From contig LBMP01000010.1 in NCBI GenBank assembly GCA_001184205.1, forward strand, positions 1-59,234: a stretch of 59,234 bases of DNA, in the 5' to 3' direction. Origin of the DNA: Desulfocarbo indianensis (GTDB taxonomy: Bacteria; Desulfobacterota; Desulfarculia; Desulfarculales; Desulfarculaceae). Positions 1-59,234 of this stretch are shown one piece after another. The notes under the pieces were generated by a model. It saw nothing but the letters and a program-made list of their open reading frames with translations. It was not told the origin of the DNA and did not search any database. The position numbers were made by a program, and so were the translations under genes. Each line of letters begins with the position of its first letter. The stretch's first letter is position 1.

Positions 1-1
1 A

Positions 2-859
2 TCCGAGGAGAGCAAGCAGCTGCGCAAGGAGATTCTGAAGGTGGTGGACAATGTGAGCGTGCGCCAGTTCTGGATGCACGACTTCGAGCGTTACGGGAAG
101 GACGACCTGGGGCCGCCCCGCAACAAACTCAGCAAACTCCTGGTGACCGGCACCGTCAGCCTGATGCTCTCCCAGCCGGACAGCCTCATCGATTTCGGCC
201 GAATTATGGACCAGAGCTTGATCCTTCTGGTCAACCTCTCCACCGTGGGCCCCACGGTGCGGGAAATCCTGGGCTGCTTCATCCTCTCCCTGCTGCATCT
301 CAACGCCCTGGGACGAAGCGGCATTCCCAGGGAAGACCGTAGGCCCTTTGACATCTACTGCGATGAAGCCCACCGCTTCATGACCGACGCCCTGGAGGAT
401 CTGATCGCCGAAACACGGAAATTCAACGTATCGCTGAACCTGGCCCACCAGTACATGAGCCAGTTCGGGCAGCGCAAAATCGACGCCTTTTCCAGCGTCG
501 GCACCACGGTCATCTTCAACGTGGATGAAAGGGATGCCCGCTATCTGACCAAGGACCTTCGTGGCAAGGTTAAGCCGGAGGATATGTTCAACCTGGAGGT
601 GGCCGAAGCCATAGCGCGCATTGGTGCCGAGGTGGTTAAGTTCCGTCTGCCGCCACCTCTGAATGCTGATGACAAGGCCAGGCGGGAACGAATCATCGAG
701 AATTCCCTTAGGCGCTATTATCGGCCGGTCCCAGAGGTGCGCAAGGCCATCTTGCGCAGAAGGGAGCGTTGGGCTCCGGCCTTCACCAGCCTGGCGTCCA
801 CTGTTGACCGGAATGAACAGGGGCAAATCGAGGAGTTCGTCTACGATGAGTTCTCATGA
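2..859 (+). CDS. Conjugative-type ATPase, TraM-recognition/HerA-like (5' truncated by window edge)
   Basis: This is the C-terminal part of an AAA-type ATPase resembling type IV coupling proteins and the 'TraM recognition site' family, which act at the inner membrane to pump DNA during conjugation. The reading frame is open to the left edge (the first in-frame codons read S-E-E-S-K), so the Walker A part is missing from the window. A Walker B-like stretch IYCDEAHRF lies about residues 118-126 of the visible part. It is followed by LNLAHQYMSQ, the sensor-like segment typical of this family, and then by GTTVIFNVDERDA. The next gene overlaps its stop by 14 bp, suggesting coupled translation. Confidence is high for the ATPase family, moderate for the role in transfer. 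Confidence 0.75.
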   Translation, partial: SEESKQLRKEILKVVDNVSVRQFWMHDFERYGKDDLGPPRNKLSKLLVTGTVSLMLSQPDSLIDFGRIMDQSLILLVNLSTVGPTVREILGCFILSLLHLNALGRSGIPREDRRPFDIYCDEAHRFMTDALEDLIAETRKFNVSLNLAHQYMSQFGQRKIDAFSSVGTTVIFNVDERDARYLTKDLRGKVKPEDMFNLEVAEAIARIGAEVVKFRLPPPLNADDKARRERIIENSLRRYYRPVPEVRKAILRRRERWAPAFTSLASTVDRNEQGQIEEFVYDEFS

Positions 860-1475
860 TCGACCTCGGGTTAACCGCTTGCTTGAGGAGGTCACCCGGC
901 TGCTGAGCGAAGATTGCCTGCGGGAGTCATGCGATGAACCTATTCAAGAAGCAGTCGGTCCCTTTCAGTGGTCCGAGTCTCCACCCTTGGATCAGGCCGT
1001 ATTCCTCGACATCCTCGGCTCTTTCGTGAGCCATGTATATGCTCATGCTTGGAGCCCCAAGCAGAAACTTGTTCCCGGCCAGGCCAGGGCCGAAGCCATA
1101 AGACTGCTTCAGGGCCATTACCAGGGCCAGAATGCCTCCGGCTATGAGGCGGCCTATTTGGATGCCCGACACCCCACCTTTGCCGGCCTGGAGTTCGTGC
1201 TGGGTCAACTCGGGCAAATCCTGGTGGACAAGGCGCGTAAGCAGCGGGTGCGCTGGGTACTTCATCAGTATTTGAATTGCCTGCCATGGGCACTAAGCCG
1301 CCAGGTAGCATCTGAACTGATGCAACGATGGCAAATCGTTGATGCCGAGAGTTTGCACCAAACCAATCCCTCCCAGATGGCCGATCATTGCGTCGACCTG
1401 CTGATGGCTCAAATCGCCTCCGAATCTCAAGTCTCGGAAATGTTGTCCGCTGGGACCGGCTTCCACGGTTTCTGA
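846..1475 (+). CDS. Hypothetical protein of the integrative element
   Basis: A 209-residue protein that I do not recognise. The ATG at 846 is chosen because it is preceded by a GAGGAG ribosome-binding site about 8 bp upstream and overlaps the end of the ATPase gene by 14 bp; an upstream in-frame extension would lie inside the ATPase gene. The protein is mostly alpha-helical in character and lacks a signal peptide, membrane segments or Cys clusters. The motif stretch around YLDARHPTFAGLEFVLGQL looks well structured. Overlap with the ATPase suggests the two are produced together, perhaps as an accessory factor. No function is proposed. Confidence 0.6.
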   Translation: MSSHDRPRVNRLLEEVTRLLSEDCLRESCDEPIQEAVGPFQWSESPPLDQAVFLDILGSFVSHVYAHAWSPKQKLVPGQARAEAIRLLQGHYQGQNASGYEAAYLDARHPTFAGLEFVLGQLGQILVDKARKQRVRWVLHQYLNCLPWALSRQVASELMQRWQIVDAESLHQTNPSQMADHCVDLLMAQIASESQVSEMLSAGTGFHGF

Positions 1476-1581
1476 AATCACATCCACCTGACTGCCGCTG
1501 TTGATCATGAGGGGCGCTTTCGCCTCTCGAACCAGCCAAGTCTTCACCCGCATAGAGAGTGAAGCCTTGGAGGTGAAAACA

Positions 1582-2619
1582 ATGGCGGAGACAATCAGAA
1601 GCGCACAAGAAAAGCTGAACCTATTCAAGCGGCGGTTCTCGGGGTTGAGAAACACCTTCGGAACCTACGACCCTGAGACCGGCCGGTCCTGGCAGGTGAA
1701 GCATCCGGTGACCGATGGAGTGTTTCTCGATCACCTCAGGGGGCGCCGGCCCTATGGGGTTTACCTGCTCACCGGTGACCGCACCAATGCGGCGGTGGTG
1801 GACTTCGACAATGATGATCTGAACCAGGTGGTGGATTTCATCGCGCGCGCGGCGCACTACAAGCTGAAGGCTCATATCGAGCGCAGCAAATCCAAAGGAC
1901 ACCACGCCTGGATTTTTTTCGGTGACAAGGGCGCCAACGCGGCCAAGGTCAGACTGGCGGTCTCGAACATCCTGGACGAGATCGATGCGCCGGACACGGA
2001 GATATTCCCCAAGCAGGACCGCCTGGACCCCTCCATCCCCTATGGCAATTTCATCAATGCCCCCTTGTTCGGGCGCCTGGTGCCGGAGGGCAAGACCGTA
2101 TTTCTGGACCCGACCAGCTTCAAGCCCTATCAGGATCAGTGGGCCTTTCTGGACTCGGCGGAAACGGTGGATGAATCCGTGCTGGATGAGTTGATCGAGA
2201 TCAATCAGTGGGGGGCAGAGAAGAGACAACCATCCCGGGACGTCTCTCGCCCCTCATCCGAGCCATCCATTGATTTCGGCTTGCCGCCCTGCGCCCAAAA
2301 GATGCTGCTCAACGGGGTGGAGCGATACCAGAGGGTCAGCTGTTTCCGCCTGGCGGTTCACTTCAAACGGTTGGGCATGCCCTATGACGTGGCCGTGGCC
2401 GCCCTCAAGGTCTGGTCCCTCAAGAACCGACCGCAAGGCGGCAAGGGGGTCATAACCGAACAGGAGGTCGTGGATCAGGCCCAGTACGCGTTCGAGCGCA
2501 ACTATCGTGGGTGTGGCTGCGAATCCCCCGCTATCTCGCCGCACTGCCAGGAAGGCTGCCCGGTGAAATCCAAGACCAGGCAAAAGGGCTTCAGTGAAGC
2601 TCAAGGAGGCTTGCAATGA
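1582..2619 (+). CDS. TOTE-type archaeo-eukaryotic primase domain protein
   Basis: A 345-residue protein whose first ~190 residues match the primase domain of TOTE conflict/mobile systems: [11 protein letters not shown], then [10 protein letters not shown], then [10 protein letters not shown] (the acidic catalytic patch), then [12 protein letters not shown] (the His of the second catalytic motif), and [11 protein letters not shown]-terminal Cys/His cluster (CGCESP...HCQEGC) may form a small zinc-binding unit. It probably primes or copies element DNA. The start at 1582 is supported by GGAGGTG seven bases upstream; upstream in-frame codons lack a ribosome-binding site. The stop overlaps the ParA start in ATGA. 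Full TOTE proteins often carry helicase and nuclease modules; here only the primase part is present, so a replication role is more likely than defence. Confidence 0.75.
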
Positions 2620-3281
2620 TCCTTTTGGTGGGAGCGGAAAAGGGCGGCACCGGCAAGACCACTCTGGCCGTGAACCTGGCCGCACTCAGGGCCAGTCGCG
2701 GGTATGAAGTATTGCTTTTGGACGCCGATCCTCAGAAGTCCATGTCCTTTTGGTCCGCCACCAGGGATTCGGAGGGCAGCGGTCAAGGCATGACCTGTGT
2801 GCAGAAGACTGGGGACCTACGTTCCTCGGTGATGAGCCTGGCTCCGAAGTTCGATGACGTGATCATCGACACCGGCGGCCGGGACTCGGAAGAACTGCGC
2901 TCGGCCTTGCTTGTGGCCAACCTGCTGCTCATACCCATTAAGCCCAGCCAGTATGATCTTTGGTCACTGGCCAAAATGGCAGTCCTGGTCGATGACGCCC
3001 GCACCTTCAACCCCAACCTCTCCGCCTTGGCCACCATAAATCTGGCCAGCCCGCACCCCGGCGTCAGCGAGGTGGAAGAGGCAAAGAGCTACCTCGCCGA
3101 CTACAAGCAGATCAGGGTGGCCAAGTCCGTCCTGCGTGACCGCATAGCCTTTCGCCGCTCCACTCGCCAAGGGCAAGCGGTGGGCGAGATGAAGGCCATC
3201 GATTCCAAGGCCAACCTGGAAATCACATCCCTTTACCAAGAGGTGTTCCATGACCGGGCTCAGAAGACCGCCTGTGGTTGA
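2616..3281 (+). CDS. ParA/MinD-family partition ATPase
   Basis: A 221-residue ParA-like ATPase with the deviant Walker A motif KGGTGKTT near residue 9, LLLDADPQ (Walker A') near residue 37, and VIIDTGGRD (Walker B) near residue 85. Short ParA proteins of this type, without an N-terminal HTH, segregate plasmids and integrative elements or position complexes on the nucleoid. The start codon shares ATGA with the primase stop, and the next gene begins 32 bp before its end, so the three genes form one translational unit. A ParB-like partner is expected next; the following gene is a candidate but lacks an obvious ParB nuclease-fold motif. Family assignment is firm. Confidence 0.9.
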
Positions 3282-3951
3282 TATCAACACCGCCCGGGCA
3301 GACAGCTTTGTCGGGGGTGGTGGGGCCGTGGCCAGGTATGAGCCAGATGAGGCGACTTCCGCCCTTGCCCACATTGACCGGGCCGAGCAGGCCCTGGAAC
3401 AGGCGTCCACCATCGATGTGGTCAAGGGCATCCGTGACCAGGCCGAGGCCCTGCGCCTCTATGCCAGGCAGGCCCAAAGGTCTTTTGAGATTCAAAACCG
3501 CTGCGCCGAGATCAAGCTCATGGCGGAGCGCAAAGCCGGTCTGATGTTGATCGAGCAGGACAAAAACAAGGGGGCCGCCGCCCCTTCGGAGGCGCGCGAG
3601 GACATCCCCCGCCTAAAGGACTTGGGCATCTCATACTCCCAATCCAGCCGGTGGCAGGCCATCGCTGGAATCCCCAGCGAAAACTTCGAGCAAAGGCTCG
3701 AAAGTTTGAAACGGGGCGGGAAGGAGATTACCAGTACGGAATTTCTTCGTCTGGCCAAGAAGTTGGCGTGTTCGGACAAGCCTCGCAAAGATGAAGGCAG
3801 CGTTGAAGAAAAGGTTTCAGAGGAATTCCGGTTGGCTACGGACGCGCTACGCAAGGCGATAATCTCCGCCAGAAGCTCTGGATGGCAGGATACATCCAGG
3901 GCTGCCGCCCTGGCTTTGGTCAAATCACTTGCGGCATTGATTCGAGCCTAA
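3250..3951 (+). CDS. Phage/element helical protein next to ParA (ParB-like position)
   Basis: A 233-residue protein starting inside the parA gene with AGAGGTG six bases before the ATG. Its central part ([12 protein letters not shown]..., [16 protein letters not shown]) and the segment [18 protein letters not shown] followed by [10 protein letters not shown] resemble a widespread phage and island protein family in which the last part looks like a helix-turn-helix. It probably binds DNA and, given its position directly after ParA, could act as the centromere-binding partner. This role is inferred from location only. No membrane segment or catalytic motif is visible. The C-terminal 50 residues are helical and charged. 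Confidence 0.6.
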
Positions 3952-3956
3952 ACAAG

Positions 3957-4406
3957 ATGCCGAGCGAAGCATTCAATAACGCCCCTCATCCAGCCTTGGG
4001 TACCCTTGGCAGGAAGCTGCCTCCCCCGGAAGTCGCTGCACTCTTCGAGGTTGCCGAGAGCACCATACTTCGCTACCCTGATCGGTACGGAGGGGTGCGT
4101 ATCTCTAACCGTGTCCTGCTCTTTGAAAACTTAATAGAGGATGCAGTTAGGAGGACGTATGCCCAGCAGACGAGTGCGCAACAACAAGACCAAGTGGGTA
4201 GCCCAGGTGAGCAGGCAGGAATTCCGCAAACAAAAGATCTGCGGATCAAAGAAGGAGGCCGTCGCCTGGGAGATCACCATAAACCATTTACTGGACTCGG
4301 GGGTGAATCCCCTGGAACTGGAGAGGTTGCTTCGAGAGGGAACGCCCTTGGAGCGGATTCAGGAGGCCTTGGAGAGGATGAAGACCCCTTCGGTCTCCTT
4401 GCTTGA
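3957..4406 (+). CDS. Small HTH (excisionase-like) protein; 3' half overlaps the integrase
   Basis: The first ~65 residues contain LPPPEVAALFEVAESTILRY followed by GGVRISNRVLLFEN, a MerR/excisionase-type helix-turn-helix plus wing, as found just before integrases of many islands. The ATG at 3957 lies 5 bp after the preceding stop, without a strong ribosome-binding site. The HTH domain is complete by about 4150, but the frame has no stop until 4406, about 250 bp inside the integrase gene. The distal translation looks like an out-of-frame reading of integrase sequence. Either the protein carries a meaningless tail, or a sequence change has removed its stop. The likely role is control of integration/excision direction. 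Confidence 0.55.
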   Translation: MPSEAFNNAPHPALGTLGRKLPPPEVAALFEVAESTILRYPDRYGGVRISNRVLLFENLIEDAVRRTYAQQTSAQQQDQVGSPGEQAGIPQTKDLRIKEGGRRLGDHHKPFTGLGGESPGTGEVASRGNALGADSGGLGEDEDPFGLLA

Positions 4407-5328
4407 GTGGGCCAACGATTACTTGGCTTACGCCCAGAGGTTCAGCGAAAAAACCCGGGGTGATAAACGGGATTGCTTCCGCAACCTTATCAAGCGCCTT
4501 GGGCCCCATACCCTCATTGAAGAAGTGACCGCAGGCATCGCCCTGGATTACCTCCAGCACCACTACAAAAGGCGGAGCGGTCACGCCGCCAACAAGGAGC
4601 GCAAGAACCTTGTTGCGGCCTGGAACTGGGGAATCAAATACCGGGCCTTTCCGGCCCCAAACCCGTTTCAGCTGGTGGACCAATTCCCCCACGACGCCAG
4701 TCCCCACTATGTGCCTCCGCTGGAAGATTTCTGGAAAGTCTTCGATGTGGCGGAAGGTCAGGACCGCGTGATGCTCCTCACCTTTTTGCACACGGCGGGA
4801 CGGCGAGGCGAAATCTATCGGCTCAAGTGGGAGGACGTGGACTTCATCAGGCGCAGGATTCGCCTTTTTACGAGGAAGCGCATGGGCGGGTCACTGGAGG
4901 CTGACTGGATGCCCATGACCGATGAATTGGTGGAAACCCTGCAAGCCCACAAGGCTTCAGCAATAAATGAATGGGTCTTTGTCGCCCAGGAATTGAAGCA
5001 CTATGGCAACCCCTTCAAGGTGAGACGGCACTGGCCCAAAAACCTGTGCAAGCTGGCTGGCGTGAAGCCCTTTGGATGCCATGGGATCAGAGGGTTGGCC
5101 AGCAGCATTCTGGCCCAGAAGGATGTCCCCATGAAGGTCATCCAAGAGATGCTTCGCCACAAGAGCCTGAGCACCACTGAGCGCTATGTGAGGGGCCTTA
5201 CCTCCATCAGGCCTTACCTGAAGGTGCTGGAGGGAGGCAGGAGCAAACCGGAAACCCAAACCCCATTTACTTCCGATTTACTTCCCGAGGCCGACAAGAA
5301 AGAAAAAGAGGCCAGCCAATCCGGCTAA
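4159..5328 (+). CDS. int: Tyrosine-type site-specific integrase
   Basis: A 389-residue tyrosine recombinase. The N-terminal ~45 residues (RVRNNKTKWVAQVSRQEFRK) look like an arm-type DNA-binding domain, then a SAM-like core-binding domain, then the catalytic domain with TAGRRGEIYRLKWEDVDF (first Arg), CHGIRGLAS (His-x-x-Arg), LRHKS (second His) and TERYVRG (nucleophilic Tyr). All catalytic residues are present, so it should be active. The ATG at 4159 is preceded by AGGAGG; an in-frame TAG at 4135 rules out a much earlier start (ATG 4141 is the only alternative). It ends 14 bp before the 3' end of tRNA-Glu, the expected position relative to an attachment site. Confidence 0.9.
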   Translation: MPSRRVRNNKTKWVAQVSRQEFRKQKICGSKKEAVAWEITINHLLDSGVNPLELERLLREGTPLERIQEALERMKTPSVSLLEWANDYLAYAQRFSEKTRGDKRDCFRNLIKRLGPHTLIEEVTAGIALDYLQHHYKRRSGHAANKERKNLVAAWNWGIKYRAFPAPNPFQLVDQFPHDASPHYVPPLEDFWKVFDVAEGQDRVMLLTFLHTAGRRGEIYRLKWEDVDFIRRRIRLFTRKRMGGSLEADWMPMTDELVETLQAHKASAINEWVFVAQELKHYGNPFKVRRHWPKNLCKLAGVKPFGCHGIRGLASSILAQKDVPMKVIQEMLRHKSLSTTERYVRGLTSIRPYLKVLEGGRSKPETQTPFTSDLLPEADKKEKEASQSG

Positions 5329-5342
5329 CCTCTTGATATTGT

Positions 5343-5418
5343 TGGCAGTCCCAACGGGACTCGAACCCGTGTCTTCGGCGTGAGAGGCCGATATCCTAGA
5401 CCACTAGACGATGGGACC
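5343..5418 (-). tRNA. tRNA-Glu (anticodon CTC)
   Basis: The minus strand folds as a cloverleaf of 76 nt including an encoded CCA. The acceptor 5' side GGTCCCA pairs with TGGGACT (one G-U pair at the end), the D arm carries GTCTAGTGG, the anticodon loop CTCTCAC gives anticodon CTC, and the T arm reads CGGGTTCGAGTCCCG. It lies 15 bp downstream of tRNA-Gln on the same strand and is the likely target of the integrase that ends just beyond its 3' end. The gene remains complete after integration, as is usual. Confidence 0.95.
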
Positions 5419-5433
5419 GCATATGTTCGCTGT

Positions 5434-5507
<74 letters not shown>

Positions 5508-5547
5508 GCACTCGAAGTTCTGTATTTAGCGGAAGATACCCCCAGCG

Positions 5548-6981
5548 TCAAGAGGTTTCCGCTGGATTTTTCGCCAGGTCCGCGGCGGCGGCCAGCCGGG
5601 CCAGCACCCTGTCGCGTCCCAGGATGTCCATCACCTCGAAAATGCCCGGACTGGCGGTGCGGCCCACCAGGGCCACCCGCACCGGCTGGGCCACCGCGCC
5701 CAGCTTGATGCTGTTTTGCTCAGCCAGGTCACGGAAGGCCTGCTCCATGGCCTGGGTGTCGTTGACCCCGATTTCGGCAACCAAATCGCGCACTCTGGCC
5801 AGCACCAGCGCGCTGGCGGGCGTCAAAAATTTCCTGGCGGCCTTGGGGTCCATGACCGGCTGCTCCAAAAGATAAGGCTCGGCCCAATCGGCCAGGTCAG
5901 CCAGGGTGGGCGTGCGCGGGGTCAGTTCCGGTATGGCCTTCAGAAGCAACGGCTCCTGCTCCGGCTTGAGCTGGATGCCGCGCTGGGCCAGGAAGGGCCT
6001 GACCGGTTCGAGCAAACGCTTTGGCTCGGCGGCCTGCATATAGCGGGCGTTCATTTTCAAGAGCTTGTCCTGATCGAAAACCGCCGCACTCTTGCCCACC
6101 GCATCCAGGTCGAAGAACTGTATCAGCTCATCGCGGCTGAATATTTCCTGATCGCCGTGGGACCAGCCCAAACGGGCCAGGGTGTTGAGCATGGCCTCGG
6201 GCAGATAGCCCATGTCGCGGTAGGCCACCACGCTGGTGGCGCCGTGGCGCTTGGAAAGCTTGGTCTTGTCCGGGCCCAGGATCATGGGAATGTGGGCGAA
6301 TACCGGCGGCTTGGCCTCCAGGGCCTGATAGAGCAATATCTGACGCGGCGTGTTGGCCACGTGATCGTCGCCGCGGATCACGTGGGTTATGCCCATGTCG
6401 ATGTCATCCACCACCACGGCCAGGTGATAGGTGGGCGAGCCGTCGCTCCGCAGGATGACCAGGTCGTCCATCTCTTCGTTTTCCCAAGAGATAGGACCTT
6501 TGACCTGGTCGTGCCAGGCGGTGCTGCCGGTTCTGGGTCCCTTGAAGCGCACCACCGCGCCCGGCCCTGGCCCCAGGCCCTTTTCGCGGCAGGAGCCATC
6601 GTACATGGGCTTGCCGCCCTGGGCCATGGCTTGTTCGCGCTTTTGCTTTAACTCTTCCGGCGAACAGTGGCACCAATAGGCGCGGCCCTTGGCCACCAGG
6701 CCTTCCACCGCCTCCCGGTAGCGGTCAAAGCGCTGGGTTTGATAATAGGGCCCCTCGTCGTGGTCCAGGCCCAGCCAGTCCATGGCGTCCAAAATGGATT
6801 CGACGTATTCCTGCTTGGAGCGCTCGCGGTCGGTGTCTTCCAGGCGCAGCACGAAGCTGCCGTTGTGGTGTCTGGCGAAAAGCCAATTAAATAGCGCAGT
6901 TCTAGCTCCTCCCAAATGCAGGGCCCCCGTGGGCGAGGGAGGGAAGCGGGTACGTATCTTGGGTGTGTTGTCTTGGCTCAT
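5548..6981 (-). CDS. gltX: Glutamyl-tRNA synthetase
   Basis: A 477-residue class I synthetase that attaches glutamate to tRNA-Glu (and to tRNA-Gln if non-discriminating). The HIGH-type motif is in SPTGALHLGG near residue 20, and the KMSKS-type motif TKLSKRHG near residue 240. Between them are the GluRS stretches RLEDTDRERS and VIRGDDHVANT. The length is normal for bacterial GluRS. It is the first gene of a likely unit with two tRNAs downstream, one for each of its potential substrates. Discriminating and non-discriminating forms cannot be separated by eye. Confidence 0.97.
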   Translation of the reverse strand: MSQDNTPKIRTRFPPSPTGALHLGGARTALFNWLFARHHNGSFVLRLEDTDRERSKQEYVESILDAMDWLGLDHDEGPYYQTQRFDRYREAVEGLVAKGRAYWCHCSPEELKQKREQAMAQGGKPMYDGSCREKGLGPGPGAVVRFKGPRTGSTAWHDQVKGPISWENEEMDDLVILRSDGSPTYHLAVVVDDIDMGITHVIRGDDHVANTPRQILLYQALEAKPPVFAHIPMILGPDKTKLSKRHGATSVVAYRDMGYLPEAMLNTLARLGWSHGDQEIFSRDELIQFFDLDAVGKSAAVFDQDKLLKMNARYMQAAEPKRLLEPVRPFLAQRGIQLKPEQEPLLLKAIPELTPRTPTLADLADWAEPYLLEQPVMDPKAARKFLTPASALVLARVRDLVAEIGVNDTQAMEQAFRDLAEQNSIKLGAVAQPVRVALVGRTASPGIFEVMDILGRDRVLARLAAAADLAKNPAETS

Positions 6982-7023
6982 GACTCTACATTCTTAAAGC
7001 TATTGCTTAAGCTAGCCTGATAA

Positions 7024-7052
7024 TTGAAAACGGCCACCCGAAGCGGGGCCGT
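7024..7052 (-). terminator. Rho-independent terminator after the AmmeMemoRadiSam B gene
   Basis: On the minus strand ACGGCC and GGCCGT form a GC-rich stem (7047-7052 with 7030-7035) with a CG-rich inner part, followed by TTTTC. It lies between the upstream minus-strand gene and gltX, so gltX probably has its own promoter. Confidence 0.6.
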
Positions 7053-7133
7053 GGCGGCTAGTGTACCTTTTACGATCCCAAAAAGCCAGACCAAGGCCCA
7101 GGCGCCACAGCAAGCGCGCGATTCAGGCCCTGG

Positions 7134-7940
7134 CTATTTGATGATGAGCCCCGCGTAACCCACCACCTGCTGATAATCCCCGCTGGCTTCACCGCTGTTG
7201 GTGTAGGCCACCAGCTCGGCCTGGGTCGCGCCCAGTTCCTTGGCCGCAATCAAGACCACGGTGGTGGGCAGGACCCCGCACATGGTGATGCCCAGGCCCC
7301 GCACCGTGTCGTAAAGGCCCTTGGGGTCCAGGGCCAGGATCCGCTCGATGGCCTTGGTGTCCTTGGCCTTGGCTTCTTGGGCTGATTCGTAATGGGTCAT
7401 GTCGGTGCTGGCCACCATGAGCACAGGCTGGGCCACGGCCTTGATGGCCCTGGCCAAACCCAGGCCCAGTTGCAGACAGTCCTCATAGCCCAGGCGGCCC
7501 AGGCAAAGCGGGGTGAGCATAAAATCCTCGCGCAGGGCCTGCAGAAAAGGCACCTGCACCTCCAGGGAGTGCTCGTACTGGTGGGCCAGGGAATCCTCCT
7601 CCACCAGGGCGCAGTTTTCTTTGAGGGCGGAGCCCAGTTCCGCGTCCAGCGCCACCCGGCCCAGGGGCGTGAGCCAATGGCCCTGGCTCATGACCGCCAC
7701 GTCGGCGCCCATGCCCCGGTGGTTGGGACCCAGCACCACCACCCGGCCGGGAATCTCCAGGCGGCCCAGAACCTGGCCCGCCACCTTGCCCGAATACACG
7801 TATCCCGCATGCGGGCTCACCGCGGCCAGGGCCTTTTGGGGTTGGGCGGGGCGGTTTTTGAGGAATCCATCCATCATATAGCGCAAGGCCCCGGGATCGC
7901 CTGGATAGAATTGATCGGCCACCACTGGATGGCGCAGCAT
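7134..7940 (-). CDS. amrB: AmmeMemoRadiSam system protein B (Memo family)
   Basis: A 268-residue Memo-family protein. Seen: VADQFYPGDP at the N-terminus, SPHAGYVYSG near residue 44, LGPNHRGMG near 72, EHSLEVQVPFLQ near 125, STDMTHYE near 185 and NSGEASGDYQQVVGYAGL at the end, all hallmarks of the family, whose fold resembles non-haem iron dioxygenases. It is commonly linked with AMMECR1 and a radical SAM protein (AmmeMemoRadiSam), neither of which is adjacent here. The biochemical role is not established. The start at 7940 is supported by GGGAGG five bases upstream. It is transcribed away from the isochorismatase-like gene. Confidence 0.9.
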   Translation of the reverse strand: MLRHPVVADQFYPGDPGALRYMMDGFLKNRPAQPQKALAAVSPHAGYVYSGKVAGQVLGRLEIPGRVVVLGPNHRGMGADVAVMSQGHWLTPLGRVALDAELGSALKENCALVEEDSLAHQYEHSLEVQVPFLQALREDFMLTPLCLGRLGYEDCLQLGLGLARAIKAVAQPVLMVASTDMTHYESAQEAKAKDTKAIERILALDPKGLYDTVRGLGITMCGVLPTTVVLIAAKELGATQAELVAYTNSGEASGDYQQVVGYAGLIIK

Positions 7941-8023
7941 GGCAACCTCCCGAATTGAGTTGTCCTGATCTTGCCTTGGGGCGCGGGGGCGGCTGGCGCC
8001 GAGATCGCCCCAGGCGCGCCGTC

Positions 8024-8052
8024 TTGAACGGCCGCTGCTCACAGGATACAAT
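8024..8052 (+). promoter_or_regulatory. Sigma-70-type promoter
   Basis: TTGAAC at 8024-8029 and TACAAT at 8047-8052 with a 17-bp spacer, 30 bp before the isochorismatase-like gene. Confidence 0.6.
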
Positions 8053-8081
8053 GTTAAACCCGGACAGGGAGGGAAAATACC

Positions 8082-8597
8082 ATGCCCCAGGCTCTTTTGA
8101 TCGTGGACATGCTCAATGACTTCGTGCGCCCGCAGGGAGCCCTGGCGGTGCCCGGAGCCCAGGAGATAATCCCCCATATCCAGAGGGAGCTGGCGGCCGC
8201 CCGCCAGGCGGGGCATGCCGTGATCTATGTTTGCGACGCCCATGATCCGGATGACCTGGAGTTTGAGCGCTATCCGGCCCACGCCGTGGCCGGCAGCCAG
8301 GGCGCCGAGATAATCCCCGAGCTGAGCCCGGCCCCCGGCGACCAGGTGATCCCTAAAAAGCGCCTCAGCGCCTTCTATGACACCCGGCTTGACAACGTCA
8401 TCTCCCGCCTCCGGCCGGAAAAGGCCACCGTGGTGGGAGTGGTGACCCATATCTGCGTGATGGAGGCGGTTGCCGGCCTTTGCGACCGCGACATCCCGGC
8501 CAGGGTTCCCCGCGATTGCGTGGCCGACTTCGACCAGGAGCAGGCGGCCATGGCCCTGAAACGCATGGCTTCGGTTTTCGGCGCGGAGATCGTCTGA
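8082..8597 (+). CDS. Cysteine hydrolase, isochorismatase/nicotinamidase family
   Basis: A 171-residue single-domain hydrolase. The catalytic triad is visible: Asp in LLIVDMLNDF (residue 9), Lys in VIPKKRLSAFYDT (about residue 92) and Cys in GVVTHICVMEA (about residue 125). DAHDPDDLEF followed by AHAV resembles the metal-site region of nicotinamidases, so nicotinamide or another small amide is a possible substrate. It acts in the cytoplasm, with no signal peptide. It stands alone behind its own promoter and is divergent from the Memo-family gene. The exact substrate cannot be assigned from sequence alone. Confidence 0.85.
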   Translation: MPQALLIVDMLNDFVRPQGALAVPGAQEIIPHIQRELAAARQAGHAVIYVCDAHDPDDLEFERYPAHAVAGSQGAEIIPELSPAPGDQVIPKKRLSAFYDTRLDNVISRLRPEKATVVGVVTHICVMEAVAGLCDRDIPARVPRDCVADFDQEQAAMALKRMASVFGAEIV

Positions 8598-8701
8598 CCG
8601 CCTCGCCGGTTGCGGCTGTAGAGTGAGGTCATGGCCGGGCGCCGGCGGGGGACTGGTTAACGCCATACCGGGTCTTTTATTCTTTTGTCGCGGGTCCAAT
8701 A

Positions 8702-8721
8702 CCCCGCAGCTTGCTGCGGGG
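8702..8721. repeat. Perfect short hairpin, REP-like
   Basis: CCCCGCAG-CTTG-CTGCGGGG, an 8-bp perfect stem with a 4-base loop, followed by AGGTTCATTAAA rather than a T-run. It may serve as the 3' end of the upstream transcript or be a dispersed palindromic repeat; the whole genome is needed to decide. Confidence 0.4.
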
Positions 8722-8818
8722 AGGTTCATTAAAAGAAGCGCGTAGGGCCGGACAACCCAGGGGGGGCTGCCTCGCGCGGCTGGCCGGCCAATGGGCGGGA
8801 ATGCCAGCCTCGGTTGCT

Positions 8819-8846
8819 TTGACGGTGGCGCTGGGGATGGTATGAT
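8819..8846 (+). promoter_or_regulatory. Candidate promoter for grx-ftr
   Basis: TTGACG at 8819-8824 and TATGAT at 8841-8846 with a 16-bp spacer, about 75 bp before the glutaredoxin start. Confidence 0.5.
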
Positions 8847-8921
8847 TTTTATTGATAACTCATATCAGGTCGGCCAAACCCAGGGGATGGCCGGCTATCC
8901 GATCAAGCAAAGGAGACAGCC

Positions 8922-9176
8922 ATGGCCCAACCCCGCGTGATGCTCTACGCTCTGACCACCTGCAGCCATTGCCGCAACGCCAAGAAGCTCCTGGATGAAA
9001 ACGACATCGCCTACGACATCCTGGAGGTGGACCTCACCCAGGGGGACGAGCGCACGGCGGCCATTGACGCGGTCAAGAAATACAATCCCTCCTGCACCTT
9101 TCCCACTCTTTTGATCGGCGAGAAGGTCATCGTGGGCTACCGGGAGAACGAGATCAAGGAGGCGCTGGGCATATGA
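8922..9176 (+). CDS. Glutaredoxin-family protein
   Basis: An 84-residue thioredoxin-fold protein with the active site TTCSHCRNAK (CxxC with Cys at residues 14 and 17), a cis-Pro in TFPTLLIG and the C-terminal helix RENEIKEALG. The ATG has AGGAGA upstream. It overlaps the next gene (ferredoxin-thioredoxin reductase beta) by 4 bp, so the two products are probably partners: the reductase would pass electrons from ferredoxin to this disulfide. It is NrdH/Grx-like in size; the specific target is unknown. Confidence 0.9.
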   Translation: MAQPRVMLYALTTCSHCRNAKKLLDENDIAYDILEVDLTQGDERTAAIDAVKKYNPSCTFPTLLIGEKVIVGYRENEIKEALGI

Positions 9177-9505
9177 GCCCCCAGGAACTCTATGAGATGC
9201 TGAAGAAAGTCCAGGAGCCCAAGGGATATTTCTTCAACACGGATCATGAGATGGTCATGGGGCTCATGGAGGGCCTTTTGCGCAACAAGGAGCGCTACGG
9301 CTACATGTGCTGTCCCTGCCGCCTGGCCGCCGAGGACCGCGAAAAGGACCAGGACATTATTTGTCCCTGCGCATACCGCGAGGCCGACGTCAAGCAATAC
9401 GGGTCCTGCTACTGCCAGCTCTACGTCTCCCGAGACTGGAACGACGGCAAGCTGCCCCATGAATATGTGCCCGAGCGCCGGCCCCCGGAAAAGATGTTCG
9501 GCTGA
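9173..9505 (+). CDS. Ferredoxin-thioredoxin reductase catalytic (beta) subunit
   Basis: A 110-residue FTR beta-type protein that reduces a protein disulfide with ferredoxin electrons through a [4Fe-4S] cluster next to a redox-active Cys pair. All Cys motifs are present in order: MCCPCRL (CPC near residue 47), IICPCAYRE (CPC near 66) and SCYCQLY (CYC near 78). It begins in ATGA with the glutaredoxin stop. There is no alpha (variable) subunit gene nearby, as is typical for anaerobes with standalone FTR. It works in the cytoplasm. Confidence 0.92.
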   Translation: MSPQELYEMLKKVQEPKGYFFNTDHEMVMGLMEGLLRNKERYGYMCCPCRLAAEDREKDQDIICPCAYREADVKQYGSCYCQLYVSRDWNDGKLPHEYVPERRPPEKMFG

Positions 9506-9552
9506 TCGGCCGGCCCCCGGCGAGCCTCTCGCCAGCGCTGAAGGGCGCCCCC

Positions 9553-9592
9553 CAAAAAAGAGGCCGCCCGCCCCCGAAAAGGGCGCGGGCGG
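9553..9592. terminator. Bidirectional terminator between convergent genes
   Basis: CCGCCCGC (9564-9571) pairs with GCGGGCGG (9585-9592). On the minus strand the stem is followed by CCTCTTTTTT; on the plus strand by TTTC. It separates the FTR gene from the convergent zinc-ribbon gene. Confidence 0.65.
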
Positions 9593-9638
9593 TTTCAATT
9601 ATGCGGCCGGAAAGGCTCGGCTCCCGGCCGCCGCGGCG

Positions 9639-9848
9639 TCAGGTTTCAATGGTGCAGCGGCTGAAATCTATCTTGGCCTTGCAGCCCGAGCAAAAATGTT
9701 CCTTGTCGAACTCGTCGGAGAAGATTTCCTTTTCCTTACCGCAGTTGGGACACTTGCATATGAAGGCCTTCAGTTCCTTGTTGGCCTCGAATCCTGGGCA
9801 ATGACGAGGTGTGCTCACTTTCCACTCCTTTGCCTGGGGCTTGGTCAA
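9639..9848 (-). CDS. Small zinc-ribbon protein
   Basis: A 69-residue protein with two CxxC knuckles, CPNCGKEKE near residue 34 and CSGCKAKID near residue 53, preceded by STPRHCPGFE. It is a compact zinc-ribbon, cytoplasmic by its lack of a signal. The even spacing of Cys pairs and the conserved-looking core suggest a real gene rather than a shadow frame, and the frame ends just beyond a convergent terminator. Similar small proteins occur widely in sulfate-reducing relatives without a known function. It may bind nucleic acid or a protein partner; no function is assigned. Confidence 0.75.
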   Translation of the reverse strand: MTKPQAKEWKVSTPRHCPGFEANKELKAFICKCPNCGKEKEIFSDEFDKEHFCSGCKAKIDFSRCTIET

Positions 9849-10028
9849 GCCGCTCCGGGCCCGAATGACCCAGCGCGACTGTCTATTTATTAAATGATGC
9901 AGGCCCGCTTTGCGGCAGTCAATAGCTTAGTGAGGACCGGGGTTGCATCTTGGACGTCTTTGCGGTACGTAGAAGCCCAAAATGGCAAGCTGCTCATCTT
10001 TGTTCGCTCCCCGCTTTTGGAGGATTAC

Positions 10029-11384
10029 ATGGCTGTGGTCGCGCCTTTCAAGGCCGTGCGTTTCAACCAGGAAAAAGTCAATGATATGCGCAAAGTGGTG
10101 GCGCCGCCCTACGACGTGATTTCCGCCGAAGAGCAGGAACGCCTGTATCAGTCCGACGCCCACAATATCATCCGCATTGAGTTGAACAAGTCGCGGGAAA
10201 CCGATACCGCTGAAGACAATCGCTATACCAGGGCCGCCGATCACCTGGAGCGCTGGCTGCAGGAGGGGGTGCTCGCCTGCGACCCCCGGCCGGCCTTCTA
10301 CTATAGCGAAACCGAATACAAGGATATCGAGGGCAAGACCCACACCCGGCGCGGCTTCTTCACCCTGCTCAAGGTGGTGGATTTTTCCGAGCGCGTGGTG
10401 CTGCCCCACGAAAAGACCTTCACCGGGCACAAGGAAGACCGCCTCAAGCTGACCAAGGCCACCGGGGCCAACATCTCGCCCATCTTCGCGCTCTACCCGG
10501 ACGACGCCAACGAGGTGCAGCAGGCCCTGCAGGGGGCCATGAATCCGGTGCCCCTCAATGATTTCGTGGACCCCATGGGCCTGCGCCAGCGCCTCTACGC
10601 CATGGACGACAAGGCCGCCCGGCAGAGGATCGTCGAGCTCATGGCCGACAAGGTCATCTTCATCGCCGACGGCCACCACCGCTACGAGACGGCCATCAAC
10701 TACCGCAACTACATGCGGGAAAAGCACCCCGAGGCCGGGCCCGACGCCCCCTGGGAATACGTGATGACCTATTTGTGCTCCATGAGCGATCCGGGCCTGA
10801 CCATCTTCCCCTGCCACCGGGTGCTGCCCAAGCTGGATCTGTTCGAGGCCCGCGATTTCCTGGTGCACGCCAAAAAGCATTTCGACTACCAGGAGATTCC
10901 CATCGAGGGCGACATGGACCACGCCAAGAAGCGCTTCCATGACGCCCTGCATGCCGCCGGACAAAAGGGGCGCAGCTTCGGCCTGGCCTCCACCGAGGCC
11001 AACGCCTTTTACGTCTTCACCCTGCGCTCCGGCCCGGGCGATGAATCCTGGCGGCAGTTGGAAGGCCCCTTGCGCGATCTGGACGTGGAGGTGCTCACCA
11101 ACGTGGTGCTGGAGCATATCCTGGGCCTGGACAACAACTGGCGCGACCAGACCCACACCATCAGTTACGTGAGCGACGGCAATCAGGTGATAGACGACGT
11201 GCGCACCGGCAAGGCCAAGGTGGGCTTTCTCTTGAACCCCACCCGTATCGAGCAGGTGCAGTCCGTGGCCGAGGCCGGGCTCATCATGCCCCGTAAAACC
11301 ACCTATTTTTATCCCAAGGTGCTCACCGGCCTGACCATCAACCTGGTGGACCCCGGCCGGGTGATGCCGCTCCTGCGCTGCTGA
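10029..11384 (+). CDS. DUF1015 family protein
   Basis: A 451-residue protein of the DUF1015 family. Seen: VVAPPYDVIS near residue 22, the family's signature FIADGHHRYETAINYR near residue 212 and CHRVLPKLD near 262. The ADGHHRYETA segment contains the conserved His/Arg cluster. Some family members are related in fold to the ParB/Srx-type serine kinase SerK, but the function of this branch is not established. The ATG at 10029 has GGAGG six bases upstream; an in-frame extension to 9894 lacks a ribosome-binding site. The next gene begins 4 bp after its stop, so the two are probably co-transcribed. Confidence 0.85.
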   Translation: MAVVAPFKAVRFNQEKVNDMRKVVAPPYDVISAEEQERLYQSDAHNIIRIELNKSRETDTAEDNRYTRAADHLERWLQEGVLACDPRPAFYYSETEYKDIEGKTHTRRGFFTLLKVVDFSERVVLPHEKTFTGHKEDRLKLTKATGANISPIFALYPDDANEVQQALQGAMNPVPLNDFVDPMGLRQRLYAMDDKAARQRIVELMADKVIFIADGHHRYETAINYRNYMREKHPEAGPDAPWEYVMTYLCSMSDPGLTIFPCHRVLPKLDLFEARDFLVHAKKHFDYQEIPIEGDMDHAKKRFHDALHAAGQKGRSFGLASTEANAFYVFTLRSGPGDESWRQLEGPLRDLDVEVLTNVVLEHILGLDNNWRDQTHTISYVSDGNQVIDDVRTGKAKVGFLLNPTRIEQVQSVAEAGLIMPRKTTYFYPKVLTGLTINLVDPGRVMPLLRC

Positions 11385-11388
11385 GGGA

Positions 11389-12150
11389 TTGGCGCGCGTG
11401 GCCGGCGGCGAAGGCGGCAAGGGCGATGGGGGCCGGGAAGACCTTTGCACGGACGACGCCCTGGGCCGCCTTGGTTTTCGCCAGCCCAGAGAGGGCTACC
11501 GCTTCTCCATAGACAGCGTTTTGCTGGCCGGTTTCGCGCCGGAGGTAAAGGGGAGGGTGGCCGACCTGGGCGCGGGCTGCGGGGTGCTGGCGGTGCTCTT
11601 GCACGCCCGCGGCCTGCCGGGGCCCTTTGTCTGCGTGGAGATAGACCCCCTGGCCGCGCGCTGCTCGCAACACAATCTGGCCCGGGCCGGGGCCCCCGGC
11701 GAAACCCTGTGCCAGGATTTGGCCGCGGACCATCCCGCCCTGTCCAAGGGCTCCTTCAGCCTGGCGGTGAGCAACCCCCCCTTCACCAAGGCCGGCCACG
11801 GCCGGGTTTCGCCCCGGCCGGCCAGGGCCAGGGCCCGCCAGGAACTGGCCCTGGAGGCGGAGACCCTTTGGCAACGCGCCGCCGGGCTTCTGGAAAAGGG
11901 CGGCAGCCTGGCGCTCTGCTGGCCGCCGGCCCGCCTGGTGGAGGCCTTGAGCGGCCTGGACGCCGCCGGGCTAAGGCCCAAGCGCCTGCGCCTGGTGCAC
12001 GGCCGGGAAGGCAAACCGGCTCGCTTGGCCCTCATCCAGGCGGTCAGGCAAGGCCGGCATCAGCTATCGGTGGAGCCCCCCCTCATGGTCTATGACCGCG
12101 GCCAGGCCTATTCCGCCGAGGTGCGCACCCTTTACGACTCCCTGCGATAA
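11389..12150 (+). CDS. TrmN6-like adenine-N6 methyltransferase
   Basis: A Rossmann-fold SAM methyltransferase of about 250 residues. QPREGYRFSIDSVLLA near residue 28 is the family signature, ADLGAGCGVLAVLL near 62 binds SAM, and VSNPPFTKAG near 126 is the NPPF/Y motif of N6-adenine methyltransferases. The closest role is tRNA1(Val) A37 methylation, but rRNA or other substrates cannot be excluded. The frame begins with TTG at 11389; a GTG at 11398 is an alternative start, and neither has a strong ribosome-binding site. It is coupled to the DUF1015 gene upstream. Confidence 0.75.
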   Translation: MARVAGGEGGKGDGGREDLCTDDALGRLGFRQPREGYRFSIDSVLLAGFAPEVKGRVADLGAGCGVLAVLLHARGLPGPFVCVEIDPLAARCSQHNLARAGAPGETLCQDLAADHPALSKGSFSLAVSNPPFTKAGHGRVSPRPARARARQELALEAETLWQRAAGLLEKGGSLALCWPPARLVEALSGLDAAGLRPKRLRLVHGREGKPARLALIQAVRQGRHQLSVEPPLMVYDRGQAYSAEVRTLYDSLR

Positions 12151-12224
12151 GGCGCGCCGCCCCGGCGAAAGCGAACGCGCCAAGGCGCTTAAAAGGCCGG
12201 CGGTCCGCCAAGGCGTCCAGCCCG

Positions 12225-12704
12225 CTACTCGGCTTGCAGTTGAGCCTTCATGGCCCTGGCCAGGGCCTCGCGCAGTTCGGGATTCTCCACCTCGGCCAAG
12301 CGCCGCTCCACTTCGGCTTCCTCTTCCGCCGAAAGCCGGCGGGGCTCGGGCCGGGGCGCCGGGGGGGGCGGCGTCGGCGCGTTCACCAGGCGGATGGAAC
12401 CCACGCCGAAGCCCTGGCGGCAAAGCGCCTCGATCAGCCTGGGCGCGCGCAGGCTCACCTCCTGCCGCCAGACCGAACCGGCGACCGCCACCACCAACAG
12501 GCCCTGCTTGGCCCCGCCCCGTTCGCCGGAGCCGCTCTCCAGGCACACCGGGCGCGCCCGCTTGGCCACCTCCTCGCCCACCAGTTCCCGCCAGGCCCTG
12601 CTAAGCTCCGGCGGCGGCAAACGGTCGGCCAGCGATCTGGGCAGGGCCAGGGGCAGCACCTCGGCCAGGGCATGGGCGGGTTTTTTCTCCCTGGGTCGGC
12701 TCAT
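12225..12704 (-). CDS. DUF721 (DciA-like) protein
   Basis: A 159-residue DUF721 protein. The N-terminal domain has the family pattern: LSRAWRELVGEEVAKRARPV, then LLVVAVAGSVWRQEVSLRAPRLIEAL, a KH-like fold seen in DciA helicase loaders. A Pro-rich linker is followed by a charged C-terminal helix. DciA loads the replicative helicase in bacteria without DnaC, so this may be the loader, but DUF721 paralogues with other roles exist. It starts in a 4-bp overlap with the end of the histidine-kinase gene, an unusual partner for a replication factor. Confidence 0.75.
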   Translation of the reverse strand: MSRPREKKPAHALAEVLPLALPRSLADRLPPPELSRAWRELVGEEVAKRARPVCLESGSGERGGAKQGLLVVAVAGSVWRQEVSLRAPRLIEALCRQGFGVGSIRLVNAPTPPPPAPRPEPRRLSAEEEAEVERRLAEVENPELREALARAMKAQLQAE

Positions 12705-14854
12705 GAGCCGCTCCCGGTCTTGGGGAGGGCCTGCCGGGCCGCGGCGCTGGCCATGGCCTGGGCAATGGCTTTAAGGAGGGGCTCCCGTTCCACCGGCTTG
12801 TGCAAGACCGCCTCGGCCAGGCTTTCCAGTTCCGCGCCTCCCTGACCGCCGCAATCCGCCGACCAGCCGGTGAGCACCACCAGGGAGGTGAGGGGGCGTC
12901 CCTCGCGGTCCAGGGACAAATCGGCCGCCAATTCCCAGCCGGCGCCGTCGGGCAGCATCATGTCGCAAAGCAGCACCTCCGGCGTCTCCCGGCCGAGCGC
13001 CAGCCTGGCCTCGCGCAGGCTGTCCGCCCAGCGCACCGAGTAGCCTTCCTGAGCCAGCATGGCCTGCAGGCCCAGGGCCACCAGGGCCTCGTCCTCCACC
13101 AGGAGCACCCTGCCGCCGCCCCGGCCCGCGGCGGCCAGGGGAAGCCTGGCCTGGGCCTGCGGCTCGGCTTCCTCGGCCCGCCGCAACCTGACCAGGAAAG
13201 TGGCGCCGGGGCCGGGCTTGTCATCCACTTGCAGGTCGCCCCCCAAGCTGTGCAAGATGCCCAGGCTGCTGGAAAGGCCCAGGCCGCGCACCGCCGCCCC
13301 CTTGGTGCTGAAAAAGGGATCAAAGGCCCGCTGCCGGGTCTGCATGTCCATGCCCGGTCCGGTGTCGGAAAAAGTGATCAGCACATCCTGCTCCCGCTCT
13401 TCTTGGGTCATGGTGAGGACTCCTCCCTGGGGCATGGCTTCCAGGGCGTTCTTGATGAGGTTCAGAAACACCTCCATCAGTTCTCCCCGCCTGGCGTAGA
13501 CCCTGGTGCCGGGTTTCAGGCGCACGCGGAATTCCACCCTGGCCAGCCCCAGGTGCGACCAGCCGGTGCGGGCCAGATCCAGGGCGGCCTGCACCACCGG
13601 GCTCAGCTCCAGGGGCGTGAGGTCGCCTTGGCGGCCGGCGCCGCCGCCCACGTAGGCGCTGAGCCGCGCCCCCACCTCGCGGCCGGCCGCCGCGCTTTTG
13701 AGTGCGTTGGCCACCAGTTCCGCCGCCTGCCGCCCCTTTTCGCCGGATTGGGCCAGCAAAGGGCCGGTTGCCTGCAGGTTGCCCATCACCGCCATGAGCA
13801 CGTTGTTGAAATTATGAGCCACGCCCGCGGCCAGTTGCTCCAGGGCCTGGCGGGCCCGCTTGCGCTCGCTCAAGTCCACGCCCACCCCCCAGGCGGCCCA
13901 GCCCGGTATGGGCACCGCCTTGGAAATATTGGACCAGGCTATGAGCTTGCGGGAGCCGTCGGCGCAGGTCGTCTCCAACTCGCGCTGGCGGAAATCCGCG
14001 TCCGGCGCGTCCCAGGCCGCCAAGGCCGCGGCGCGGGCCTCGGCCTGGGGAAAGAGCTTTTTCACCGCGTCATCTCCGCCCAGCATTTCCCGGGCGGCAA
14101 AGCCGGTGACACGCGCGCATTCGCGGTTCCACACCACCAGGCGTCCCTTTTCATCAAAAGCGTACAGTAAAAGCGGCATGTTGTGCATGGCCAGGCGCAG
14201 GCGCTCCTCGCTGCCGGTCAGCACCGCCTGGGCCTCCAACAGCTCGCGGCGGGAATGCTGGAAAAACACGATCAGCAGCCCGATGGCGGTCCACACCTCC
14301 AGGCCGGTGGAGATGATGTAGCCGTACTGCGAGTAAAGGGGCCGGTTGATGATGAAAGGATAAGTGACCTGGGCCAGGCTCCACAGGCCCAATCCCGCGG
14401 CCGCCAGCCAGCGTCCGGCCTTTTCCAGGCGCTCCGCCCGCCACAGCTCCCAGCCGGACAGGGCATAGGTGAAGGCCAGCGTCCAGGCGCAGGGCAGGGT
14501 GCATAGCTCGAAGGGCAGCCTCGCCAGGGCGCTGATAAATGTCCAGGCATAGGTCGCGAGTAAAAACCAAAGCCAGCGCCAGGGCAGGGGACGGCCCAGG
14601 AAATCGCGCGCCCCGCATAAAAGCAGATAGCTCCCCGCCAGGGCCAGGGTGGCGTAGACCACGGGCAGCAACGACAGGCCATGGCTATGGGGCATCCAGG
14701 GAAAAATCAGGTAACGCGCCAGGTAGGCGGACCAGGCCAGGGTCCACAGGAAGAGGAAACGCTGGCGGTGCAGCGCGGCCAGATACAGATAGACCACGAA
14801 CAAAACGCTGGCGCCGGCCAGGCCGGCCGCGATCTTGGTCAGGCTCCACTCCAA
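12701..14854 (-). CDS. Membrane hybrid histidine kinase (PAS-HK-receiver)
   Basis: A 717-residue sensor. About seven hydrophobic helices fill residues 5-205, followed by a PAS domain (LRLAMHNMPLLLYAFDEKGR, about 218-330). A kinase core carries the H-box QLAAGVAHNFNNVLMAV (about 345), the N-box NLIKNALEAMP (about 465) and the G-boxes DTGPGMD and GLGLSSSLGI. A C-terminal receiver domain (about 585-700) has the phospho-acceptor Asp in LLCDMMLPDG. It probably autophosphorylates and transfers to its own receiver; a downstream phosphotransfer partner or DNA-binding regulator is not adjacent. The signal sensed is unknown. Confidence 0.9.
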   Translation of the reverse strand: MEWSLTKIAAGLAGASVLFVVYLYLAALHRQRFLFLWTLAWSAYLARYLIFPWMPHSHGLSLLPVVYATLALAGSYLLLCGARDFLGRPLPWRWLWFLLATYAWTFISALARLPFELCTLPCAWTLAFTYALSGWELWRAERLEKAGRWLAAAGLGLWSLAQVTYPFIINRPLYSQYGYIISTGLEVWTAIGLLIVFFQHSRRELLEAQAVLTGSEERLRLAMHNMPLLLYAFDEKGRLVVWNRECARVTGFAAREMLGGDDAVKKLFPQAEARAAALAAWDAPDADFRQRELETTCADGSRKLIAWSNISKAVPIPGWAAWGVGVDLSERKRARQALEQLAAGVAHNFNNVLMAVMGNLQATGPLLAQSGEKGRQAAELVANALKSAAAGREVGARLSAYVGGGAGRQGDLTPLELSPVVQAALDLARTGWSHLGLARVEFRVRLKPGTRVYARRGELMEVFLNLIKNALEAMPQGGVLTMTQEEREQDVLITFSDTGPGMDMQTRQRAFDPFFSTKGAAVRGLGLSSSLGILHSLGGDLQVDDKPGPGATFLVRLRRAEEAEPQAQARLPLAAAGRGGGRVLLVEDEALVALGLQAMLAQEGYSVRWADSLREARLALGRETPEVLLCDMMLPDGAGWELAADLSLDREGRPLTSLVVLTGWSADCGGQGGAELESLAEAVLHKPVEREPLLKAIAQAMASAAARQALPKTGSGS

Positions 14855-14923
14855 GGACCATCTCCGGCCAATAGCCCGGCGCGCGCCCCGGCCGCCGAAA
14901 CGGCTTCTCCCGCGCGGCGGGCC

Positions 14924-15808
14924 CTAGCCAAGGCTGAACACCTCCAAAGACGGCGTGGATAAATCCACGTGGGCGAAACGCCCCCCGCCCAGGGAGGGTC
15001 GCCCCAGTATCACCCGCACCGCCTCGTTGGCCTGCAAGGCGCCGATAAAGGCCGGCGTGGGCGTGGGCATCCCCAGGCGGCCCTCGGCTCCCTCGCCCTT
15101 GGCGATGGGCTCCGGGCCGTAGAGGCCGGCCAGGCCGGGGTCTGCCGGCAGCACCGTCATGACGAAGCCTTCCAGGCCGCCCAGGGCGGCGTGCACGTAG
15201 GGCACCGCGGCGGCCCTGGCCGCCTCCTCCAGCATATAGCGCGCCGGCAGATTGTCCAGGCAATCCAGGGCCACCTGCATGCCGGCCAGCAGCTCGGGCA
15301 GGTTGCCGGCCGTGGCCCACTCGTTGACGGCCCGCACCTTGACCGCCGGGTTGATGGCCGCCACCTCCTCGGCGGCGGCCAGGACCTTGCTGCGGCCCAG
15401 GCTGTTCACGCGGCACAGCGCCTGGCGGTTGAGATTGCTCTCCTCGAAAACGTCGCCGTCGCACACGGTCAGCCTGCCCACCCCCATGCGGGCCAGGATG
15501 CTCACCACCGCCCCGCCCAGGCCGCCGGCGCCCACGATCAGGGCCCGCGAGGCCAGAAGCCTGGCCTGTTCCGCCGCGCTGAAGCTGCCCCGGTTGGGGC
15601 GCAGCCGCTCGGGCCAGATGCCCGCCTCCAAACAGGCGATCATCACCGCCCGCAGGTTGGTTTCGGTTTCCATGGCCAGCCGGGCCAGGGCTGCTTCGGC
15701 CACCGAGAAAAAGTCATCGCCGCCCGGCCGGTCCGAACGCACCAGCTCCCCTTGCAGGCTGGCGGCGATATCCACTCCCGCCAGCTTGTTGTCCTTGCTC
15801 TCGGCCAT
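14924..15808 (-). CDS. ThiF/HesA/MoeB-family adenylyltransferase-like protein
   Basis: A 294-residue E1-like protein. After an ~80-residue N-terminal helical part comes the nucleotide-binding ALIVGAGGLGGAVV (about 108), then CDGDVFEESNLNRQAL (about 132), the classic Arg-containing ATP/substrate motif, and VALDCLDNLPARY (about 195). Such enzymes adenylate the C-terminus of ubiquitin-like sulfur carriers (ThiS/MoaD types) or related peptides. The CxxC zinc pairs and the usual crossover-loop Cys are not evident, and no carrier-protein gene is adjacent, so the partner is unknown. The start at 15808 is preferred because GGGGAG lies upstream. Confidence 0.85.
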   Translation of the reverse strand: MAESKDNKLAGVDIAASLQGELVRSDRPGGDDFFSVAEAALARLAMETETNLRAVMIACLEAGIWPERLRPNRGSFSAAEQARLLASRALIVGAGGLGGAVVSILARMGVGRLTVCDGDVFEESNLNRQALCRVNSLGRSKVLAAAEEVAAINPAVKVRAVNEWATAGNLPELLAGMQVALDCLDNLPARYMLEEAARAAAVPYVHAALGGLEGFVMTVLPADPGLAGLYGPEPIAKGEGAEGRLGMPTPTPAFIGALQANEAVRVILGRPSLGGGRFAHVDLSTPSLEVFSLG

Positions 15809-15925
15809 GGCAAATACTCCCCTGCGCGTAGGTCCCCTTGGCACGGAATCTATTCTAGCACGGCCGCCGCGCGGCGCAGGATTAACTCGCTTGTGTTTTT
15901 ATGGTTTTAAGGTAAACCATGCATC

Positions 15926-16978
15926 ATGGAAGACAAGCTTGAAAAACCGGACCTGCGCGACCTGGACGCTCAGGGGGTGCAAGACCTTTTGGTGGGCCTG
16001 GGCGAAAAACCCTACCGCGCCCGTCAGGTGCTCAACTGGCTCTACAAGCGGGGGGCAGGCTCCCTGGAGGAGATGACCGACCTTTCCAAGGGCCTGCGCC
16101 AGCGCCTGGGCCAGGCCGCGGCCCTGCGCGCCCTGGAGCCCTCCCTGGTGGAGACCTCCCAGGACGGCACCCGCAAGCTGCTGTTCATCCTGGCTGGCGG
16201 CGCGCGGGTGGAGAGCGTGCTCATCCCGGAGGAAGACCACCACACCCTGTGCGTGTCTTCCCAGGCCGGCTGCCGCCAGGGCTGCCGCTTCTGCCGCACC
16301 GCCTCCCTGGGTTTTTCGCGCGACCTGAAGCCCGGCGAGATCACCGGCCAGGTGCTGGCCGCCCGCGCCTTGTGCGATAAGGACCGGCCCTTGAGCAACC
16401 TGGTTTTCATGGGCATGGGCGAGCCCCTGGACAACCTGGACCACCTTTGCCTGGCCCTGGAGCACATCCTGGGCGATCACGGCCTGCAAATGAGCCAGCG
16501 CCGGGTCACCGTTTCCACGGTGGGCCTGGCCGACCGCCTGGCCGAGCTGGGCCGCCGCACCCCGGCCGCCCTGGCCGTGAGCCTCAACGCGCCCAATGAC
16601 GAGCTGCGCTCCCAGCTCATGCCGGTGAATCTGCGCTTTCCCCTGGCCCAGCTCAAGGAGGCGCTCCTGGCCTATCCCCTGAAGCCCACCCGGCGCATCA
16701 CCCTGGAATACGTGCTCCTGGCCGGGGTGAACGACCAGCCCGAGCACGCCCGCCAACTGGCCAAATGGGTGCACGGGCTCAAATGCAAGATCAACCTCAT
16801 CGCCTACAATCCCCACGAGGGATCCGATTTCCAGCGCCCCAGCGACCAGGCGGTGGAGAGGTTCCAGCAGATTCTTTTGGACAAGAACCTCACCGCGTTG
16901 TTGCGGGCCTCGCGTGGGGCGGACATCGCCGCGGCTTGCGGCCAACTGGCCGCCAAGCCGGCGGGCGATGAGCCCTGA
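15926..16978 (+). CDS. rlmN: 23S rRNA (adenine(2503)-C2)-methyltransferase RlmN
   Basis: A 350-residue radical SAM methyltransferase that methylates A2503 of 23S rRNA and A37 of some tRNAs. The cluster motif CRQGCRFCRTASLGFSRDL (CxxxCxxC) lies near residue 115. FMGMGEPLDN near 170 is the SAM-binding GGE-like motif. RASRGADIAAACGQLA near the C-terminus holds the Cys needed to resolve the protein-RNA intermediate. The length is standard. It is divergent from the ThiF-like gene, with the promoter somewhere in the AT-rich 15860-15910 stretch, and the GNAT gene follows by 38 bp. Confidence 0.97.
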   Translation: MEDKLEKPDLRDLDAQGVQDLLVGLGEKPYRARQVLNWLYKRGAGSLEEMTDLSKGLRQRLGQAAALRALEPSLVETSQDGTRKLLFILAGGARVESVLIPEEDHHTLCVSSQAGCRQGCRFCRTASLGFSRDLKPGEITGQVLAARALCDKDRPLSNLVFMGMGEPLDNLDHLCLALEHILGDHGLQMSQRRVTVSTVGLADRLAELGRRTPAALAVSLNAPNDELRSQLMPVNLRFPLAQLKEALLAYPLKPTRRITLEYVLLAGVNDQPEHARQLAKWVHGLKCKINLIAYNPHEGSDFQRPSDQAVERFQQILLDKNLTALLRASRGADIAAACGQLAAKPAGDEP

Positions 16979-17016
16979 TCGCCAGGGGCCGAGCCGAGCG
17001 GGAGAAGCCTGACGCC

Positions 17017-17556
17017 ATGACAGTCAGCCCCAACGCCGAGGGAGCCGGGCTGCGTCCCGCGGTCCTGGCCGACCGCGGCCAGGTGCACGCCTGGCTGGTC
17101 AAGGCCTATGAAAGCCCCTTTTTCTGCGTTGAGCAACGGCCGCCCAGCAGGGAGGAGTTCCTGGCGGATTACGAGGAACTATTCTTCACGGACCGCTCGC
17201 CGCGGCAGGGCAGGGTGTTTATCATCACCCGGGACGGCGCCGACACCGGCGCGGTGAGCTACGACGCCCGCCATCATGGGCCCGGCCGGGCCGACGTGGA
17301 TATCTGGCTGGCGGAGGAAGCCCTGTGCGGCCGGGGCAGGGGCGGGGCGGCCCTGGGCTTGCTGTGGCCCTATTTGCGCGGGCGAATCGGGCTGAGGCGC
17401 GCCCTCATGAGCCCCTGCGCCCGCAACCTGCGGGCGGTGAGGTGCTATGAGAAGGCCGGCTTCAAGCCGCTCGGGTACCTACCGCGCCGGGAACTGGAGC
17501 GCCGCTACGGCCCCCTGGACTGCCCGCACGCCCTGGTCATGGAGCGCCCGCTGTGA
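17017..17556 (+). CDS. GNAT-family N-acetyltransferase
   Basis: A 179-residue GNAT acetyltransferase. The acetyl-CoA binding region is visible as LCGRGRGGAALGLLWPYL (Q/RxxGxG/A pattern, about residue 110), followed by LMSPCARNLRAVRCYEKAGFKPLGYL (about 130-150), the conserved N-x-x-A-x-x-x-Y-E-K-x-G-F motif. Upstream, RADVDIWLAEEA forms beta-strand 4. The substrate could be an amine, a sugar or a protein N-terminus. It lies 38 bp behind rlmN and may share its transcript; the following his genes have their own promoter. Confidence 0.85.
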   Translation: MTVSPNAEGAGLRPAVLADRGQVHAWLVKAYESPFFCVEQRPPSREEFLADYEELFFTDRSPRQGRVFIITRDGADTGAVSYDARHHGPGRADVDIWLAEEALCGRGRGGAALGLLWPYLRGRIGLRRALMSPCARNLRAVRCYEKAGFKPLGYLPRRELERRYGPLDCPHALVMERPL

Positions 17557-17582
17557 CGGGCTGGTTAAATTTTGCTGATCGC

Positions 17583-17611
17583 TTGACAATTTGCCCATGG
17601 CCCGCTAGATA
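17583..17611 (+). promoter_or_regulatory. Sigma-70 promoter of hisI-hisG
   Basis: TTGACA at 17583-17588 and TAGATA at 17606-17611 with a 17-bp spacer, 38 bp before hisI. Five of six -10 bases match TATAAT in the strong positions. Confidence 0.7.
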
Positions 17612-17649
17612 AAAATCCTTTATTACCCAAGCAGGCGGGTGGAGATAGA

Positions 17650-18027
17650 ATGATTCAACTGGACTTCAAGAAAACCGGGGGGCTTATTCCGGCCATAGCC
17701 CAGGACGCGGCCAGCGGCGAGGTGCTCATGCTGGCCTATATCAATGAGGAATCCTGGCAAAAGACCCTGGAGACCGGCGAGGTGCACTACTGGTCCCGTT
17801 CGCGCCAGGAACTCTGGCACAAGGGCGGTACCAGCGGCCACGTGCAGAAGGTCAAAGACATATACGTGGATTGCGACGACGACACCGTGCTCTTCAAGGT
17901 GGAGCAGATCGGCGGCGCAGCCTGCCACACCGGCATGCGCTCCTGTTTTTACCGCCGGGTGCGGGACGGCGGGCTGGTCAGCGAGGGCGAGCCGGTGTTC
18001 GACCCCAAGAAAGTTTACGGCGAGTAA
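17650..18027 (+). CDS. hisI: Phosphoribosyl-AMP cyclohydrolase
   Basis: A 125-residue enzyme for the third step of histidine synthesis, opening the purine ring of phosphoribosyl-AMP. Seen: [22 protein letters not shown], the substrate loop [18 protein letters not shown] (about residue 40), the metal ligands in [14 protein letters not shown] (about 75) and [15 protein letters not shown] (about 95) with the zinc-binding Cys. It is a standalone HisI; the HisE domain is not fused. hisG follows by 52 bp, so they form a split his mini-operon away from other his genes. Confidence 0.96.
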
Positions 18028-18079
18028 TTCGCCCGGGCGGGCACGGCAAACCCCGCCCACGAGGGAAGGTATCTGAACC

Positions 18080-18955
18080 ATGCAAGAGCCTCTCAAGCTG
18101 GGCGTGCCCAAGGGCAGCCTGCAAGACGCCACGGTGCGGCTGTTCGCCCGCGCCGGCTGGAAAATAAACGTCAACGGCCGCTCCTATTTTCCGGAGATCA
18201 ACGACCCGGCCATCGAATGCTCCATCTGCCGGGCCCAGGAGATGAGCCGCTACGTGGAAAGCGGCACCCTGGACGCGGGCATCACCGGCCGCGACTGGAT
18301 TCTGGAAAACGAATCCCAGGTGGAATACGTGGAGGAGCTGATCTACTCCAAGGTCTCCTCCCGCCCGGCCCGCTGGGTTCTGGCCGTGGCCAACAACTCC
18401 GGCATCGAAAAGGTGGAGGACCTGGCCGGCAAGCGGGTGGCCACCGAGATGGTCAACTTCACCAAGCGCTATTTCGAGGAGCAGGGCATCCCGGTGACGG
18501 TGCATTTCTCCTGGGGCGCCACCGAGGCCAAGGTGGTCAACGGCCTGGCCGACGCCATCGTGGAGGTCACCGAGACCGGCTCCACCATAAAGGCCCACGG
18601 GCTCAAGATCATCAAGGAGCTGATGCAATCCACCACCCAGCTCATCGCCAACCACACCGCCTGGCAGGACCCGGACAAGCGCAAGAAGATCGAGCAGATC
18701 GCCTTGCTGCTCAAGGGCGCGCTACGGGCGGAGAAACTGGTGGCGCTCAAGATGAACGTGCCCAAGATCAGGGTGCACGAGGTGGTGGAATGCCTGCCCA
18801 GCCTGAACGCCCCCACCGTGGCCAATCTCTATAACTCGGATTGGTTCAGCGTGGAGACCGTGGTGGAAGAAAGCACGGTGCGGGACCTCATCCCCCAGCT
18901 CATGGAAAAGGGCGCCGAAGGCATCATCGAATACTCGCTGAACAAGGTGCTCTAG
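18080..18955 (+). CDS. hisG: ATP phosphoribosyltransferase, long (HisG_L) form
   Basis: A 291-residue enzyme catalysing the committed step of histidine synthesis from ATP and [22 protein letters not shown] starts the catalytic domain, [10 protein letters not shown] lies near residue 73, and [23 protein letters not shown] (about 150-175) is the PRPP-binding region. The ~75 residues after about 210 form the ACT-like regulatory domain found only in the long form, so no HisZ partner is needed and feedback inhibition by histidine is expected. It is followed by a terminator at 18986. Confidence 0.96.
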
Positions 18956-18985
18956 CCGGCCGCCTTAAAAGCTCAGGTTACGAAA

Positions 18986-19014
18986 GGGACGCCTCTTGGG
19001 GCGTTCCTTTTTTT
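18986..19014 (+). terminator. Rho-independent terminator after hisG
   Basis: GGGACGCC pairs with GGCGTTCC (one G-T pair) across a short TCTTGG loop and is followed by seven T residues. Confidence 0.85.
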
Positions 19015-19040
19015 CGCCCTGGGGCGCGCGCCCAAGAGAA

Positions 19041-19121
19041 ACCGCCCCTGGGCGGGCCAGCCGGCGGCCTTGGGGGGATAAGGCCATCCAGCCGCCTACC
19101 CAGGGGCGGTGGGGGTTCGCT
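19041..19121. repeat. Nested inverted repeat, possible structured RNA
   Basis: ACCGCCCCTGGG at 19041-19052 is the exact reverse complement of CCCAGGGGCGGT at 19099-19110. Between them GGCCTT (19066-19071) pairs with AAGGCC (19080-19085). A CTCTTTTT run follows at 19119. It could be a second terminator, a small RNA 3' end or a small dispersed repeat. Confidence 0.4.
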
Positions 19122-19305
19122 CTTTTTAGCAAGCGGCGCTATCGGCGACAACGCGTGAGTAGCGGTCTTGCATGATTCATAACCTCACTGGCGCGAGGGG
19201 GGAGGCATTAGTCCCTTCAGGGCGACGCCAAGAAGCGCGCCTGCATCCTGTAAATAGGGCAGTTTCCGTTTGGCGCAGGGGTCCGCCTATATGCAGTGGG
19301 GCAAT

Positions 19306-19689
19306 CTAAATCAGCAGATGGGCATGCAAGATAAACAGCCGTTCCGGCGGCTTGATCAGCCCGCCGTGGACGGCGGCCATCATTTTGGGGCTGGCTTGCT
19401 GGTCCGCCCACTCCGCCACGAACTGCGTCGCGGAAGGCGGCGTCAGGCCCGCGGACGCGGGGAGCAGGGCCGCGGCGTCCTGGTCAAGCGGGTCTGAACG
19501 CATCTGGCCAGGCGCGTCCTTTGGGCAGCCACGGTCGCCTTGCCCTGGGGCATGGCCGGCCTGACCGGCCAGATGGCAGCAGGGAACGGCATCCACGGTC
19601 CAAGGCGCGCTTGGCGCGGCCAGGGCCGTTGACCAGCCGGCGGCCAGCAGAAAGGCGCTGAGCCACAATCTGAAGGCCTTTTTTAGCAA
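19306..19689 (-). CDS. Small secreted Cys-containing protein
   Basis: A 127-residue protein if started at TTG 19689, which has AAGGAG six bases upstream; the first 25 residues (LKKAFRLWLSAFLLAAGW... ending ALA-AP) are then a clean signal peptide. The mature part has AVPCCHLAGQ and GCPKDAPG, then VAEWADQQASPKMM, and ends in a hydrophobic PPERLFILHAHLLI. The Cys-Cys-His cluster hints at metal binding, as in small secreted proteins of heavy-metal gene clusters, but I cannot name the family. An ATG further upstream at 19749 would place 20 residues before the signal peptide and lacks a good ribosome-binding site. Confidence 0.55.
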   Translation of the reverse strand: MLKKAFRLWLSAFLLAAGWSTALAAPSAPWTVDAVPCCHLAGQAGHAPGQGDRGCPKDAPGQMRSDPLDQDAAALLPASAGLTPPSATQFVAEWADQQASPKMMAAVHGGLIKPPERLFILHAHLLI

Positions 19690-19881
19690 ACGCCGCTCCT
19701 TGATTAACTGGTTGATTATAAGGCTAGCACCGGGGCGGGGTATAGTCAATATGGTTGGTAGGGTATATCGCGGCTATAAAGTCCGGCATGCCACTGGGGG
19801 AAAGGTCCTGGCGTGCGCGGCGACCAAAGCGAGGCGGGACAAGGACCGCGCCTTGTCCCGCCTGCCGGATTCAGCTATTGG

Positions 19882-21327
19882 CTAGAGCCCGGCGTCGAAC
19901 AGCAAGGTCTGGCCCTTTTTGATTTCCAGATCCTGACCCACCGGCAAGGGCTCTTGCATGCCCTTCATGTGAAGCTGCAAATCATAGACGCCCGGCTGCA
20001 CCGGGAAGCTTTTCCACAAGGGATAGTCGTTGTCCCAGCGGCGACGGATCTCCAGGACGGGGGTCTTGCCGCCGGCGGGCAGCAGGTCCCAGCCCTGCAC
20101 GCCCGGCGCTTGTTTGAGCGCTATGCCGGAATCCAGGGTGACCACGGTCTCGCGGCCCTCCTCCACCTTGAGGCCCTTCAGCGCCAGGCTGGCCTTCTTG
20201 TTGGGGCCGTAGGTGAACATAAGGTCATAGGTGCCGGCGGGCGCGGCCTTGGGCATCCACAGATAGTAGTCGTTGTTGTGGGCCTCTATCTCCACATAAT
20301 ACTGCTCGCTGCCCTGGTCCATGAGGCCGATTTTATTGGCGGCGTCGCCCAGGCCCTTGGCCCGGTTCAAGACCACCACGCCCAGTTTCACCTCGGTGGT
20401 TTCGCCGCCCTTTATCTCGCATTCGCCCAGGGCCGCGTCAGTGGGCGGCTTGTAATTGGGATTGGCAAAGGCCAGGACCAGCTTATATTTGCCGGCCAGG
20501 AGCGGGTGCAGGCTTTCGGCGGCGAGCCCGGTGGCCTCTTTCACCACCGCGCCGTCGGGCTTCATGATCTTAAGCCCGTGCAAGGCCTTGACCGCGCTGG
20601 CCGGCAGGCTGAGCTTGAGCTTGCCCAGGCGGCTCTTGGCCGCCACCTTGGTGGTCTTGGCCTCTTCCACCTTGACGGCCACGTCCTTTTTCACCGTGTC
20701 CAGGGCGGCCAAAAGGCCTTTAGCGTCGCCGGCCGAGAAATACTTGCCGCCGCCGGCCTCGGCCAGGCAGGAGAGCTGCTCCTTGCCCTGGGCGTCCACC
20801 CCGAAGCCCACCACGTGCAGCACGAACTTGATGCCGCTCGCTTTCAGCGACTTGATCACGCCGCAGGGATCGGCGTCGCAGGTTTCCATGCCGTCGGAGA
20901 CCAGGATGATGGTGGTCTCGTTTTCCTTGCTTTTGAGGGTTTCCGCCACCTGCTTCACCGAGGCGGCGATGGGCGTCTTACCCTTGGGCGAAAGCGCCCG
21001 CACCTTTTTCAGGAGTCCCTGGCGGTCCTCGCTGCCGGCCGCCACCAGGGTTTCCACGTCCGCGCAGTCGCCTTTTTTACGGTGCCCATAGGCCACCAGA
21101 CCCACCCGCACCTCCGGCGGCAGGGCCGGCACCGCCTGGGCCATCACCTGCTTGGCCGCCTCGATCTTCTTCTGCCCGCCGGCGTCGCCCCACATGCTGC
21201 CCGAGGCGTCCAGGATGAACACCACCTCCGGGTAGTTGGCGGGAGAGGCCCCCGCCGGCGGAGCCATCGCCAGCACGGCGGCCGCCACCAGGAGCGCCGC
21301 CGCCAGCTTGCCGATATTCCTGAACAT
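19882..21327 (-). CDS. Exported VWA-domain protein
   Basis: A 481-residue protein with a signal peptide (hydrophobic AALLVAAAVLAM, cleavage near AGA-SP). A von Willebrand A domain spans about residues 33-215 with the metal-ion motif FILDASGSMWG, the later GKTPIAASV and LVSDGMETCDADPC. The C-terminal half contains repeated beta-rich modules of about 70 residues (for example YKLVLAFANPNYKPPTDAAL and YDLQLHMKGMQEPLP) that look like carboxypeptidase-regulatory or Ig-like folds binding envelope targets. It is similar to 'Ca-activated chloride channel' annotated proteins, though that name is misleading. It acts in the periplasm or at the surface; the ligand is unknown. Confidence 0.88.
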   Translation of the reverse strand: MFRNIGKLAAALLVAAAVLAMAPPAGASPANYPEVVFILDASGSMWGDAGGQKKIEAAKQVMAQAVPALPPEVRVGLVAYGHRKKGDCADVETLVAAGSEDRQGLLKKVRALSPKGKTPIAASVKQVAETLKSKENETTIILVSDGMETCDADPCGVIKSLKASGIKFVLHVVGFGVDAQGKEQLSCLAEAGGGKYFSAGDAKGLLAALDTVKKDVAVKVEEAKTTKVAAKSRLGKLKLSLPASAVKALHGLKIMKPDGAVVKEATGLAAESLHPLLAGKYKLVLAFANPNYKPPTDAALGECEIKGGETTEVKLGVVVLNRAKGLGDAANKIGLMDQGSEQYYVEIEAHNNDYYLWMPKAAPAGTYDLMFTYGPNKKASLALKGLKVEEGRETVVTLDSGIALKQAPGVQGWDLLPAGGKTPVLEIRRRWDNDYPLWKSFPVQPGVYDLQLHMKGMQEPLPVGQDLEIKKGQTLLFDAGL

Positions 21328-21533
21328 GATCTCTCCTCTACTGGTCTAAGCGGATTCACGGCTGAATATGAGGGCAGGCATTTGTTCGATTTCAGAATGC
21401 CCCACTTCAAGCGAGGATTGCAAGCGCGCTCCAGCCAAGCCTTTAAAGCCGCGATGCGGGCCGGCGCTCCATGGGCTATATAATATGTTCAGCTCTCAGG
21501 CGGCGTTTTAGCTGGCCAAGGAAGGGAAGAACA

Positions 21534-21998
21534 ATGGCGTGCACCATCCTGGTGATTTATCATTCCCAAACCGGCAACACCCGGCGCATGGCCCAGGCCG
21601 TGGCCCAGGGCGTGGCGGAGATGGAGGGCTGCCAGGCCCGCCTGCTTGCGGCCGGCCGGGCCGGCCTGGAGGACCTCCTGTCCTGCCAGGGCCTGGCCAT
21701 AGGCTCGCCGGAAAATTTCGGCTACATGGCGGGCATGGTGAAGGATTTTTTCGACCGCACCTACGAGCAGGCGCGCGGCCGCAAAGAAATATTCAAGAAG
21801 CCCTACGTGGCCTTCATCAGCGCGGGCAACGACGGCTCCGGAGCGCTCTCGAGCATCGAGCGCATTCTTTTGGGCTATCAGCTTAAAAAGGTGTACGACC
21901 CGGTGATCGCCCGCGGCGGGGTCACGGAAGAAGACCTGGAGCGCTGCCGCGAGCTGGGCCAGACCATCGCCGCCGGCTGCCAGGCGGGGATATATTGA
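21534..21998 (+). CDS. Flavodoxin-family protein
   Basis: A 154-residue flavodoxin-like protein. The FMN phosphate loop is VIYHSQTGNTRRMAQAV at residues 8-24. GLAIGSPENFGYMAGMVKDFFDRTYEQ (about 60-85) is the WrbA/flavodoxin-type second loop, and AFISAGNDGSGALSSIER (about 100) the third. It transfers electrons or reduces small substrates in the cytoplasm. The ATG at 21534 with GGAAGGGAAG upstream is preferred to an earlier in-frame start at 21471 within the promoter region. It faces ilvC across a shared terminator. Confidence 0.88.
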   Translation: MACTILVIYHSQTGNTRRMAQAVAQGVAEMEGCQARLLAAGRAGLEDLLSCQGLAIGSPENFGYMAGMVKDFFDRTYEQARGRKEIFKKPYVAFISAGNDGSGALSSIERILLGYQLKKVYDPVIARGGVTEEDLERCRELGQTIAAGCQAGIY

Positions 21999-22033
21999 GC
22001 GGCGGGGCGGTAGCAAGAGGGCGAGGCTAGAAA

Positions 22034-22068
22034 CCGGCCCGCCCTCTTGTCAATCGAGGGCGGGCCGG
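22034..22068. terminator. Bidirectional terminator between flavodoxin gene and ilvC
   Basis: CCGGCCCGCCCTC (22034-22046) pairs perfectly over 13 bp with GAGGGCGGGCCGG (22056-22068). The minus-strand side is followed by TTTC and the plus side by CCTGAAAAAGG, so T-runs are poor, but the stem lies exactly between two convergent genes. Confidence 0.6.
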
Positions 22069-22080
22069 CCTGAAAAAGGC

Positions 22081-23073
22081 TTACTTCAGCCAGGACATCA
22101 TGCCCCGCAGGCGCTCGCCCACCTCCTCGATGGGATGCTCGTCCTCGCGGCGCAAGAGCGCGTTGTAGCGTGGGCGCTTGGCCTGGTTTTCCAGCACCCA
22201 TTCGCTGGCGAAACGGCCGTCCTGAATCTCGGCCAGGATTTGGCGCATCTCCTCCTTGGTGTATTCGTCCACCACCCGCGGCCCCCTGGTGACGTCGCCC
22301 CACTTGGCGGTGTCGCTCACGAACTTGCGCATTTTCTTCAGACCGCCCTGGTAGATCAGGTCGATGATGAGCTTCAGCTCGTGGCAGCATTCGAAATAGG
22401 CCATCTCCGGGGCGTAGCCCGCTTCCACCAGGGTCTCGAAGCCGGCCTTGATCAAGGCCGCCAGGCCGCCGCACAAGACCGCCTGCTCGCCGAAGAGGTC
22501 GGTTTCGGTCTCCTCCAGGAAGGTGGTTTCCACCACGCCGGCCCGGGCCCCGCCCAGGCCCAGGGCGTAGGCCAGGCCGGTTTTCAGGGCCGCGCCGGAT
22601 ACGTCCTGGTGAATGGCCACCAGGCAGGGCACGCCCTGGCCTTCCTCGTACAGATCGCGCACGATCTTGCCGGGGCCCTTGGGAGCCACCATGATCACGT
22701 CGACATCGGCGGGCGGGGTTATCTGGCCGTAGTGGATGTTGAAGCCGTGGGCGAAGAGCAGGGTGCAGCCCTTTTTCATCTTGCCGTCCACGTATCGATA
22801 ATAGACCTCGGGCTGGGCCGGATCGGGCATCAGAAAGGAGATCAGATCCGCCTGGGCCACCGCCTCGGTTATGGGCAGGGCTTGCAGGCCGTCCTCCTCC
22901 ACCTGCTTGAAAGTGGCGCTGCCGTCGCGCAGGCCCACCACCACCTTGAGGCCGCTGTCGTGCAGGTTGCGGGCATGGGCCCGCCCCTGGCTGCCGTAGC
23001 CCAGTACGCAGAGGGTCTTATCTTTCAGGTCGGCCAGATTGGCGTCCTTCTCGTAGTAAATCGTGGCGCTCAT
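22081..23073 (-). CDS. ilvC: Ketol-acid reductoisomerase
   Basis: A 330-residue class I enzyme that isomerises and reduces acetolactate or acetohydroxybutyrate with NADPH. The Rossmann motif is [14 protein letters not shown] near residue 25, followed by VVGLRDGS whose Arg/Ser suggest NADPH. VAPKGPG near 132 and the metal-binding [14 protein letters not shown] (about 190) and [16 protein letters not shown] (about 228) are present. It is the last gene of ilvD-ilvB-ilvN-ilvC, two bases after ilvN. A terminator lies 12 bp past its end. Confidence 0.97.
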
Positions 23074-23075
23074 GG

Positions 23076-23645
23076 TTATTCTCCTTGTTCTCGCTTATAC
23101 AGGTTGTACACCCCCGAGCCGGCGGCCTCCTCGGGGACCTCCGCGCCGGGCACTTGATAAATGGTTTCGCTGCGCCCCAGGGCAATCTGGCCGGTGCGGG
23201 CCATCTCCAAAATGCCGTGCGGTTTCAGCATGTCTATCATGGCCTGCACCTTGGCTCTCTCGCCGGTCACCTCCACCACCATGCTGCGGTGATCCACGTG
23301 ATCCACCCTGGCGCGGAATATCTGCACCAGTTGCAATATCTCGTCCCGGTTCTCCGGCTTGGCCCGCACCTTGATCAGGGCCAGGCCCCGCTCCACCCTG
23401 GGCAGCCGGGAAATGTCGGTGACCTTTATCACGCTGACCAGGCGGTTGAGCTGCTTCACCACCTGCTCCATGATGGCCTCGTCGCCGCCCACCACCACGG
23501 TTATGCGGGAAAAGCGGGGGTCCTCGGTCTCGCCCACCGCCAGGCTGGTGATGTTGAAGCCGCGCCTGGCGAAAAGTCCGGCCACCCTGGCCAAGACCCC
23601 CCGCTCGTTGCGCACCAAAACCGCGATCGGCCTAAGATCATTCAT
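23076..23645 (-). CDS. ilvN: Acetolactate synthase regulatory (small) subunit
   Basis: A 189-residue subunit conferring valine feedback control on IlvB. The N-terminal ACT domain reads [31 protein letters not shown] (first 40 residues) and is followed by a second ACT-like domain ([17 protein letters not shown]...[17 protein letters not shown]). Length is normal for the IlvH/IlvN long form. The start at 23645 overlaps the end of ilvB by 8 bp, so translation is probably coupled, matching the need for stoichiometric subunits. Confidence 0.96.
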
Positions 23646-25395
23646 CACAAGCCTCCCCTCCCCGGCAAGGCACGAAATCGGTGTTGGCGCCGCCCGGCGG
23701 AACCATGGGCAGCACCACCGCCTCGGAATCGACCTGCACGTCCAGCACCACGGGCAGGCTATCCTTGCGGGATTTGGCCAGGGCCCATTCCAGGGCTCCG
23801 GAGACCTCCTCGGGCCGCTCCACCCGCCGGCCCAGGCCGCCGAAGGCCTTGGCCACCTGATCGTAGGGCACCCCGGAAAGCAGGGTCTCGCTGCGCCGGC
23901 CATCCAGGAACATGTCCTGCCACTGGCGCACCATGCCCAGGTAGGAGTTGTTCAGGATCACCACCACCAATCCTATGCCATAACGCACCGCTGTGGCCAG
24001 TTCCTGGATGTTCATCAGGAAGGAGCCGTCGCCGTCTATGCACACCACGTCGCGCTGGGGCGCGCCCAGCTTGGCGCCCAGGGCGGCGGGCAGGCCGAAG
24101 CCCATGGTGCCCAGGCCGCCGCTGGTTATCAGGCTGCGCGGCCGGCGGAAGGGATAATACTGGGCGGTGTACATCTGGTGCTGGCCCACGCCGGTGACGA
24201 TGGTGGCCTCGGCGTCCAATATGCGGCCCAGCATCTCCACCACCTCCTGGGGCGCGATCCGGCCGGAACGCCTAGGATAAACCATGGCGTGTTCCTTTTT
24301 CCACTCCGCTATCTGGGCGCGCCAGGCGCTGTAGTCCGGCTTGGTTTGCCATTCGCCGGCCAGCTTGATGAAGGCCTTGAGCGCCGGCTTGGCGTGCCCC
24401 ACCACCGGCACCAGGCAGGGCACGATCTTGTTTATCTCGCTGGCGTCTATGTCCACGTGGATCAGCTTGGCGTTGGGGCAGAAACGCTCCACCTGGCCGG
24501 TGATGCGGTCGTCCAGGCGGGAGCCCACCACCAAAATGGCGTCCGAATGATACAGGGCCAGGTTGGCGTAGCCCGTGCCGTGCATGCCGGGCATGCCCAG
24601 GCTCAGGTCGTGATCCGCCGGGAAATTGCCCAGGCCCATTAGGGTGCTGGTCACCGGGATGCCCGTCAGCTCGACGAAGCGCTTGAGCTCCTCCGAGGCG
24701 TCTCCCTGGATAACCCCGCCGCCGGCCAGGATCACCGGCTTTTGGGCCTGCCGCAAAACCTCCAGGGCCTCCACCACCCGCTTCTGGTTGGGCTGATAAG
24801 GCGTCCAATAACCCTCCGGCACCCTGGGCGCGGCCTGGTAGGGGGGGCATTCTTTCAGGGCCACGTCCTTGGGCAGATCGATCAACACCGGGCCGGGCCG
24901 CCCGCTCATGGCCACGTAAAAGGCCTCGGCGAAGACGTCGGGCAGCTCGTCCGGGTCGGTGACCTGATAGTTGTGCTTGGTCACCGGCATGGTGATGCCC
25001 CACATGTCGGCCTCCTGGAAGGCGTCGTTGCCCAGGAGATTGGAGGTCACCTGGCCGGTGATGGCCACCAGGGGGATGGAATCCATCATGGCGTTGGCCA
25101 GGCCGGTGACCAGGTTGGTGGCGCCGGGCCCGCTGGTGGTCAGCACCACGCCGGGCTTGCCGGTGACCCTGGCGTAGCCGTCGGCCATGTGGGCCGCGCC
25201 CTGCTCGTGCCCCACGATGATGTGGCGGGGAGCGCCGGCCTTGAAAAGCGAATCGTAGACCGGCATGATGCTGCCGCCCTGCATGCCGAAGACCAGCTCC
25301 ACGTCCTGCTGCAACAAGCAGGCGATGACCGTGTCGGCGCCGGTGTGCGGGTGATTATCCTTTGGCCTATTTATTATTTGCGGTTGTGAGCTCAT
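23638..25395 (-). CDS. ilvB: Acetolactate synthase catalytic (large) subunit
   Basis: A 585-residue thiamine diphosphate enzyme condensing two pyruvates, or pyruvate and 2-oxobutyrate. Seen: DTVIACLLQQDVELVFGMQGGSIMP with the Gly-rich loop, HEQGAAHMADGYARVTGKPG containing the catalytic Glu (about residue 63), and the TPP/Mg motif DGDGSFLMNIQEL (about 455) followed by ILNNSYLGMVRQW. It starts in a 4-bp overlap with ilvD and ends in an 8-bp overlap with ilvN. It supplies acetolactate for valine and leucine and acetohydroxybutyrate for isoleucine. Confidence 0.97.
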   Translation of the reverse strand: MSSQPQIINRPKDNHPHTGADTVIACLLQQDVELVFGMQGGSIMPVYDSLFKAGAPRHIIVGHEQGAAHMADGYARVTGKPGVVLTTSGPGATNLVTGLANAMMDSIPLVAITGQVTSNLLGNDAFQEADMWGITMPVTKHNYQVTDPDELPDVFAEAFYVAMSGRPGPVLIDLPKDVALKECPPYQAAPRVPEGYWTPYQPNQKRVVEALEVLRQAQKPVILAGGGVIQGDASEELKRFVELTGIPVTSTLMGLGNFPADHDLSLGMPGMHGTGYANLALYHSDAILVVGSRLDDRITGQVERFCPNAKLIHVDIDASEINKIVPCLVPVVGHAKPALKAFIKLAGEWQTKPDYSAWRAQIAEWKKEHAMVYPRRSGRIAPQEVVEMLGRILDAEATIVTGVGQHQMYTAQYYPFRRPRSLITSGGLGTMGFGLPAALGAKLGAPQRDVVCIDGDGSFLMNIQELATAVRYGIGLVVVILNNSYLGMVRQWQDMFLDGRRSETLLSGVPYDQVAKAFGGLGRRVERPEEVSGALEWALAKSRKDSLPVVLDVQVDSEAVVLPMVPPGGANTDFVPCRGGEACDE

Positions 25396-27092
25396 TTTTC
25401 CTTCCCCTGTTCCTCGGGGTTGTCGCGCAGAATCGCGCCCGTGGCCGCGCTTTCCACCAGCGCGGCGTAGCGGGCCAAGGCTCCCCGGGTGAAGCGCTTG
25501 GCCGGGGCCCGCCAGTCGGCCTTTCTAGAAGCCAGGCCGGCGTCGTCCACCAGTATCTCCAGCTTGCGGCCGGGGATGTCTATGCTGATGGGGTCGCCGT
25601 CTTTCACCAGCGCCAGCGGCCCGCCCCGGGCCGCCTCGGGGGATACGTGGCCGATGGCCGCCCCCCGGCTGCCGCCGCTGAAGCGGCCGTCGGTGACCAG
25701 GGCCACCTTGCCGTCCAGGGGCCCGCCGGAGATCAGGCTGGTCAGGGCCAGCATCTCGCGCATGCCCGGCCCGCCGGCCGGTCCCTCGTAGCGCACCACC
25801 ACCACCTCGCCGGGCCGTATCTCGCCCCGGCCATAGGCGGCCACCGCGTCTTCCTCGCGGTCGAAGCAGCGGGCCGGGCCCTGGTGGGTCAGCATCTCGT
25901 CCTTGACCGCCGCCGCCTTGACCACCGCGCCGTCCGGGGCCAGGTTGCCGGCCAGCACCGCCAGGCCGCCCTGGGCGTGCAGGGGGTCGTCCAGGCCGTG
26001 GATCACCGGCTGGCCGAAAGCCTCCACCGCGGGCGCCTCGGCGGGCAGGTAATCGGTTAGGGGGCCTCCGGTCACGGTTTTCACCTCCAGGTTGAGCGAG
26101 GCCTCCAGGCGCTTCATCACCGCGCCCACCCCGCCGGCCTGGTGGAGGTGAGCCATGCGCATGGGGCCGCCGGGGCTCATGGAGCACAGGTGCGGCGTGC
26201 TGCGGGATATTTCGTCGAACTGGGCCAGGCCGAAAGCGACCCCCGCCTCGTGGGCGATGGCCGGCAAGTGCAGGGCCGTGTTGGTGCTGCCGCCCAGGGC
26301 CATGTCCACCCGGCAGGCGTTGGCGAAGCTGTCGTAACAGAGTATGTCCGAGGGCTTCAGGTCCGTCTCCAAGAGCTTCAGCGCCGCCAGCCCGCTTTGG
26401 TAGGCCAGGCGCGTCTTGTCCTCGCTTTCGGCCAGGGCGCAGCCGCAGCCGGGCAGGGAGAGCCCCAGCGCCTCGGTGAGGCAGGCCATGGTGTTGGCCG
26501 TGAACATGCCGGCGCAGGAGCCGGGGCCGGGGCAGGCCTTGGTCTCCAGCTCGGCCAGCTCGGCCGGGGTCATGGAGCCGGCCTCCACCTTGGCCACGCC
26601 TTCGAACACGGTGATCAAATCCACCACCTGGCCCTTGTATTCGCCGGCGGCCATGGCACCGCCGGTGAGCATCACGGCGGGCAGGTCCAGCCGGCAGGCG
26701 GCCATGAGCATGCCGGGCACGATCTTGTCGCAGGAGGCGATGAGGACCAGGGCGTCGAAGCCGTGGGCCTTGGCCATCAGCTCCACGCTGTCGGCCACCA
26801 GCTCGCGGCTGGGCAGGGAGGCATACATGCCGGCGTGGCCCATGGCCAGGCCGTCGCAAATGCCGATGGTGTTGAACTGAAAAGGCGTGCCCCCGGCCTC
26901 GCGCACCCCGCGCTCCACCTCGGCGGCCAGGCGGTTCAGATGGATGTGGCCGGGCACTACCTGGTTATACGAGTTGGCGATGCCGATGAAGGGCTTCCTG
27001 ATGTCGTCGCCGTTCAAGCCCAGAGCCCGCAGCAGGGAACGCTGGGGAGCGCGGGCGGCTCCCTCTTTCACTTGGTCGCTTTTTCTGGCCAT
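25392..27092 (-). CDS. ilvD: Dihydroxy-acid dehydratase
   Basis: A 566-residue iron-sulfur enzyme making the 2-keto acids of valine and isoleucine. Seen: IGIANSYNQVVPGHIHLN near residue 36, LIASCDKIVPGML near 115 (cluster Cys), PGPGSCAGMFTANTM near 185 (second Cys) and TDGRFSGGSRGAAIGH near 465. The start at 27092 follows a GGGAG site; the upstream frame to 27209 has no good ribosome-binding site. It is the first structural gene of the ilv operon and lies 150 bp behind a candidate leader peptide. Confidence 0.96.
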   Translation of the reverse strand: MARKSDQVKEGAARAPQRSLLRALGLNGDDIRKPFIGIANSYNQVVPGHIHLNRLAAEVERGVREAGGTPFQFNTIGICDGLAMGHAGMYASLPSRELVADSVELMAKAHGFDALVLIASCDKIVPGMLMAACRLDLPAVMLTGGAMAAGEYKGQVVDLITVFEGVAKVEAGSMTPAELAELETKACPGPGSCAGMFTANTMACLTEALGLSLPGCGCALAESEDKTRLAYQSGLAALKLLETDLKPSDILCYDSFANACRVDMALGGSTNTALHLPAIAHEAGVAFGLAQFDEISRSTPHLCSMSPGGPMRMAHLHQAGGVGAVMKRLEASLNLEVKTVTGGPLTDYLPAEAPAVEAFGQPVIHGLDDPLHAQGGLAVLAGNLAPDGAVVKAAAVKDEMLTHQGPARCFDREEDAVAAYGRGEIRPGEVVVVRYEGPAGGPGMREMLALTSLISGGPLDGKVALVTDGRFSGGSRGAAIGHVSPEAARGGPLALVKDGDPISIDIPGRKLEILVDDAGLASRKADWRAPAKRFTRGALARYAALVESAATGAILRDNPEEQGKEK

Positions 27093-27142
27093 GTTGATTT
27101 CTCCCGTCCGCCGCCAATCCGGCTCCAGCGGGTTGACGGCTT

Positions 27143-27166
27143 GTTTCCGGCCCAGCGGCCGGAAAC
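27143..27166 (-). promoter_or_regulatory. ilv leader hairpin
   Basis: A perfect 10-bp stem (GTTTCCGGCC / GGCCGGAAAC) with a 4-base loop lies between the leader peptide and ilvD. A weaker 6-bp stem GCGGTC/GACCGC sits upstream of it in the transcript (27187-27203). No U-run follows either, so if this is an attenuator it does not look like a standard intrinsic terminator. Confidence 0.45.
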
Positions 27167-27242
27167 CTTTTACATCATGGATTGCCGCGGTCCTGGTGAC
27201 CGCCGGCACGTCGTGTTCAGTTGTTTTGCAGCGGTTTGGCCC

Positions 27243-27374
27243 CTACAGGGGCAGAATAATCAGACCGGATACGGATACGGGTACCAGGAGGGCGGAGAAA
27301 AGGGAGAGGCTGGCGGGGGACGCCGCGTGATGGGAATGGCTAGGTTTGCCGGTTGTGCTTTGTTTACTCTTCAT
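27243..27374 (-). CDS. Candidate ilv leader peptide
   Basis: A 43-codon frame 150 bp upstream of ilvD. It has a GGAGG ribosome-binding site eight bases before its ATG and lies about 25 bp after the predicted transcription start. Its last 15 codons read LLVPVSVSGLIILPL: ten of fifteen are Leu, Val or Ile, exactly the products of the operon. Such runs are the hallmark of ribosome-mediated attenuation leaders (as in E. coli ilv and leu), where scarce charged tRNAs stall the ribosome and change downstream RNA folding. The first half (KSKQSTTGKPSHSHH) is unremarkable. The peptide itself is not expected to have a function. Confidence 0.65.
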   Translation of the reverse strand: MKSKQSTTGKPSHSHHAASPASLSLFSALLVPVSVSGLIILPL

Positions 27375-27402
27375 TTCCGTGCCTCCGGGTCGAATTTGCA
27401 GA

Positions 27403-27431
27403 ATCTTACTCCCCGCTTCCTGGCCTGTCAA
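27403..27431 (-). promoter_or_regulatory. Sigma-70 promoter of the ilv leader-ilvDBNC operon
   Basis: On the minus strand TTGACA (27431-27426) and TAAGAT (27408-27403) with a 17-bp spacer. Transcription would begin near 27396, 20-25 bp before the leader ORF. Confidence 0.75.
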
Positions 27432-27562
27432 CGTTTAGGAAGGGCCGATCTTCCTCTTGCCCCCGGCCGCCGCCGGTCGAAAAGCCGGTCGGGCCGGGGG
27501 GCTGGGGCCTGGCGGGCGCGGGCCGCCCGCCTGCCGCCGGGGGGTGGCCGGCGCTTTATAAC

Positions 27563-28129
27563 CTACTTGGCGACCTCTTCTTCCAGCCAGCGCCCTTGCA
27601 GATCGAACTGGATGGCGTGGGAGGTGCGCGGCTTCACGAACACGTGGCCGGTCTGGCTGCGCCCCAGGGCGCGCACCTCCACCTCATGGGGGCCCACCGG
27701 CAATTCCAGCTCTGCGGGCGTGCGGCCCCGGGGCTGGCCGTCGATGAACACCTCGGCCTGGGGCCGGCAGGTCACCTTAAGCCTGCCGTGCCGCTGAGAC
27801 CTGGCCAGGGAGCGGGCCTTGGCCTGAAAGGCCCTGGCCTGGTCGTCGCCGGGAAACACGGCCAGGTAGTTTTGCAGCAGCCGCACCGCGGCCTCGTAGT
27901 TTTGGGCATTGAATTGGTCCATGGCCTGGGTGTAATCCAGCTTGGCCGAGCGCCGCCTCTCGCGCTCGGCCGCGCCTTCCGGACCCCAGGGGGCCTCGCC
28001 GGCCCCGTGATCGGGCTGGGGATCGCTGATTTGCAACTCTTGGATTTCGCCGGCTTGGGCCTCCGGCGTGAAGCCAACGGCCAGGACCAGGACGATGAAC
28101 AACGCGCCTAGGCATTTGATCTTGAGCAT
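27563..28129 (-). CDS. Secreted PEGA-domain protein with TPR-like region
   Basis: A 188-residue exported protein. The signal peptide is KCLGALFIVLVLAVGF with cleavage near AQA-GE. A helical TPR-like segment, LDYTQAMDQFNAQNYEAAVRLLQNYL, lies around residues 65-90. A C-terminal PEGA domain (VTCRPQAEVFIDGQPRGRTP, about 118-170) gives a small beta-sandwich often used for binding at the cell surface. It lies downstream of the porin gene on the same strand, in the group with the C45 hydrolase and porin. The function is unknown; an envelope scaffold or substrate-binding role is plausible. Confidence 0.8.
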   Translation of the reverse strand: MLKIKCLGALFIVLVLAVGFTPEAQAGEIQELQISDPQPDHGAGEAPWGPEGAAERERRRSAKLDYTQAMDQFNAQNYEAAVRLLQNYLAVFPGDDQARAFQAKARSLARSQRHGRLKVTCRPQAEVFIDGQPRGRTPAELELPVGPHEVEVRALGRSQTGHVFVKPRTSHAIQFDLQGRWLEEEVAK

Positions 28130-28224
28130 GGCCTTGCCTTTTCGCTTAACGATTGAACACTCCTCCTTTCTCGAAAGTAGCGCCCTTGGCCGGCTTTGGC
28201 AAGGGGAGGGCCCTGGCCGCCCTT

Positions 28225-29466
28225 TCAGCCGCCCAGGCTGAAATCATAATTGAGTATCACGCGGTAGTCGGTGAAGTCCTCGCCGCCCAGGGCCTCGTCC
28301 TGATCAACATGGGCCGCGCGCAGGCGCAGCCACATGCCTTGCAGCCGGCCCTGGAAACGGTAATCCACCGTGAGGTCGTGCTCGGTCTGATCCGGCGAGG
28401 CGTGGGGTCCGCTGTCCGGGGTGCGGCTGAAGGTGTGCATGGTGTAGGCGCTGAGGCCTTTTATTCCCACCCGGCTGAAATCATAGGCCACGGCGGCCAG
28501 CCAGGAATCCTCGCCGGCCCGGTCGCTGTCCTCCTCCATGATGGAGGTCCAGCCGGGGTAGGAGCCCCAGGGGTTCTCGATATCGTGATCGGGCCGGGCG
28601 CTGGTGTAGGCGCCGGTGAAAATCCAGCCTCCCCAGCCCAAATCCAGCTTCAGCCCCCACTGGCCGGCGTTGAAGGAGCCGGCCAGGGCGCGGCCCGCGT
28701 CGCGCTCGTCAATGAACTGGCCCGAGGCGGTGAGGGATATATCCCTGCCCAGAGGCCAGGTGAGATCGGCCTGGGCGTAGAACATGCTCATGAACTGGTG
28801 GCAGAAGTACTCCCAGGCTTGCAGGGTGAGGTCGGAGCTGGGTTGCCAAAGCGCGCCCGCCAGGCTCACCGGCTCCTCGCTGCCGGCCAGGCCCGCGGCC
28901 TGGCTCATGGGCTGGAAGGCGGTGTCGGTCCAGGGCTTGATGCCGGTGAGATGGCCCGCGGTCAGTTGCAGGCCCTGGAAGCTGGCGTCGCTCAATACCG
29001 CGCCTTCCAGAGTCACCGGCACCATTTTAACGTCGTAGCTGTTGATGAGCGGCGTCTCCAATATCTGCCGCCCCACCCTGAGGGAGGTCTTGTCCACCCG
29101 GCCTTGCAGCCAGGCCTGGCCCAGCGCCGAAAAGCCGGTTTGGCCACCGGCCAGGAGCGAGCCTCCGTCATGGGCCGGGTCGTCCACGAGGAAAGGCTGC
29201 GAGGTGTAGCCGGCCAGCCCCAGGGAAAGGCCGCGCCACTCCGGGCTCTGATAGGTGGCCCAGAGGCCCAGGGCCAGGCTTTCCTGTAAGCCGCTTTTTT
29301 CGAAATCCCGGCGCAAAAAATAGGCTCGGCCCTTCAGGTCCAGCCGGCCCCAGCCGGCGGGGGGCCGGGCCGGGTCCTGCTCCTGGCTCCAGGCCGAAGC
29401 CGGAGCCAGGAGCGCGAGCCCCGCCAGAAAGGTTATCAATATCTTAAAGCGAACCGCGCGGCGCAC
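28225..29466 (-). CDS. OprD-like outer membrane porin
   Basis: A 413-residue outer membrane beta-barrel. The signal peptide is LITFLAGLALLAPASAW-SQ. The body shows alternating amphipathic strands and the OprD-like segment LRVGRQILETPLINSYDVKMVPVTLEG. It ends LNYDFSLGG, close to the C-terminal beta-signal, although the final residue is Gly rather than the usual Phe. It starts with GTG overlapping the hydrolase stop by one base (TAGTG), so porin and hydrolase are translationally coupled. The family moves small organic solutes such as amino acids and aromatic acids; the substrate here may come from the hydrolase reaction. Confidence 0.8.
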   Translation of the reverse strand: MRRAVRFKILITFLAGLALLAPASAWSQEQDPARPPAGWGRLDLKGRAYFLRRDFEKSGLQESLALGLWATYQSPEWRGLSLGLAGYTSQPFLVDDPAHDGGSLLAGGQTGFSALGQAWLQGRVDKTSLRVGRQILETPLINSYDVKMVPVTLEGAVLSDASFQGLQLTAGHLTGIKPWTDTAFQPMSQAAGLAGSEEPVSLAGALWQPSSDLTLQAWEYFCHQFMSMFYAQADLTWPLGRDISLTASGQFIDERDAGRALAGSFNAGQWGLKLDLGWGGWIFTGAYTSARPDHDIENPWGSYPGWTSIMEEDSDRAGEDSWLAAVAYDFSRVGIKGLSAYTMHTFSRTPDSGPHASPDQTEHDLTVDYRFQGRLQGMWLRLRAAHVDQDEALGGEDFTDYRVILNYDFSLGG

Positions 29467-30911
29467 TATTCGGTTTGCCCCGCCTGGAAGGTGGTCCAGG
29501 GCTGCGAGGGCCGGTCAAAGAGATAGCCCAGCAGATAATCCCATTGGGGATGCTCTGCCAGGAACTTGCCCGCGTCAAAGGGCAGGCCGCTGGAATTGCC
29601 CCAGCGGGCGTCCATGGCCAGATTCTTGGCCTGATCGGAATCCATCACCTTGCCGTCCACGGTTCCCCGGGGCTGGTAGGGCTTGGGCCGGGAGGGATCG
29701 CTCATGTACTGGCGCGGGTCCAGCTCGTAATGACCGTCCACCGTGCGCGAGCAGGGATTGTTTTCCTTTTGCAGGTAAACGTCGTAGTGATCGGCCAGGA
29801 TGGCCTGGCCCACCTCCCGGTCGATCTGGCCCTTGTGCTTTTCCATGAGCTGGGGCAGCCGCACCTGCCGGGCTCCCTGGTGGCGGCGGATATCGCAATA
29901 GCCGGTGTTGGAGCATTCCAGGTTGCGGATGCGGGGGTCCAGGGGCGCGTTGAATCCCACGAAATAGCCTTCCTTCTTGCGCTCCACGTTCCAGAACTTG
30001 AGCCCCAGCTCGAAACGCATGATCTCGCCGGTGTGGATATTGGCCAAAAGCCAGGAGTTGGCATAGCCGCCGTCGTTTTGCTTTTTCATCAACTGGACGA
30101 ACTTGTCCAGGGTTTCCGCGTACTGCATGGCCTTGCGCACCCGGAAGAACTCCGGGGCCTCGTTTTCCTCATAAAGGGAGAAGCCGCCGATGGTGGTTTC
30201 GGTTCCCATGATGCCGGCTCCGGTGACGAAGAAATCGGCCATGCTGTCGATGTAACCGGGTTGGGACTGCATGAAAATCCTGAAGCCCTTTGCCGGCTTG
30301 ATGTCCAGGATCACGTTGGCGAACTGGCCCCACTCGAAGTTGTTCCACGAGTTGTGGGCCATGACTATCTTGCCGCCCTTGGTGTAGGGCTTGGTGGCCA
30401 AGAATGCGCTGCAATGATCGCGCGGCGCGCCGATCTTGGGTATGTAGCGGTACTTGGTCATGACGTTGGGCCACCAATAGTCCATGATCTCCTCCTGGCC
30501 GTTCCAGGCCAGGACGTCCTGCCAGGTTATCTGCACGCCGCGTTTCTTGGCCCCGTCGGCGATGCCCTTGATCTCCTCCAGGAACTCGGGGTCGATGTGC
30601 TTCACCCAGAGCTTCTCGGCCGCGTCGCTGAAGAATTCCCAATGCTTGCCCGTGTCGTGATAGGTGAGGTACTTGAGGCTTTTCATGATCACCTCGAGTT
30701 CGGGGGCCGCCAGATAGCCGTGCTGGAAGCCGCGCTCGTAGGCCTCGCCCTCGATGTGGATATATATCCAGCCGTTTTGGTCGAAACGATAGCCCTTGCC
30801 GTATTTGGTGATTTTTCCTTCCGCGGCCATGGCGGCCAAGGGAGCCAGGCCCAGCGCCAACAAAAGCAACCCCGCGGCGATCGAGCGGACCGCCTTGATG
30901 AAGACCAACAT
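29466..30911 (-). CDS. Exported C45-type Ntn-hydrolase (phospholipase B-like)
   Basis: A 481-residue exported protein with a signal peptide (AAGLLLLALGLAPLAAMA-AE). IEGEAYERGFQHG near residue 53 and DVLAWNGQEEIMDYWW near 130 are the family's conserved stretches. The Cys of DHCSAFLATKPYTKGGKIVMAHN (about 167) is the expected N-terminal nucleophile after self-cleavage. Relatives include acyl-CoA:6-aminopenicillanate acyltransferases and phospholipase B-like proteins, so the substrate is an amide or ester. The downstream porin is coupled by overlap. The likely role is periplasmic hydrolysis of an acylated compound; the exact substrate is unknown. Confidence 0.8.
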   Translation of the reverse strand: MLVFIKAVRSIAAGLLLLALGLAPLAAMAAEGKITKYGKGYRFDQNGWIYIHIEGEAYERGFQHGYLAAPELEVIMKSLKYLTYHDTGKHWEFFSDAAEKLWVKHIDPEFLEEIKGIADGAKKRGVQITWQDVLAWNGQEEIMDYWWPNVMTKYRYIPKIGAPRDHCSAFLATKPYTKGGKIVMAHNSWNNFEWGQFANVILDIKPAKGFRIFMQSQPGYIDSMADFFVTGAGIMGTETTIGGFSLYEENEAPEFFRVRKAMQYAETLDKFVQLMKKQNDGGYANSWLLANIHTGEIMRFELGLKFWNVERKKEGYFVGFNAPLDPRIRNLECSNTGYCDIRRHQGARQVRLPQLMEKHKGQIDREVGQAILADHYDVYLQKENNPCSRTVDGHYELDPRQYMSDPSRPKPYQPRGTVDGKVMDSDQAKNLAMDARWGNSSGLPFDAGKFLAEHPQWDYLLGYLFDRPSQPWTTFQAGQTE

Positions 30912-31150
30912 TTCCTCCTCCTGAATAAAAGGTGTGGGCAGGGGGGATAGTTGCCATTGTAACTCAGGGAAGGTGCGGAATGAAGCGGCGGGCTGTCTCC
31001 TTTTCTTTTTCCGGGCGCGGCCGGAGAGAAAAGGCTAACAACCCGCCGTGGCGGGAATGGTTGGGCGCGGCCCCCGCGGGCCCGCGACAAGAGGAGGATT
31101 GGCGGCTATAAAGCCTATAAGCGGCTAAGCCTCGAACATCCCGTGATCAT

Positions 31151-31513
31151 TCATACGGCCTGCTGGCTGGCCGCCCGGTGGTCCACCAGCTCCATGTCCT
31201 TGGTCTTCTTGTCCACCCAGCCGGAATAAAGAATCAGATCGGGATGCTGATCCAGGGTGTGGAAGTTCTTCACCGCCAGGCCGGTGGCCATGGCCTCCTG
31301 CGGGTCGTAAACCCTGAATTCCACATGATGGGGCGTATCCGAAAAAGACCGCGCCACCGTTTTGAGGCCCCACACCCAGTCGGGCTCCTGTTTGTGGGCG
31401 ACCACCAGGCTCTGCCCCACGGCTTGCAGAATGTCTTTGGGGCCGGACAGTTTCTCCTGGTTCTCCCCCGCGGGCCGGCTTTCCTGTTTCTTGCCGAACA
31501 GCTTGCCAAACAT
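31151..31513 (-). CDS. Conserved hypothetical protein
   Basis: A 120-residue protein that I cannot place in a named family. The first 25 residues are basic and polar (MFGKLFGKKQESRPAGE), followed by a compact domain: GPKDILQAVGQSLVVAHKQEPDWVWGLK, then HVEFRVYDPQEAMATGLAVKNFHTLDQHPDLILYSGWVD. There is no signal peptide, so it is cytoplasmic. The start has AGGAGG upstream. It has no near neighbour on the same strand within 230 bp. The pattern of conserved-looking aromatic and acidic residues indicates a real gene. Confidence 0.75.
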   Translation of the reverse strand: MFGKLFGKKQESRPAGENQEKLSGPKDILQAVGQSLVVAHKQEPDWVWGLKTVARSFSDTPHHVEFRVYDPQEAMATGLAVKNFHTLDQHPDLILYSGWVDKKTKDMELVDHRAASQQAV

Positions 31514-32002
31514 GGCTTTAATTCCTCCTTCTGATCACGGGTAAAGGCTCCTCGGCTCCTTTCACAAGCGATGCAAATAAATGCAAGAGCGATGCAAGCG
31601 GCTTATTGCGCTGGAATAATTGACTATATTTTTAGAGGGCCTGAGAAGATTGAGAAATGGCGATTCGCCCGCGCGGCGGGTCGCTTCCGGGCCGGCCGTG
31701 GGCTTTGCTGGGTAATTAGTTGAAAGATAAGACTATTATTTTATCGGCCTTGGATTTTCTCATTCCAGGGCGGCAACGGAAACAAGGCTTCCTATGTTTC
31801 AATGGCCGGAACGCATGTTTCCTGCCGGGCCTTTCAGGGCCATTCCAGATACCTATGATGGCGGCCTTGGCCTGGGAGCCGCCAGGCGGAAACGCCGCTT
31901 CCGGTTTTTGTTGAAACCCGCCAAAAAATTAAGTTTAAATATCAATATATTAGCTATGGCCCGCCTCTTGCTTGGTCTGAGCCGGAGCAAGGAGGAGGAG
32001 CA
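31514..32002. other. AT-rich intergenic regulatory region with ATGCAA repeats
   Basis: 489 bp between divergent genes. The motif ATGCAA occurs at 31571, 31581 and 31592, and the longer AGCGATGCAA is repeated exactly at 31567-31576 and 31588-31597, 21 bp apart, so copies lie on one DNA face. This is about 55-85 bp before the minus-strand hypothetical gene. A second AT-rich stretch at 31920-31955 probably holds the promoter for the zinc-ribbon and HU genes. No frame here looks coding. Confidence 0.5.
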
Positions 32003-32203
32003 TTGCCGGATCAGCATTTGACCTGCGTCCAGTGCGGGGCCAGCTTTATATTCAGCCAAATCGAGCAAGAACGCTTCGCGGCCCGTGGTTTTGACCCGCC
32101 ACGCCGCTGCCCCAATTGCCGCAAAAGCCGCAACCGGCTAATCAGCGACAACGGCTGGCAACCCAAACACCGGCGCGAGCATCGTCGTCAAAGGGATGAA
32201 TAG
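32003..32203 (+). CDS. Small zinc-ribbon protein (zf-trcl type)
   Basis: A 66-residue protein with LTCVQCGASFIFSQIEQERF followed by GFDPPRRCPNCRKSR: two CxxC pairs of a probable treble-clef/zinc-ribbon, then a basic tail. The start is TTG, read from its position eight bases after GGAGGAGGAG. Proteins of this family are common, small and uncharacterised; the basic tail suggests nucleic-acid binding. The HU gene follows by 38 bp, supporting a nucleoid or RNA role, but this is inference from location. Confidence 0.75.
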   Translation: MPDQHLTCVQCGASFIFSQIEQERFAARGFDPPRRCPNCRKSRNRLISDNGWQPKHRREHRRQRDE

Positions 32204-32241
32204 CGAGTTATTTGAGGAGAGTTATCTAGAAAGGAAAGCTC

Positions 32242-32538
32242 ATGGCTAAGGGACCCATGACTAAAAAGGACATGATAAGCGCCTTGGCCCAGGAGGCGGG
32301 CATCACCCAACCCCAGGCCCAGGCCGCCTTGGAATCCCTGATCGACGCCTGTCGGCAGGAGGTCAAGGCGGGCCAGCCTTTCCGCCTGCCCGGCTTGGGC
32401 ACCTTCGCCCTGAAACAAAGCAAGGCGCGCCAGGGCGTGAACCCCGCCACCGGCGAGAAGATCACCATCAAGGCTTGCAAGCGCATGACCTTCAAGGCCG
32501 GCAGCCAGGTAAACGCCCTGCTGAATCCGGAAAAATGA
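32242..32538 (+). CDS. HU-family DNA-binding protein
   Basis: A 98-residue HU/IHF-type protein that bends and packages DNA. Helices TKKDMISALAQEAGITQPQAQAALESLIDACRQ are followed by the beta-arm region PFRLPGLGTFALKQSKARQGVNPATGEKI with the conserved GxGxF and RxGxNPxTGE motifs, then MTFKAGSQVNALL. The eight extra N-terminal residues are the only departure from the usual ~90. It is followed by a perfect GC-rich hairpin at 32546. Whether it is HU or a paralogue cannot be told by eye. Confidence 0.93.
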   Translation: MAKGPMTKKDMISALAQEAGITQPQAQAALESLIDACRQEVKAGQPFRLPGLGTFALKQSKARQGVNPATGEKITIKACKRMTFKAGSQVNALLNPEK

Positions 32539-32545
32539 CGACTCT

Positions 32546-32576
32546 CCCGGCGCCGCCTGGGCAAGGCGGCGCCGGG
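32546..32576. terminator. Strong hairpin after the HU gene
   Basis: CCCGGCGCCGCC and GGCGGCGCCGGG form a perfect 12-bp stem with a 7-base loop, 8 bp after the HU stop. No T-run follows, so it may end transcription with other factors or protect the mRNA 3' end. Confidence 0.5.
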
Positions 32577-32737
32577 CAGCCTATTGTGCCGGCAAATAGG
32601 TTTTCACCGTTCCGTTCATATTGGGCCGCCGCCAGCCCGCGCCTGTAAACCTGAATCGCCGCCCATCCCTTGAATAGCTCCTTGGCCTGAACCCGCAGCA
32701 AAAAATGGCCTCACTTGCGGAGAGCGATAGATTGAGC

Positions 32738-32767
32738 TTGACATCGCGCAAACGTTTGCTCTATAGT
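32738..32767 (+). promoter_or_regulatory. Promoter with LacI-type operator (autoregulation)
   Basis: TTGACA (32738-32743) and TATAGT (32762-32767) with an 18-bp spacer that contains the perfect palindrome GCAAACGTTTGC (32748-32759). The CG-centred palindrome is the classic LacI/GalR-family operator, so the repressor downstream most likely represses itself. Confidence 0.8.
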
Positions 32768-32795
32768 CGCCACAGCCTTTGCTGGGGAGCCGGAT

Positions 32796-33806
32796 TTGTC
32801 GACCATAAAAGAAATAGCCAAAGCAGCGGGCGTATCCTATTCCACAGTCTCGCGGGCACTGAACAATAAAAAAGGGGTCGGCCCGGAGCTGCGGGAGAAA
32901 ATAACGCAAATAGCTAGTGAACTAAGCTATTTCCCGCACTCATCCGCCAAGGCGCTGGTCAAGAACCGCATAGGGGCCATTGGGGTTATCATCCCGCGCA
33001 CCAGCGAATTCACCTTTCAAAGCCCTTTTTATAATTATGTGCTCTTGGGAATCAGCGCGCTGGCCCGGCAACACGATTACCACCTGATGCTGAGCATAAA
33101 CGACCAGAAAAACTATGCTTCCATCTATCACAGCCGCATGGTCGACGGCATCATCGTGATCGGTAACCGAATCGACGACCAGCATATTTTCGAGCTGGAG
33201 GAAAAAAAAATCCCCTCGGTGGTGGTGCCTGGCTTTCCGGATAATAACCACCACGACATCGCCAGCGTCAATTCGGAAAATTTCAAGTGCGTCCATAGGG
33301 CGGTGAGTTACCTGATAAGTCTTGGGCATCGTAAGATAGCGTTCATTCTTGGCAAAATGAACTCGAAATACTCCATCGAACGCCTGGCCGCCTACCATGC
33401 CGCCTTCAGGGACCATAAACTGACCTATGACCCCAAGTATTTGGTGGAGAGCGATTTTTCCAAGACCGACGGCCATCGCTTGATGGGCGAACTTCTCGAC
33501 CTGCCCGATCCGCCCAGCGCGGTCATCTGCATAAACGACACCGTGACCCCGGGCGCCTTGCAGCAAATCATCAGCCGCGGCCTGAGGATACCAGATGATA
33601 TATCAGTGATTGCAATAGGTTGCTCTGATATTCTCGACTTGTTCGAGCCGCCCTTGACCACCATCAAGACCCCGGTGATCAAAATCGGGCAAACCGTGGT
33701 CCACGTGCTCATCCAATTGATTGAAACCGGGCGCTGCGCTGATAAACACATTGTTATTCCATCAGAATTCATAATACGCGAATCCACCGGCGCTTGCCGG
33801 CATTAG
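32796..33806 (+). CDS. LacI-family transcriptional regulator
   Basis: A 336-residue repressor. The N-terminal HTH is TIKEIAKAAGVSYSTVSRAL, followed by the hinge helix region HSSAKALVKN. The periplasmic-binding-like domain contains RMVDGIIVIGN, SVNSENFKCVHRAV with LGHRKIAFILG, and ICINDTVTPGALQ near residue 245. The start is TTG at 32796, seven bases after GGGGAG. Operators of identical core are found in its own promoter and at 33877, before the catabolic operon, so it probably controls both. The effector is expected to be the substrate of the BKACE pathway. Confidence 0.93.
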   Translation: MSTIKEIAKAAGVSYSTVSRALNNKKGVGPELREKITQIASELSYFPHSSAKALVKNRIGAIGVIIPRTSEFTFQSPFYNYVLLGISALARQHDYHLMLSINDQKNYASIYHSRMVDGIIVIGNRIDDQHIFELEEKKIPSVVVPGFPDNNHHDIASVNSENFKCVHRAVSYLISLGHRKIAFILGKMNSKYSIERLAAYHAAFRDHKLTYDPKYLVESDFSKTDGHRLMGELLDLPDPPSAVICINDTVTPGALQQIISRGLRIPDDISVIAIGCSDILDLFEPPLTTIKTPVIKIGQTVVHVLIQLIETGRCADKHIVIPSEFIIRESTGACRH

Positions 33807-33876
33807 ACTTTCAATCCGTGGAAACAACTTTGAATATTGTTCAAGATGCATTTTAACGGAATTATTTTAGGTCAAC

Positions 33877-33896
33877 TTACGCAAACGTTTGCGTAA
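33877..33896. promoter_or_regulatory. LacI-type operator of the BKACE-TRAP operon
   Basis: A perfect 20-bp palindrome, TTACGCAAACGTTTGCGTAA, containing the same 12-bp core GCAAACGTTTGC as the regulator's promoter. It lies 59-78 bp before the first gene of the operon. A -10-like TATTTT sits at 33863-33868; the -35 box is not clear. Confidence 0.85.
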
Positions 33897-33954
33897 TCTG
33901 GGCCGCTGTCCTCCAGATTCTTATCGGTAGCCATAGAGAAGGGAATGGTTAATC

Positions 33955-34812
33955 ATGGACCGAGGCATACCCCCAGACAAAGTCATCATCACGGTTGCCC
34001 AGACCGGGGCCATCACCAACAAGAGCCTGAACCCCAACGTGCCGGAGCAACCCGCGGAAATCGCGGATTCGGCCTATGACTGCTACAACGAGGGCGCGGC
34101 CATCTGCCACATCCACGCCCGCGACGCCTCCGGCGAAAACACCTCGGAGATAGGAATATTCCGCGACATTCACGGCCGCATCCGGGAGAAGTGCAACCTC
34201 ATCCTCCAGGACAGCACCGGCGGCGGGCCCAACCTGAGCCAGGAAGAACGCATAAGATGCCTTGACGCCGGCCCGGAGATGGCCTCGCTCAACATGGGCA
34301 CCCTGATGAGGGTCTCCGGCCCCTACAAGGGCATACCCTGGTCCAACATGCCGCAGGAAATCGACTACTACGTGGGCGAGATGGCCAAACGCGGCATCAA
34401 GCCCGAGATGGAGGTCTATAGCCACGCCATGCTGGCCGAGGTGCGGCGGCTCATCGCCGACGGCCTGGTGGGAAAGCCCTACTACGTGAACATGGTGCTG
34501 GGCATGCGCTACCAGGGGGCCGAGCCCGCCACGCCCGACACGCTGGCCTCCATGGTGCGCCAGTTGCCGGCCGAGGCCATCTTCAACTGCACCGCGGTGG
34601 GTTCGGCCCAGACCAGCCTGGGAACCATGGCCATGATCATGGGCGGCTGCGTGCGGGTGGGCCTGGAAGACAATATCTACTACCGCAAGGGCGAGCTGGC
34701 CGAGAGCAACGCCCAGTTGGTGGCGCGCATGGCGCGCATCGCCCGCGAGTTGGGCAAGGAGCCGGCCACGCCCGACGAGGCCCGGCAATATCTGGGATTA
34801 AAAAACATCTAA
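33955..34812 (+). CDS. BKACE family beta-keto acid cleavage enzyme
   Basis: A 285-residue member of the 3-keto-5-aminohexanoate cleavage enzyme family (BKACE). These zinc enzymes cleave a beta-keto acid with acetyl-CoA to acetoacetate and a new CoA ester. Seen: VIITVAQTGAITNKSLNPNVP at the N-terminus, the metal-binding CHIHARDASGENT near residue 50, LILQDSTGGGPNLS near 82, and MEVYSHAMLAEVRRL near 145. The start at 33955 follows GGGAAT and is close behind the LacI-type operator. The next gene is a hydroxyacid dehydrogenase that could make its keto substrate. The substrate identity is open; dehydrocarnitine is one known example in the family. Confidence 0.88.
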   Translation: MDRGIPPDKVIITVAQTGAITNKSLNPNVPEQPAEIADSAYDCYNEGAAICHIHARDASGENTSEIGIFRDIHGRIREKCNLILQDSTGGGPNLSQEERIRCLDAGPEMASLNMGTLMRVSGPYKGIPWSNMPQEIDYYVGEMAKRGIKPEMEVYSHAMLAEVRRLIADGLVGKPYYVNMVLGMRYQGAEPATPDTLASMVRQLPAEAIFNCTAVGSAQTSLGTMAMIMGGCVRVGLEDNIYYRKGELAESNAQLVARMARIARELGKEPATPDEARQYLGLKNI

Positions 34813-34834
34813 TAGCGGAGTTGAATTAGCCAAG

Positions 34835-35800
34835 ATGAATACCTCCGAAATAAAAAACATCGCCATCATCGGTTTGGGCACCATGGGCCCCGGCATAGCC
34901 CAGGCTTTCGCCCAGGCCGGCTACCAAGTGACCGGCTACGACCTGAACCCCGCGGCGGCCCAAACCTGCCAAACCATCGTGGCGGGGATCATCGAAAACC
35001 TGAAAGAGTTCGACCTGATTTCAGCGGAAGAGGAAAAGGCCAGCCTGGGCAACATCGCCTACGCCGATTCCCTGGCCGAAGCGGTGCGCGAGGCGCATAT
35101 CGTGGTGGAGGCGGTGAGCGAAAACCGCGACATCAAGCGCGCGGTGTACAGCCAGGTCGACGAATGCGCGCCGGAGGACAGCTATCTCTGGAGCAATACC
35201 TCGACCCTGAACATCTACGAGCTGGCGCCCGCCAAACGCCTGGCCAACACCATAATCGCCCATTGGTTCGCGCCACCTCACATCGTTCCCCTGGTGGAGG
35301 TGGTCAAGGACTCCCGGGTCGCGCCCTCAACCGTGGAAACAGCCTTGGACCTGCTCGAGAAGCTCAACAAGATAACCATCGTGCTGGAAAAATACGTGCC
35401 GGGTTTCGTGATCAACCGCATTCAGCGCAACCTGGGACGGGAGGTCTTTTTCCTGCTGGACCAAGGCTACATCAGCCCCGAGGACCTGGACATGGCCATC
35501 AAGGCCAGCATCGCCCCCCGCATGATGGTGCTGGGCCTGGTGCAACGCTACGATTTCACCGGCTTGGACTTGAGCGCCCGCAACCTGGCTGACGAGAGCT
35601 TTTTCGATCCTCCCGTGGATAACAATCCGGCTGCGCTGGCCAGCAAGATCGAGCGGGGTGATTTGGGAGTGAAAACCGGCCGCGGGTTTTTCGATTACAG
35701 CGATCGCGACCTGACCGAGGTGCTCAAGGAGCGGGACCGCTACCTGCTCAAGGTTTTGGAGAGCGTCAGGTTTTGTCTGGAGAAAAAACGCCTGGTTTAA
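34835..35800 (+). CDS. 3-hydroxyacyl-CoA-type / carnitine-type dehydrogenase
   Basis: A 321-residue NAD-dependent dehydrogenase. The Rossmann motif IAIIGLGTMGPGIAQAFAQAG starts near residue 9, with the dinucleotide-specific Asp in VTGYDLNPAA. SNTSTLNIYELA near 130 and IIAHWFAPPHIVPLVEVV near 150 hold the catalytic Ser/Asn/His set. GFVINRIQRNLGREVFFL (about 190) begins the C-terminal domain. It lies 22 bp behind BKACE. Together they would oxidise a 3-hydroxy acid and cleave the resulting beta-keto acid, as carnitine dehydrogenase and its BKACE partner do. CoA-ester or free-acid substrates cannot be separated by eye. Confidence 0.85.
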   Translation: MNTSEIKNIAIIGLGTMGPGIAQAFAQAGYQVTGYDLNPAAAQTCQTIVAGIIENLKEFDLISAEEEKASLGNIAYADSLAEAVREAHIVVEAVSENRDIKRAVYSQVDECAPEDSYLWSNTSTLNIYELAPAKRLANTIIAHWFAPPHIVPLVEVVKDSRVAPSTVETALDLLEKLNKITIVLEKYVPGFVINRIQRNLGREVFFLLDQGYISPEDLDMAIKASIAPRMMVLGLVQRYDFTGLDLSARNLADESFFDPPVDNNPAALASKIERGDLGVKTGRGFFDYSDRDLTEVLKERDRYLLKVLESVRFCLEKKRLV

Positions 35801-35801
35801 A

Positions 35802-35841
35802 GGCGGCCCCATGGGAACCGTGCCTGAGCATGGGGGCCGCC
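35802..35841 (+). terminator. Intra-operon hairpin before the TRAP genes
   Basis: GGCGGCCCCATG pairs with CATGGGGGCCGCC (one bulge) directly after the dehydrogenase stop. No T-run follows. It may stabilise or partly terminate the mRNA and so set different levels for enzymes and the binding protein. Confidence 0.5.
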
Positions 35842-35924
35842 CGCCTGGGAACCTGGGAAGGGAGGGAGCCGCTTCCAGTTCCTGACCGCCTAACCCGACA
35901 ACATTGCAATTGGGAGGACTGACC

Positions 35925-36965
35925 ATGTTGAAACGAGTGTGTGTCTTTATCTCGCTGGCCGCGTTTCTGATAGCGCCGGCGGCCTTCATGCTGGACGCGA
36001 AGACCGCCCAGGCCAAGGACGAGGTCTACCACTGGAAGTGCCAGGGCCATTGGCCCATGGCCAGCACATCTTACTCGGGCAGCGGCCAGGCCGTGGCCGA
36101 GCTTGTCAAAAAACGGACCAACGGACGCCTGGTGATAGAGCTGTTCCCGGCCGGAGCCCTGGTGCCGCCCAAGGAAATCTTCAACGCCGTTAAAAGAGGC
36201 ATGGTCCCCATGGGGGTTACCTCCTCGGCCTACCCCCGCTCCCAGGTGCCCTTGTTCAACATAACCTCGGGGCTTCCCTTGAACTTCAAGTACGCTTGGG
36301 AAGCGGTCTATTTCCACCAGATCCTGGGCTTCGAGCAGATGATGGTGGACGCCTGCGCCAAGCACGGCATCTTCTGCTCCAGCGACAGAATCTATTCCAC
36401 CGAGCTGGCCCTGAAAAAGCCGGTCAGCAAGATGTCGGATTTCAACGGCTTGAAGCTGCGCTCCTCGGGCGTCACCCAGGTCTACCTCAGCTCCATCGGC
36501 GCGGCGGCCTCCTACATTCCCGGCAGCGAAATCTATGCCGCCTTGGCCTCCGGGGTGGTCGAGGGCGCCCACTGGGGAGCGGTGCAGGGCAACGACAGCC
36601 TGAAATTCTACGACGTCTGCAAGTACCATCTGCTCACGCCCTTCAACTACGCCGCCGGCGACGTGTGGCTGGTCAATCAAAAGGAACTGGAAAAGCTCCC
36701 CGCGGATTTGCAGAAGATACTCATCTCCACCCTCAAGGAGCATTTCTGGCGGCGCACCAACGAATACCTCTATGAGGAAGCCAAGGCCCTGGCCGATATC
36801 CAGAAAAGCCAGGGCGTGCAGGTGACCGAGATCCCGCCCGAGGATTACAAGAAGATGCTCAAGGAGGCCGTGAAGGTCTGGGACGACGTGGCCGAGAAGA
36901 ACCCTGAATGCGCCAAGGCGGTGCAGATGCTGAAGGACTTCAACAAATCCCTGGGGCGGCTCTAG
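35925..36965 (+). CDS. dctP: TRAP transporter solute-binding protein
   Basis: A 346-residue periplasmic binding protein. The signal peptide is CVFISLAAFLIAPAAFML, with cleavage near AQA-KD. Typical DctP segments are seen: GQAVAELVKKRTNGRLVIELFPAG (about 50-70), AVKRGMVPMGVTSS, and FNGLKLRSSGVTQVYLSSIGA (about 170-190) whose Arg normally pairs with the substrate carboxylate. The start at 35925 has GGGAGGAC upstream. It delivers an organic acid to the permeases encoded next and is under the same LacI-type operator. The presence of the binding Arg supports a carboxylate substrate. Confidence 0.92.
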   Translation: MLKRVCVFISLAAFLIAPAAFMLDAKTAQAKDEVYHWKCQGHWPMASTSYSGSGQAVAELVKKRTNGRLVIELFPAGALVPPKEIFNAVKRGMVPMGVTSSAYPRSQVPLFNITSGLPLNFKYAWEAVYFHQILGFEQMMVDACAKHGIFCSSDRIYSTELALKKPVSKMSDFNGLKLRSSGVTQVYLSSIGAAASYIPGSEIYAALASGVVEGAHWGAVQGNDSLKFYDVCKYHLLTPFNYAAGDVWLVNQKELEKLPADLQKILISTLKEHFWRRTNEYLYEEAKALADIQKSQGVQVTEIPPEDYKKMLKEAVKVWDDVAEKNPECAKAVQMLKDFNKSLGRL

Positions 36966-37095
36966 GCGCGCGGGCTTTAAGTAGACGTAATCGGCCGGAC
37001 CGCGGCGGAGCGGTCAGGACCACCCAAGGCATATTCCCGGCGGGGAATAGAGCGGGCCGAGGCGGGAGGCCGCCAAGAGGGACTGGAGGAATGAG

Positions 37096-37638
37096 GTGGC
37101 GATGTTGAACAAGTTGGTGACGCGCATAGATGCGTTGAACGACTGGCTGGGTCGATGGATTGCCTTCTGCGTCATCCCCATCGCCGCCCTGGTCTTGTTC
37201 GAAGTAGTTTGCCGCTATCTGTTTAACTCTCCTACTGTCTGGTCCAACGAACTTACCCAGATGTTGTTCGGCGCCTATGTAATCCTCTCCGGAGGCTACA
37301 TAATGCGCTGGGGCGGGCACGTGAACGTGGATATCGTCTATGGCCGCTTGTCCGACAGAAGCAGAGCCATACTGGACATCGCCACCTCTTTCCTCTTTTT
37401 TCTCTTCGTCGGCATGATGGCCTATTACGGGGGCTCGCTGGCCTGGGAGTCCCTGACCATGCTGGAGCATTCGGAATCCGCCTGGAATCCGCCCATCTAC
37501 CCGGTCAAGCTCATGATCCCGCTGGGCTGCGTGCTGCTGCTGCTGCAAGGCCTGACCGGCCTTATCAAGAACATACACATTCTGATCACTGGTGAAGACC
37601 TTTCGGCGGACGCCGCTGGAGAAAAGGAAACATTATGA
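37096..37638 (+). CDS. dctQ: TRAP transporter small permease
   Basis: A 180-residue four-helix membrane protein. Hydrophobic stretches are IAFCVIPIAALVLFEVVC, LFGAYVILSGGYIM, ATSFLFFLFVGMMAYYGG and LMIPLGCVLLLLQGLTGL. VFEVVCRYLFNSPTVWSNELTQ-like loop residues (CRYLF...WSNELT) and GHVNVDIVYGRLS are the family's conserved parts. The start is GTG 37096 with GGAGG five bases upstream, or ATG 37102. It overlaps dctM by 4 bp and forms a complex with it in the inner membrane. Confidence 0.9.
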   Translation: MAMLNKLVTRIDALNDWLGRWIAFCVIPIAALVLFEVVCRYLFNSPTVWSNELTQMLFGAYVILSGGYIMRWGGHVNVDIVYGRLSDRSRAILDIATSFLFFLFVGMMAYYGGSLAWESLTMLEHSESAWNPPIYPVKLMIPLGCVLLLLQGLTGLIKNIHILITGEDLSADAAGEKETL

Positions 37639-38945
37639 GCATCGAGATGCTGACATTTCTGTTTTTCTTTTCCCTGATCTTTTTTCTCCTGCTGGGGCTT
37701 CCGCTGGCGTTCGTGTTGGGCGGGGTTTCCATCATCTTCCTCTATGTGACCTGGGGGCCGGAAGCCTTCTACATGATGGCGGCCCAATCATGGGGAACCA
37801 TGAACAAGTTCACTCTGGTGGCGGTTCCCTTATTCATCTTCATGGCCATGATTCTGGAAGGGTCGGGCACGGCCAACGATCTCTACGAGATGATGTACCA
37901 GTGGTTCGGTCCGCTAAGGGGAGGGCTGGCCATCGGCACGATCATCATCTGCGCCATATTCTCCGCCATGTGCGGCATCAGCGGGGCCGCCGTGGTGAGC
38001 ATGGGAGCCATCGCCCTGCCTTCCATGCTGCAAAGGCGCTACAACAAACTGATGGCCGTGGGCTGCATCAATTCGGGCGGAGGCTGGGGCATCCTCATCC
38101 CCCCCAGCGTGCCCATGATCCTCTATTGCCTGATCTCCGGCGAATCGGTGGGCAAGATGTTCGCGGGCGGCGTCATACCCGGCCTCATGCTGATGATCCT
38201 GGTTTCGGCCTATATAGCCATACGCTGTTTTCTGCAGCCCAAGATGGGGCCGGCCCTGCCCAAGGAGGAAAGGGGGGACTGGGCGCGCAAGTTCTGGGCC
38301 TTGAAGGCGGTGATACTCCCCCTGGTGATAGTGCTGTTGGTGCTGGGCTCCATAGTCTTGGGCGTCACCACCCCCACCGAGGCCGCCGCCATGGGCGTGC
38401 TCGGGTCATTGATTTCCGCCCTGGTCTACCGCCAGCTCAGTTGGCAGCTTATCGTCAAATCATGCGTGCGCACCTTCAAGCTGACCGGGATGATAATGTG
38501 GATTTTGTTCGGGGCCTACTGCTTCAGCGCCGCCTATCACGGCATGGGGGCTTCCCGCCTGATCGAACACATGATGGCCTACATTCCGGGAGGGCCGTGG
38601 GGCACCATCATCTTCATCCAGATCACCCTGTTCCTCCTGGCCATGGTGCTGGACCCGGCGGGCATCATGATGATCTGCCTGCCCATCTTCCTGCCGCTCA
38701 TCAAGAGCCATGGCTTTGATCCCATCTGGTTCGGAGTCCTCTTCATCATAAACATGGAGATCGGCTACATGACTCCGCCGTTTGGATTCAATCTCTTCTA
38801 CATGAAGGGAATCGTGCCGCCCAGCATAACCATGTCCGACATTTATCGTTCCGTGATTCCCTTTGCCATCGTGGAATCCGTGGGCCTGGCTTTGGTGATG
38901 ATATTCCCCGCCATCGCCACCTGGTTGCCGAACTGGCTCTTCTAG
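37635..38945 (+). CDS. dctM: TRAP transporter large permease
   Basis: A 436-residue membrane transporter subunit with about twelve hydrophobic segments, driving sodium-coupled uptake. Seen: LLLGLPLAFVLGGVSI, VAVPLFIFMAMILEGSG, GAAVVSMGAIALPSML followed by NSGGGWGILIPPSVPMILY (first hairpin, conserved), and later TPTEAAAMGVLGSL, LDPAGIMMICLPIFLPL and IGYMTPPFGFNLFYMKG. All the conserved signatures are present, so this system is intact, unlike the second TRAP locus near 55 kb. The start shares ATGA with dctQ. Confidence 0.95.
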   Translation: MSIEMLTFLFFFSLIFFLLLGLPLAFVLGGVSIIFLYVTWGPEAFYMMAAQSWGTMNKFTLVAVPLFIFMAMILEGSGTANDLYEMMYQWFGPLRGGLAIGTIIICAIFSAMCGISGAAVVSMGAIALPSMLQRRYNKLMAVGCINSGGGWGILIPPSVPMILYCLISGESVGKMFAGGVIPGLMLMILVSAYIAIRCFLQPKMGPALPKEERGDWARKFWALKAVILPLVIVLLVLGSIVLGVTTPTEAAAMGVLGSLISALVYRQLSWQLIVKSCVRTFKLTGMIMWILFGAYCFSAAYHGMGASRLIEHMMAYIPGGPWGTIIFIQITLFLLAMVLDPAGIMMICLPIFLPLIKSHGFDPIWFGVLFIINMEIGYMTPPFGFNLFYMKGIVPPSITMSDIYRSVIPFAIVESVGLALVMIFPAIATWLPNWLF

Positions 38946-39008
38946 CGGACCGCGAACCTGGGCCGCTTGCATGACGGCATCTTCTTGAGCCTTAAAAAGA
39001 CAAAGGTG

Positions 39009-39033
39009 GCCCGCTCCCCCTAGAGGGGCGGGC
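39009..39033. terminator. Hairpin between convergent dctM and permease genes
   Basis: GCCCGCTCCCC pairs with GGGGCGGGC (one bulge) across a short TAGA loop between two convergent stops. On the minus strand the nearby CTTTGTCTTTTT makes a plausible T-rich tail further on. Confidence 0.5.
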
Positions 39034-39071
39034 TATCCGCTTGGCGGTAGATCTGTTGCTGTTAAGCCGGT

Positions 39072-40478
39072 TCAGCGTCCGGATTTATTCATCCGTTTCC
39101 TGAAAAACCAATACAACGCCAGTCCGGAGGCCAGGGTGATGCCCGAGGGCAGGCCCCGCCAGGGATTGTCCACCAGGGCGAACCCCACCATGGCCAGATT
39201 GGCGGCTATGAAGACCAGGGGAGTGAGGGGATAGCCCGGCACCCGAAAGGCCACGGGGCGCGGGTCGCGGCGGCGCAGCGCGAAAAGCCCGGCCACGGCC
39301 AGCGCGGCGAACAGGGAAAGGGTGAAGCCGATATAAAACAGCAGGGCCTCGAATGAAGCGGTCAGCACCATGATGGCCGCGATGAGGCATTGCAGCCAGA
39401 TGGCGTTGCTCGGCAGGCCGGAGGCCGGATCGATGCGGCCCAGAAAGCCCAGGAACAGGCCGTCGCGGGCCATGGCGAAGTACACCCGGGGGCCGGCCAG
39501 GATCATGGCCCCCAAGCCGGAAAGCAGGCAGAGGCACACCGCCGCGCTCAAGGCCCGGCCCGCTCCCGGCCCCAGGAGAGCCTTGGCCGCCAGGGCGCCG
39601 ATCTCTTTCACCCCCGGTATGCCGGCCGGCCCCAGGGCGGCCAGATAGGCCACGTTCAACAATAGATAGAGAACCATCACCAGGCCGGTTCCCCACATCA
39701 GGGCCAGGGGCAGGTTGCGCCGGGGATTTTTTATCTCGCCGCCCAGGTAGGCGGCGGCGTTGAAGCCGCTATAGGCGAAAGACACGAACACCAGGGCCGT
39801 GGCCACCGAGCCGGCGTCCGGGGCCTGGGAGCCCATGGCCGCTAACGGGCTCCAGGGCTCGCTGGCGGGCCACAGGGAGAGGCCGGCCGCGATAAGCACG
39901 GCCAGCACCAGTATCTTGAACACGGTCAGGACATTCAAGATGCTGATCCCCAAGCCCAGGCTTTTGGCGTGCAGCAGGGTGAAGGCGGCGATGAAAAACA
40001 GGGCGAGCAGGTTTTCCGCCGTGAGGGCCAGTCCGCCCATGGCCAGGAAAGGCTCCTGGGGAGCGCCGGGCCAGGCTTGCAGAAGATAGCCCGCTGCCGC
40101 CACCGCCGAGGCGGCTATGGGCGCGGAAAAGCCCACCACCAGCGATACCCAGCCGGAGAGAAAAGCCCAGGCCGGGCCGAAGCTCTCGCGCAGGAACACG
40201 TATTCCCCGCCGGCGTGGGGCAGGCGCGCGCCCAGTTCGCCATAGCTCAGGGCTCCGGTGAGGGCTATGAGTCCGCCCACCAGCCAGCAGGCCAACAGCC
40301 ACCAGGGATCGCCCAGCATTTGCATGATGAAGCCGCTGGTGGTGAAGATGCCCGAGCCCACCATGTTGGCCACGATCACGCAGCCGGCCGAGGCCAAGCC
40401 AACCCGTCGCACCAGTTGTGAAGAGTCATCAATATCCTGGGAAGCTTTTCTCTGTTCAGCGCCCGAATCCGCTCGCAT
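39072..40478 (-). CDS. APC-family amino acid permease
   Basis: A 468-residue transporter with about 12 membrane helices. The first helix region VGLASAGCVIVANMVGSGIFTTSGFIM contains the glycine-rich substrate-binding GSGIF motif, followed by ALSYGELGARLPHAGGEYVFLRESFGPAWAFLSGW, a hallmark of the family. Later helices include VFVSFAYSGFNAAAYLGGEIKNPRRNLP. It probably exchanges or imports an amino acid; the substrate is not evident. The N-terminal 25 residues are hydrophilic and cytoplasmic. It is a single gene, convergent to the TRAP operon. Confidence 0.88.
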   Translation of the reverse strand: MRADSGAEQRKASQDIDDSSQLVRRVGLASAGCVIVANMVGSGIFTTSGFIMQMLGDPWWLLACWLVGGLIALTGALSYGELGARLPHAGGEYVFLRESFGPAWAFLSGWVSLVVGFSAPIAASAVAAAGYLLQAWPGAPQEPFLAMGGLALTAENLLALFFIAAFTLLHAKSLGLGISILNVLTVFKILVLAVLIAAGLSLWPASEPWSPLAAMGSQAPDAGSVATALVFVSFAYSGFNAAAYLGGEIKNPRRNLPLALMWGTGLVMVLYLLLNVAYLAALGPAGIPGVKEIGALAAKALLGPGAGRALSAAVCLCLLSGLGAMILAGPRVYFAMARDGLFLGFLGRIDPASGLPSNAIWLQCLIAAIMVLTASFEALLFYIGFTLSLFAALAVAGLFALRRRDPRPVAFRVPGYPLTPLVFIAANLAMVGFALVDNPWRGLPSGITLASGLALYWFFRKRMNKSGR

Positions 40479-41075
40479 ATGTCCCTCTGCAAAGTTGTCA
40501 GCGACCGCAAGTGTATGCCCTGTAAGTCATACCTTCTTAAATTGGCATGCGGGCTCGCTCCCGCCAGGGAATGGCGAATGCCCGCCGGCTTGGGTCGGCG
40601 GTGTCATGCGAAATATAATTTCCGGCATTTTGCTTGTCTTGTTGCTGGCGGCCGCGGCTTCAGCCGGGGCCAAGGCGTCCGCTCCTGTTCGCGTCACAGG
40701 GCAGGTCCAGCAGCCTTTGCGGCGTTCCTGAGAATATCCGGCCCGCTTGCCTCAAGCGCGGGTGAGACACCACGGTATCATAATTTCCGGTTATTTTCAC
40801 AGCATGTTTGGGCCGGAGGGGGAGCTTGCTATATTTTATTGAATATATCGCTTGGTCGGGCGCCCGGCCAGGGGCCATCAGCGGGTTGATCGGCCGCCCG
40901 TCAATAAAAGGCGCTTTGGCGGACAATAGATGTTATACTCGTATTCATAAAATCGCTCCGAGGCCTCATGTCATCATGCTGGCCCACCTTCCTTAAAACG
41001 GCCTTCGGCTTATACCCGGGATTTGTTTAACAATCGCAAGCTACGCAGCAGCACTTGAGCAATGGAGGGCGCTTC
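40479..41075. other. Intergenic region with a possible remnant signal peptide frame
   Basis: 597 bp without an established gene. A short frame at 40606-40731 (41 codons) begins with a convincing signal peptide (MRNIISGILLVLLLAAAASAGA) but runs out after 20 more residues, so it could be a tiny secreted peptide or the start of a lost gene. The rest, 40732-41050, is AT-richer with inverted stretches such as CGGCCGCCCG but no clear promoter or RNA. Confidence 0.4.
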
Positions 41076-42605
41076 ATGCGGGTTCTTCTGATATATCCCC
41101 GTTATCCAGATACTTTTTGGAGTTTTAAACACGCTTTGCGCTTCGTGCGGCGCAAGGCCGCCTTTCCGCCCTTGGGCCTTTTGACCGTGGCGGCCATGTT
41201 GCCCGCCCATTGGGAAAAACGGGTCAGGGACCTGAACGTGGCTCCTCTCAGCCAGGAAGACTTGTCCTGGTGCGATCTGGTATTCATAAGCGCCATGGTG
41301 GTGCAACGGGATTCCACCAGGGAAGTATTGAAAACCTGCCAAAGCCTGGGCAAAAAAGTGGTGGCGGGCGGGCCGTATTTTACCCATCTGCCAGACGACC
41401 TGGAGGGCGTGGACCACGTAATCGCCGGCGAGGCGGAAGATATCCTGCCGGAATTTTTGGCGGATTTTGCCGCGGGCCGCGCCCGGCCTCTTTATAGGGC
41501 CGAAGGTCACCCAAATCTGCAGAAAACGCCGCCGCCGCTTTGGGAGCTTATTGATTTCAAGGACTATCGCACCATGTCGGTGCAGTTCACCCGCGGCTGC
41601 CCCTTTGATTGCGATTTCTGTGATGTGGTGGCGCTCTTTGGCCGGCGGCCCCGTTTCAAGACCGGCAGCCAAGTCATCAATGAATTGGAACAACTATATA
41701 AGCTGGGCTGGCGCGCGGCGGTGATGATGGTGGACGACAATTTCATCGGCAACAAGCGTCAGGCCAAGGAGCTCTTGGCCCAAATGGCGGCCTGGCAAAA
41801 AAAGCGGCGCTATCCTTTCTCGTTCTTCACCCAGGCCAGCGTGAACCTGGCCGATGACCCCGAACTCTTGCATCTGATGGTGAAGGCCAACTTCACCGAG
41901 GTGTTCCTGGGCCTGGAGACCCCCTCGGACTCTTCCCTGAAGGAATGCAACAAGCATCAGAATCAGGGGCGGGATATGGTGGAGGCGGTGCGCGTCATCC
42001 AAAGCTTTGGCATAGAAGTCATGGCGGGCTTCATCGTGGGCTTCGACGCGGACCCGCCTTCCATATTCAAGGACCAGGTGAGTTTCATCAGCCAGGCCGC
42101 CATCCCCACCGCCATGGTGGGTCTGCTCTCCCTCATGCCGGGCACCAAGCTCTATGAGCGCATGCGCGGGCAGAACCGCGTCCTGGGCTTGCCTTCCGGC
42201 GACAACGCCATGGACGCCAAGGCCCTTAACTTCATCCCCAAAATGGGAGCGCCCGCTCTGCTGGAAGGCTACAAGGAGGTATTGCGCCGGCTGTACGAGC
42301 CCCGGGCCTATTACCGCCGCTCCCTGGCCTTTCTGAAAAGGAGCGGCCGGGCGCTGAAAAGGCGGGCCGCGCCCCGCGCCCGGGTTTCCTGGAAGGACAT
42401 GGCTGCCGGAGTCAGGATATTTTGGCGGCTGGGGTTCCGGGAGCAGGGCCGCTGGGCCTATTGGACCTATCTGTTAAGGGTGTTCTTAAGCCGGCCCGGC
42501 AAGATGTCCATGGCCATCAGCCTGGCGGCCACGGGTTACCATCTGCGCATGGTAACCTTGCGTTTCGTGCGCTCGGCCACCAACCCCCTGGAGCCGGTCA
42601 ATTAG
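41076..42605 (+). CDS. B12-binding radical SAM protein with DUF4070
   Basis: A 509-residue protein. The N-terminal B12-binding domain (MRVLLIYPRYPDTFW, ...VFISAMVVQRDST, KKVVAGGPYFTHLP) spans about 1-130. The radical SAM cluster motif CPFDCDFCDVV (CxxxCxxC) is near residue 185, followed by MVDDNFIGNKRQAKELL and FLGLETPSDSSLKECNKHQN. A DUF4070 domain (about 350-505) completes it. The architecture is shared with hopanoid methylases and related enzymes acting on lipids or membrane molecules. The C-terminal 120 residues are basic with hydrophobic stretches, which would suit a membrane-associated substrate. The start at 41076 follows GGAGGG; the substrate is unknown. Confidence 0.85.
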   Translation: MRVLLIYPRYPDTFWSFKHALRFVRRKAAFPPLGLLTVAAMLPAHWEKRVRDLNVAPLSQEDLSWCDLVFISAMVVQRDSTREVLKTCQSLGKKVVAGGPYFTHLPDDLEGVDHVIAGEAEDILPEFLADFAAGRARPLYRAEGHPNLQKTPPPLWELIDFKDYRTMSVQFTRGCPFDCDFCDVVALFGRRPRFKTGSQVINELEQLYKLGWRAAVMMVDDNFIGNKRQAKELLAQMAAWQKKRRYPFSFFTQASVNLADDPELLHLMVKANFTEVFLGLETPSDSSLKECNKHQNQGRDMVEAVRVIQSFGIEVMAGFIVGFDADPPSIFKDQVSFISQAAIPTAMVGLLSLMPGTKLYERMRGQNRVLGLPSGDNAMDAKALNFIPKMGAPALLEGYKEVLRRLYEPRAYYRRSLAFLKRSGRALKRRAAPRARVSWKDMAAGVRIFWRLGFREQGRWAYWTYLLRVFLSRPGKMSMAISLAATGYHLRMVTLRFVRSATNPLEPVN

Positions 42606-42747
42606 CCGCCGGCGGCTGGGGCTCGCTGAAAAGTAGCTGAAAAATCAGGGGCGGCTGGGGCCCGCTCATGGTAAGTAGTGCGCCAAGCCAAGGGCGCTCT
42701 CCCGGGCTCCCCAGGGAGCGCCTTGGCGGATAGCTTTATCAATACAA

Positions 42748-44583
42748 ATGGTTGTGGTTATGACCGCCGATAAGTTGAAACGTGAGGACCTGCGCAATCT
42801 GGCCATCGTGGCCCATGTGGACCACGGCAAGACCACCCTGGTGGACGCCATGCTGTGGCAAAGCGGCGTGTTCCGCGAAAACGAGCAGGTGAACGAGCGG
42901 GTGATGGATTCCCTGGACCTGGAGCGGGAAAAGGGCATAACCATCATGGCCAAGAACACGGCCATCACCTATGCCGGGGTCAAGCTGAACATCGTGGACA
43001 CGCCGGGCCACGCCGATTTCGGCGGCGAGGTGGAGCGCACCCTGAACATGGTGGACGGGGTCATGCTCCTGGTGGACGCCTCCGAAGGCCCCTTGCCCCA
43101 GACCCGTTTCGTCCTGTCCAAGTCCCTGGCCAAGAAGCTGCCCCTCATCGCGGTCATCAACAAGATAGACCGGCCCGACCGGCGCATCGCCGAGGTGGAA
43201 AACGAGCTTTACGATCTGCTCATCGACCTGGACGCCTCGGAGGAGCAACTGGATTTCCCCATCCTCTACACCAACGCCAAGGCCGGCATCGCCCAGAACT
43301 CGCCCGACGAGCCGGGCAGCGACCTCAAGCCCTTGTTCGAGGCCATCCTCTCCCATATTCCGGCCCCCACTTACGATCCCCAAGCGCCGCTGCAGTTCCT
43401 GGTGACCAATCTGGATTACTCGGATTACGTGGGGCGGATCGCGGTGGGCAAGATCGTGGGAGGCAAGCTCAAGGCCGGCTGCCAGGTGGCCTTGCTGAAG
43501 AAAGGCGCGGACGAGGGACGTCACGCCCTGAGCCAGGTCTATACCTATAAGGGCCTGGATCGGCTGGCGGTGGAGGAGATCGGCGCCGGCGACATAGCCG
43601 CGGTGGCCGGGGTGGAGGCGGCCTTCATCGGCGATACCCTGGCCGATCCGGACGACCCGCGGCCCTTGCCCGCCATCAGCGTGGAAGAGCCCACCATGTC
43701 CATGGAGTTTTCCATCAACACCTCGCCCATGTCCGGGCAGGAGGGAAAGCTGGTCACCTCCCGCCAGATCAAGGCCCGCCTGGAAAAGGAGACGCTCTAC
43801 AACGTCTCCATCAGGGTGGAGCCGGGCCAGACCACGGAATCCTTCACGGTGAACGCCCGCGGTGAATTGCAGCTGGCCGTGCTGGTGGAAACCATGCGCC
43901 GGGAGGGCTTCGAGCTTTCCCTTTCCAAGCCCCGCATCATCACCAAGCTGAAAGACGGGGTCTTGAGCGAGCCCCTGGAAGTGGCCGTGGTGGACGTGCC
44001 CGACGAATACGTGGGCGTGGTCACCGAAAAGCTCTCCGCCCGCCGGGGCAAGATGACCAAGATGCAGAACAACGGCCTGGGCCGGGTGCGCCTGGAATTC
44101 GAGATACCCACCCGCGGGCTCATCGGCTACCGTTCCCAGTTCCTCACCGACACCAGGGGCACCGGCATCCTCACCACCCTGGTCATCGGCCACACGCCCC
44201 ACGCCGGCGAGATCGTGGGGCGTCCCAACGGCTCCCTGGTCAGCGACCGCTCCGGCAAGGCCGTGGCCTACGCCATTTTTCATCTGCAACCCAGGGGCTC
44301 CATCTTCGTCAGCCCCGGCGATCCGGTCTATCTAGGCATGATCGTGGGGCAGAACTCCAGGGACAACGACATCGCGGTGAACATCACCAAGGAAAAAAAG
44401 CTCACCAACCTGCGGGCCTCGGGCGCGGACGAGGCCCTGCGCCTGATTCCGCCCCGCCGCTTCACCCTGGAGCAGGCCATGGAATACATCAACGACGACG
44501 AGCTGGTGGAGGTGACTCCGCATTCCATACGCCTGCGCAAGCGGGAAACCATGAAGCTGGGCGGCGCCCGCAAGAACGTCTAG
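42748..44583 (+). CDS. typA: Ribosome-associated GTPase TypA/BipA
   Basis: A 611-residue translational GTPase. G1 is [15 protein letters not shown] near residue 22, G2/switch I includes [16 protein letters not shown]3 is [16 protein letters not shown], and G4 [10 protein letters not shown] near residue 133. EF-G-like domains III and V and the BipA-specific C-terminal domain ([26 protein letters not shown]) follow. It acts on the ribosome in 50S assembly and stress or cold adaptation. Start at ATG 42748, or ATG 42760; neither has a strong ribosome-binding site. It has its own terminator at 44609. Confidence 0.97.
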
Positions 44584-44608
44584 GCCGGTTTTTTCCCGGT
44601 CGCGGCGC

Positions 44609-44643
44609 ATTCGCCCCCTCTGGCAAGGGGGCGAATCTTTTTT
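44609..44643 (+). terminator. Rho-independent terminator after typA
   Basis: ATTCGCCCCC (44609-44618) pairs with GGGGGCGAAT (44627-44636), followed by CTTTTTTT. Confidence 0.9.
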
Positions 44644-44776
44644 ATCCATGGAGCGGCGGGGCTGCCCGGAGACAGTCTTGGCTGACTTCGCTGTGCCAGG
44701 CTAATGACGCCCCTTATAATGAAGACCCTTGACCGGTTTGGGCTTCAGCGAAAAATAGGCCCCGCGCTTCAGATGG

Positions 44777-45061
44777 GTGGCAAAGGACATGAGCAGGGAA
44801 TATCCCGATATGCAACGCGTTGAGCCCCGGCTCCGGCAAGCTGGAGAGTCAGGCTACCAGGTATTGGATTCCTTTGTACTGCCGGTGGCAGACTGGGATG
44901 CCTTCTCTGGGGACGTGGCGCAAAGCCTGGCCAGGGCCGGCAAAGCCCGCGGCGAGTCGCAGGCTTTCCAGGACCTCGCGGCGGATTTGGCTATCTTCGC
45001 CAGATACCGCGGTTTGTTCGGCTATGCTTTTTTCATATTGCAGAAGGTTGGAAACCCCTGA
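44777..45061 (+). pseudogene. C-terminal remnant of a SAM-dependent methyltransferase
   Basis: A 94-codon frame matching only the last third of a common class I methyltransferase family. REYPDMQRVEPRLRQAGESGYQVLDSFVLPVADW and the end YRGLFGYAFFILQKV correspond to the family's terminal 'EYP..., AGY..., FxLPxxAW, YGYxFFxxxK' pattern. The SAM-binding Rossmann domain is absent and the upstream 190 bp contain none of it. There is no real ribosome-binding site before the GTG at 44777. I read it as a decayed gene whose 5' two-thirds have been deleted. It could be expressed only if a promoter reads through typA. Confidence 0.6.
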
Positions 45062-45349
45062 TGGATTAAGGCAATGCCTTGGCCCACTGACGGGGAGCCG
45101 CCCCGTAGCGCTTTTTTCTGGAAGTCAGGGCCGGATTTTAACAAGCCGCGATAATAATGCCAAGGCTGGATTGACTTGTGGCTATAATGGGAGTATTGAT
45201 TACCCAGACCAATTAGCCAGTACGCTGCACCAGCCTCCTGAGCGCCGACCGGCGCCGCAGCATAGCTTGCAAGTAAAGGCTCGTTGGACACAAGGAATGC
45301 CCTGGCCGCCTGGCCGGGGACGAGGTATCTCTCTTTTGGAGTAGGACAA

Positions 45350-45664
45350 GTGAGCAAGAAGATTTATGTGGGCAACCTGCCCTGGAGCGCCGACGACAGC
45401 ACCCTTTCCGACCTGTTCAGCCGTCATGGCGAGGTCATTTCCGCCAAGGTGATCAAGGATCGGGATACTGGACGTTCCCGCGGGTTTGGTTTCGTGGAGA
45501 TGGACTCCTCCGAGGCCAGCGCCGCCATCAGCGCCCTTAATGGCTACGAGATGGACGGCCGCGCCCTGCGCGTCAACGAAGCCCAAGAGCGTAATGATCG
45601 CGGCGGCGGCGGCGGCGGCGGCGGCCGTGGTGGCGGTCGTGGCGGCGGCCGTGGCGGCTGGTAA
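45350..45664 (+). CDS. Glycine-rich RRM RNA-binding protein
   Basis: A 104-residue RNA-binding protein. One RRM domain fills residues 1-78: RNP2 is KIYVGNLPW and RNP1 is RGFGFVEM, with RVNEAQ closing it. The C-terminal 24 residues are Arg/Gly repeats (RGGG-type). It is similar to cyanobacterial and deltaproteobacterial Rbp proteins that bind RNA and often respond to cold. The start is GTG at 45350 with GGAG upstream; a TATAAT box at 45183-45188 suggests a 5' leader of about 155 nt, in keeping with cold-regulated genes. A terminator follows at 45702. Confidence 0.92.
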
Positions 45665-45701
45665 ATAGCGCCGGCTTCACCCAACATCATTCAAAACTGA
45701 C

Positions 45702-45734
45702 CGCCGCGCCCAGACTCCTGGGCGCGGCGATTTT
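45702..45734 (+). terminator. Rho-independent terminator after the RRM gene
   Basis: CGCCGCGCCCAG and CTGGGCGCGGCG form a perfect 12-bp stem with a 4-base loop, followed by ATTTT. Confidence 0.85.
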
Positions 45735-45822
45735 CATCCGGCTAAACCTGGATTATGGGTAACCACTAGCCGAACAAATCCCCCTCCTGCCTTAGGCGAA
45801 TTGCCTGGTTGCTAATTACGAC

Positions 45823-45843
45823 TGAAAATCATTATCATAATCA
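45823..45843. promoter_or_regulatory. Fur-box-like palindrome before the FadR-like gene
   Basis: TGAAAATCATTATCATAATCA. Read on the minus strand it matches the 19-bp Fur consensus GATAATGATAATCATTATC at 16 positions. It lies 36 bp before the preferred start of the FadR-like gene, overlapping its likely promoter. Confidence 0.5.
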
Positions 45844-45878
45844 GTGGTATGACCTCTTACCAGTTTGGCTGGATCGGC

Positions 45879-46586
45879 ATGCGCAAAGTGGCGGCCCCGC
45901 CGGCCGCGGAACAAATAGAAAAGAGTCTCGTCACCGCCATCCTGGGCGGCGGATTGGGCGTGGGAGCTTCCTTGCCCAATGAGCGGGACCTGGCCGCCCG
46001 GCTGGGGGTGACCCGCCCGACCCTGCGCGAGGTTCTTAAGCAACTGGCCAAGGAAGGTTGGCTGACCATCAGGCACGGCAAGGCCACCCTGGTGACCGAC
46101 TATTGGCGCGAAGGCGGCCTGGGCGTGCTCAAGACCCTGGCCCAATACGCCGACGCGCTGTCCCCGGATTTGATCGGCCAGCTTTTGGAAGTGCGGTCGC
46201 TTCTCCTGCCGCCCATCACCGTGGTCGCTTGCCGACGCGAGCCCGAGGCCCTGCTCAGACGCCTGGCCCGGGCCGAGGGCCTTGACGACCAGGCCATGGC
46301 CTATGCGGAGTTCGACTGGGGTTTGCAAACCCTCATGGCCGATTGCGCGGGCAATCCGGTCTGCCGGCTCATCATCAACGATTTCGCCGCCGCCTATGCG
46401 GTGTTGGCCAACCTGTACTTTCAGGGGGAGCCGCACCGCCGCCGTTCGCGGGCCTATTACCGCGAACTGGCCGCGGCCCTGCGGCAAGGGCTTCCGGTGG
46501 AGCCGCTGGTGCGCAAGGTTATGCTGGAAAGCGCGGAAGCCTGGCGCAAGCTGGCCGGAGCCAGGGGGCGGGGCGGCGGTGCCTGA
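45879..46586 (+). CDS. FadR-like fatty-acid-responsive GntR regulator
   Basis: A 235-residue GntR regulator that resembles gammaproteobacterial FadR along most of its length. The wing-helix domain has ASLPNERDLAARLGVTRPTLREVLKQLAKEGWLTIRHGKATLVTDYWREGGLGVLKTL, with the FadR-typical 'GWLTIxHGKxTxVxxxW' pattern, and the helical domain has AEFDWGLQTLMADCAGNPVCRLIINDF. FadR binds acyl-CoA and controls fatty acid degradation and synthesis. The start at 45879 aligns with the N-terminus of FadR; an ATG at 45849 would sit 5 bp from the Fur-like site. The following kinase gene overlaps its end by 8 bp. Confidence 0.78.
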   Translation: MRKVAAPPAAEQIEKSLVTAILGGGLGVGASLPNERDLAARLGVTRPTLREVLKQLAKEGWLTIRHGKATLVTDYWREGGLGVLKTLAQYADALSPDLIGQLLEVRSLLLPPITVVACRREPEALLRRLARAEGLDDQAMAYAEFDWGLQTLMADCAGNPVCRLIINDFAAAYAVLANLYFQGEPHRRRSRAYYRELAAALRQGLPVEPLVRKVMLESAEAWRKLAGARGRGGGA

Positions 46587-48147
46587 ACGCGATCTGATCC
46601 TGGCCCTGGACGCCGGCACCCAAAGCCTCAAGGCGCTGGTGTTCGACGCTCGCGGCGGCCTCACCGCCAAGGAGCGGGTGCCCTTCAAGCCCTATATCGC
46701 GCCCCAGCCGGGATGGGCCGAGCAGGACCCGGAGGTCTTTTGGAATGCCTTGTGCCAGGCCTGCCAGGCCCTGTGGCAGGGAAACCCCGGCTTGCGGGAG
46801 CGCCTGGCCGGGGTGACGCTGACCGGCCAGCGAAGCACGGTGGTCAACCTGGACGCGGACGGCAAGGTCTTGCGGCCGGCCATAACCTGGCTGGACCGCC
46901 GCCGGACAAAGGGGCTGAAGCCCTTGGGCGGCGCGTGGGGGCTCTTGTTCAGGCTGCCCGTGCTATCGCCCTTGATGGCCCACCTGCGGGCCGAGGCGGA
47001 GTCCAATTGGCTGCGCGCCAACCAGCCGGGCGTTTGGCGGCGCACCGCCAAGTATCTGATGCTGTCCGGCTACCTGACCTATCGCCTGACCGGCGACTAC
47101 GTGGATTCCCTGGCCTGCCAGGTGGGCTATATCCCTTTCGACTACAAGCGGCACGCCTGGGCGGGGCGCTATAGCTGGCTTTGGCGGGCTTTTGAGGTGG
47201 AGCCGGAGAAACTGCCGGCGCTATCGCCTCCCGGCCGGATATTGGGGCAAATCTCCCGGCTGGCCGCCGAGGCCAGCGGCATTCCCCGCGGCCTGCCCCT
47301 GGTGGCCGCCGCCTCGGACCAGGCCTGCGAGGTGCTGGGCTCGGGCAGCCTGGAACCCTGGCTGGGTTGCTTGAGCTACGGAACCACCGCCACCATCAAC
47401 GTGACCCATGAGCGCTATATCAAGCCGGTCAGCCTGCTGCCGCCCTATCCCGCGGCGGTGCCGGGCCGCTACTCCCTGGAAGTGATGATCTACCGCGGCT
47501 ATTGGATGGTGAGCTGGTTCAAGGAGGAGTTCGGCCATCCCGAAAAGGTCCTGGCCGAAATAGAGGGCGTGGAGGCCGAGGAGTTTTTCGACCGCCTGGT
47601 GGAGGAGTCGCCGCCCGGAGCCATGGGGCTCATGCTGCAGCCCTATTGGTCGCCGGGCATCCGCCAGCCGGGGCCCGAGGCCAAGGGCGCGGTGATCGGC
47701 TTCGGCGACGTGCACACCAGGGCCCATCTCTACCGCTCCATCCTGGAAGGCCTGGCCTATGGCTTGCGGGAGGGCAAGGAGCAGATAGAGCGCCGCGGCA
47801 AGGTGCCCATCCGCGCGCTCAGGGTGTCGGGAGGCGGCAGCCAGAGCCGGGTGGCCATGCAGGCCACCGCCGACATCTTCGGGCTGCCCACGGCCCGGCC
47901 CAGCCAATATGAGACCTCGGCCCTGGGAGCGGCCATCGACGCGGCGGTGGGCCTGGGCATGCACGGCGATTTCGCGGCGGCGGTAAGCAGCATGACCAGC
48001 GTGGGTGAGGAGTTCGAGCCGGATCAGCGGACCCATGAAATGTATGACGCGCTCTACCATGAGGTATACCGCGCCATGTACCGCAGGCTGCGTCCCCTCT
48101 ATAAAAAGATCCGGCGAATTACCGGCTACCCCGAAGAGGGGGCCTGA
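46579..48147 (+). CDS. FGGY-family carbohydrate kinase
   Basis: A 522-residue sugar or polyol kinase. The N-terminal phosphate motif is LILALDAGTQSLKALVFD, followed by GWAEQDPEVFWNAL and LTGQRSTVVNLD. The second domain has AAASDQACEVLGSGS, LSYGTTATINVTHE and the C-terminal GGGSQSRVAMQATADIFGLP and ALGAAIDAAVGLGMHGDF. It starts with GTG at 46579, overlapping the FadR-like gene by 8 bp. Relatives phosphorylate glycerol, xylulose and other polyols. The decayed glycerol-3-phosphate-dehydrogenase-like gene 13 bp downstream suggests a glycerol or related polyol as substrate, but the substrate cannot be read from the sequence. Confidence 0.85.
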   Translation: MPERDLILALDAGTQSLKALVFDARGGLTAKERVPFKPYIAPQPGWAEQDPEVFWNALCQACQALWQGNPGLRERLAGVTLTGQRSTVVNLDADGKVLRPAITWLDRRRTKGLKPLGGAWGLLFRLPVLSPLMAHLRAEAESNWLRANQPGVWRRTAKYLMLSGYLTYRLTGDYVDSLACQVGYIPFDYKRHAWAGRYSWLWRAFEVEPEKLPALSPPGRILGQISRLAAEASGIPRGLPLVAAASDQACEVLGSGSLEPWLGCLSYGTTATINVTHERYIKPVSLLPPYPAAVPGRYSLEVMIYRGYWMVSWFKEEFGHPEKVLAEIEGVEAEEFFDRLVEESPPGAMGLMLQPYWSPGIRQPGPEAKGAVIGFGDVHTRAHLYRSILEGLAYGLREGKEQIERRGKVPIRALRVSGGGSQSRVAMQATADIFGLPTARPSQYETSALGAAIDAAVGLGMHGDFAAAVSSMTSVGEEFEPDQRTHEMYDALYHEVYRAMYRRLRPLYKKIRRITGYPEEGA

Positions 48148-48160
48148 AAGCGAACCGACC

Positions 48161-48420
48161 ATGCGCCGCTTTTGGGATGACCCCGCCGGGCGAATCCTCG
48201 ACTTGGCCATCATCGGCGGCGGCATAACCGGCTGCGCCGTGGCCTACGAGGCGGCCAGCCGGGGGCTGACGGCCTGCCGCTTGGAAAAGGCCGATTTCGG
48301 CGGCGCGACTTCGGCCGCGCGCTGGGCTCCACGGCCATGGATCTGTTGCGGAGCCTGAAAAAGCGCCTGGACCCCAATGGCGTCATTAACCCCGGCGGCG
48401 TCCTGGGCTTGGACCGAAGC
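48161..48420 (+). pseudogene. Deletion fusion: GlpD-like head joined to FAD-oxidase tail
   Basis: The first ~50 codons (frame of ATG 48161) encode the start of an FAD-dependent dehydrogenase of the GlpD type: LDLAIIGGGITGCAVAYEAASRGL and EKADFGGATSAA. The dehydrogenase then stops abruptly and its own frame ends at 48358. A different frame from about 48307 (through DFGRALGSTAMDLLRSLKKRLDPNGVINPG) matches only the very end of an FAD-linked oxidase such as alkyl-DHAP synthase or glycolate oxidase D. Most of both genes, roughly 2.5-3 kb, must have been lost between them. The sequence ACTTCGGCCGCG at the joint fits both frames. Confidence 0.7.
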
Positions 48421-48435
48421 CTGGCGGCGAGGCCA

Positions 48436-49203
48436 TCAGCCCAGGGAAACCAGCCTTCTTATTTGGGCGGCGGAAGGGCTCCCCGCTTGCGGGGTCTGGC
48501 AAGCCGGCCGCAAGCGCGCCATCTCGAAATCCAGGTGCGCCAGCATGGCCTCCCGCGCGGCATTATGATCGCGCGATTTCACCGCCGCCAAAACGGCGCG
48601 GTGCTGGGCGTGCAATTGGGCCCGGCTGTCCCTGCCTGTGTAGAGCTTGGCCAGCTTTTCCTTGAAATCGGTCAGGCGCAGGTCGTGAAGGTGTTTGATC
48701 AGGCTTGCCTGGCCGGGATTTTGGGCGGCGGAGGCCAGGCGGACGTGGAAGAAGCCGTCCTCTTGGGGGCTCAAGGACCCGTGTTTGAGCTGACGTTCCA
48801 TGTCCGCCAGGCTTTGCTCCAAAAGCGCGAAGTCTTCCTCATGCGCCCGCCGGGCGGCCAAGGCGGCCGAGCCGCCCTCCGGTCCGGAGCACATTTCCAG
48901 AAAATCCCCTAGCGGCAGGCCCTGGGTTCCTGCCAGGGCGCGCAGGGGATTGCGTTCCGTTTCCGATGAGGGGGCGCAGACAAAGGTTCCCTGTCCTTGT
49001 TGCTGGCTGATGAGTCCCAAGTGCACCAACCTGCCCATGGCCTCGCGCACCGAGGGCCGGCTGACCCCCAACCTGGCGGCCAGCTCCCGCTGGGGCGGCA
49101 CCTGCTCGCCAGGCTTGAGCTGGCCGTTGAAGATCAAATCCCGCACCTGCTCGAAGACTTGATCGGCGATTTTCTTGGGCCTGACGGGTTTATATAGGTC
49201 CAT
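48436..49203 (-). CDS. GntR/FadR-subfamily regulator (FCD domain)
   Basis: A 255-residue regulator. The winged helix carries IADQVFEQVRDLIFNGQLKPGEQVPPQRELAARLGVSRPSVREAMGRL. The C-terminal FCD domain carries DFLEMCSGPEGGSAALAARR, EDGFFHVRLASAAQNPGQASLIKHL and AQHRAVLAAVKSRDHNAAREAMLAHL, with the Asp/His metal or ligand residues. The family responds to organic acids such as lactate, glycolate or pyruvate. It converges on the decayed dehydrogenase-oxidase locus, which it probably once controlled. Intact length suggests it may still regulate genes elsewhere. Confidence 0.9.
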   Translation of the reverse strand: MDLYKPVRPKKIADQVFEQVRDLIFNGQLKPGEQVPPQRELAARLGVSRPSVREAMGRLVHLGLISQQQGQGTFVCAPSSETERNPLRALAGTQGLPLGDFLEMCSGPEGGSAALAARRAHEEDFALLEQSLADMERQLKHGSLSPQEDGFFHVRLASAAQNPGQASLIKHLHDLRLTDFKEKLAKLYTGRDSRAQLHAQHRAVLAAVKSRDHNAAREAMLAHLDFEMARLRPACQTPQAGSPSAAQIRRLVSLG

Positions 49204-49498
49204 TTCGTTTCTGTTCTTTCCAGGATGATGGTTTGGCTCGCCCCGCGGCGACGGGCGAAACGCTCAAATTAATACCATAGCGGACGTCCCGTAGAAACCC
49301 TTGGGAGCCAGATCGCCCAAACTAATTTTGCCGAGTGCGATTCGCGGTTCCCCCTCCAGCTGGCGTGCTCAGGCTTTGCCCCATAACTGCGTGGGATGCT
49401 TGCCCAAACTACGGCGGGCGCAAAGCGATATCAGCCAAGGCCAGCGACAATAAATATATGGGAAAAAGAATAACCGGAATCATCAGGGGCAAATAAGG

Positions 49499-49527
49499 TT
49501 GACATGACTTCGGGTAATTGTTACACA
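49499..49527 (+). promoter_or_regulatory. Promoter of the TonB-remnant leader
   Basis: TTGACA (49499-49504) and TACACA (49522-49527) with a 17-bp spacer, about 300 bp before the TonB-receptor remnant. Confidence 0.55.
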
Positions 49528-49533
49528 ACGTTT

Positions 49534-49698
49534 GTACTGGCGTTTATGAAAATCGCCATATGAGAGCCTAATCCGAGCCGCGCCTAAGCGTCGCCCGGTG
49601 CATAAATAAACCCCGCCCCCAATTGGGCGCGGGCTCCAAGAGCCTGGCAGGCCGCGCGAATCTCCTCTCATGAAGAGAGCCTAGCGCGGCCTTTTCTA
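49534..49698 (+). ncRNA. Candidate terminated leader RNA / riboswitch-like region
   Basis: From the predicted start near 49534 to the terminator the transcript would be about 160 nt. It has a GGCG...CGCC stem near its 5' end, a CCCGCCCC-type stem around 49611-49633, then the terminator. I cannot match it to a known riboswitch class; the cobalamin-box core is not visible. Position before a TonB remnant and a tetrapyrrole-methylase-like gene is suggestive only. Confidence 0.35.
49650..49695 (+). terminator. Terminator in the leader upstream of the TonB remnant
   Basis: GGCCGCGC (49650-49657) pairs with GCGCGGCC (49684-49691), enclosing an inner hairpin CTCTCATGAAGAGAG, and is followed by TTTTCTATT. 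Confidence 0.7.
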
Positions 49699-49847
49699 TT
49701 GTCCGGGGGAGTTGGTTTTTTTTAACGGTATCGCTTTGAAAGTCTGATTTTCGCTCCGATGCCTGTCGCCAGTTGAGCCGCCTGCGCTTCATGAAAGCCC
49801 AAGCCTGATTCCTCAGCCGGCTTAAGGAGGGAAATGGATAATGAATC

Positions 49848-50105
49848 ATGGAATGGCAAGTAAAGCCGCGAAAGCGGCTGTCGTGGTCTGGCCATGCCTT
49901 TGGCTGTTTTCATCTTCAGATCACGCGGGCCCATCAGTTGGTGGACTTGGGCGCGCGGCAGGAGCTTTTCAAGGAGCGGGGGCCCTTGCGAAACGGCATA
50001 CTGCGCTTGTTTGTGACCAAGGTCTTTGATACTACCTTTGAGGACGCCATGGGCTATCCCTCCACCGACCGGACCTTTGGCGTGGGTCTTTCCTTTGCCT
50101 TATAG
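49848..50105 (+). pseudogene. C-terminal remnant of a TonB-dependent receptor
   Basis: The 85-codon frame ends in RLFVTKVFDTTFEDAMGYPSTDRTFGVGLSFAL, the typical final strands of a TonB-dependent outer membrane receptor (inter-strand 'GYPxxxRTFxVGLxxxx'). The plug and most of the barrel are absent. An overlapping frame from ATG 49841 begins with a signal-like MNHGMASKAAKAAVVVWPC and may be the remnant of the original start, now joined out of frame to the tail. I infer an internal deletion of a receptor gene, which would have lain in the same operon as the exported methylase gene 100 bp downstream. Confidence 0.6.
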
Positions 50106-50181
50106 CGAGGCGGGAGTGAATCGCCCCGGCCCGCCGCCCGGGATCGGTTGGGCCGGGTCAATGTTTGCAACAAGGTTATTC

Positions 50182-50192
50182 GATAATCATTA
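50182..50192. promoter_or_regulatory. Fur-like half site over the methylase gene start
   Basis: GATAATCATTA, which matches 11 of 13 positions of the core GATAATNATTATC, directly overlaps the AGGAGG ribosome-binding site of the exported methylase gene. It is an incomplete Fur box and could be chance. Confidence 0.3.
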
Positions 50193-50205
50193 GGAGGAAT
50201 GCCAG

Positions 50206-51870
50206 ATGAATAGAAAACCTGGAATCAGCATCCGCCGCGTGGGCCTGGCCCTGGCATTGCTGGCATCGCTATTAATGACCGCGCCGGCTTTGGCGGCCGA
50301 TGCCCAGGCCGGCCAGCCGCAAGGCGGCTACAGCCTGGTGGGTCTGGGGCCCGGCGACGCGGATTTGATGACCCCCCGCCAAGTCAAGGCCATCCAGGAA
50401 GCGGACATCGTGTTTTGCCGCCCCAAAACCAAGGAGAAGCTGGCTCCCCTGGTTGACTTCAAGGGCAAGAAGGTGGTGGAGGGATACAACCTGATATTCC
50501 CTTATTACGGCAAAAAGTGCTCCGAGGTGCCGGCCGACCTCAAGAAACGCTGGGGCAAGACCTGCGAGGAATATCACCAGAAGCAGGCCGAGTTCGCGCG
50601 TATGGTGCGCGAGGCCGTGGCCCAGGGCAAAAAGGTGGTGATGACCATCAGCGGCGACCCCACCATTTACAGCCCGGGCATCTGGAGCGTGCTGGCGCTC
50701 AAGGACCTGAAGCCCAAGGTGGTGCCGGGTCTCAGCGCCTTCAACGCGGGCAACGCCGCGCTCAAGGCCTCCTTGGGCGATGTGGTGATCACCGCGCCCT
50801 TCAGCAAAAAGGAAGGCAAGGATTCCCTGGAGAGCCTGGCCGGACACGAGCGGGCCACCGTGGTGGTTTTTATGCCCCGCGATTTCAAGAAGCTGATGCC
50901 CCGGCTGCAAAAAGCCTATGCCGGCGACACCCCCATGGCGGTGGTGAGCAACGCCGGCCACGCGGGCCAGGAAAAGGTGCTGATGGGCACCGTGGCGGAT
51001 ATGGGCGCCAAGCTTGCCAAAACAGATGCGGGCCCCTCCCTGGTGTATGTGGGCAAGGCCCTCAGCAGGGCGCAGTTCAAACCGGACGGCCAAGGCCAGG
51101 CGACCGCCGGCAAGGGTAAATTCTACCTGGTGGGCGTGGGGCCGGGCGACTCCGACCTGGCCACTCTGCGGGCGCTGGAGGTGATCAAGAAAGCCGATCT
51201 GATCTTTGCCCACAAGAGGATTCAAGAGCTGTTCCCCGAGCAGTTGAAAGGCAAGAAGGTGGTGGACGGCTACTACCGCCTGTTCCCCTTCTACGGCAGG
51301 GATTGCTCCAAGATAAGCGAAAGCGAAAAATCCAGGGAGCGCATGAGTTGCGAGGAATACCACCGCAAGCAGGCCGAGTTCGCCGCCATGGTGCGCCAGG
51401 CGGTGGCCCAGGGCCAGACCGTGGCCATGCTGGATAGCGGCGATCCTCTGGTTTACGGGCCTTGCTCCTGGAGCATCATTGAATTGAACGACGTGCCCAA
51501 CGAGGTGGTGCCGGGCCTGAGCTGCTTCAACGCCGCCAACGCGGCCATCGGCCTGGGCGTGACCGAGGGCAAGAAGTCGCACTCGGTGCTGCTGGCTTCC
51601 GGCTGGTCGGTGGAGGAGATGGCTCCCCATCAGGCCACCATGATCTTGTTCACCATGCGCACGGAGTTCAAGAAATTCACTGACAGCCTGCTCAAGTACT
51701 ACCCGCCGGAAACCCCGGTGGCCATCGTGTTCAACGCCGGCTACAGCCAAAGCGAGAAGGTCTTGCACGGCACGCTGGGCGATATCACGGAAAAGGTCGG
51801 CGGGAAAAAGCTGCCCTTCCAGCATCTGCTGTACGTCGGCGATTTCCTGACCAACGAAAAACCCTATTGA
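50206..51870 (+). CDS. Exported tandem tetrapyrrole-methylase-like protein
   Basis: A 554-residue protein with an N-terminal signal peptide (IRRVGLALALLASLLMTAPALA-AD; twin Arg before the hydrophobic part) followed by two copies of the tetrapyrrole (cobalt-precorrin/siroheme) methylase fold. Copy 1 (about 44-280) has VGLGPGDADLMTPRQ, EADIVFCRP and TISGDPTIYSPGIW. Copy 2 (about 308-550) has VGVGPGDSDLATLRA, KADLIFAHK and LDSGDPLVYGPCSW. The copies are clearly related, with matching CEEYHxKQAEFAxMVRxAVAQG segments. Both keep the SAM-binding GxGPGDxDL pattern, yet the protein should lie outside the cytoplasm. The ribosome-binding site is AGGAGG. DUF4198 follows by 29 bp. Confidence 0.85.
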   Translation: MNRKPGISIRRVGLALALLASLLMTAPALAADAQAGQPQGGYSLVGLGPGDADLMTPRQVKAIQEADIVFCRPKTKEKLAPLVDFKGKKVVEGYNLIFPYYGKKCSEVPADLKKRWGKTCEEYHQKQAEFARMVREAVAQGKKVVMTISGDPTIYSPGIWSVLALKDLKPKVVPGLSAFNAGNAALKASLGDVVITAPFSKKEGKDSLESLAGHERATVVVFMPRDFKKLMPRLQKAYAGDTPMAVVSNAGHAGQEKVLMGTVADMGAKLAKTDAGPSLVYVGKALSRAQFKPDGQGQATAGKGKFYLVGVGPGDSDLATLRALEVIKKADLIFAHKRIQELFPEQLKGKKVVDGYYRLFPFYGRDCSKISESEKSRERMSCEEYHRKQAEFAAMVRQAVAQGQTVAMLDSGDPLVYGPCSWSIIELNDVPNEVVPGLSCFNAANAAIGLGVTEGKKSHSVLLASGWSVEEMAPHQATMILFTMRTEFKKFTDSLLKYYPPETPVAIVFNAGYSQSEKVLHGTLGDITEKVGGKKLPFQHLLYVGDFLTNEKPY

Positions 51871-51899
51871 TAAATGCGCTCGTGGAGCGGGAGGAACTC

Positions 51900-52739
51900 A
51901 TGAAAGCAAGCATGAAAATAGCGTTGCTGGTCGGTGTCCTGGCTGTTTTGTTCTGCGCCCAGGCGGCCATGGCCCACATTCTGTGGCTCAACCCGGATAA
52001 GATGGTGGTCAAACCGGGCGAGGAAATAAGCGTCGGCATCGGCTTCGGCCACGGCTATCCGGCCGACAGGAAGGATGAAAACGTCAGAGAAGGAATGCTG
52101 GGCGAGGTTTTCGCCGAGGGGCCGGACGGCAAGGCCGTGCCCCTGCAGAAGGTCTCGGACTCGGAATACAAGTTCAAGGCGGACAAGGCGGGCGCTTATC
52201 TGCTCAGCGCGGTGATGAAGCCCGGCTTTTTCAGCCGCACTCCCCAGGGCATGAAGCGGGGCTCCAAAAAGGAGGTTGCCGAGGCGGTGACCTGCATGCA
52301 TTTTCAAATGATCGCCAACGCGCCCATGGTGGCGGGCGCTTCGGCGGCCAAGCTTGGCGCGCCCGCCAAGCAGGCTCTGCAGATAGCGCCCCAGGCGGAG
52401 GTGGCCGGCCTTAAAAAGGGCGACACCCTGCCGATCCAGGTGATCTTCGACGGTAAGCCCCTGGCCGCGGTGGACGTGAAGGCCACTTACGCCGGCTTCA
52501 AGGCTCCGCCCCAGGCCAAGGATAAGGCCAAGGGCGACAAGTCGCCCGAGGCCATGCGCAAGAAGATGGCCGCCAGGTTCCCGGTTTTCGTCAAGACCGA
52601 CGCCCAGGGACGGGCCGATATCAAGCTGAGTCAAGCCGGCTGGTGGCTGGTCATCCTTTCGCACAAAACTCCCTTTGAGGACCCCCAGACCTGCGATCAG
52701 CACGTGTACCAGACCACCTTCACCTTCCAGGTGAAATAG
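51900..52739 (+). CDS. Periplasmic DUF4198 protein, predicted N-terminal His
   Basis: A 279-residue exported protein. The signal peptide MKIALLVGVLAVLFCAQAAMA is followed directly by HILWLNPDKMVVKPGEEISVGIGFGHGYP, so the mature protein would start with His, as in metal-binding DUF4198 and CopC/His-brace proteins. Further on are a beta-sandwich region (AEGPDGKAVPLQKVSDSEYKF), a helical insert of 30-40 residues, and a second beta-domain ending GWWLVILSHKTPFEDPQTCDQHVYQTTFTFQVK. Members of the family accompany nickel, cobalt and other metal uptake loci. It is co-transcribed with the exported methylase protein. The start at 51900 has GGGAGG upstream. Confidence 0.85.
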   Translation: MKASMKIALLVGVLAVLFCAQAAMAHILWLNPDKMVVKPGEEISVGIGFGHGYPADRKDENVREGMLGEVFAEGPDGKAVPLQKVSDSEYKFKADKAGAYLLSAVMKPGFFSRTPQGMKRGSKKEVAEAVTCMHFQMIANAPMVAGASAAKLGAPAKQALQIAPQAEVAGLKKGDTLPIQVIFDGKPLAAVDVKATYAGFKAPPQAKDKAKGDKSPEAMRKKMAARFPVFVKTDAQGRADIKLSQAGWWLVILSHKTPFEDPQTCDQHVYQTTFTFQVK

Positions 52740-53102
52740 CTGGCCGGCGCATAAGGCGGCGAGGCCCCGCCGCCTTATGCGCCGTCATGGGCCAGAGGGC
52801 CGTCTGCGAAAACTGCCGGGCCGCCTCAGCTGCCTGAAGAATCGGTTACCCTCAAGACGATCCGCCCTCCTGCAAACTCTTGTTTACCGTGGTCCTCGCT
52901 TTGACTCCCGTGGCGGCAACCCCGACGCCCCGTCGCCAGCGGAGGCGGCGCCCTAGAATAGGAATCATGCGCATATTTGCGGCGCGCCCCTGGCTTGAAT
53001 TGTGCTAAAGTGCCGCTGGGAGAGCAGCGCCGCCGTTTGAGTCCATGGCTTGTCAATAATCAGCGAGATGCCTGTAGCGGAAACCATGATGGGAAGACCC
53101 GC
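52740..53102. other. Intergenic region after DUF4198
   Basis: 363 bp. Apart from the 16-bp hairpin at 52746-52783 I see nothing distinctive. The stretch 52977-53100 could be read in frame with the following hydrolase but lacks a good start and similarity, so I treat it as non-coding. Confidence 0.5.
52746..52783. terminator. Very long perfect hairpin after the DUF4198 gene
   Basis: GGCGCATAAGGCGGCG (52746-52761) and CGCCGCCTTATGCGCC (52768-52783) pair perfectly over 16 bp with a 6-base loop, just after the stop. No T-run follows, but it probably marks the end of the two-gene unit. Confidence 0.6.
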
Positions 53103-53921
53103 ATGCCGCGCCTGCTAGTCGGGGATGTCAATCTGTACTATGAAGTCGGCGGCCAAGGGCCCAAGCTCATCTATTTGGGCGGCACCGGGTCCGACTTGCG
53201 GCAGTTGCCGGGCGTGATGCAATGGCCGCTGGTCGAGCATTTTCAGGTGCTGGCCTTTGACCAGCGCGGCCAGGGCCGCAGCGACAAACCCGATCGCCCC
53301 TACAGCATGGCCGATTACGCTGACGACGCCGCCGGGCTGTTGCGGGCCTTGCACTGGGGGCCCTGCCCGGTGGTGGGCTTTTCCTTCGGGGCCATGGTGG
53401 CCCAGGAGCTGGCCCTGCGCCACGCTTCCCTGGTCGCGCGCTTGGCGCTGCTCTGCGGCCCGGCCGGCGGCCAGGGCGGCAGGTCCTACCCGCTGCACCG
53501 GATATGGGATTTGCCCCTGGAGGAACGGGCCCGCAAGCTCCTGGCCCAAAGCGATCTGCGGCGGGACGAGGCCTGGCAAAGGGCCAACCCGGAGCAATGG
53601 CGGGCGCTGGTGGAAGACACGGTGGCCCGCCAGGCCATCGGCCAGGATGAGCCCGGTCACGGGGTGGGCGCCCTCCGCCAACTGGAAGCGCGCAAGCAGC
53701 ACGACGCCTGGGACCGCCTGGGGCTCTTGGCGATGCCGGTCTTGGCGCTGGCGGGGCGCTTCGACGGGGTGGCTCCTTTGCCCGCGATGGAGAAGCTGGC
53801 CGGCCGCATACCCGGCGCGCGCCTGGAGGTTTTCGAGGGCGGTCACTATTTTCATTTGCAGGACCCGCGGGCTTTCGAGGTGATCATCGCCTTTTGCCTG
53901 GCGGATCGCGGAGAGGCTTGA
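53103..53921 (+). CDS. Alpha/beta hydrolase
   Basis: A 272-residue alpha/beta hydrolase. The oxyanion region is LIYLGGTGSDLRQLP, FDQRGQGRSDKPDRPYSM follows near residue 60, and the nucleophile elbow is VVGFSFGAMVAQE (G-F-S-F-G, Ser near 97). The acid is likely the Asp of LALAGRFDGVAP (about 220), and the base the His of FEGGHYFHLQDP (about 245). It acts in the cytoplasm on an ester, lactone or similar compound. The start at 53103 is supported by family alignment, though the ribosome-binding site is weak (GGGAAGA). The PAS-domain gene follows by 2 bp. Confidence 0.88.
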   Translation: MPRLLVGDVNLYYEVGGQGPKLIYLGGTGSDLRQLPGVMQWPLVEHFQVLAFDQRGQGRSDKPDRPYSMADYADDAAGLLRALHWGPCPVVGFSFGAMVAQELALRHASLVARLALLCGPAGGQGGRSYPLHRIWDLPLEERARKLLAQSDLRRDEAWQRANPEQWRALVEDTVARQAIGQDEPGHGVGALRQLEARKQHDAWDRLGLLAMPVLALAGRFDGVAPLPAMEKLAGRIPGARLEVFEGGHYFHLQDPRAFEVIIAFCLADRGEA

Positions 53922-53923
53922 AT

Positions 53924-54274
53924 ATGCAGCTACCTGATTTCGATCCCGCCTCGCTGACGCCGGCCTTGTACGACCAAGCGCCGGTGGCCATAACCGTCTT
54001 GGGTCTGGACGGGCGCGTCCTTTTTTACAATGACCATGCTCCCCGCATCCTGGACCGCAAGCCGGAATACCTGGGCCGCGATGTGTGCGAACTGCACAAT
54101 CCCGCCAGCGTGAAAAAAATCAAGGCGATGTTGTCGGACTATGCCAGCGGCGGCCGCCTGGAATACTCCTGGCGACTGCGGCGCGAGGAAAAGGAATACG
54201 CGGTGCGCCTGCGTCCCTTGTTGGCCGATGGCCAGGTCATCGGAGCCGTGCACGCGGTAATGCTGCTGCCCTAA
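53924..54274 (+). CDS. Single PAS-domain protein
   Basis: A 116-residue protein consisting almost only of a PAS domain: LYDQAPVAITVLGLDGRVLFYNDHAPRILDRKPEYLGRDVCELHNPASVKKIKAMLSDYASGGRLEYSWRL...VRLRPLLADGQVIGAVHAVMLL. The His of CELHNP sits where some sensors bind haem or flavin-linked ligands, but this is not proof. It starts 2 bp after the alpha/beta hydrolase stop, so the two are co-translated; perhaps the PAS protein senses a product or regulates the hydrolase. No output domain is attached, so it must act through a partner. Confidence 0.85.
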   Translation: MQLPDFDPASLTPALYDQAPVAITVLGLDGRVLFYNDHAPRILDRKPEYLGRDVCELHNPASVKKIKAMLSDYASGGRLEYSWRLRREEKEYAVRLRPLLADGQVIGAVHAVMLLP

Positions 54275-54632
54275 AAATTTTTACCTCCCATGTATAAAAC
54301 GCAGGGGGCGGATTAGTCCATCAGCTACAGGTGCCCTGCCCGCCGTCCCGCCGAGGGAAGATAAGCGCAAACAAGCGCAACCCCCTTGAATCTTGAACGC
54401 GACATGCGTTTATAATGGGGCGGTTTATTTCTTCCGCCTGCTCCAGATCCTGCACCAGGATTCGACACCCAGACTCAACACCCGGATTCGACACCTCCAC
54501 CAGGATTCGACACCCAGACTCAACACCCGGATTCGACACCTCGATCCAACATCCGGATTCGGCATCCAGATCCAGCACACTGTTGGCGATAGCGAAACTT
54601 TCTAAACAGAGTTTTAACCCGCCGGAGCTTGC
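54275..54632. other. Intergenic region with tandem repeat before the TRAP remnant
   Basis: 358 bp between the PAS gene and the second TRAP locus. It contains a 2 x 45-bp perfect tandem repeat (54453-54542) embedded in a run of related GGATTCGACACC-like units. No solute-binding protein gene is present, although one would normally lie here. A promoter is not obvious. Confidence 0.55.
54453..54542. repeat. Perfect 45-bp tandem duplication
   Basis: The 45-bp unit starting CACCAGGATTCGACACCCAG occurs twice without mismatch at 54453-54497 and 54498-54542. Each unit itself contains two degenerate copies of GGATTCGACACC, and a decayed partial copy continues to about 54580. The structure is typical of a variable-number repeat formed by slippage. 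It lies 90 bp before the dctQ start. Confidence 0.85.
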
Positions 54633-55169
54633 ATGGACCTTCTCAAAAGCATTGCAAAGCGGATAGACGCCATCAACGAGTGGGTGGGCCGGGGCGTGTC
54701 CTGGGTAACCACCGGTTTGGTGGTGGTGGTATTCGTGGACGTGGTGATGCGCTATGCCTTCAAGACCAGCTTCGTTTTCACCCAGGAGCTGGAATGGCAT
54801 CTGTTCGCGTTCATTTTCTTGATGGGCGCGGGCTACACGCTTTTGCACGACGGCCACGTGCGGGTGGATATCATTTTCCAGAGGCTTTCCACCAGGGGGC
54901 AGGCCTGGGTGAACCTCATAGGCTGCCTGGTGTTTCTGTTTCCCGGCTGCTACCTGGTCATAGTCACCTCATATGGGTTCGCCGCGGAAAGCTTCCGGCT
55001 GATGGAAGGCTCGCCCGACCCCGGCGGCATAGCCTACCGCTATGTCCTCAAGGCTTGCATACCGCTGGGCTTCTCGCTTTTCACCCTGCAGGGCGTCTCC
55101 TTGTTCATCCGCAGCCTGCTCACCATCACCGGCCGCGGGGAGAGCAGGGAAGGGGAGGTGGCGATCTGA
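54633..55169 (+). CDS. dctQ: TRAP small permease, second locus
   Basis: A 178-residue small permease. Four hydrophobic segments are seen (VSWVTTGLVVVVFVDVVM, LFAFIFLMGAGYTLLHD, NLIGCLVFLFPGCYLVIV, LKACIPLGFSLFTLQGVSLF) with the conserved FTQELEWHLFAF and GHVRVDIIFQRLS. The protein looks intact, but its partners are not: no binding-protein gene lies upstream, and the large permease downstream stops halfway. TGATG overlap couples it to dctM. It probably no longer functions in transport. Confidence 0.88.
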   Translation: MDLLKSIAKRIDAINEWVGRGVSWVTTGLVVVVFVDVVMRYAFKTSFVFTQELEWHLFAFIFLMGAGYTLLHDGHVRVDIIFQRLSTRGQAWVNLIGCLVFLFPGCYLVIVTSYGFAAESFRLMEGSPDPGGIAYRYVLKACIPLGFSLFTLQGVSLFIRSLLTITGRGESREGEVAI

Positions 55170-55906
55170 TGGAGATCGAATACCTCGCCGGTTGGATGTT
55201 CCTGGCGCTCACCATCTGGATGATGCTGGGATTCCCGGTGGCCTGCACGCTCTTGGGCACCGGCCTTATCTTCGGGCTCATCGGTTCGGGCTGGCAGTTT
55301 TTCGATCTCCTGCCCCTGCGCATCTGGGGGATCATGGAAAACGTGGTGCTGATCGCGGTGCCGCTGTTCGTGTTCATGGGCGTCACCCTGGAGAAATCCG
55401 GCCTGGCCGAGGAGCTCCTGGACACCATGGGCATGCTCTTCGGCCCCTTGCGCGGCGGCCTGGCCATTTCCACGGTGGTGGTGGGCGCGCTGTTGGGGGC
55501 CAGCACCGGCATCGTGGGCGCCACGGTGGTCACCATGGGGCTTTTGGCGGTGCCCACCATGCTGCGGCGCGGCTATCAAAAGGAACTCGCCGCCGGCACG
55601 GTGAGCGCCTCTGGCACCCTGGGGCAGATCATCCCGCCGTCCATCGTGCTGGTGCTTTTAGCCACCATCGTGCAAGTGCCGGTGGGGGATCTTTTTATCG
55701 CCTGCGTCATTCCCGGCTTGCTGTTGGTGGCGCTCTACATCATTTGGATAGCCATCGCGGTGACCTTGAAACCCACTCATCATGCCCAAGTATCCCCTGA
55801 AAGGCTGAGCGCGCCCGCCCGTGACGTACCCGCCGCGGCCCCGCCAGGGGCCCGCGGCGTTTCACGTCGCTTGGCGCAGGGGCAGCCGCTCAGCCACAAA
55901 CCCTAA
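55169..55906 (+). pseudogene. dctM: Truncated TRAP large permease, second locus
   Basis: The first ~205 residues follow a DctM of the YiaN/mannitol-type family: MMLGFPVACTLLGTGLIFG, VLIAVPLFVFMGVTLEKSG, GASTGIVGATVVTMGLLAVPTML and SGTLGQIIPPSIVLVLLA. After LKPTHHAQVSPE the sequence becomes a Pro/Ala/Arg-rich, non-membrane tail and ends at residue 245, where the family runs to 430 or more. The second half of the membrane domain is therefore missing and not found downstream, where the convergent K+ channel gene ends at 55956. This suggests a deletion that joined the front half to unrelated sequence. Confidence 0.7.
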
Positions 55907-55955
55907 GGCGGCCGGTATTGGTTGATTAGGTTGCGGGCGGCGGCCCTTTCGCCGG

Positions 55956-56966
55956 CTACAGGGGCGAATGCAGGATGGCTCCCAGCTTTTTCATGGATTC
56001 CCTGGTCCCCAGGGCGATCAAGGTGTCGCCCACCTCGATGACGGTGTCGGCTTCGGGATTGAACAGCATGGTGTCGTTGGCCTTTTTCACGGCCATGATC
56101 ATCAGGTTCAGGTTTTTCCGGATGCCGGTGTCTTTCAGGGCCAGCCCGGCCAGTTCGGTTCCCTCGCCCACTTCCAACTCTTCCATCTGGAGGCCCATGT
56201 CGCCGCCGTGGAAGGTGAGGTCCACGAAATCGGCCACCGAGGGGCGGATCACGGTTTGGGCGATGCGCCGGGCCCCGATGAAATAGGGGGAAACCACCTT
56301 GTTGGCTCCGGCGCGCTTGAGCTTGCGCTCGGTGCCCAATTCGGTGGCCCTGGCGATTATCAAAAGGTCCGGTCTGATCTGCTTGGCCGAAAGCACTATG
56401 AACACGTTGTCGGCGTCGCTGCTCACCGTGGCCACCAGGCCGGCGGCCCGCTCGATGCCGGCCGCGAACAGGATTTCGTCCTCGGTGGCGGAGCCCAGCA
56501 CATAGTGCTGGCCGCGTTCCTCCAGGCGGCGGGTGATCTCTTCCGTGGTTTCGATGACCACCGTGTCCACGCCTTGCTCACCGAGCATGTCTGTCACCAG
56601 GGCGCCGATGCGGCCATAGCCGCAGATAATATAATGTCCCTTGAGGTGGCGTATCTGGCGTTGCAAGGTCCTTCTCCCCATTATTTCTCTAAGTTTGCCC
56701 TCCACCACCATTTGCGTCAGGGCGGTGAGGATATAAAAAACCGTGCCCACGCCGGTGAAGATAACCAGGATGGCGAAAAAGCGTCCCTCCGGGCTGAGGG
56801 GGTTGACTTCGCCGTAGCCCACGGTGGTGACAGTGATGACCGTCATGTAAAGGGAATCGATAAAACCCCAGCCTTCAATCCAATGAAAGCCCAGGGTGCC
56901 GCCGAACATGACCCCGAAAAACAGGGTCGAGCCAACCAGCATGCGGTTTTTATAACTGCTGACCAC
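55956..56966 (-). CDS. Potassium channel with TrkA-N (RCK) domain
   Basis: A 336-residue channel of the MthK type. Two membrane helices surround the filter TVTTVGYGEVNPLSPEGR (residues 46-60), with pore helix SLYMTVITVTTVGYG. An RCK domain starts HYIICGYGRIGALVTDMLG (about 112) and a TrkA-C domain ends LNLMIMAVKKAND...TVIEVGDTLIALGT. It mediates ligand-gated K+ movement across the inner membrane. The start is GTG at 56966; an ATG eight codons on is an alternative. It is the last gene of the hpt-DUF3426-channel group on the minus strand. Confidence 0.93.
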   Translation of the reverse strand: MVSSYKNRMLVGSTLFFGVMFGGTLGFHWIEGWGFIDSLYMTVITVTTVGYGEVNPLSPEGRFFAILVIFTGVGTVFYILTALTQMVVEGKLREIMGRRTLQRQIRHLKGHYIICGYGRIGALVTDMLGEQGVDTVVIETTEEITRRLEERGQHYVLGSATEDEILFAAGIERAAGLVATVSSDADNVFIVLSAKQIRPDLLIIARATELGTERKLKRAGANKVVSPYFIGARRIAQTVIRPSVADFVDLTFHGGDMGLQMEELEVGEGTELAGLALKDTGIRKNLNLMIMAVKKANDTMLFNPEADTVIEVGDTLIALGTRESMKKLGAILHSPL

Positions 56967-57004
56967 GCGTTATCCGTTTGAGCGCCTGGCGGCGCTTCTC
57001 CTTT

Positions 57005-57895
57005 TCAGCGGGCCTTGTTTTGGCTGCCGGGCGTAAGGGAGTCGGAGCCCACCACCTCGGCGGTGAACTCGGAGAGATTACCGGGCAGATTGGCGAAAAC
57101 GATCATAAAAGGTATGGTGCCGCTGGGCGCGATTACGAAATTGGTCCCATCCGGCCCCTTGGGGCTGCCCAGGCGGGCCTGTATTTCCTGCAGGCTCAAG
57201 GCGCGCAATTCCTCCGGGGTGAAGGTGGGGCCGGCATAAACCACGGCCTGGCGCGCGACTTTGCCCTGGGTATCCTGCAGGCGTCCGCGCACCAATACGG
57301 CGGTGCGGATATCTTTATGCTGGCTCTCCACCAGGCCCTGGATGATGAAGATACGCCCGATCTTCTCGTTGACTCTGAAATAACCCCGCACGTTGGAAAG
57401 AGCCATCTTGATTTCGCCGGGCTGCTCTTTTTCCCGCGCGGTTCCCTGGGGCAGGAGCAGATGGTTCATGCCCGGCACCTTGCGGGCCAGGTTGACCATC
57501 TGCGGCATTTTGTTGAGACGGTCCAGCGCCACCACCGCGCCCACGGAGAGCAGCGCCAGGAAAATGATCACGCCCAGGAGCCAGAAAATCACCTTGAAGG
57601 CCTTGCCCGGCCCGCCCTTGGCTTCCGCCTCTTGGTCATCGCTTTCCAAACCGAATTCGGCCAGGTCCGAGGCGTCAACCTCGCGTTGGCCGCGACCGGT
57701 TTCCAGCTCCAGGCCCAGATCGTCCTCTTCCACCGGGGGCGGAGCGGGGGCTTCCGGCTTGGCCGGCTCCTGACCAGGAGGCAATACCTGAAACACTTCC
57801 GAGCATTTGCCGCAACGCACCCAAGCGCCGTCCGGACCCAGCTTGCCGTCGTCCAGGTTGAATTTGGTGGAGCATTTATGGCATTGGACGATCAT
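57005..57895 (-). CDS. MJ0042 zinc-finger / DUF3426 membrane protein
   Basis: A 296-residue protein. The N-terminal zinc-ribbon has VQCHKCSTKFNLDD and VRCGKCSEVFQV (two CxxC pairs, residues 5-35). A Pro/Glu-rich acidic linker runs to residue 95. A transmembrane helix (FKVIFWLLGVIIFLALLSVGAVVAL, about 100-125) is followed by a DUF3426 beta-domain outside the membrane (LSNVRGYFRVNEKIGRIFIIQGLV ... TFTPEEL ... APSGTIPFMIVFANLP). It bridges cytoplasm and periplasm; such proteins are conserved in delta- and betaproteobacteria without a known role. It lies 26 bp behind hpt. Confidence 0.9.
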   Translation of the reverse strand: MIVQCHKCSTKFNLDDGKLGPDGAWVRCGKCSEVFQVLPPGQEPAKPEAPAPPPVEEDDLGLELETGRGQREVDASDLAEFGLESDDQEAEAKGGPGKAFKVIFWLLGVIIFLALLSVGAVVALDRLNKMPQMVNLARKVPGMNHLLLPQGTAREKEQPGEIKMALSNVRGYFRVNEKIGRIFIIQGLVESQHKDIRTAVLVRGRLQDTQGKVARQAVVYAGPTFTPEELRALSLQEIQARLGSPKGPDGTNFVIAPSGTIPFMIVFANLPGNLSEFTAEVVGSDSLTPGSQNKAR

Positions 57896-57921
57896 GTCTT
57901 TTCCCGAACGGCTTTAGGTTA

Positions 57922-58458
57922 TCAAGAGCAGAATTTCAGCTCGCCCACGCCGGGCAAATTACGATACTGCTGATTATAATCCAAACCATAGCCCACCAGA
58001 AAGCCCCGCGGCACCGTGAAACCGACATAGTCCAAATCAACCTGGGTTTCGCGGCGTTCCGGCTTATCGATGAACGAGCAAAGCTTCAGTTTCTTGGGGC
58101 CGCGCGCGCGCAGGTGGCGCAAAAGCCAGTTGACGGTAAGCCCGGTGTCAACGATGTCTTCCACCACCAGCACCACCCGTCCCCTGAGGTCCAGTTCGCA
58201 ATCCTTGCTCAGGGTTATCTGTCCGCAAGATTCGGTGCTCGTGCCATAGGAGGCCAAGCGGCAAAAGTCCACCTGCACGGGCAGGCTCATCTTGCGGGCC
58301 AAATCGCTCAGGAAAACAAAGGCTCCGTTCAAAACGCCCAGCAAAATGGGCTCGGCGCCTTTTAATTCTTGGTCCAGTTGGCTGGCCAGGGCGGCCACCC
58401 GTTCCTGTATCTGCTCAGGGGTCAGCACCGGTTCGATGGTGTGCTCCTGGGTAATCAT
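57922..58458 (-). CDS. hpt: Hypoxanthine phosphoribosyltransferase
   Basis: A 178-residue purine salvage enzyme converting hypoxanthine and/or guanine with PRPP to IMP/GMP. PILLGVLNGAFVFLSDLAR near residue 38 and RLASYGTSTESCGQ near 67 form the flexible loop region. The PRPP-binding motif is VVLVVEDIVDTGLTVNWLL near 95, and VGFTVPRGFLVGYGLDYNQQYRNLP near the C-terminus holds the base-binding residues. Length is standard. A good promoter (58524-58552) lies 65 bp upstream and two more genes follow in the same direction. Confidence 0.96.
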   Translation of the reverse strand: MITQEHTIEPVLTPEQIQERVAALASQLDQELKGAEPILLGVLNGAFVFLSDLARKMSLPVQVDFCRLASYGTSTESCGQITLSKDCELDLRGRVVLVVEDIVDTGLTVNWLLRHLRARGPKKLKLCSFIDKPERRETQVDLDYVGFTVPRGFLVGYGLDYNQQYRNLPGVGELKFCS

Positions 58459-58523
58459 CGGCGCGATTCCTCTCGGTGACCGGCGTGTATAACTAACCGG
58501 ATTAAAAGCCTAAACAGTGTCTA

Positions 58524-58552
58524 ACATAAAGCAGGCTCGCCTGTATTGTCAA
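58524..58552 (-). promoter_or_regulatory. Sigma-70 promoter of hpt
   Basis: On the minus strand TTGACA (58552-58547) and TTATGT (58529-58524) with a 17-bp spacer. Confidence 0.6.
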
Positions 58553-58584
58553 ACATTAATAGCGGAGGGCCGTCCCGGTCGGCC

Positions 58585-58860
58585 TCAGCGGCCCCGTCCG
58601 CGGCCGGCCAAGGGGCCGCGAAGCCTGTCGATCAGGGCCCTGGGAACTCCTGGGGGGATGTCGCGGCGGCCGCATATAACCTCCCACAAGTCCAGGTCCT
58701 CCATTTGCAGCAAGCGCTCGAACGCGGCCAGGCCGGCCTCGTCCAGGGTTTGCAGATCGCCGTCGGCAAAAGGCCGCAACACCAGCTCGACCTCCAGCAT
58801 ACCCCTGGCATGGGCCAGATGCCGCAGCCTTCTGCGGCGCATGGTTATGTCTTCTGCCAA
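58585..58860 (-). CDS. sdhE: FAD assembly factor SdhE
   Basis: A 91-residue SdhE-family protein. The N-terminal RRRRLRHLAHARGMLEVELVLRPF carries the conserved 'RRRxxxHxAxxRGMxExDxxLxxF' pattern, including the RGxxE motif that inserts FAD covalently into the SdhA/FrdA flavoprotein. LMQMEDLDLWEVI-type residues (LQMEDLDLWEVICGR) follow. It lies 55 bp after the sdhB 3' end on the same strand, which supports both assignments. The length is typical. Confidence 0.88.
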   Translation of the reverse strand: MAEDITMRRRRLRHLAHARGMLEVELVLRPFADGDLQTLDEAGLAAFERLLQMEDLDLWEVICGRRDIPPGVPRALIDRLRGPLAGRGRGR

Positions 58861-58915
58861 GGCGCTCGCTCCCTGGGCCGGCTTTAACGGAGGAGGTTTT
58901 CTCTGATCTCTCCCT

Positions 58916-59233
58916 TTAGAATTTTCTTTGGGTGAGGATTTTTTTAAGGTTTGCGATGGCCTTGGTCGGGTTGAGGTTTTTGGGGCAGGCCTCGACGCAG
59001 TTGAGGATGGTGTGGCAGCGGAAAACGCCGTGGCGGTTTTCCAAGAGCCCCAGCCTTTCCTCGGCGCCCTCGTCGCGGCTGTCGGCCACGAAGCGCCACA
59101 CGTTCAAGAGCGCGCTGGGCCCCAGGTATTCAGGATCGGCCCAATAGGAGGGGCAGGAGCTGGAGCAGCAGGCGCAGAGGATGCACTCGTACAGGCCGTC
59201 CAGCTTCTTGCGGTCCTCCGGGCTCTGCAAACG
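58916..59233 (-). CDS. sdhB: Succinate dehydrogenase/fumarate reductase iron-sulfur subunit (3' part)
   Basis: Only the last ~105 residues are inside the window; the frame is open to the right edge. It contains the 4Fe-4S motif [16 protein letters not shown] and the 3Fe-4S motif [27 protein letters not shown], both complete. [19 protein letters not shown] is the usual linker. The subunit carries electrons between the flavoprotein SdhA and the quinone site, in the inner membrane. The TTG at 59230 is not the true start. sdhE follows, as in several Desulfobacterota. Confidence 0.95.
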
Positions 59234-59234
59234 C

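Follow-up and report, generated by a model that had tools for sequence, protein, structure and literature searches.

Described DUF4198 proteins and related systems

An N-terminal histidine metal site has been in print for the DUF4198 family since 2025 (PMC12537917). According to the passages of this paper on IsDUF4198, the NikK protein of Ideonella sakaiensis (PDB 9GCB), Ni2+ is bound with a Kd of 18 nM via the N-terminal histidine and His18 in a facial arrangement, Ni2+ is preferred over Cu2+, and only a weak peroxidase activity is observed; the N-terminal histidine was present in 79% of the sequences compared in that study. A further solved member of the family is Zcp (PDB 9MHI-9MHO), for which structures with Zn, Cu and Co exist and in which the GH motif of the proteins described below is missing. 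The gonococcal gene zcp, equated here with Zcp by the name shared with one text passage, is described there as zinc- and Zur-regulated and was used as a control.

As far as the passages on other DUF4198 genes go, they are under Fur control in Caulobacter and respond to iron in Alteromonas and Avibacterium. The TonB/DUF2271/PepSY clusters of Caulobacter and Alteromonas resemble the cassette described below in that a secreted DUF4198 protein is encoded near TonB receptors or iron genes. In contrast to this cassette, these clusters are iron-regulated, and no tetrapyrrole-methylase partner is described in the passages concerned.

In the following, "the window" denotes the whole stretch of 59,234 nucleotides of Desulfocarbo indianensis that was analysed. 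Its features and those of related loci (L numbers) are listed in Table 1.

Table 1. Features of the window and of related loci; positions without a locus number refer to the window.
Feature	Location	Strand	Basis and remarks
TonB-dependent receptor relic, C-terminal 58 residues	49929..50102	+	tblastn; two in-frame stops upstream
Secreted tandem tetrapyrrole-methylase-fold protein, 554 aa	50206..51870	+	PF00590, two stretches, 273.6 bits
DUF4198 protein gene	51900..52739	+	PF10670, 136.1 bits (Pfam gathering cut-off 34); AF2 pLDDT 90.9; Z 21.0 to 9GCB
Signal peptide MKASMKIALLVGVLAVLFCAQAAMA, predicted cut AMA/H	51900..51974	+	sequence; homologues
His26 of precursor (mature His1), predicted metal ligand	51975..51977	+	72/72 homologues; equals 9GCB His1
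His51 of precursor (mature His26, GFGHGYP), predicted metal ligand	52050..52052	+	71/72; 9GCB His18 by GH.P
Cys132 of precursor, possible disulfide partner of Cys265	52293..52295	+	Cys in 58/73; putative disulfide
His255 of precursor (mature His230), possible third ligand	52662..52664	+	His in 44/73; putative role
Cys265 of precursor, conserved CD motif	52692..52694	+	Cys in 61/73
DUF4198-TP-methylase fusion	L080 2416-3975	-	same contig as L107
PUIUDLWRWA receptors, two in-frame TGA codons	L088, L099, L101		within cassette
TonB receptor, RLPCP + in-frame TGA + DYYWWARC	L131 7029-9152 (own genome, contig C1)		PCPU form

DUF4198 protein and its predicted mature start

The ATG of the DUF4198 gene is preceded by a GGAGG-type ribosome-binding site and opens a precursor of 279 aa, with a predicted mature chain of 254 aa. 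With its score well above the gathering cut-off, the protein belongs to PF10670, the only Pfam family matched at E values up to 1. The signal peptide ends with AQAAMA, so that the -3/-1 rule permits two cut sites, AQA/AMAH and AMA/H. The original prediction assumed the latter, with HILWLNPD as the mature start, and proposed to check it by the conservation of the first histidine and by a prediction of the cut. The former check turned out clearly positive: a profile alignment matched 73 distinct DUF4198 sequences, and in 72 of the 72 that include the N-terminus the histidine directly follows the signal peptide, preceded by alanine in 67 sequences, by glycine in 4 and by serine in 1. Of the 27 sequences used to build the profile, 26 came from a set selected by an [AGSC]H motif. 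In the latter check, a simple cut-site heuristic chose AQA/AMAH, whereas the homologues point to AMA/H. If the cut was made at AQA/AMAH, which is acceptable as a -3/-1 site, the histidine would be residue 4 and the window member would lack an N-terminal chelate. Compared to the uniform position of the histidine after A, G or S in the homologues and to the chain of 9GCB, which starts with histidine at the equivalent position, this is very unlikely. Since the structural alignment to 9GCB, too, pairs residue 26 of the model with residue 1 of the chain at its start, AMA/H is preferred, and open reading frame, signal peptide and mature start are retained as first described.

An earlier set of 35 homologues, obtained from a search of 297 genomes together with the genome's own copies, showed the signal peptide ending right before the histidine in all 35, a count that is biased toward this start since the script sought the [AGSC]H motif. 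The baseline was taken from 38 other signal-peptide-like genes of the window and the fetched loci. Only one of these, NikL, showed a histidine at +1, and NikL is itself part of a Ni/Co uptake system. The occurrence of histidine at +1 in the DUF4198 homologues is therefore well beyond chance. By sequence and by its homologues, the window protein thus comprises the IsDUF4198-type start, a signal peptide directly followed by histidine after a predicted cut.

Predicted metal-site residues and comparison with solved structures

The second histidine, in GFGHGYP, had been assigned to about residue 38 of the mature chain. This was wrong, as position 51 of the precursor corresponds to mature residue 26. 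Among the homologues, the histidine of this GHG element is lost only in the protein of locus L055. The 30 loci from a species-wide scan provide no test of this residue, because the selection pattern contained GH; when the 29 rows selected in this way are left out, all of the remaining 43 sequences have the first histidine and 42 of them the second. The GH.P motif was aligned to 9GCB via the related protein of locus L037, and in the alignment of the latter with 9GCB, residues 1 and 18 of the solved chain are the histidines of the AH..W and GH.P motifs. A second predicted ligand equivalent to His18 is therefore present.

The comparison of the folds gave a consistent picture. Residues 26-279 of the AlphaFold2 model align to residues 1-213 of the 9GCB chain with an rmsd of 3.0 over 209 aligned residues at 20% identity, and at the Z score given in Table 1 both proteins have the same fold. 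Among the solved structures, Zcp is nearest to the window protein both by profile (198.8 bits) and by fold (Z about 25). Nevertheless, the metal site of Zcp probably differs from that of the window protein, since Zcp comprises no GH motif and H29, H31 and H142 are the residues replaced in its deposited triple mutant. With IsDUF4198, the window protein has in common the family, the fold, the N-terminal histidine and the GH.P histidine. The differences are the position of the second histidine (mature residue 26 compared to 18 in 9GCB), the conserved cysteines, a possible third histidine and an adjoining gene for a secreted methylase-fold protein. Cys132 and His255 were invariant in an alignment of 11 DUF4198 sequences.

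Since His1 and His26 of the window protein correspond to the Ni2+-holding His1 and His18 of IsDUF4198, the part of the original prediction that regarded both histidines as a metal site is supported, yet it was already published for the family. The other part, a likeness to copper His-brace proteins, is less fitting. An N-terminal and a second histidine on a beta-rich fold would suit a CopC- or LPMO-like protein acting as copper carrier or oxygenase. However, no CopC domain was matched in Pfam at E values up to 1, the best 50 fold matches are headed by DUF4198 proteins (Zcp, 9GCB) and contain no LPMO or CopC entry, and the DUF4198 site is described in the passages of PMC12537917 as facial, with Ni preferred over Cu and weak peroxidase activity only. 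The copper His-brace was therefore rejected as first choice and is considered most improbable. Altogether, the DUF4198 protein is exported, and very probably it starts with histidine and uses this residue to hold a metal ion.

Adjoining methylase-fold gene and receptor relic

The methylase-fold gene ends 29 bases before the start of the DUF4198 gene, and its product carries a Sec-type signal peptide as judged by eye. The tetrapyrrole (TP) methylases, to which it is related, normally work inside the cell. In the own genome, 11 proteins of the TP-methylase family with 13 domain matches were found, of which, again by eye, 5 comprise a signal peptide and 6 are apparently cytosolic. The best AF2 model of the window protein reached a pLDDT of 82.5, with the five models ranging down to 63.8, and it matches the folds of CysG, CbiF and CobM. 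With a score above the cut-off, both domains belong to PF00590 (TP_methylase), and they keep the GPGD and GDP motifs, which vary among the 43 TP-methylase domains compared. Each half of the protein also keeps an invariant pair of cysteines among 10 sequences, and the second cysteine of each pair lies in a CEE(Y/F)H-like motif; these residues possibly form disulfides or a ligand site.

The receptor relic upstream shares 57% identity (E 5e-16) with its intact counterpart in a paralogous locus of the same genome, situated on contig C111. A tblastn search of the window with three intact receptors at E values up to 1 did not find the rest of the receptor. No APC permease follows the DUF4198 gene of the window, and the next notable open reading frame on the plus strand resembles an alpha/beta hydrolase by eye. 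Both the reduction of the receptor to 58 residues and the hydrolase-like frame in place of the permease would fit a decaying remnant without a current role. In contrast to this, the DUF4198 and methylase-fold genes are intact and their conserved residues are kept, which makes a remnant an unlikely explanation, albeit one with some chance.

Cassette and clade in other genomes

The usual cassette comprises a TonB receptor, a secreted tetrapyrrole-methylase-fold protein, DUF4198 and often an amino-acid permease. In the window, the methylase-fold gene and DUF4198 are retained together with the receptor relic. The cassette was described from 30 loci obtained by a scan of one genome per species (84,980 species) with a pattern including GH. 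A TP methylase was located within 1 kb of DUF4198 in 28 of these loci, while a TonB receptor within 4 kb was found in 27, and 20 had an APC permease no more than 3 kb away, several contigs ending early. Among the hosts are Desulfosarcina widdelii, Desulfonema magnum, Candidatus Electrothrix gigas and aarhusensis, a Fermentibacteraceae bacterium and two Spirochaetes.

The window protein lies inside a clade of 39 members, supported at 100/99, in the tree calculated from 72 DUF4198 sequences. Except for L010 and L098, the members of this clade originate from loci with a TP-methylase gene (37 of 39). Of the 41 rows with a TP label, 4 fall outside, the labels being assigned per locus so that a second DUF4198 copy in one locus takes the same label. 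The link between DUF4198 and TP methylase is not universal. Among 297 genomes searched, 38 have a DUF4198 match at 1e-10, and such a match is also present in 9 of the 21 genomes with a strong TP match. Short stretches with TonB and TP genes and without DUF4198 were observed as well (L043-L046, L059). On the other side, DUF4198 and the TP-methylase fold are fused in one genome (L080) to one protein of 520 residues with one signal peptide.

Several peculiarities were noted in individual loci. At L065 370-2265 (+), a TP-methylase-like match lies in a frame of 632 residues whose remainder is unassigned and which adjoins a TonB receptor match. The methylase-fold proteins of L092, L113 and L114 show a lipobox-like cysteine by eye, suggesting a lipoprotein form. 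In Candidatus Electrothrix aarhusensis (L112 5748-6594, +), the DUF4198 gene is split over two overlapping frames, which reflects either a frameshift or an error of the assembly. Four Acido-Lenti-1 RNA matches are scattered through the locus of Desulfonema magnum (L090).

A control of the cassette by cobalamin riboswitches was also considered. In the window and 18 loci of the cassette or related types, the scan yielded two cobalamin riboswitches, at L068 4729-4920 (-) and L090 15796-15979 (+). Neither of them immediately precedes a cassette gene, so that there is no support for B12-type control.

Receptors and probable selenocysteine

One site of the receptor frame is interrupted by in-frame TGA in 12 of the 30 loci. 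At this site, 7 receptors read PCPU, 3 read PUIUD with two TGA codons and 2 show a C..U form. The NCBIfam TonB receptor families NF049944-NF049947 are named by the motif types FCYXU, CU, PUIUD and PCPU; their U was taken as selenocysteine, as which NF049945 is listed in the passage on this family. The PCPU and PUIUD motifs of these types also occur in cassette receptors. The cassette receptor of L078 scored 734 bits against NF049945, which is below the cut-off of 825. A TonB selenoprotein predicted by deep-Sep is mentioned in a passage of PMC12013277, and the FCYXU receptor type is listed in a passage of the review PMC13188914.

A GC-rich hairpin was predicted after the TGA in 8 of 8 PCPU cases, which were folded without a shuffled control. 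A tRNA-Sec match above the cut-off was present in 9 of 9 genomes checked (best 69.7 to 80.5 bits compared to 47), though the cut-off was also passed by 5 of 14 control genomes. From its sequence, the L131 receptor, which adjoins a gene for a secreted TP-methylase-fold protein in the own genome, is probably a selenoprotein. The receptor site of the window's subclade reads like HAPDYHGDYNPQG and differs from the types NF049944-NF049947 in containing no selenocysteine. An exchange of Sec/Cys for His/Asp at this site would fit metal binding.

Which metal

The metal held by the window DUF4198 protein is perhaps nickel or cobalt. These metals are favoured on account of CbiM-type ECF genes near DUF4198 genes of the clade. 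Ni/Co ECF genes were found at 7 of 51 loci examined, with the own NikK locus (L074) counted apart. CbiM, CbiQ and CbiO were matched at L079, L087, L100, L113, L114 and L115, and CbiM alone at L075. The CbiM/CbiQ matches at L113 and L114 are weak, with CbiQ of L114 passing the NCBIfam cut-off, and L069 showed a weak NikL-like match only. Among 9 genomes with fetched loci, 3 (G015, G046, G280), each with 1 or 2 CbiM matches, showed CbiM 1.6 to 6.1 kb from a clade DUF4198 gene. Nearness to ECF genes need not mean joint work, since the ECF operon at L115 has a NikK-type DUF4198 of its own. L087 represents a clade member with ECF genes and without a TP gene.

In the own genome, the one CbiM/NikM match is not near the window but on contig C1, beside the NikK-type DUF4198 L001. 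The window DUF4198 is not encoded with NikM/L/Q/O and is in this respect no NikK. The operon on contig C1 (L074, about 7990-11590, +) comprises L001, CbiM/NikM, NikL, CbiQ and CbiO, and its NikL has a predicted N-terminal histidine.

The DUF4198 family as such does not fix the metal, as other members respond to iron or zinc. In life, the window protein could hold iron, zinc or copper, and the cassette would then represent a siderophore-, heme- or zincophore-type system. The passages on Fur control in Caulobacter and on the iron response in Alteromonas and Avibacterium point in this direction, as does Zcp. The sequence of Zcp is nearer to the window protein than that of 9GCB, its structures contain Zn, Cu and Co, and its gene is zinc- and Zur-regulated if the passage on zcp applies to it. 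However, the two ligands match those of the Ni-preferring IsDUF4198, Zcp is without the GH motif, and Ni/Co ECF genes are repeatedly found in the vicinity of the cassette. Another metal is thus possible but rather doubtful.

Proposed role and implications

Based on these observations, we regard it as likely that the window DUF4198 is a periplasmic metal-capture protein in the TonB-driven uptake of a metal, most likely Ni2+ or Co2+. The computed support comprises sequence, family, fold, ligand conservation, cassette and receptor relic. From it we infer the cleavage, the metal identity, the hand-over and the role of the methylase-fold partner as follows. Signal peptidase I would expose His1, whose amino group and imidazole, together with His26, would bind a single divalent metal ion, in all likelihood Ni2+ or Co2+, in an open site that could accept or pass on the metal in a chaperone-like manner. 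A metal complex would enter via a TonB-dependent outer-membrane receptor, its organic part would probably be bound by the methylase-fold partner, and DUF4198 would take the metal for inner-membrane import. Since the receptor of the window is a relic, the pair of DUF4198 and methylase-fold protein would need another receptor, for example the intact C111 paralogue.

A more far-reaching scheme, which we put forward as speculation with a small chance of being correct, is that sulfate reducers and some Spirochaetes and Fermentibacterota import Ni or Co as a tetrapyrrole-like metallophore complex via a TonB receptor. The grip of the receptor on the metal would be based on Sec (PCPU, PUIUD) or on His/Asp, the exported methylase fold would hold the ligand in the periplasm, and the N-terminal-histidine DUF4198 would strip off the metal there.

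While the metal site of the family was known, the new element is a distinct DUF4198 clade, strongly supported in the tree, and its association with a secreted tetrapyrrole-methylase-fold protein and with TonB receptors, of which some belong to types listed as selenoproteins. A search of the open-access literature found no paper joining DUF4198 with tetrapyrrole methylase; in the one paper containing both "DUF4198" and "tetrapyrrole", the second word occurs, in the passages found, only in a list of GO terms.

From clade and cassette, a testable function in the uptake of metals follows for these TonB receptors and for the secreted methylase-fold proteins. Cable bacteria (Candidatus Electrothrix) depend on nickel. 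In a passage of PMC11247825, the receptors of cable bacteria are reported to be unrelated to known Ni receptors. For these organisms, which carry the cassette, it represents a candidate outer-membrane metal route. If the more far-reaching scheme is true, it would constitute a new route of metal acquisition with an extracytoplasmic branch of tetrapyrrole methylases, none having been described in the open-access literature searched.
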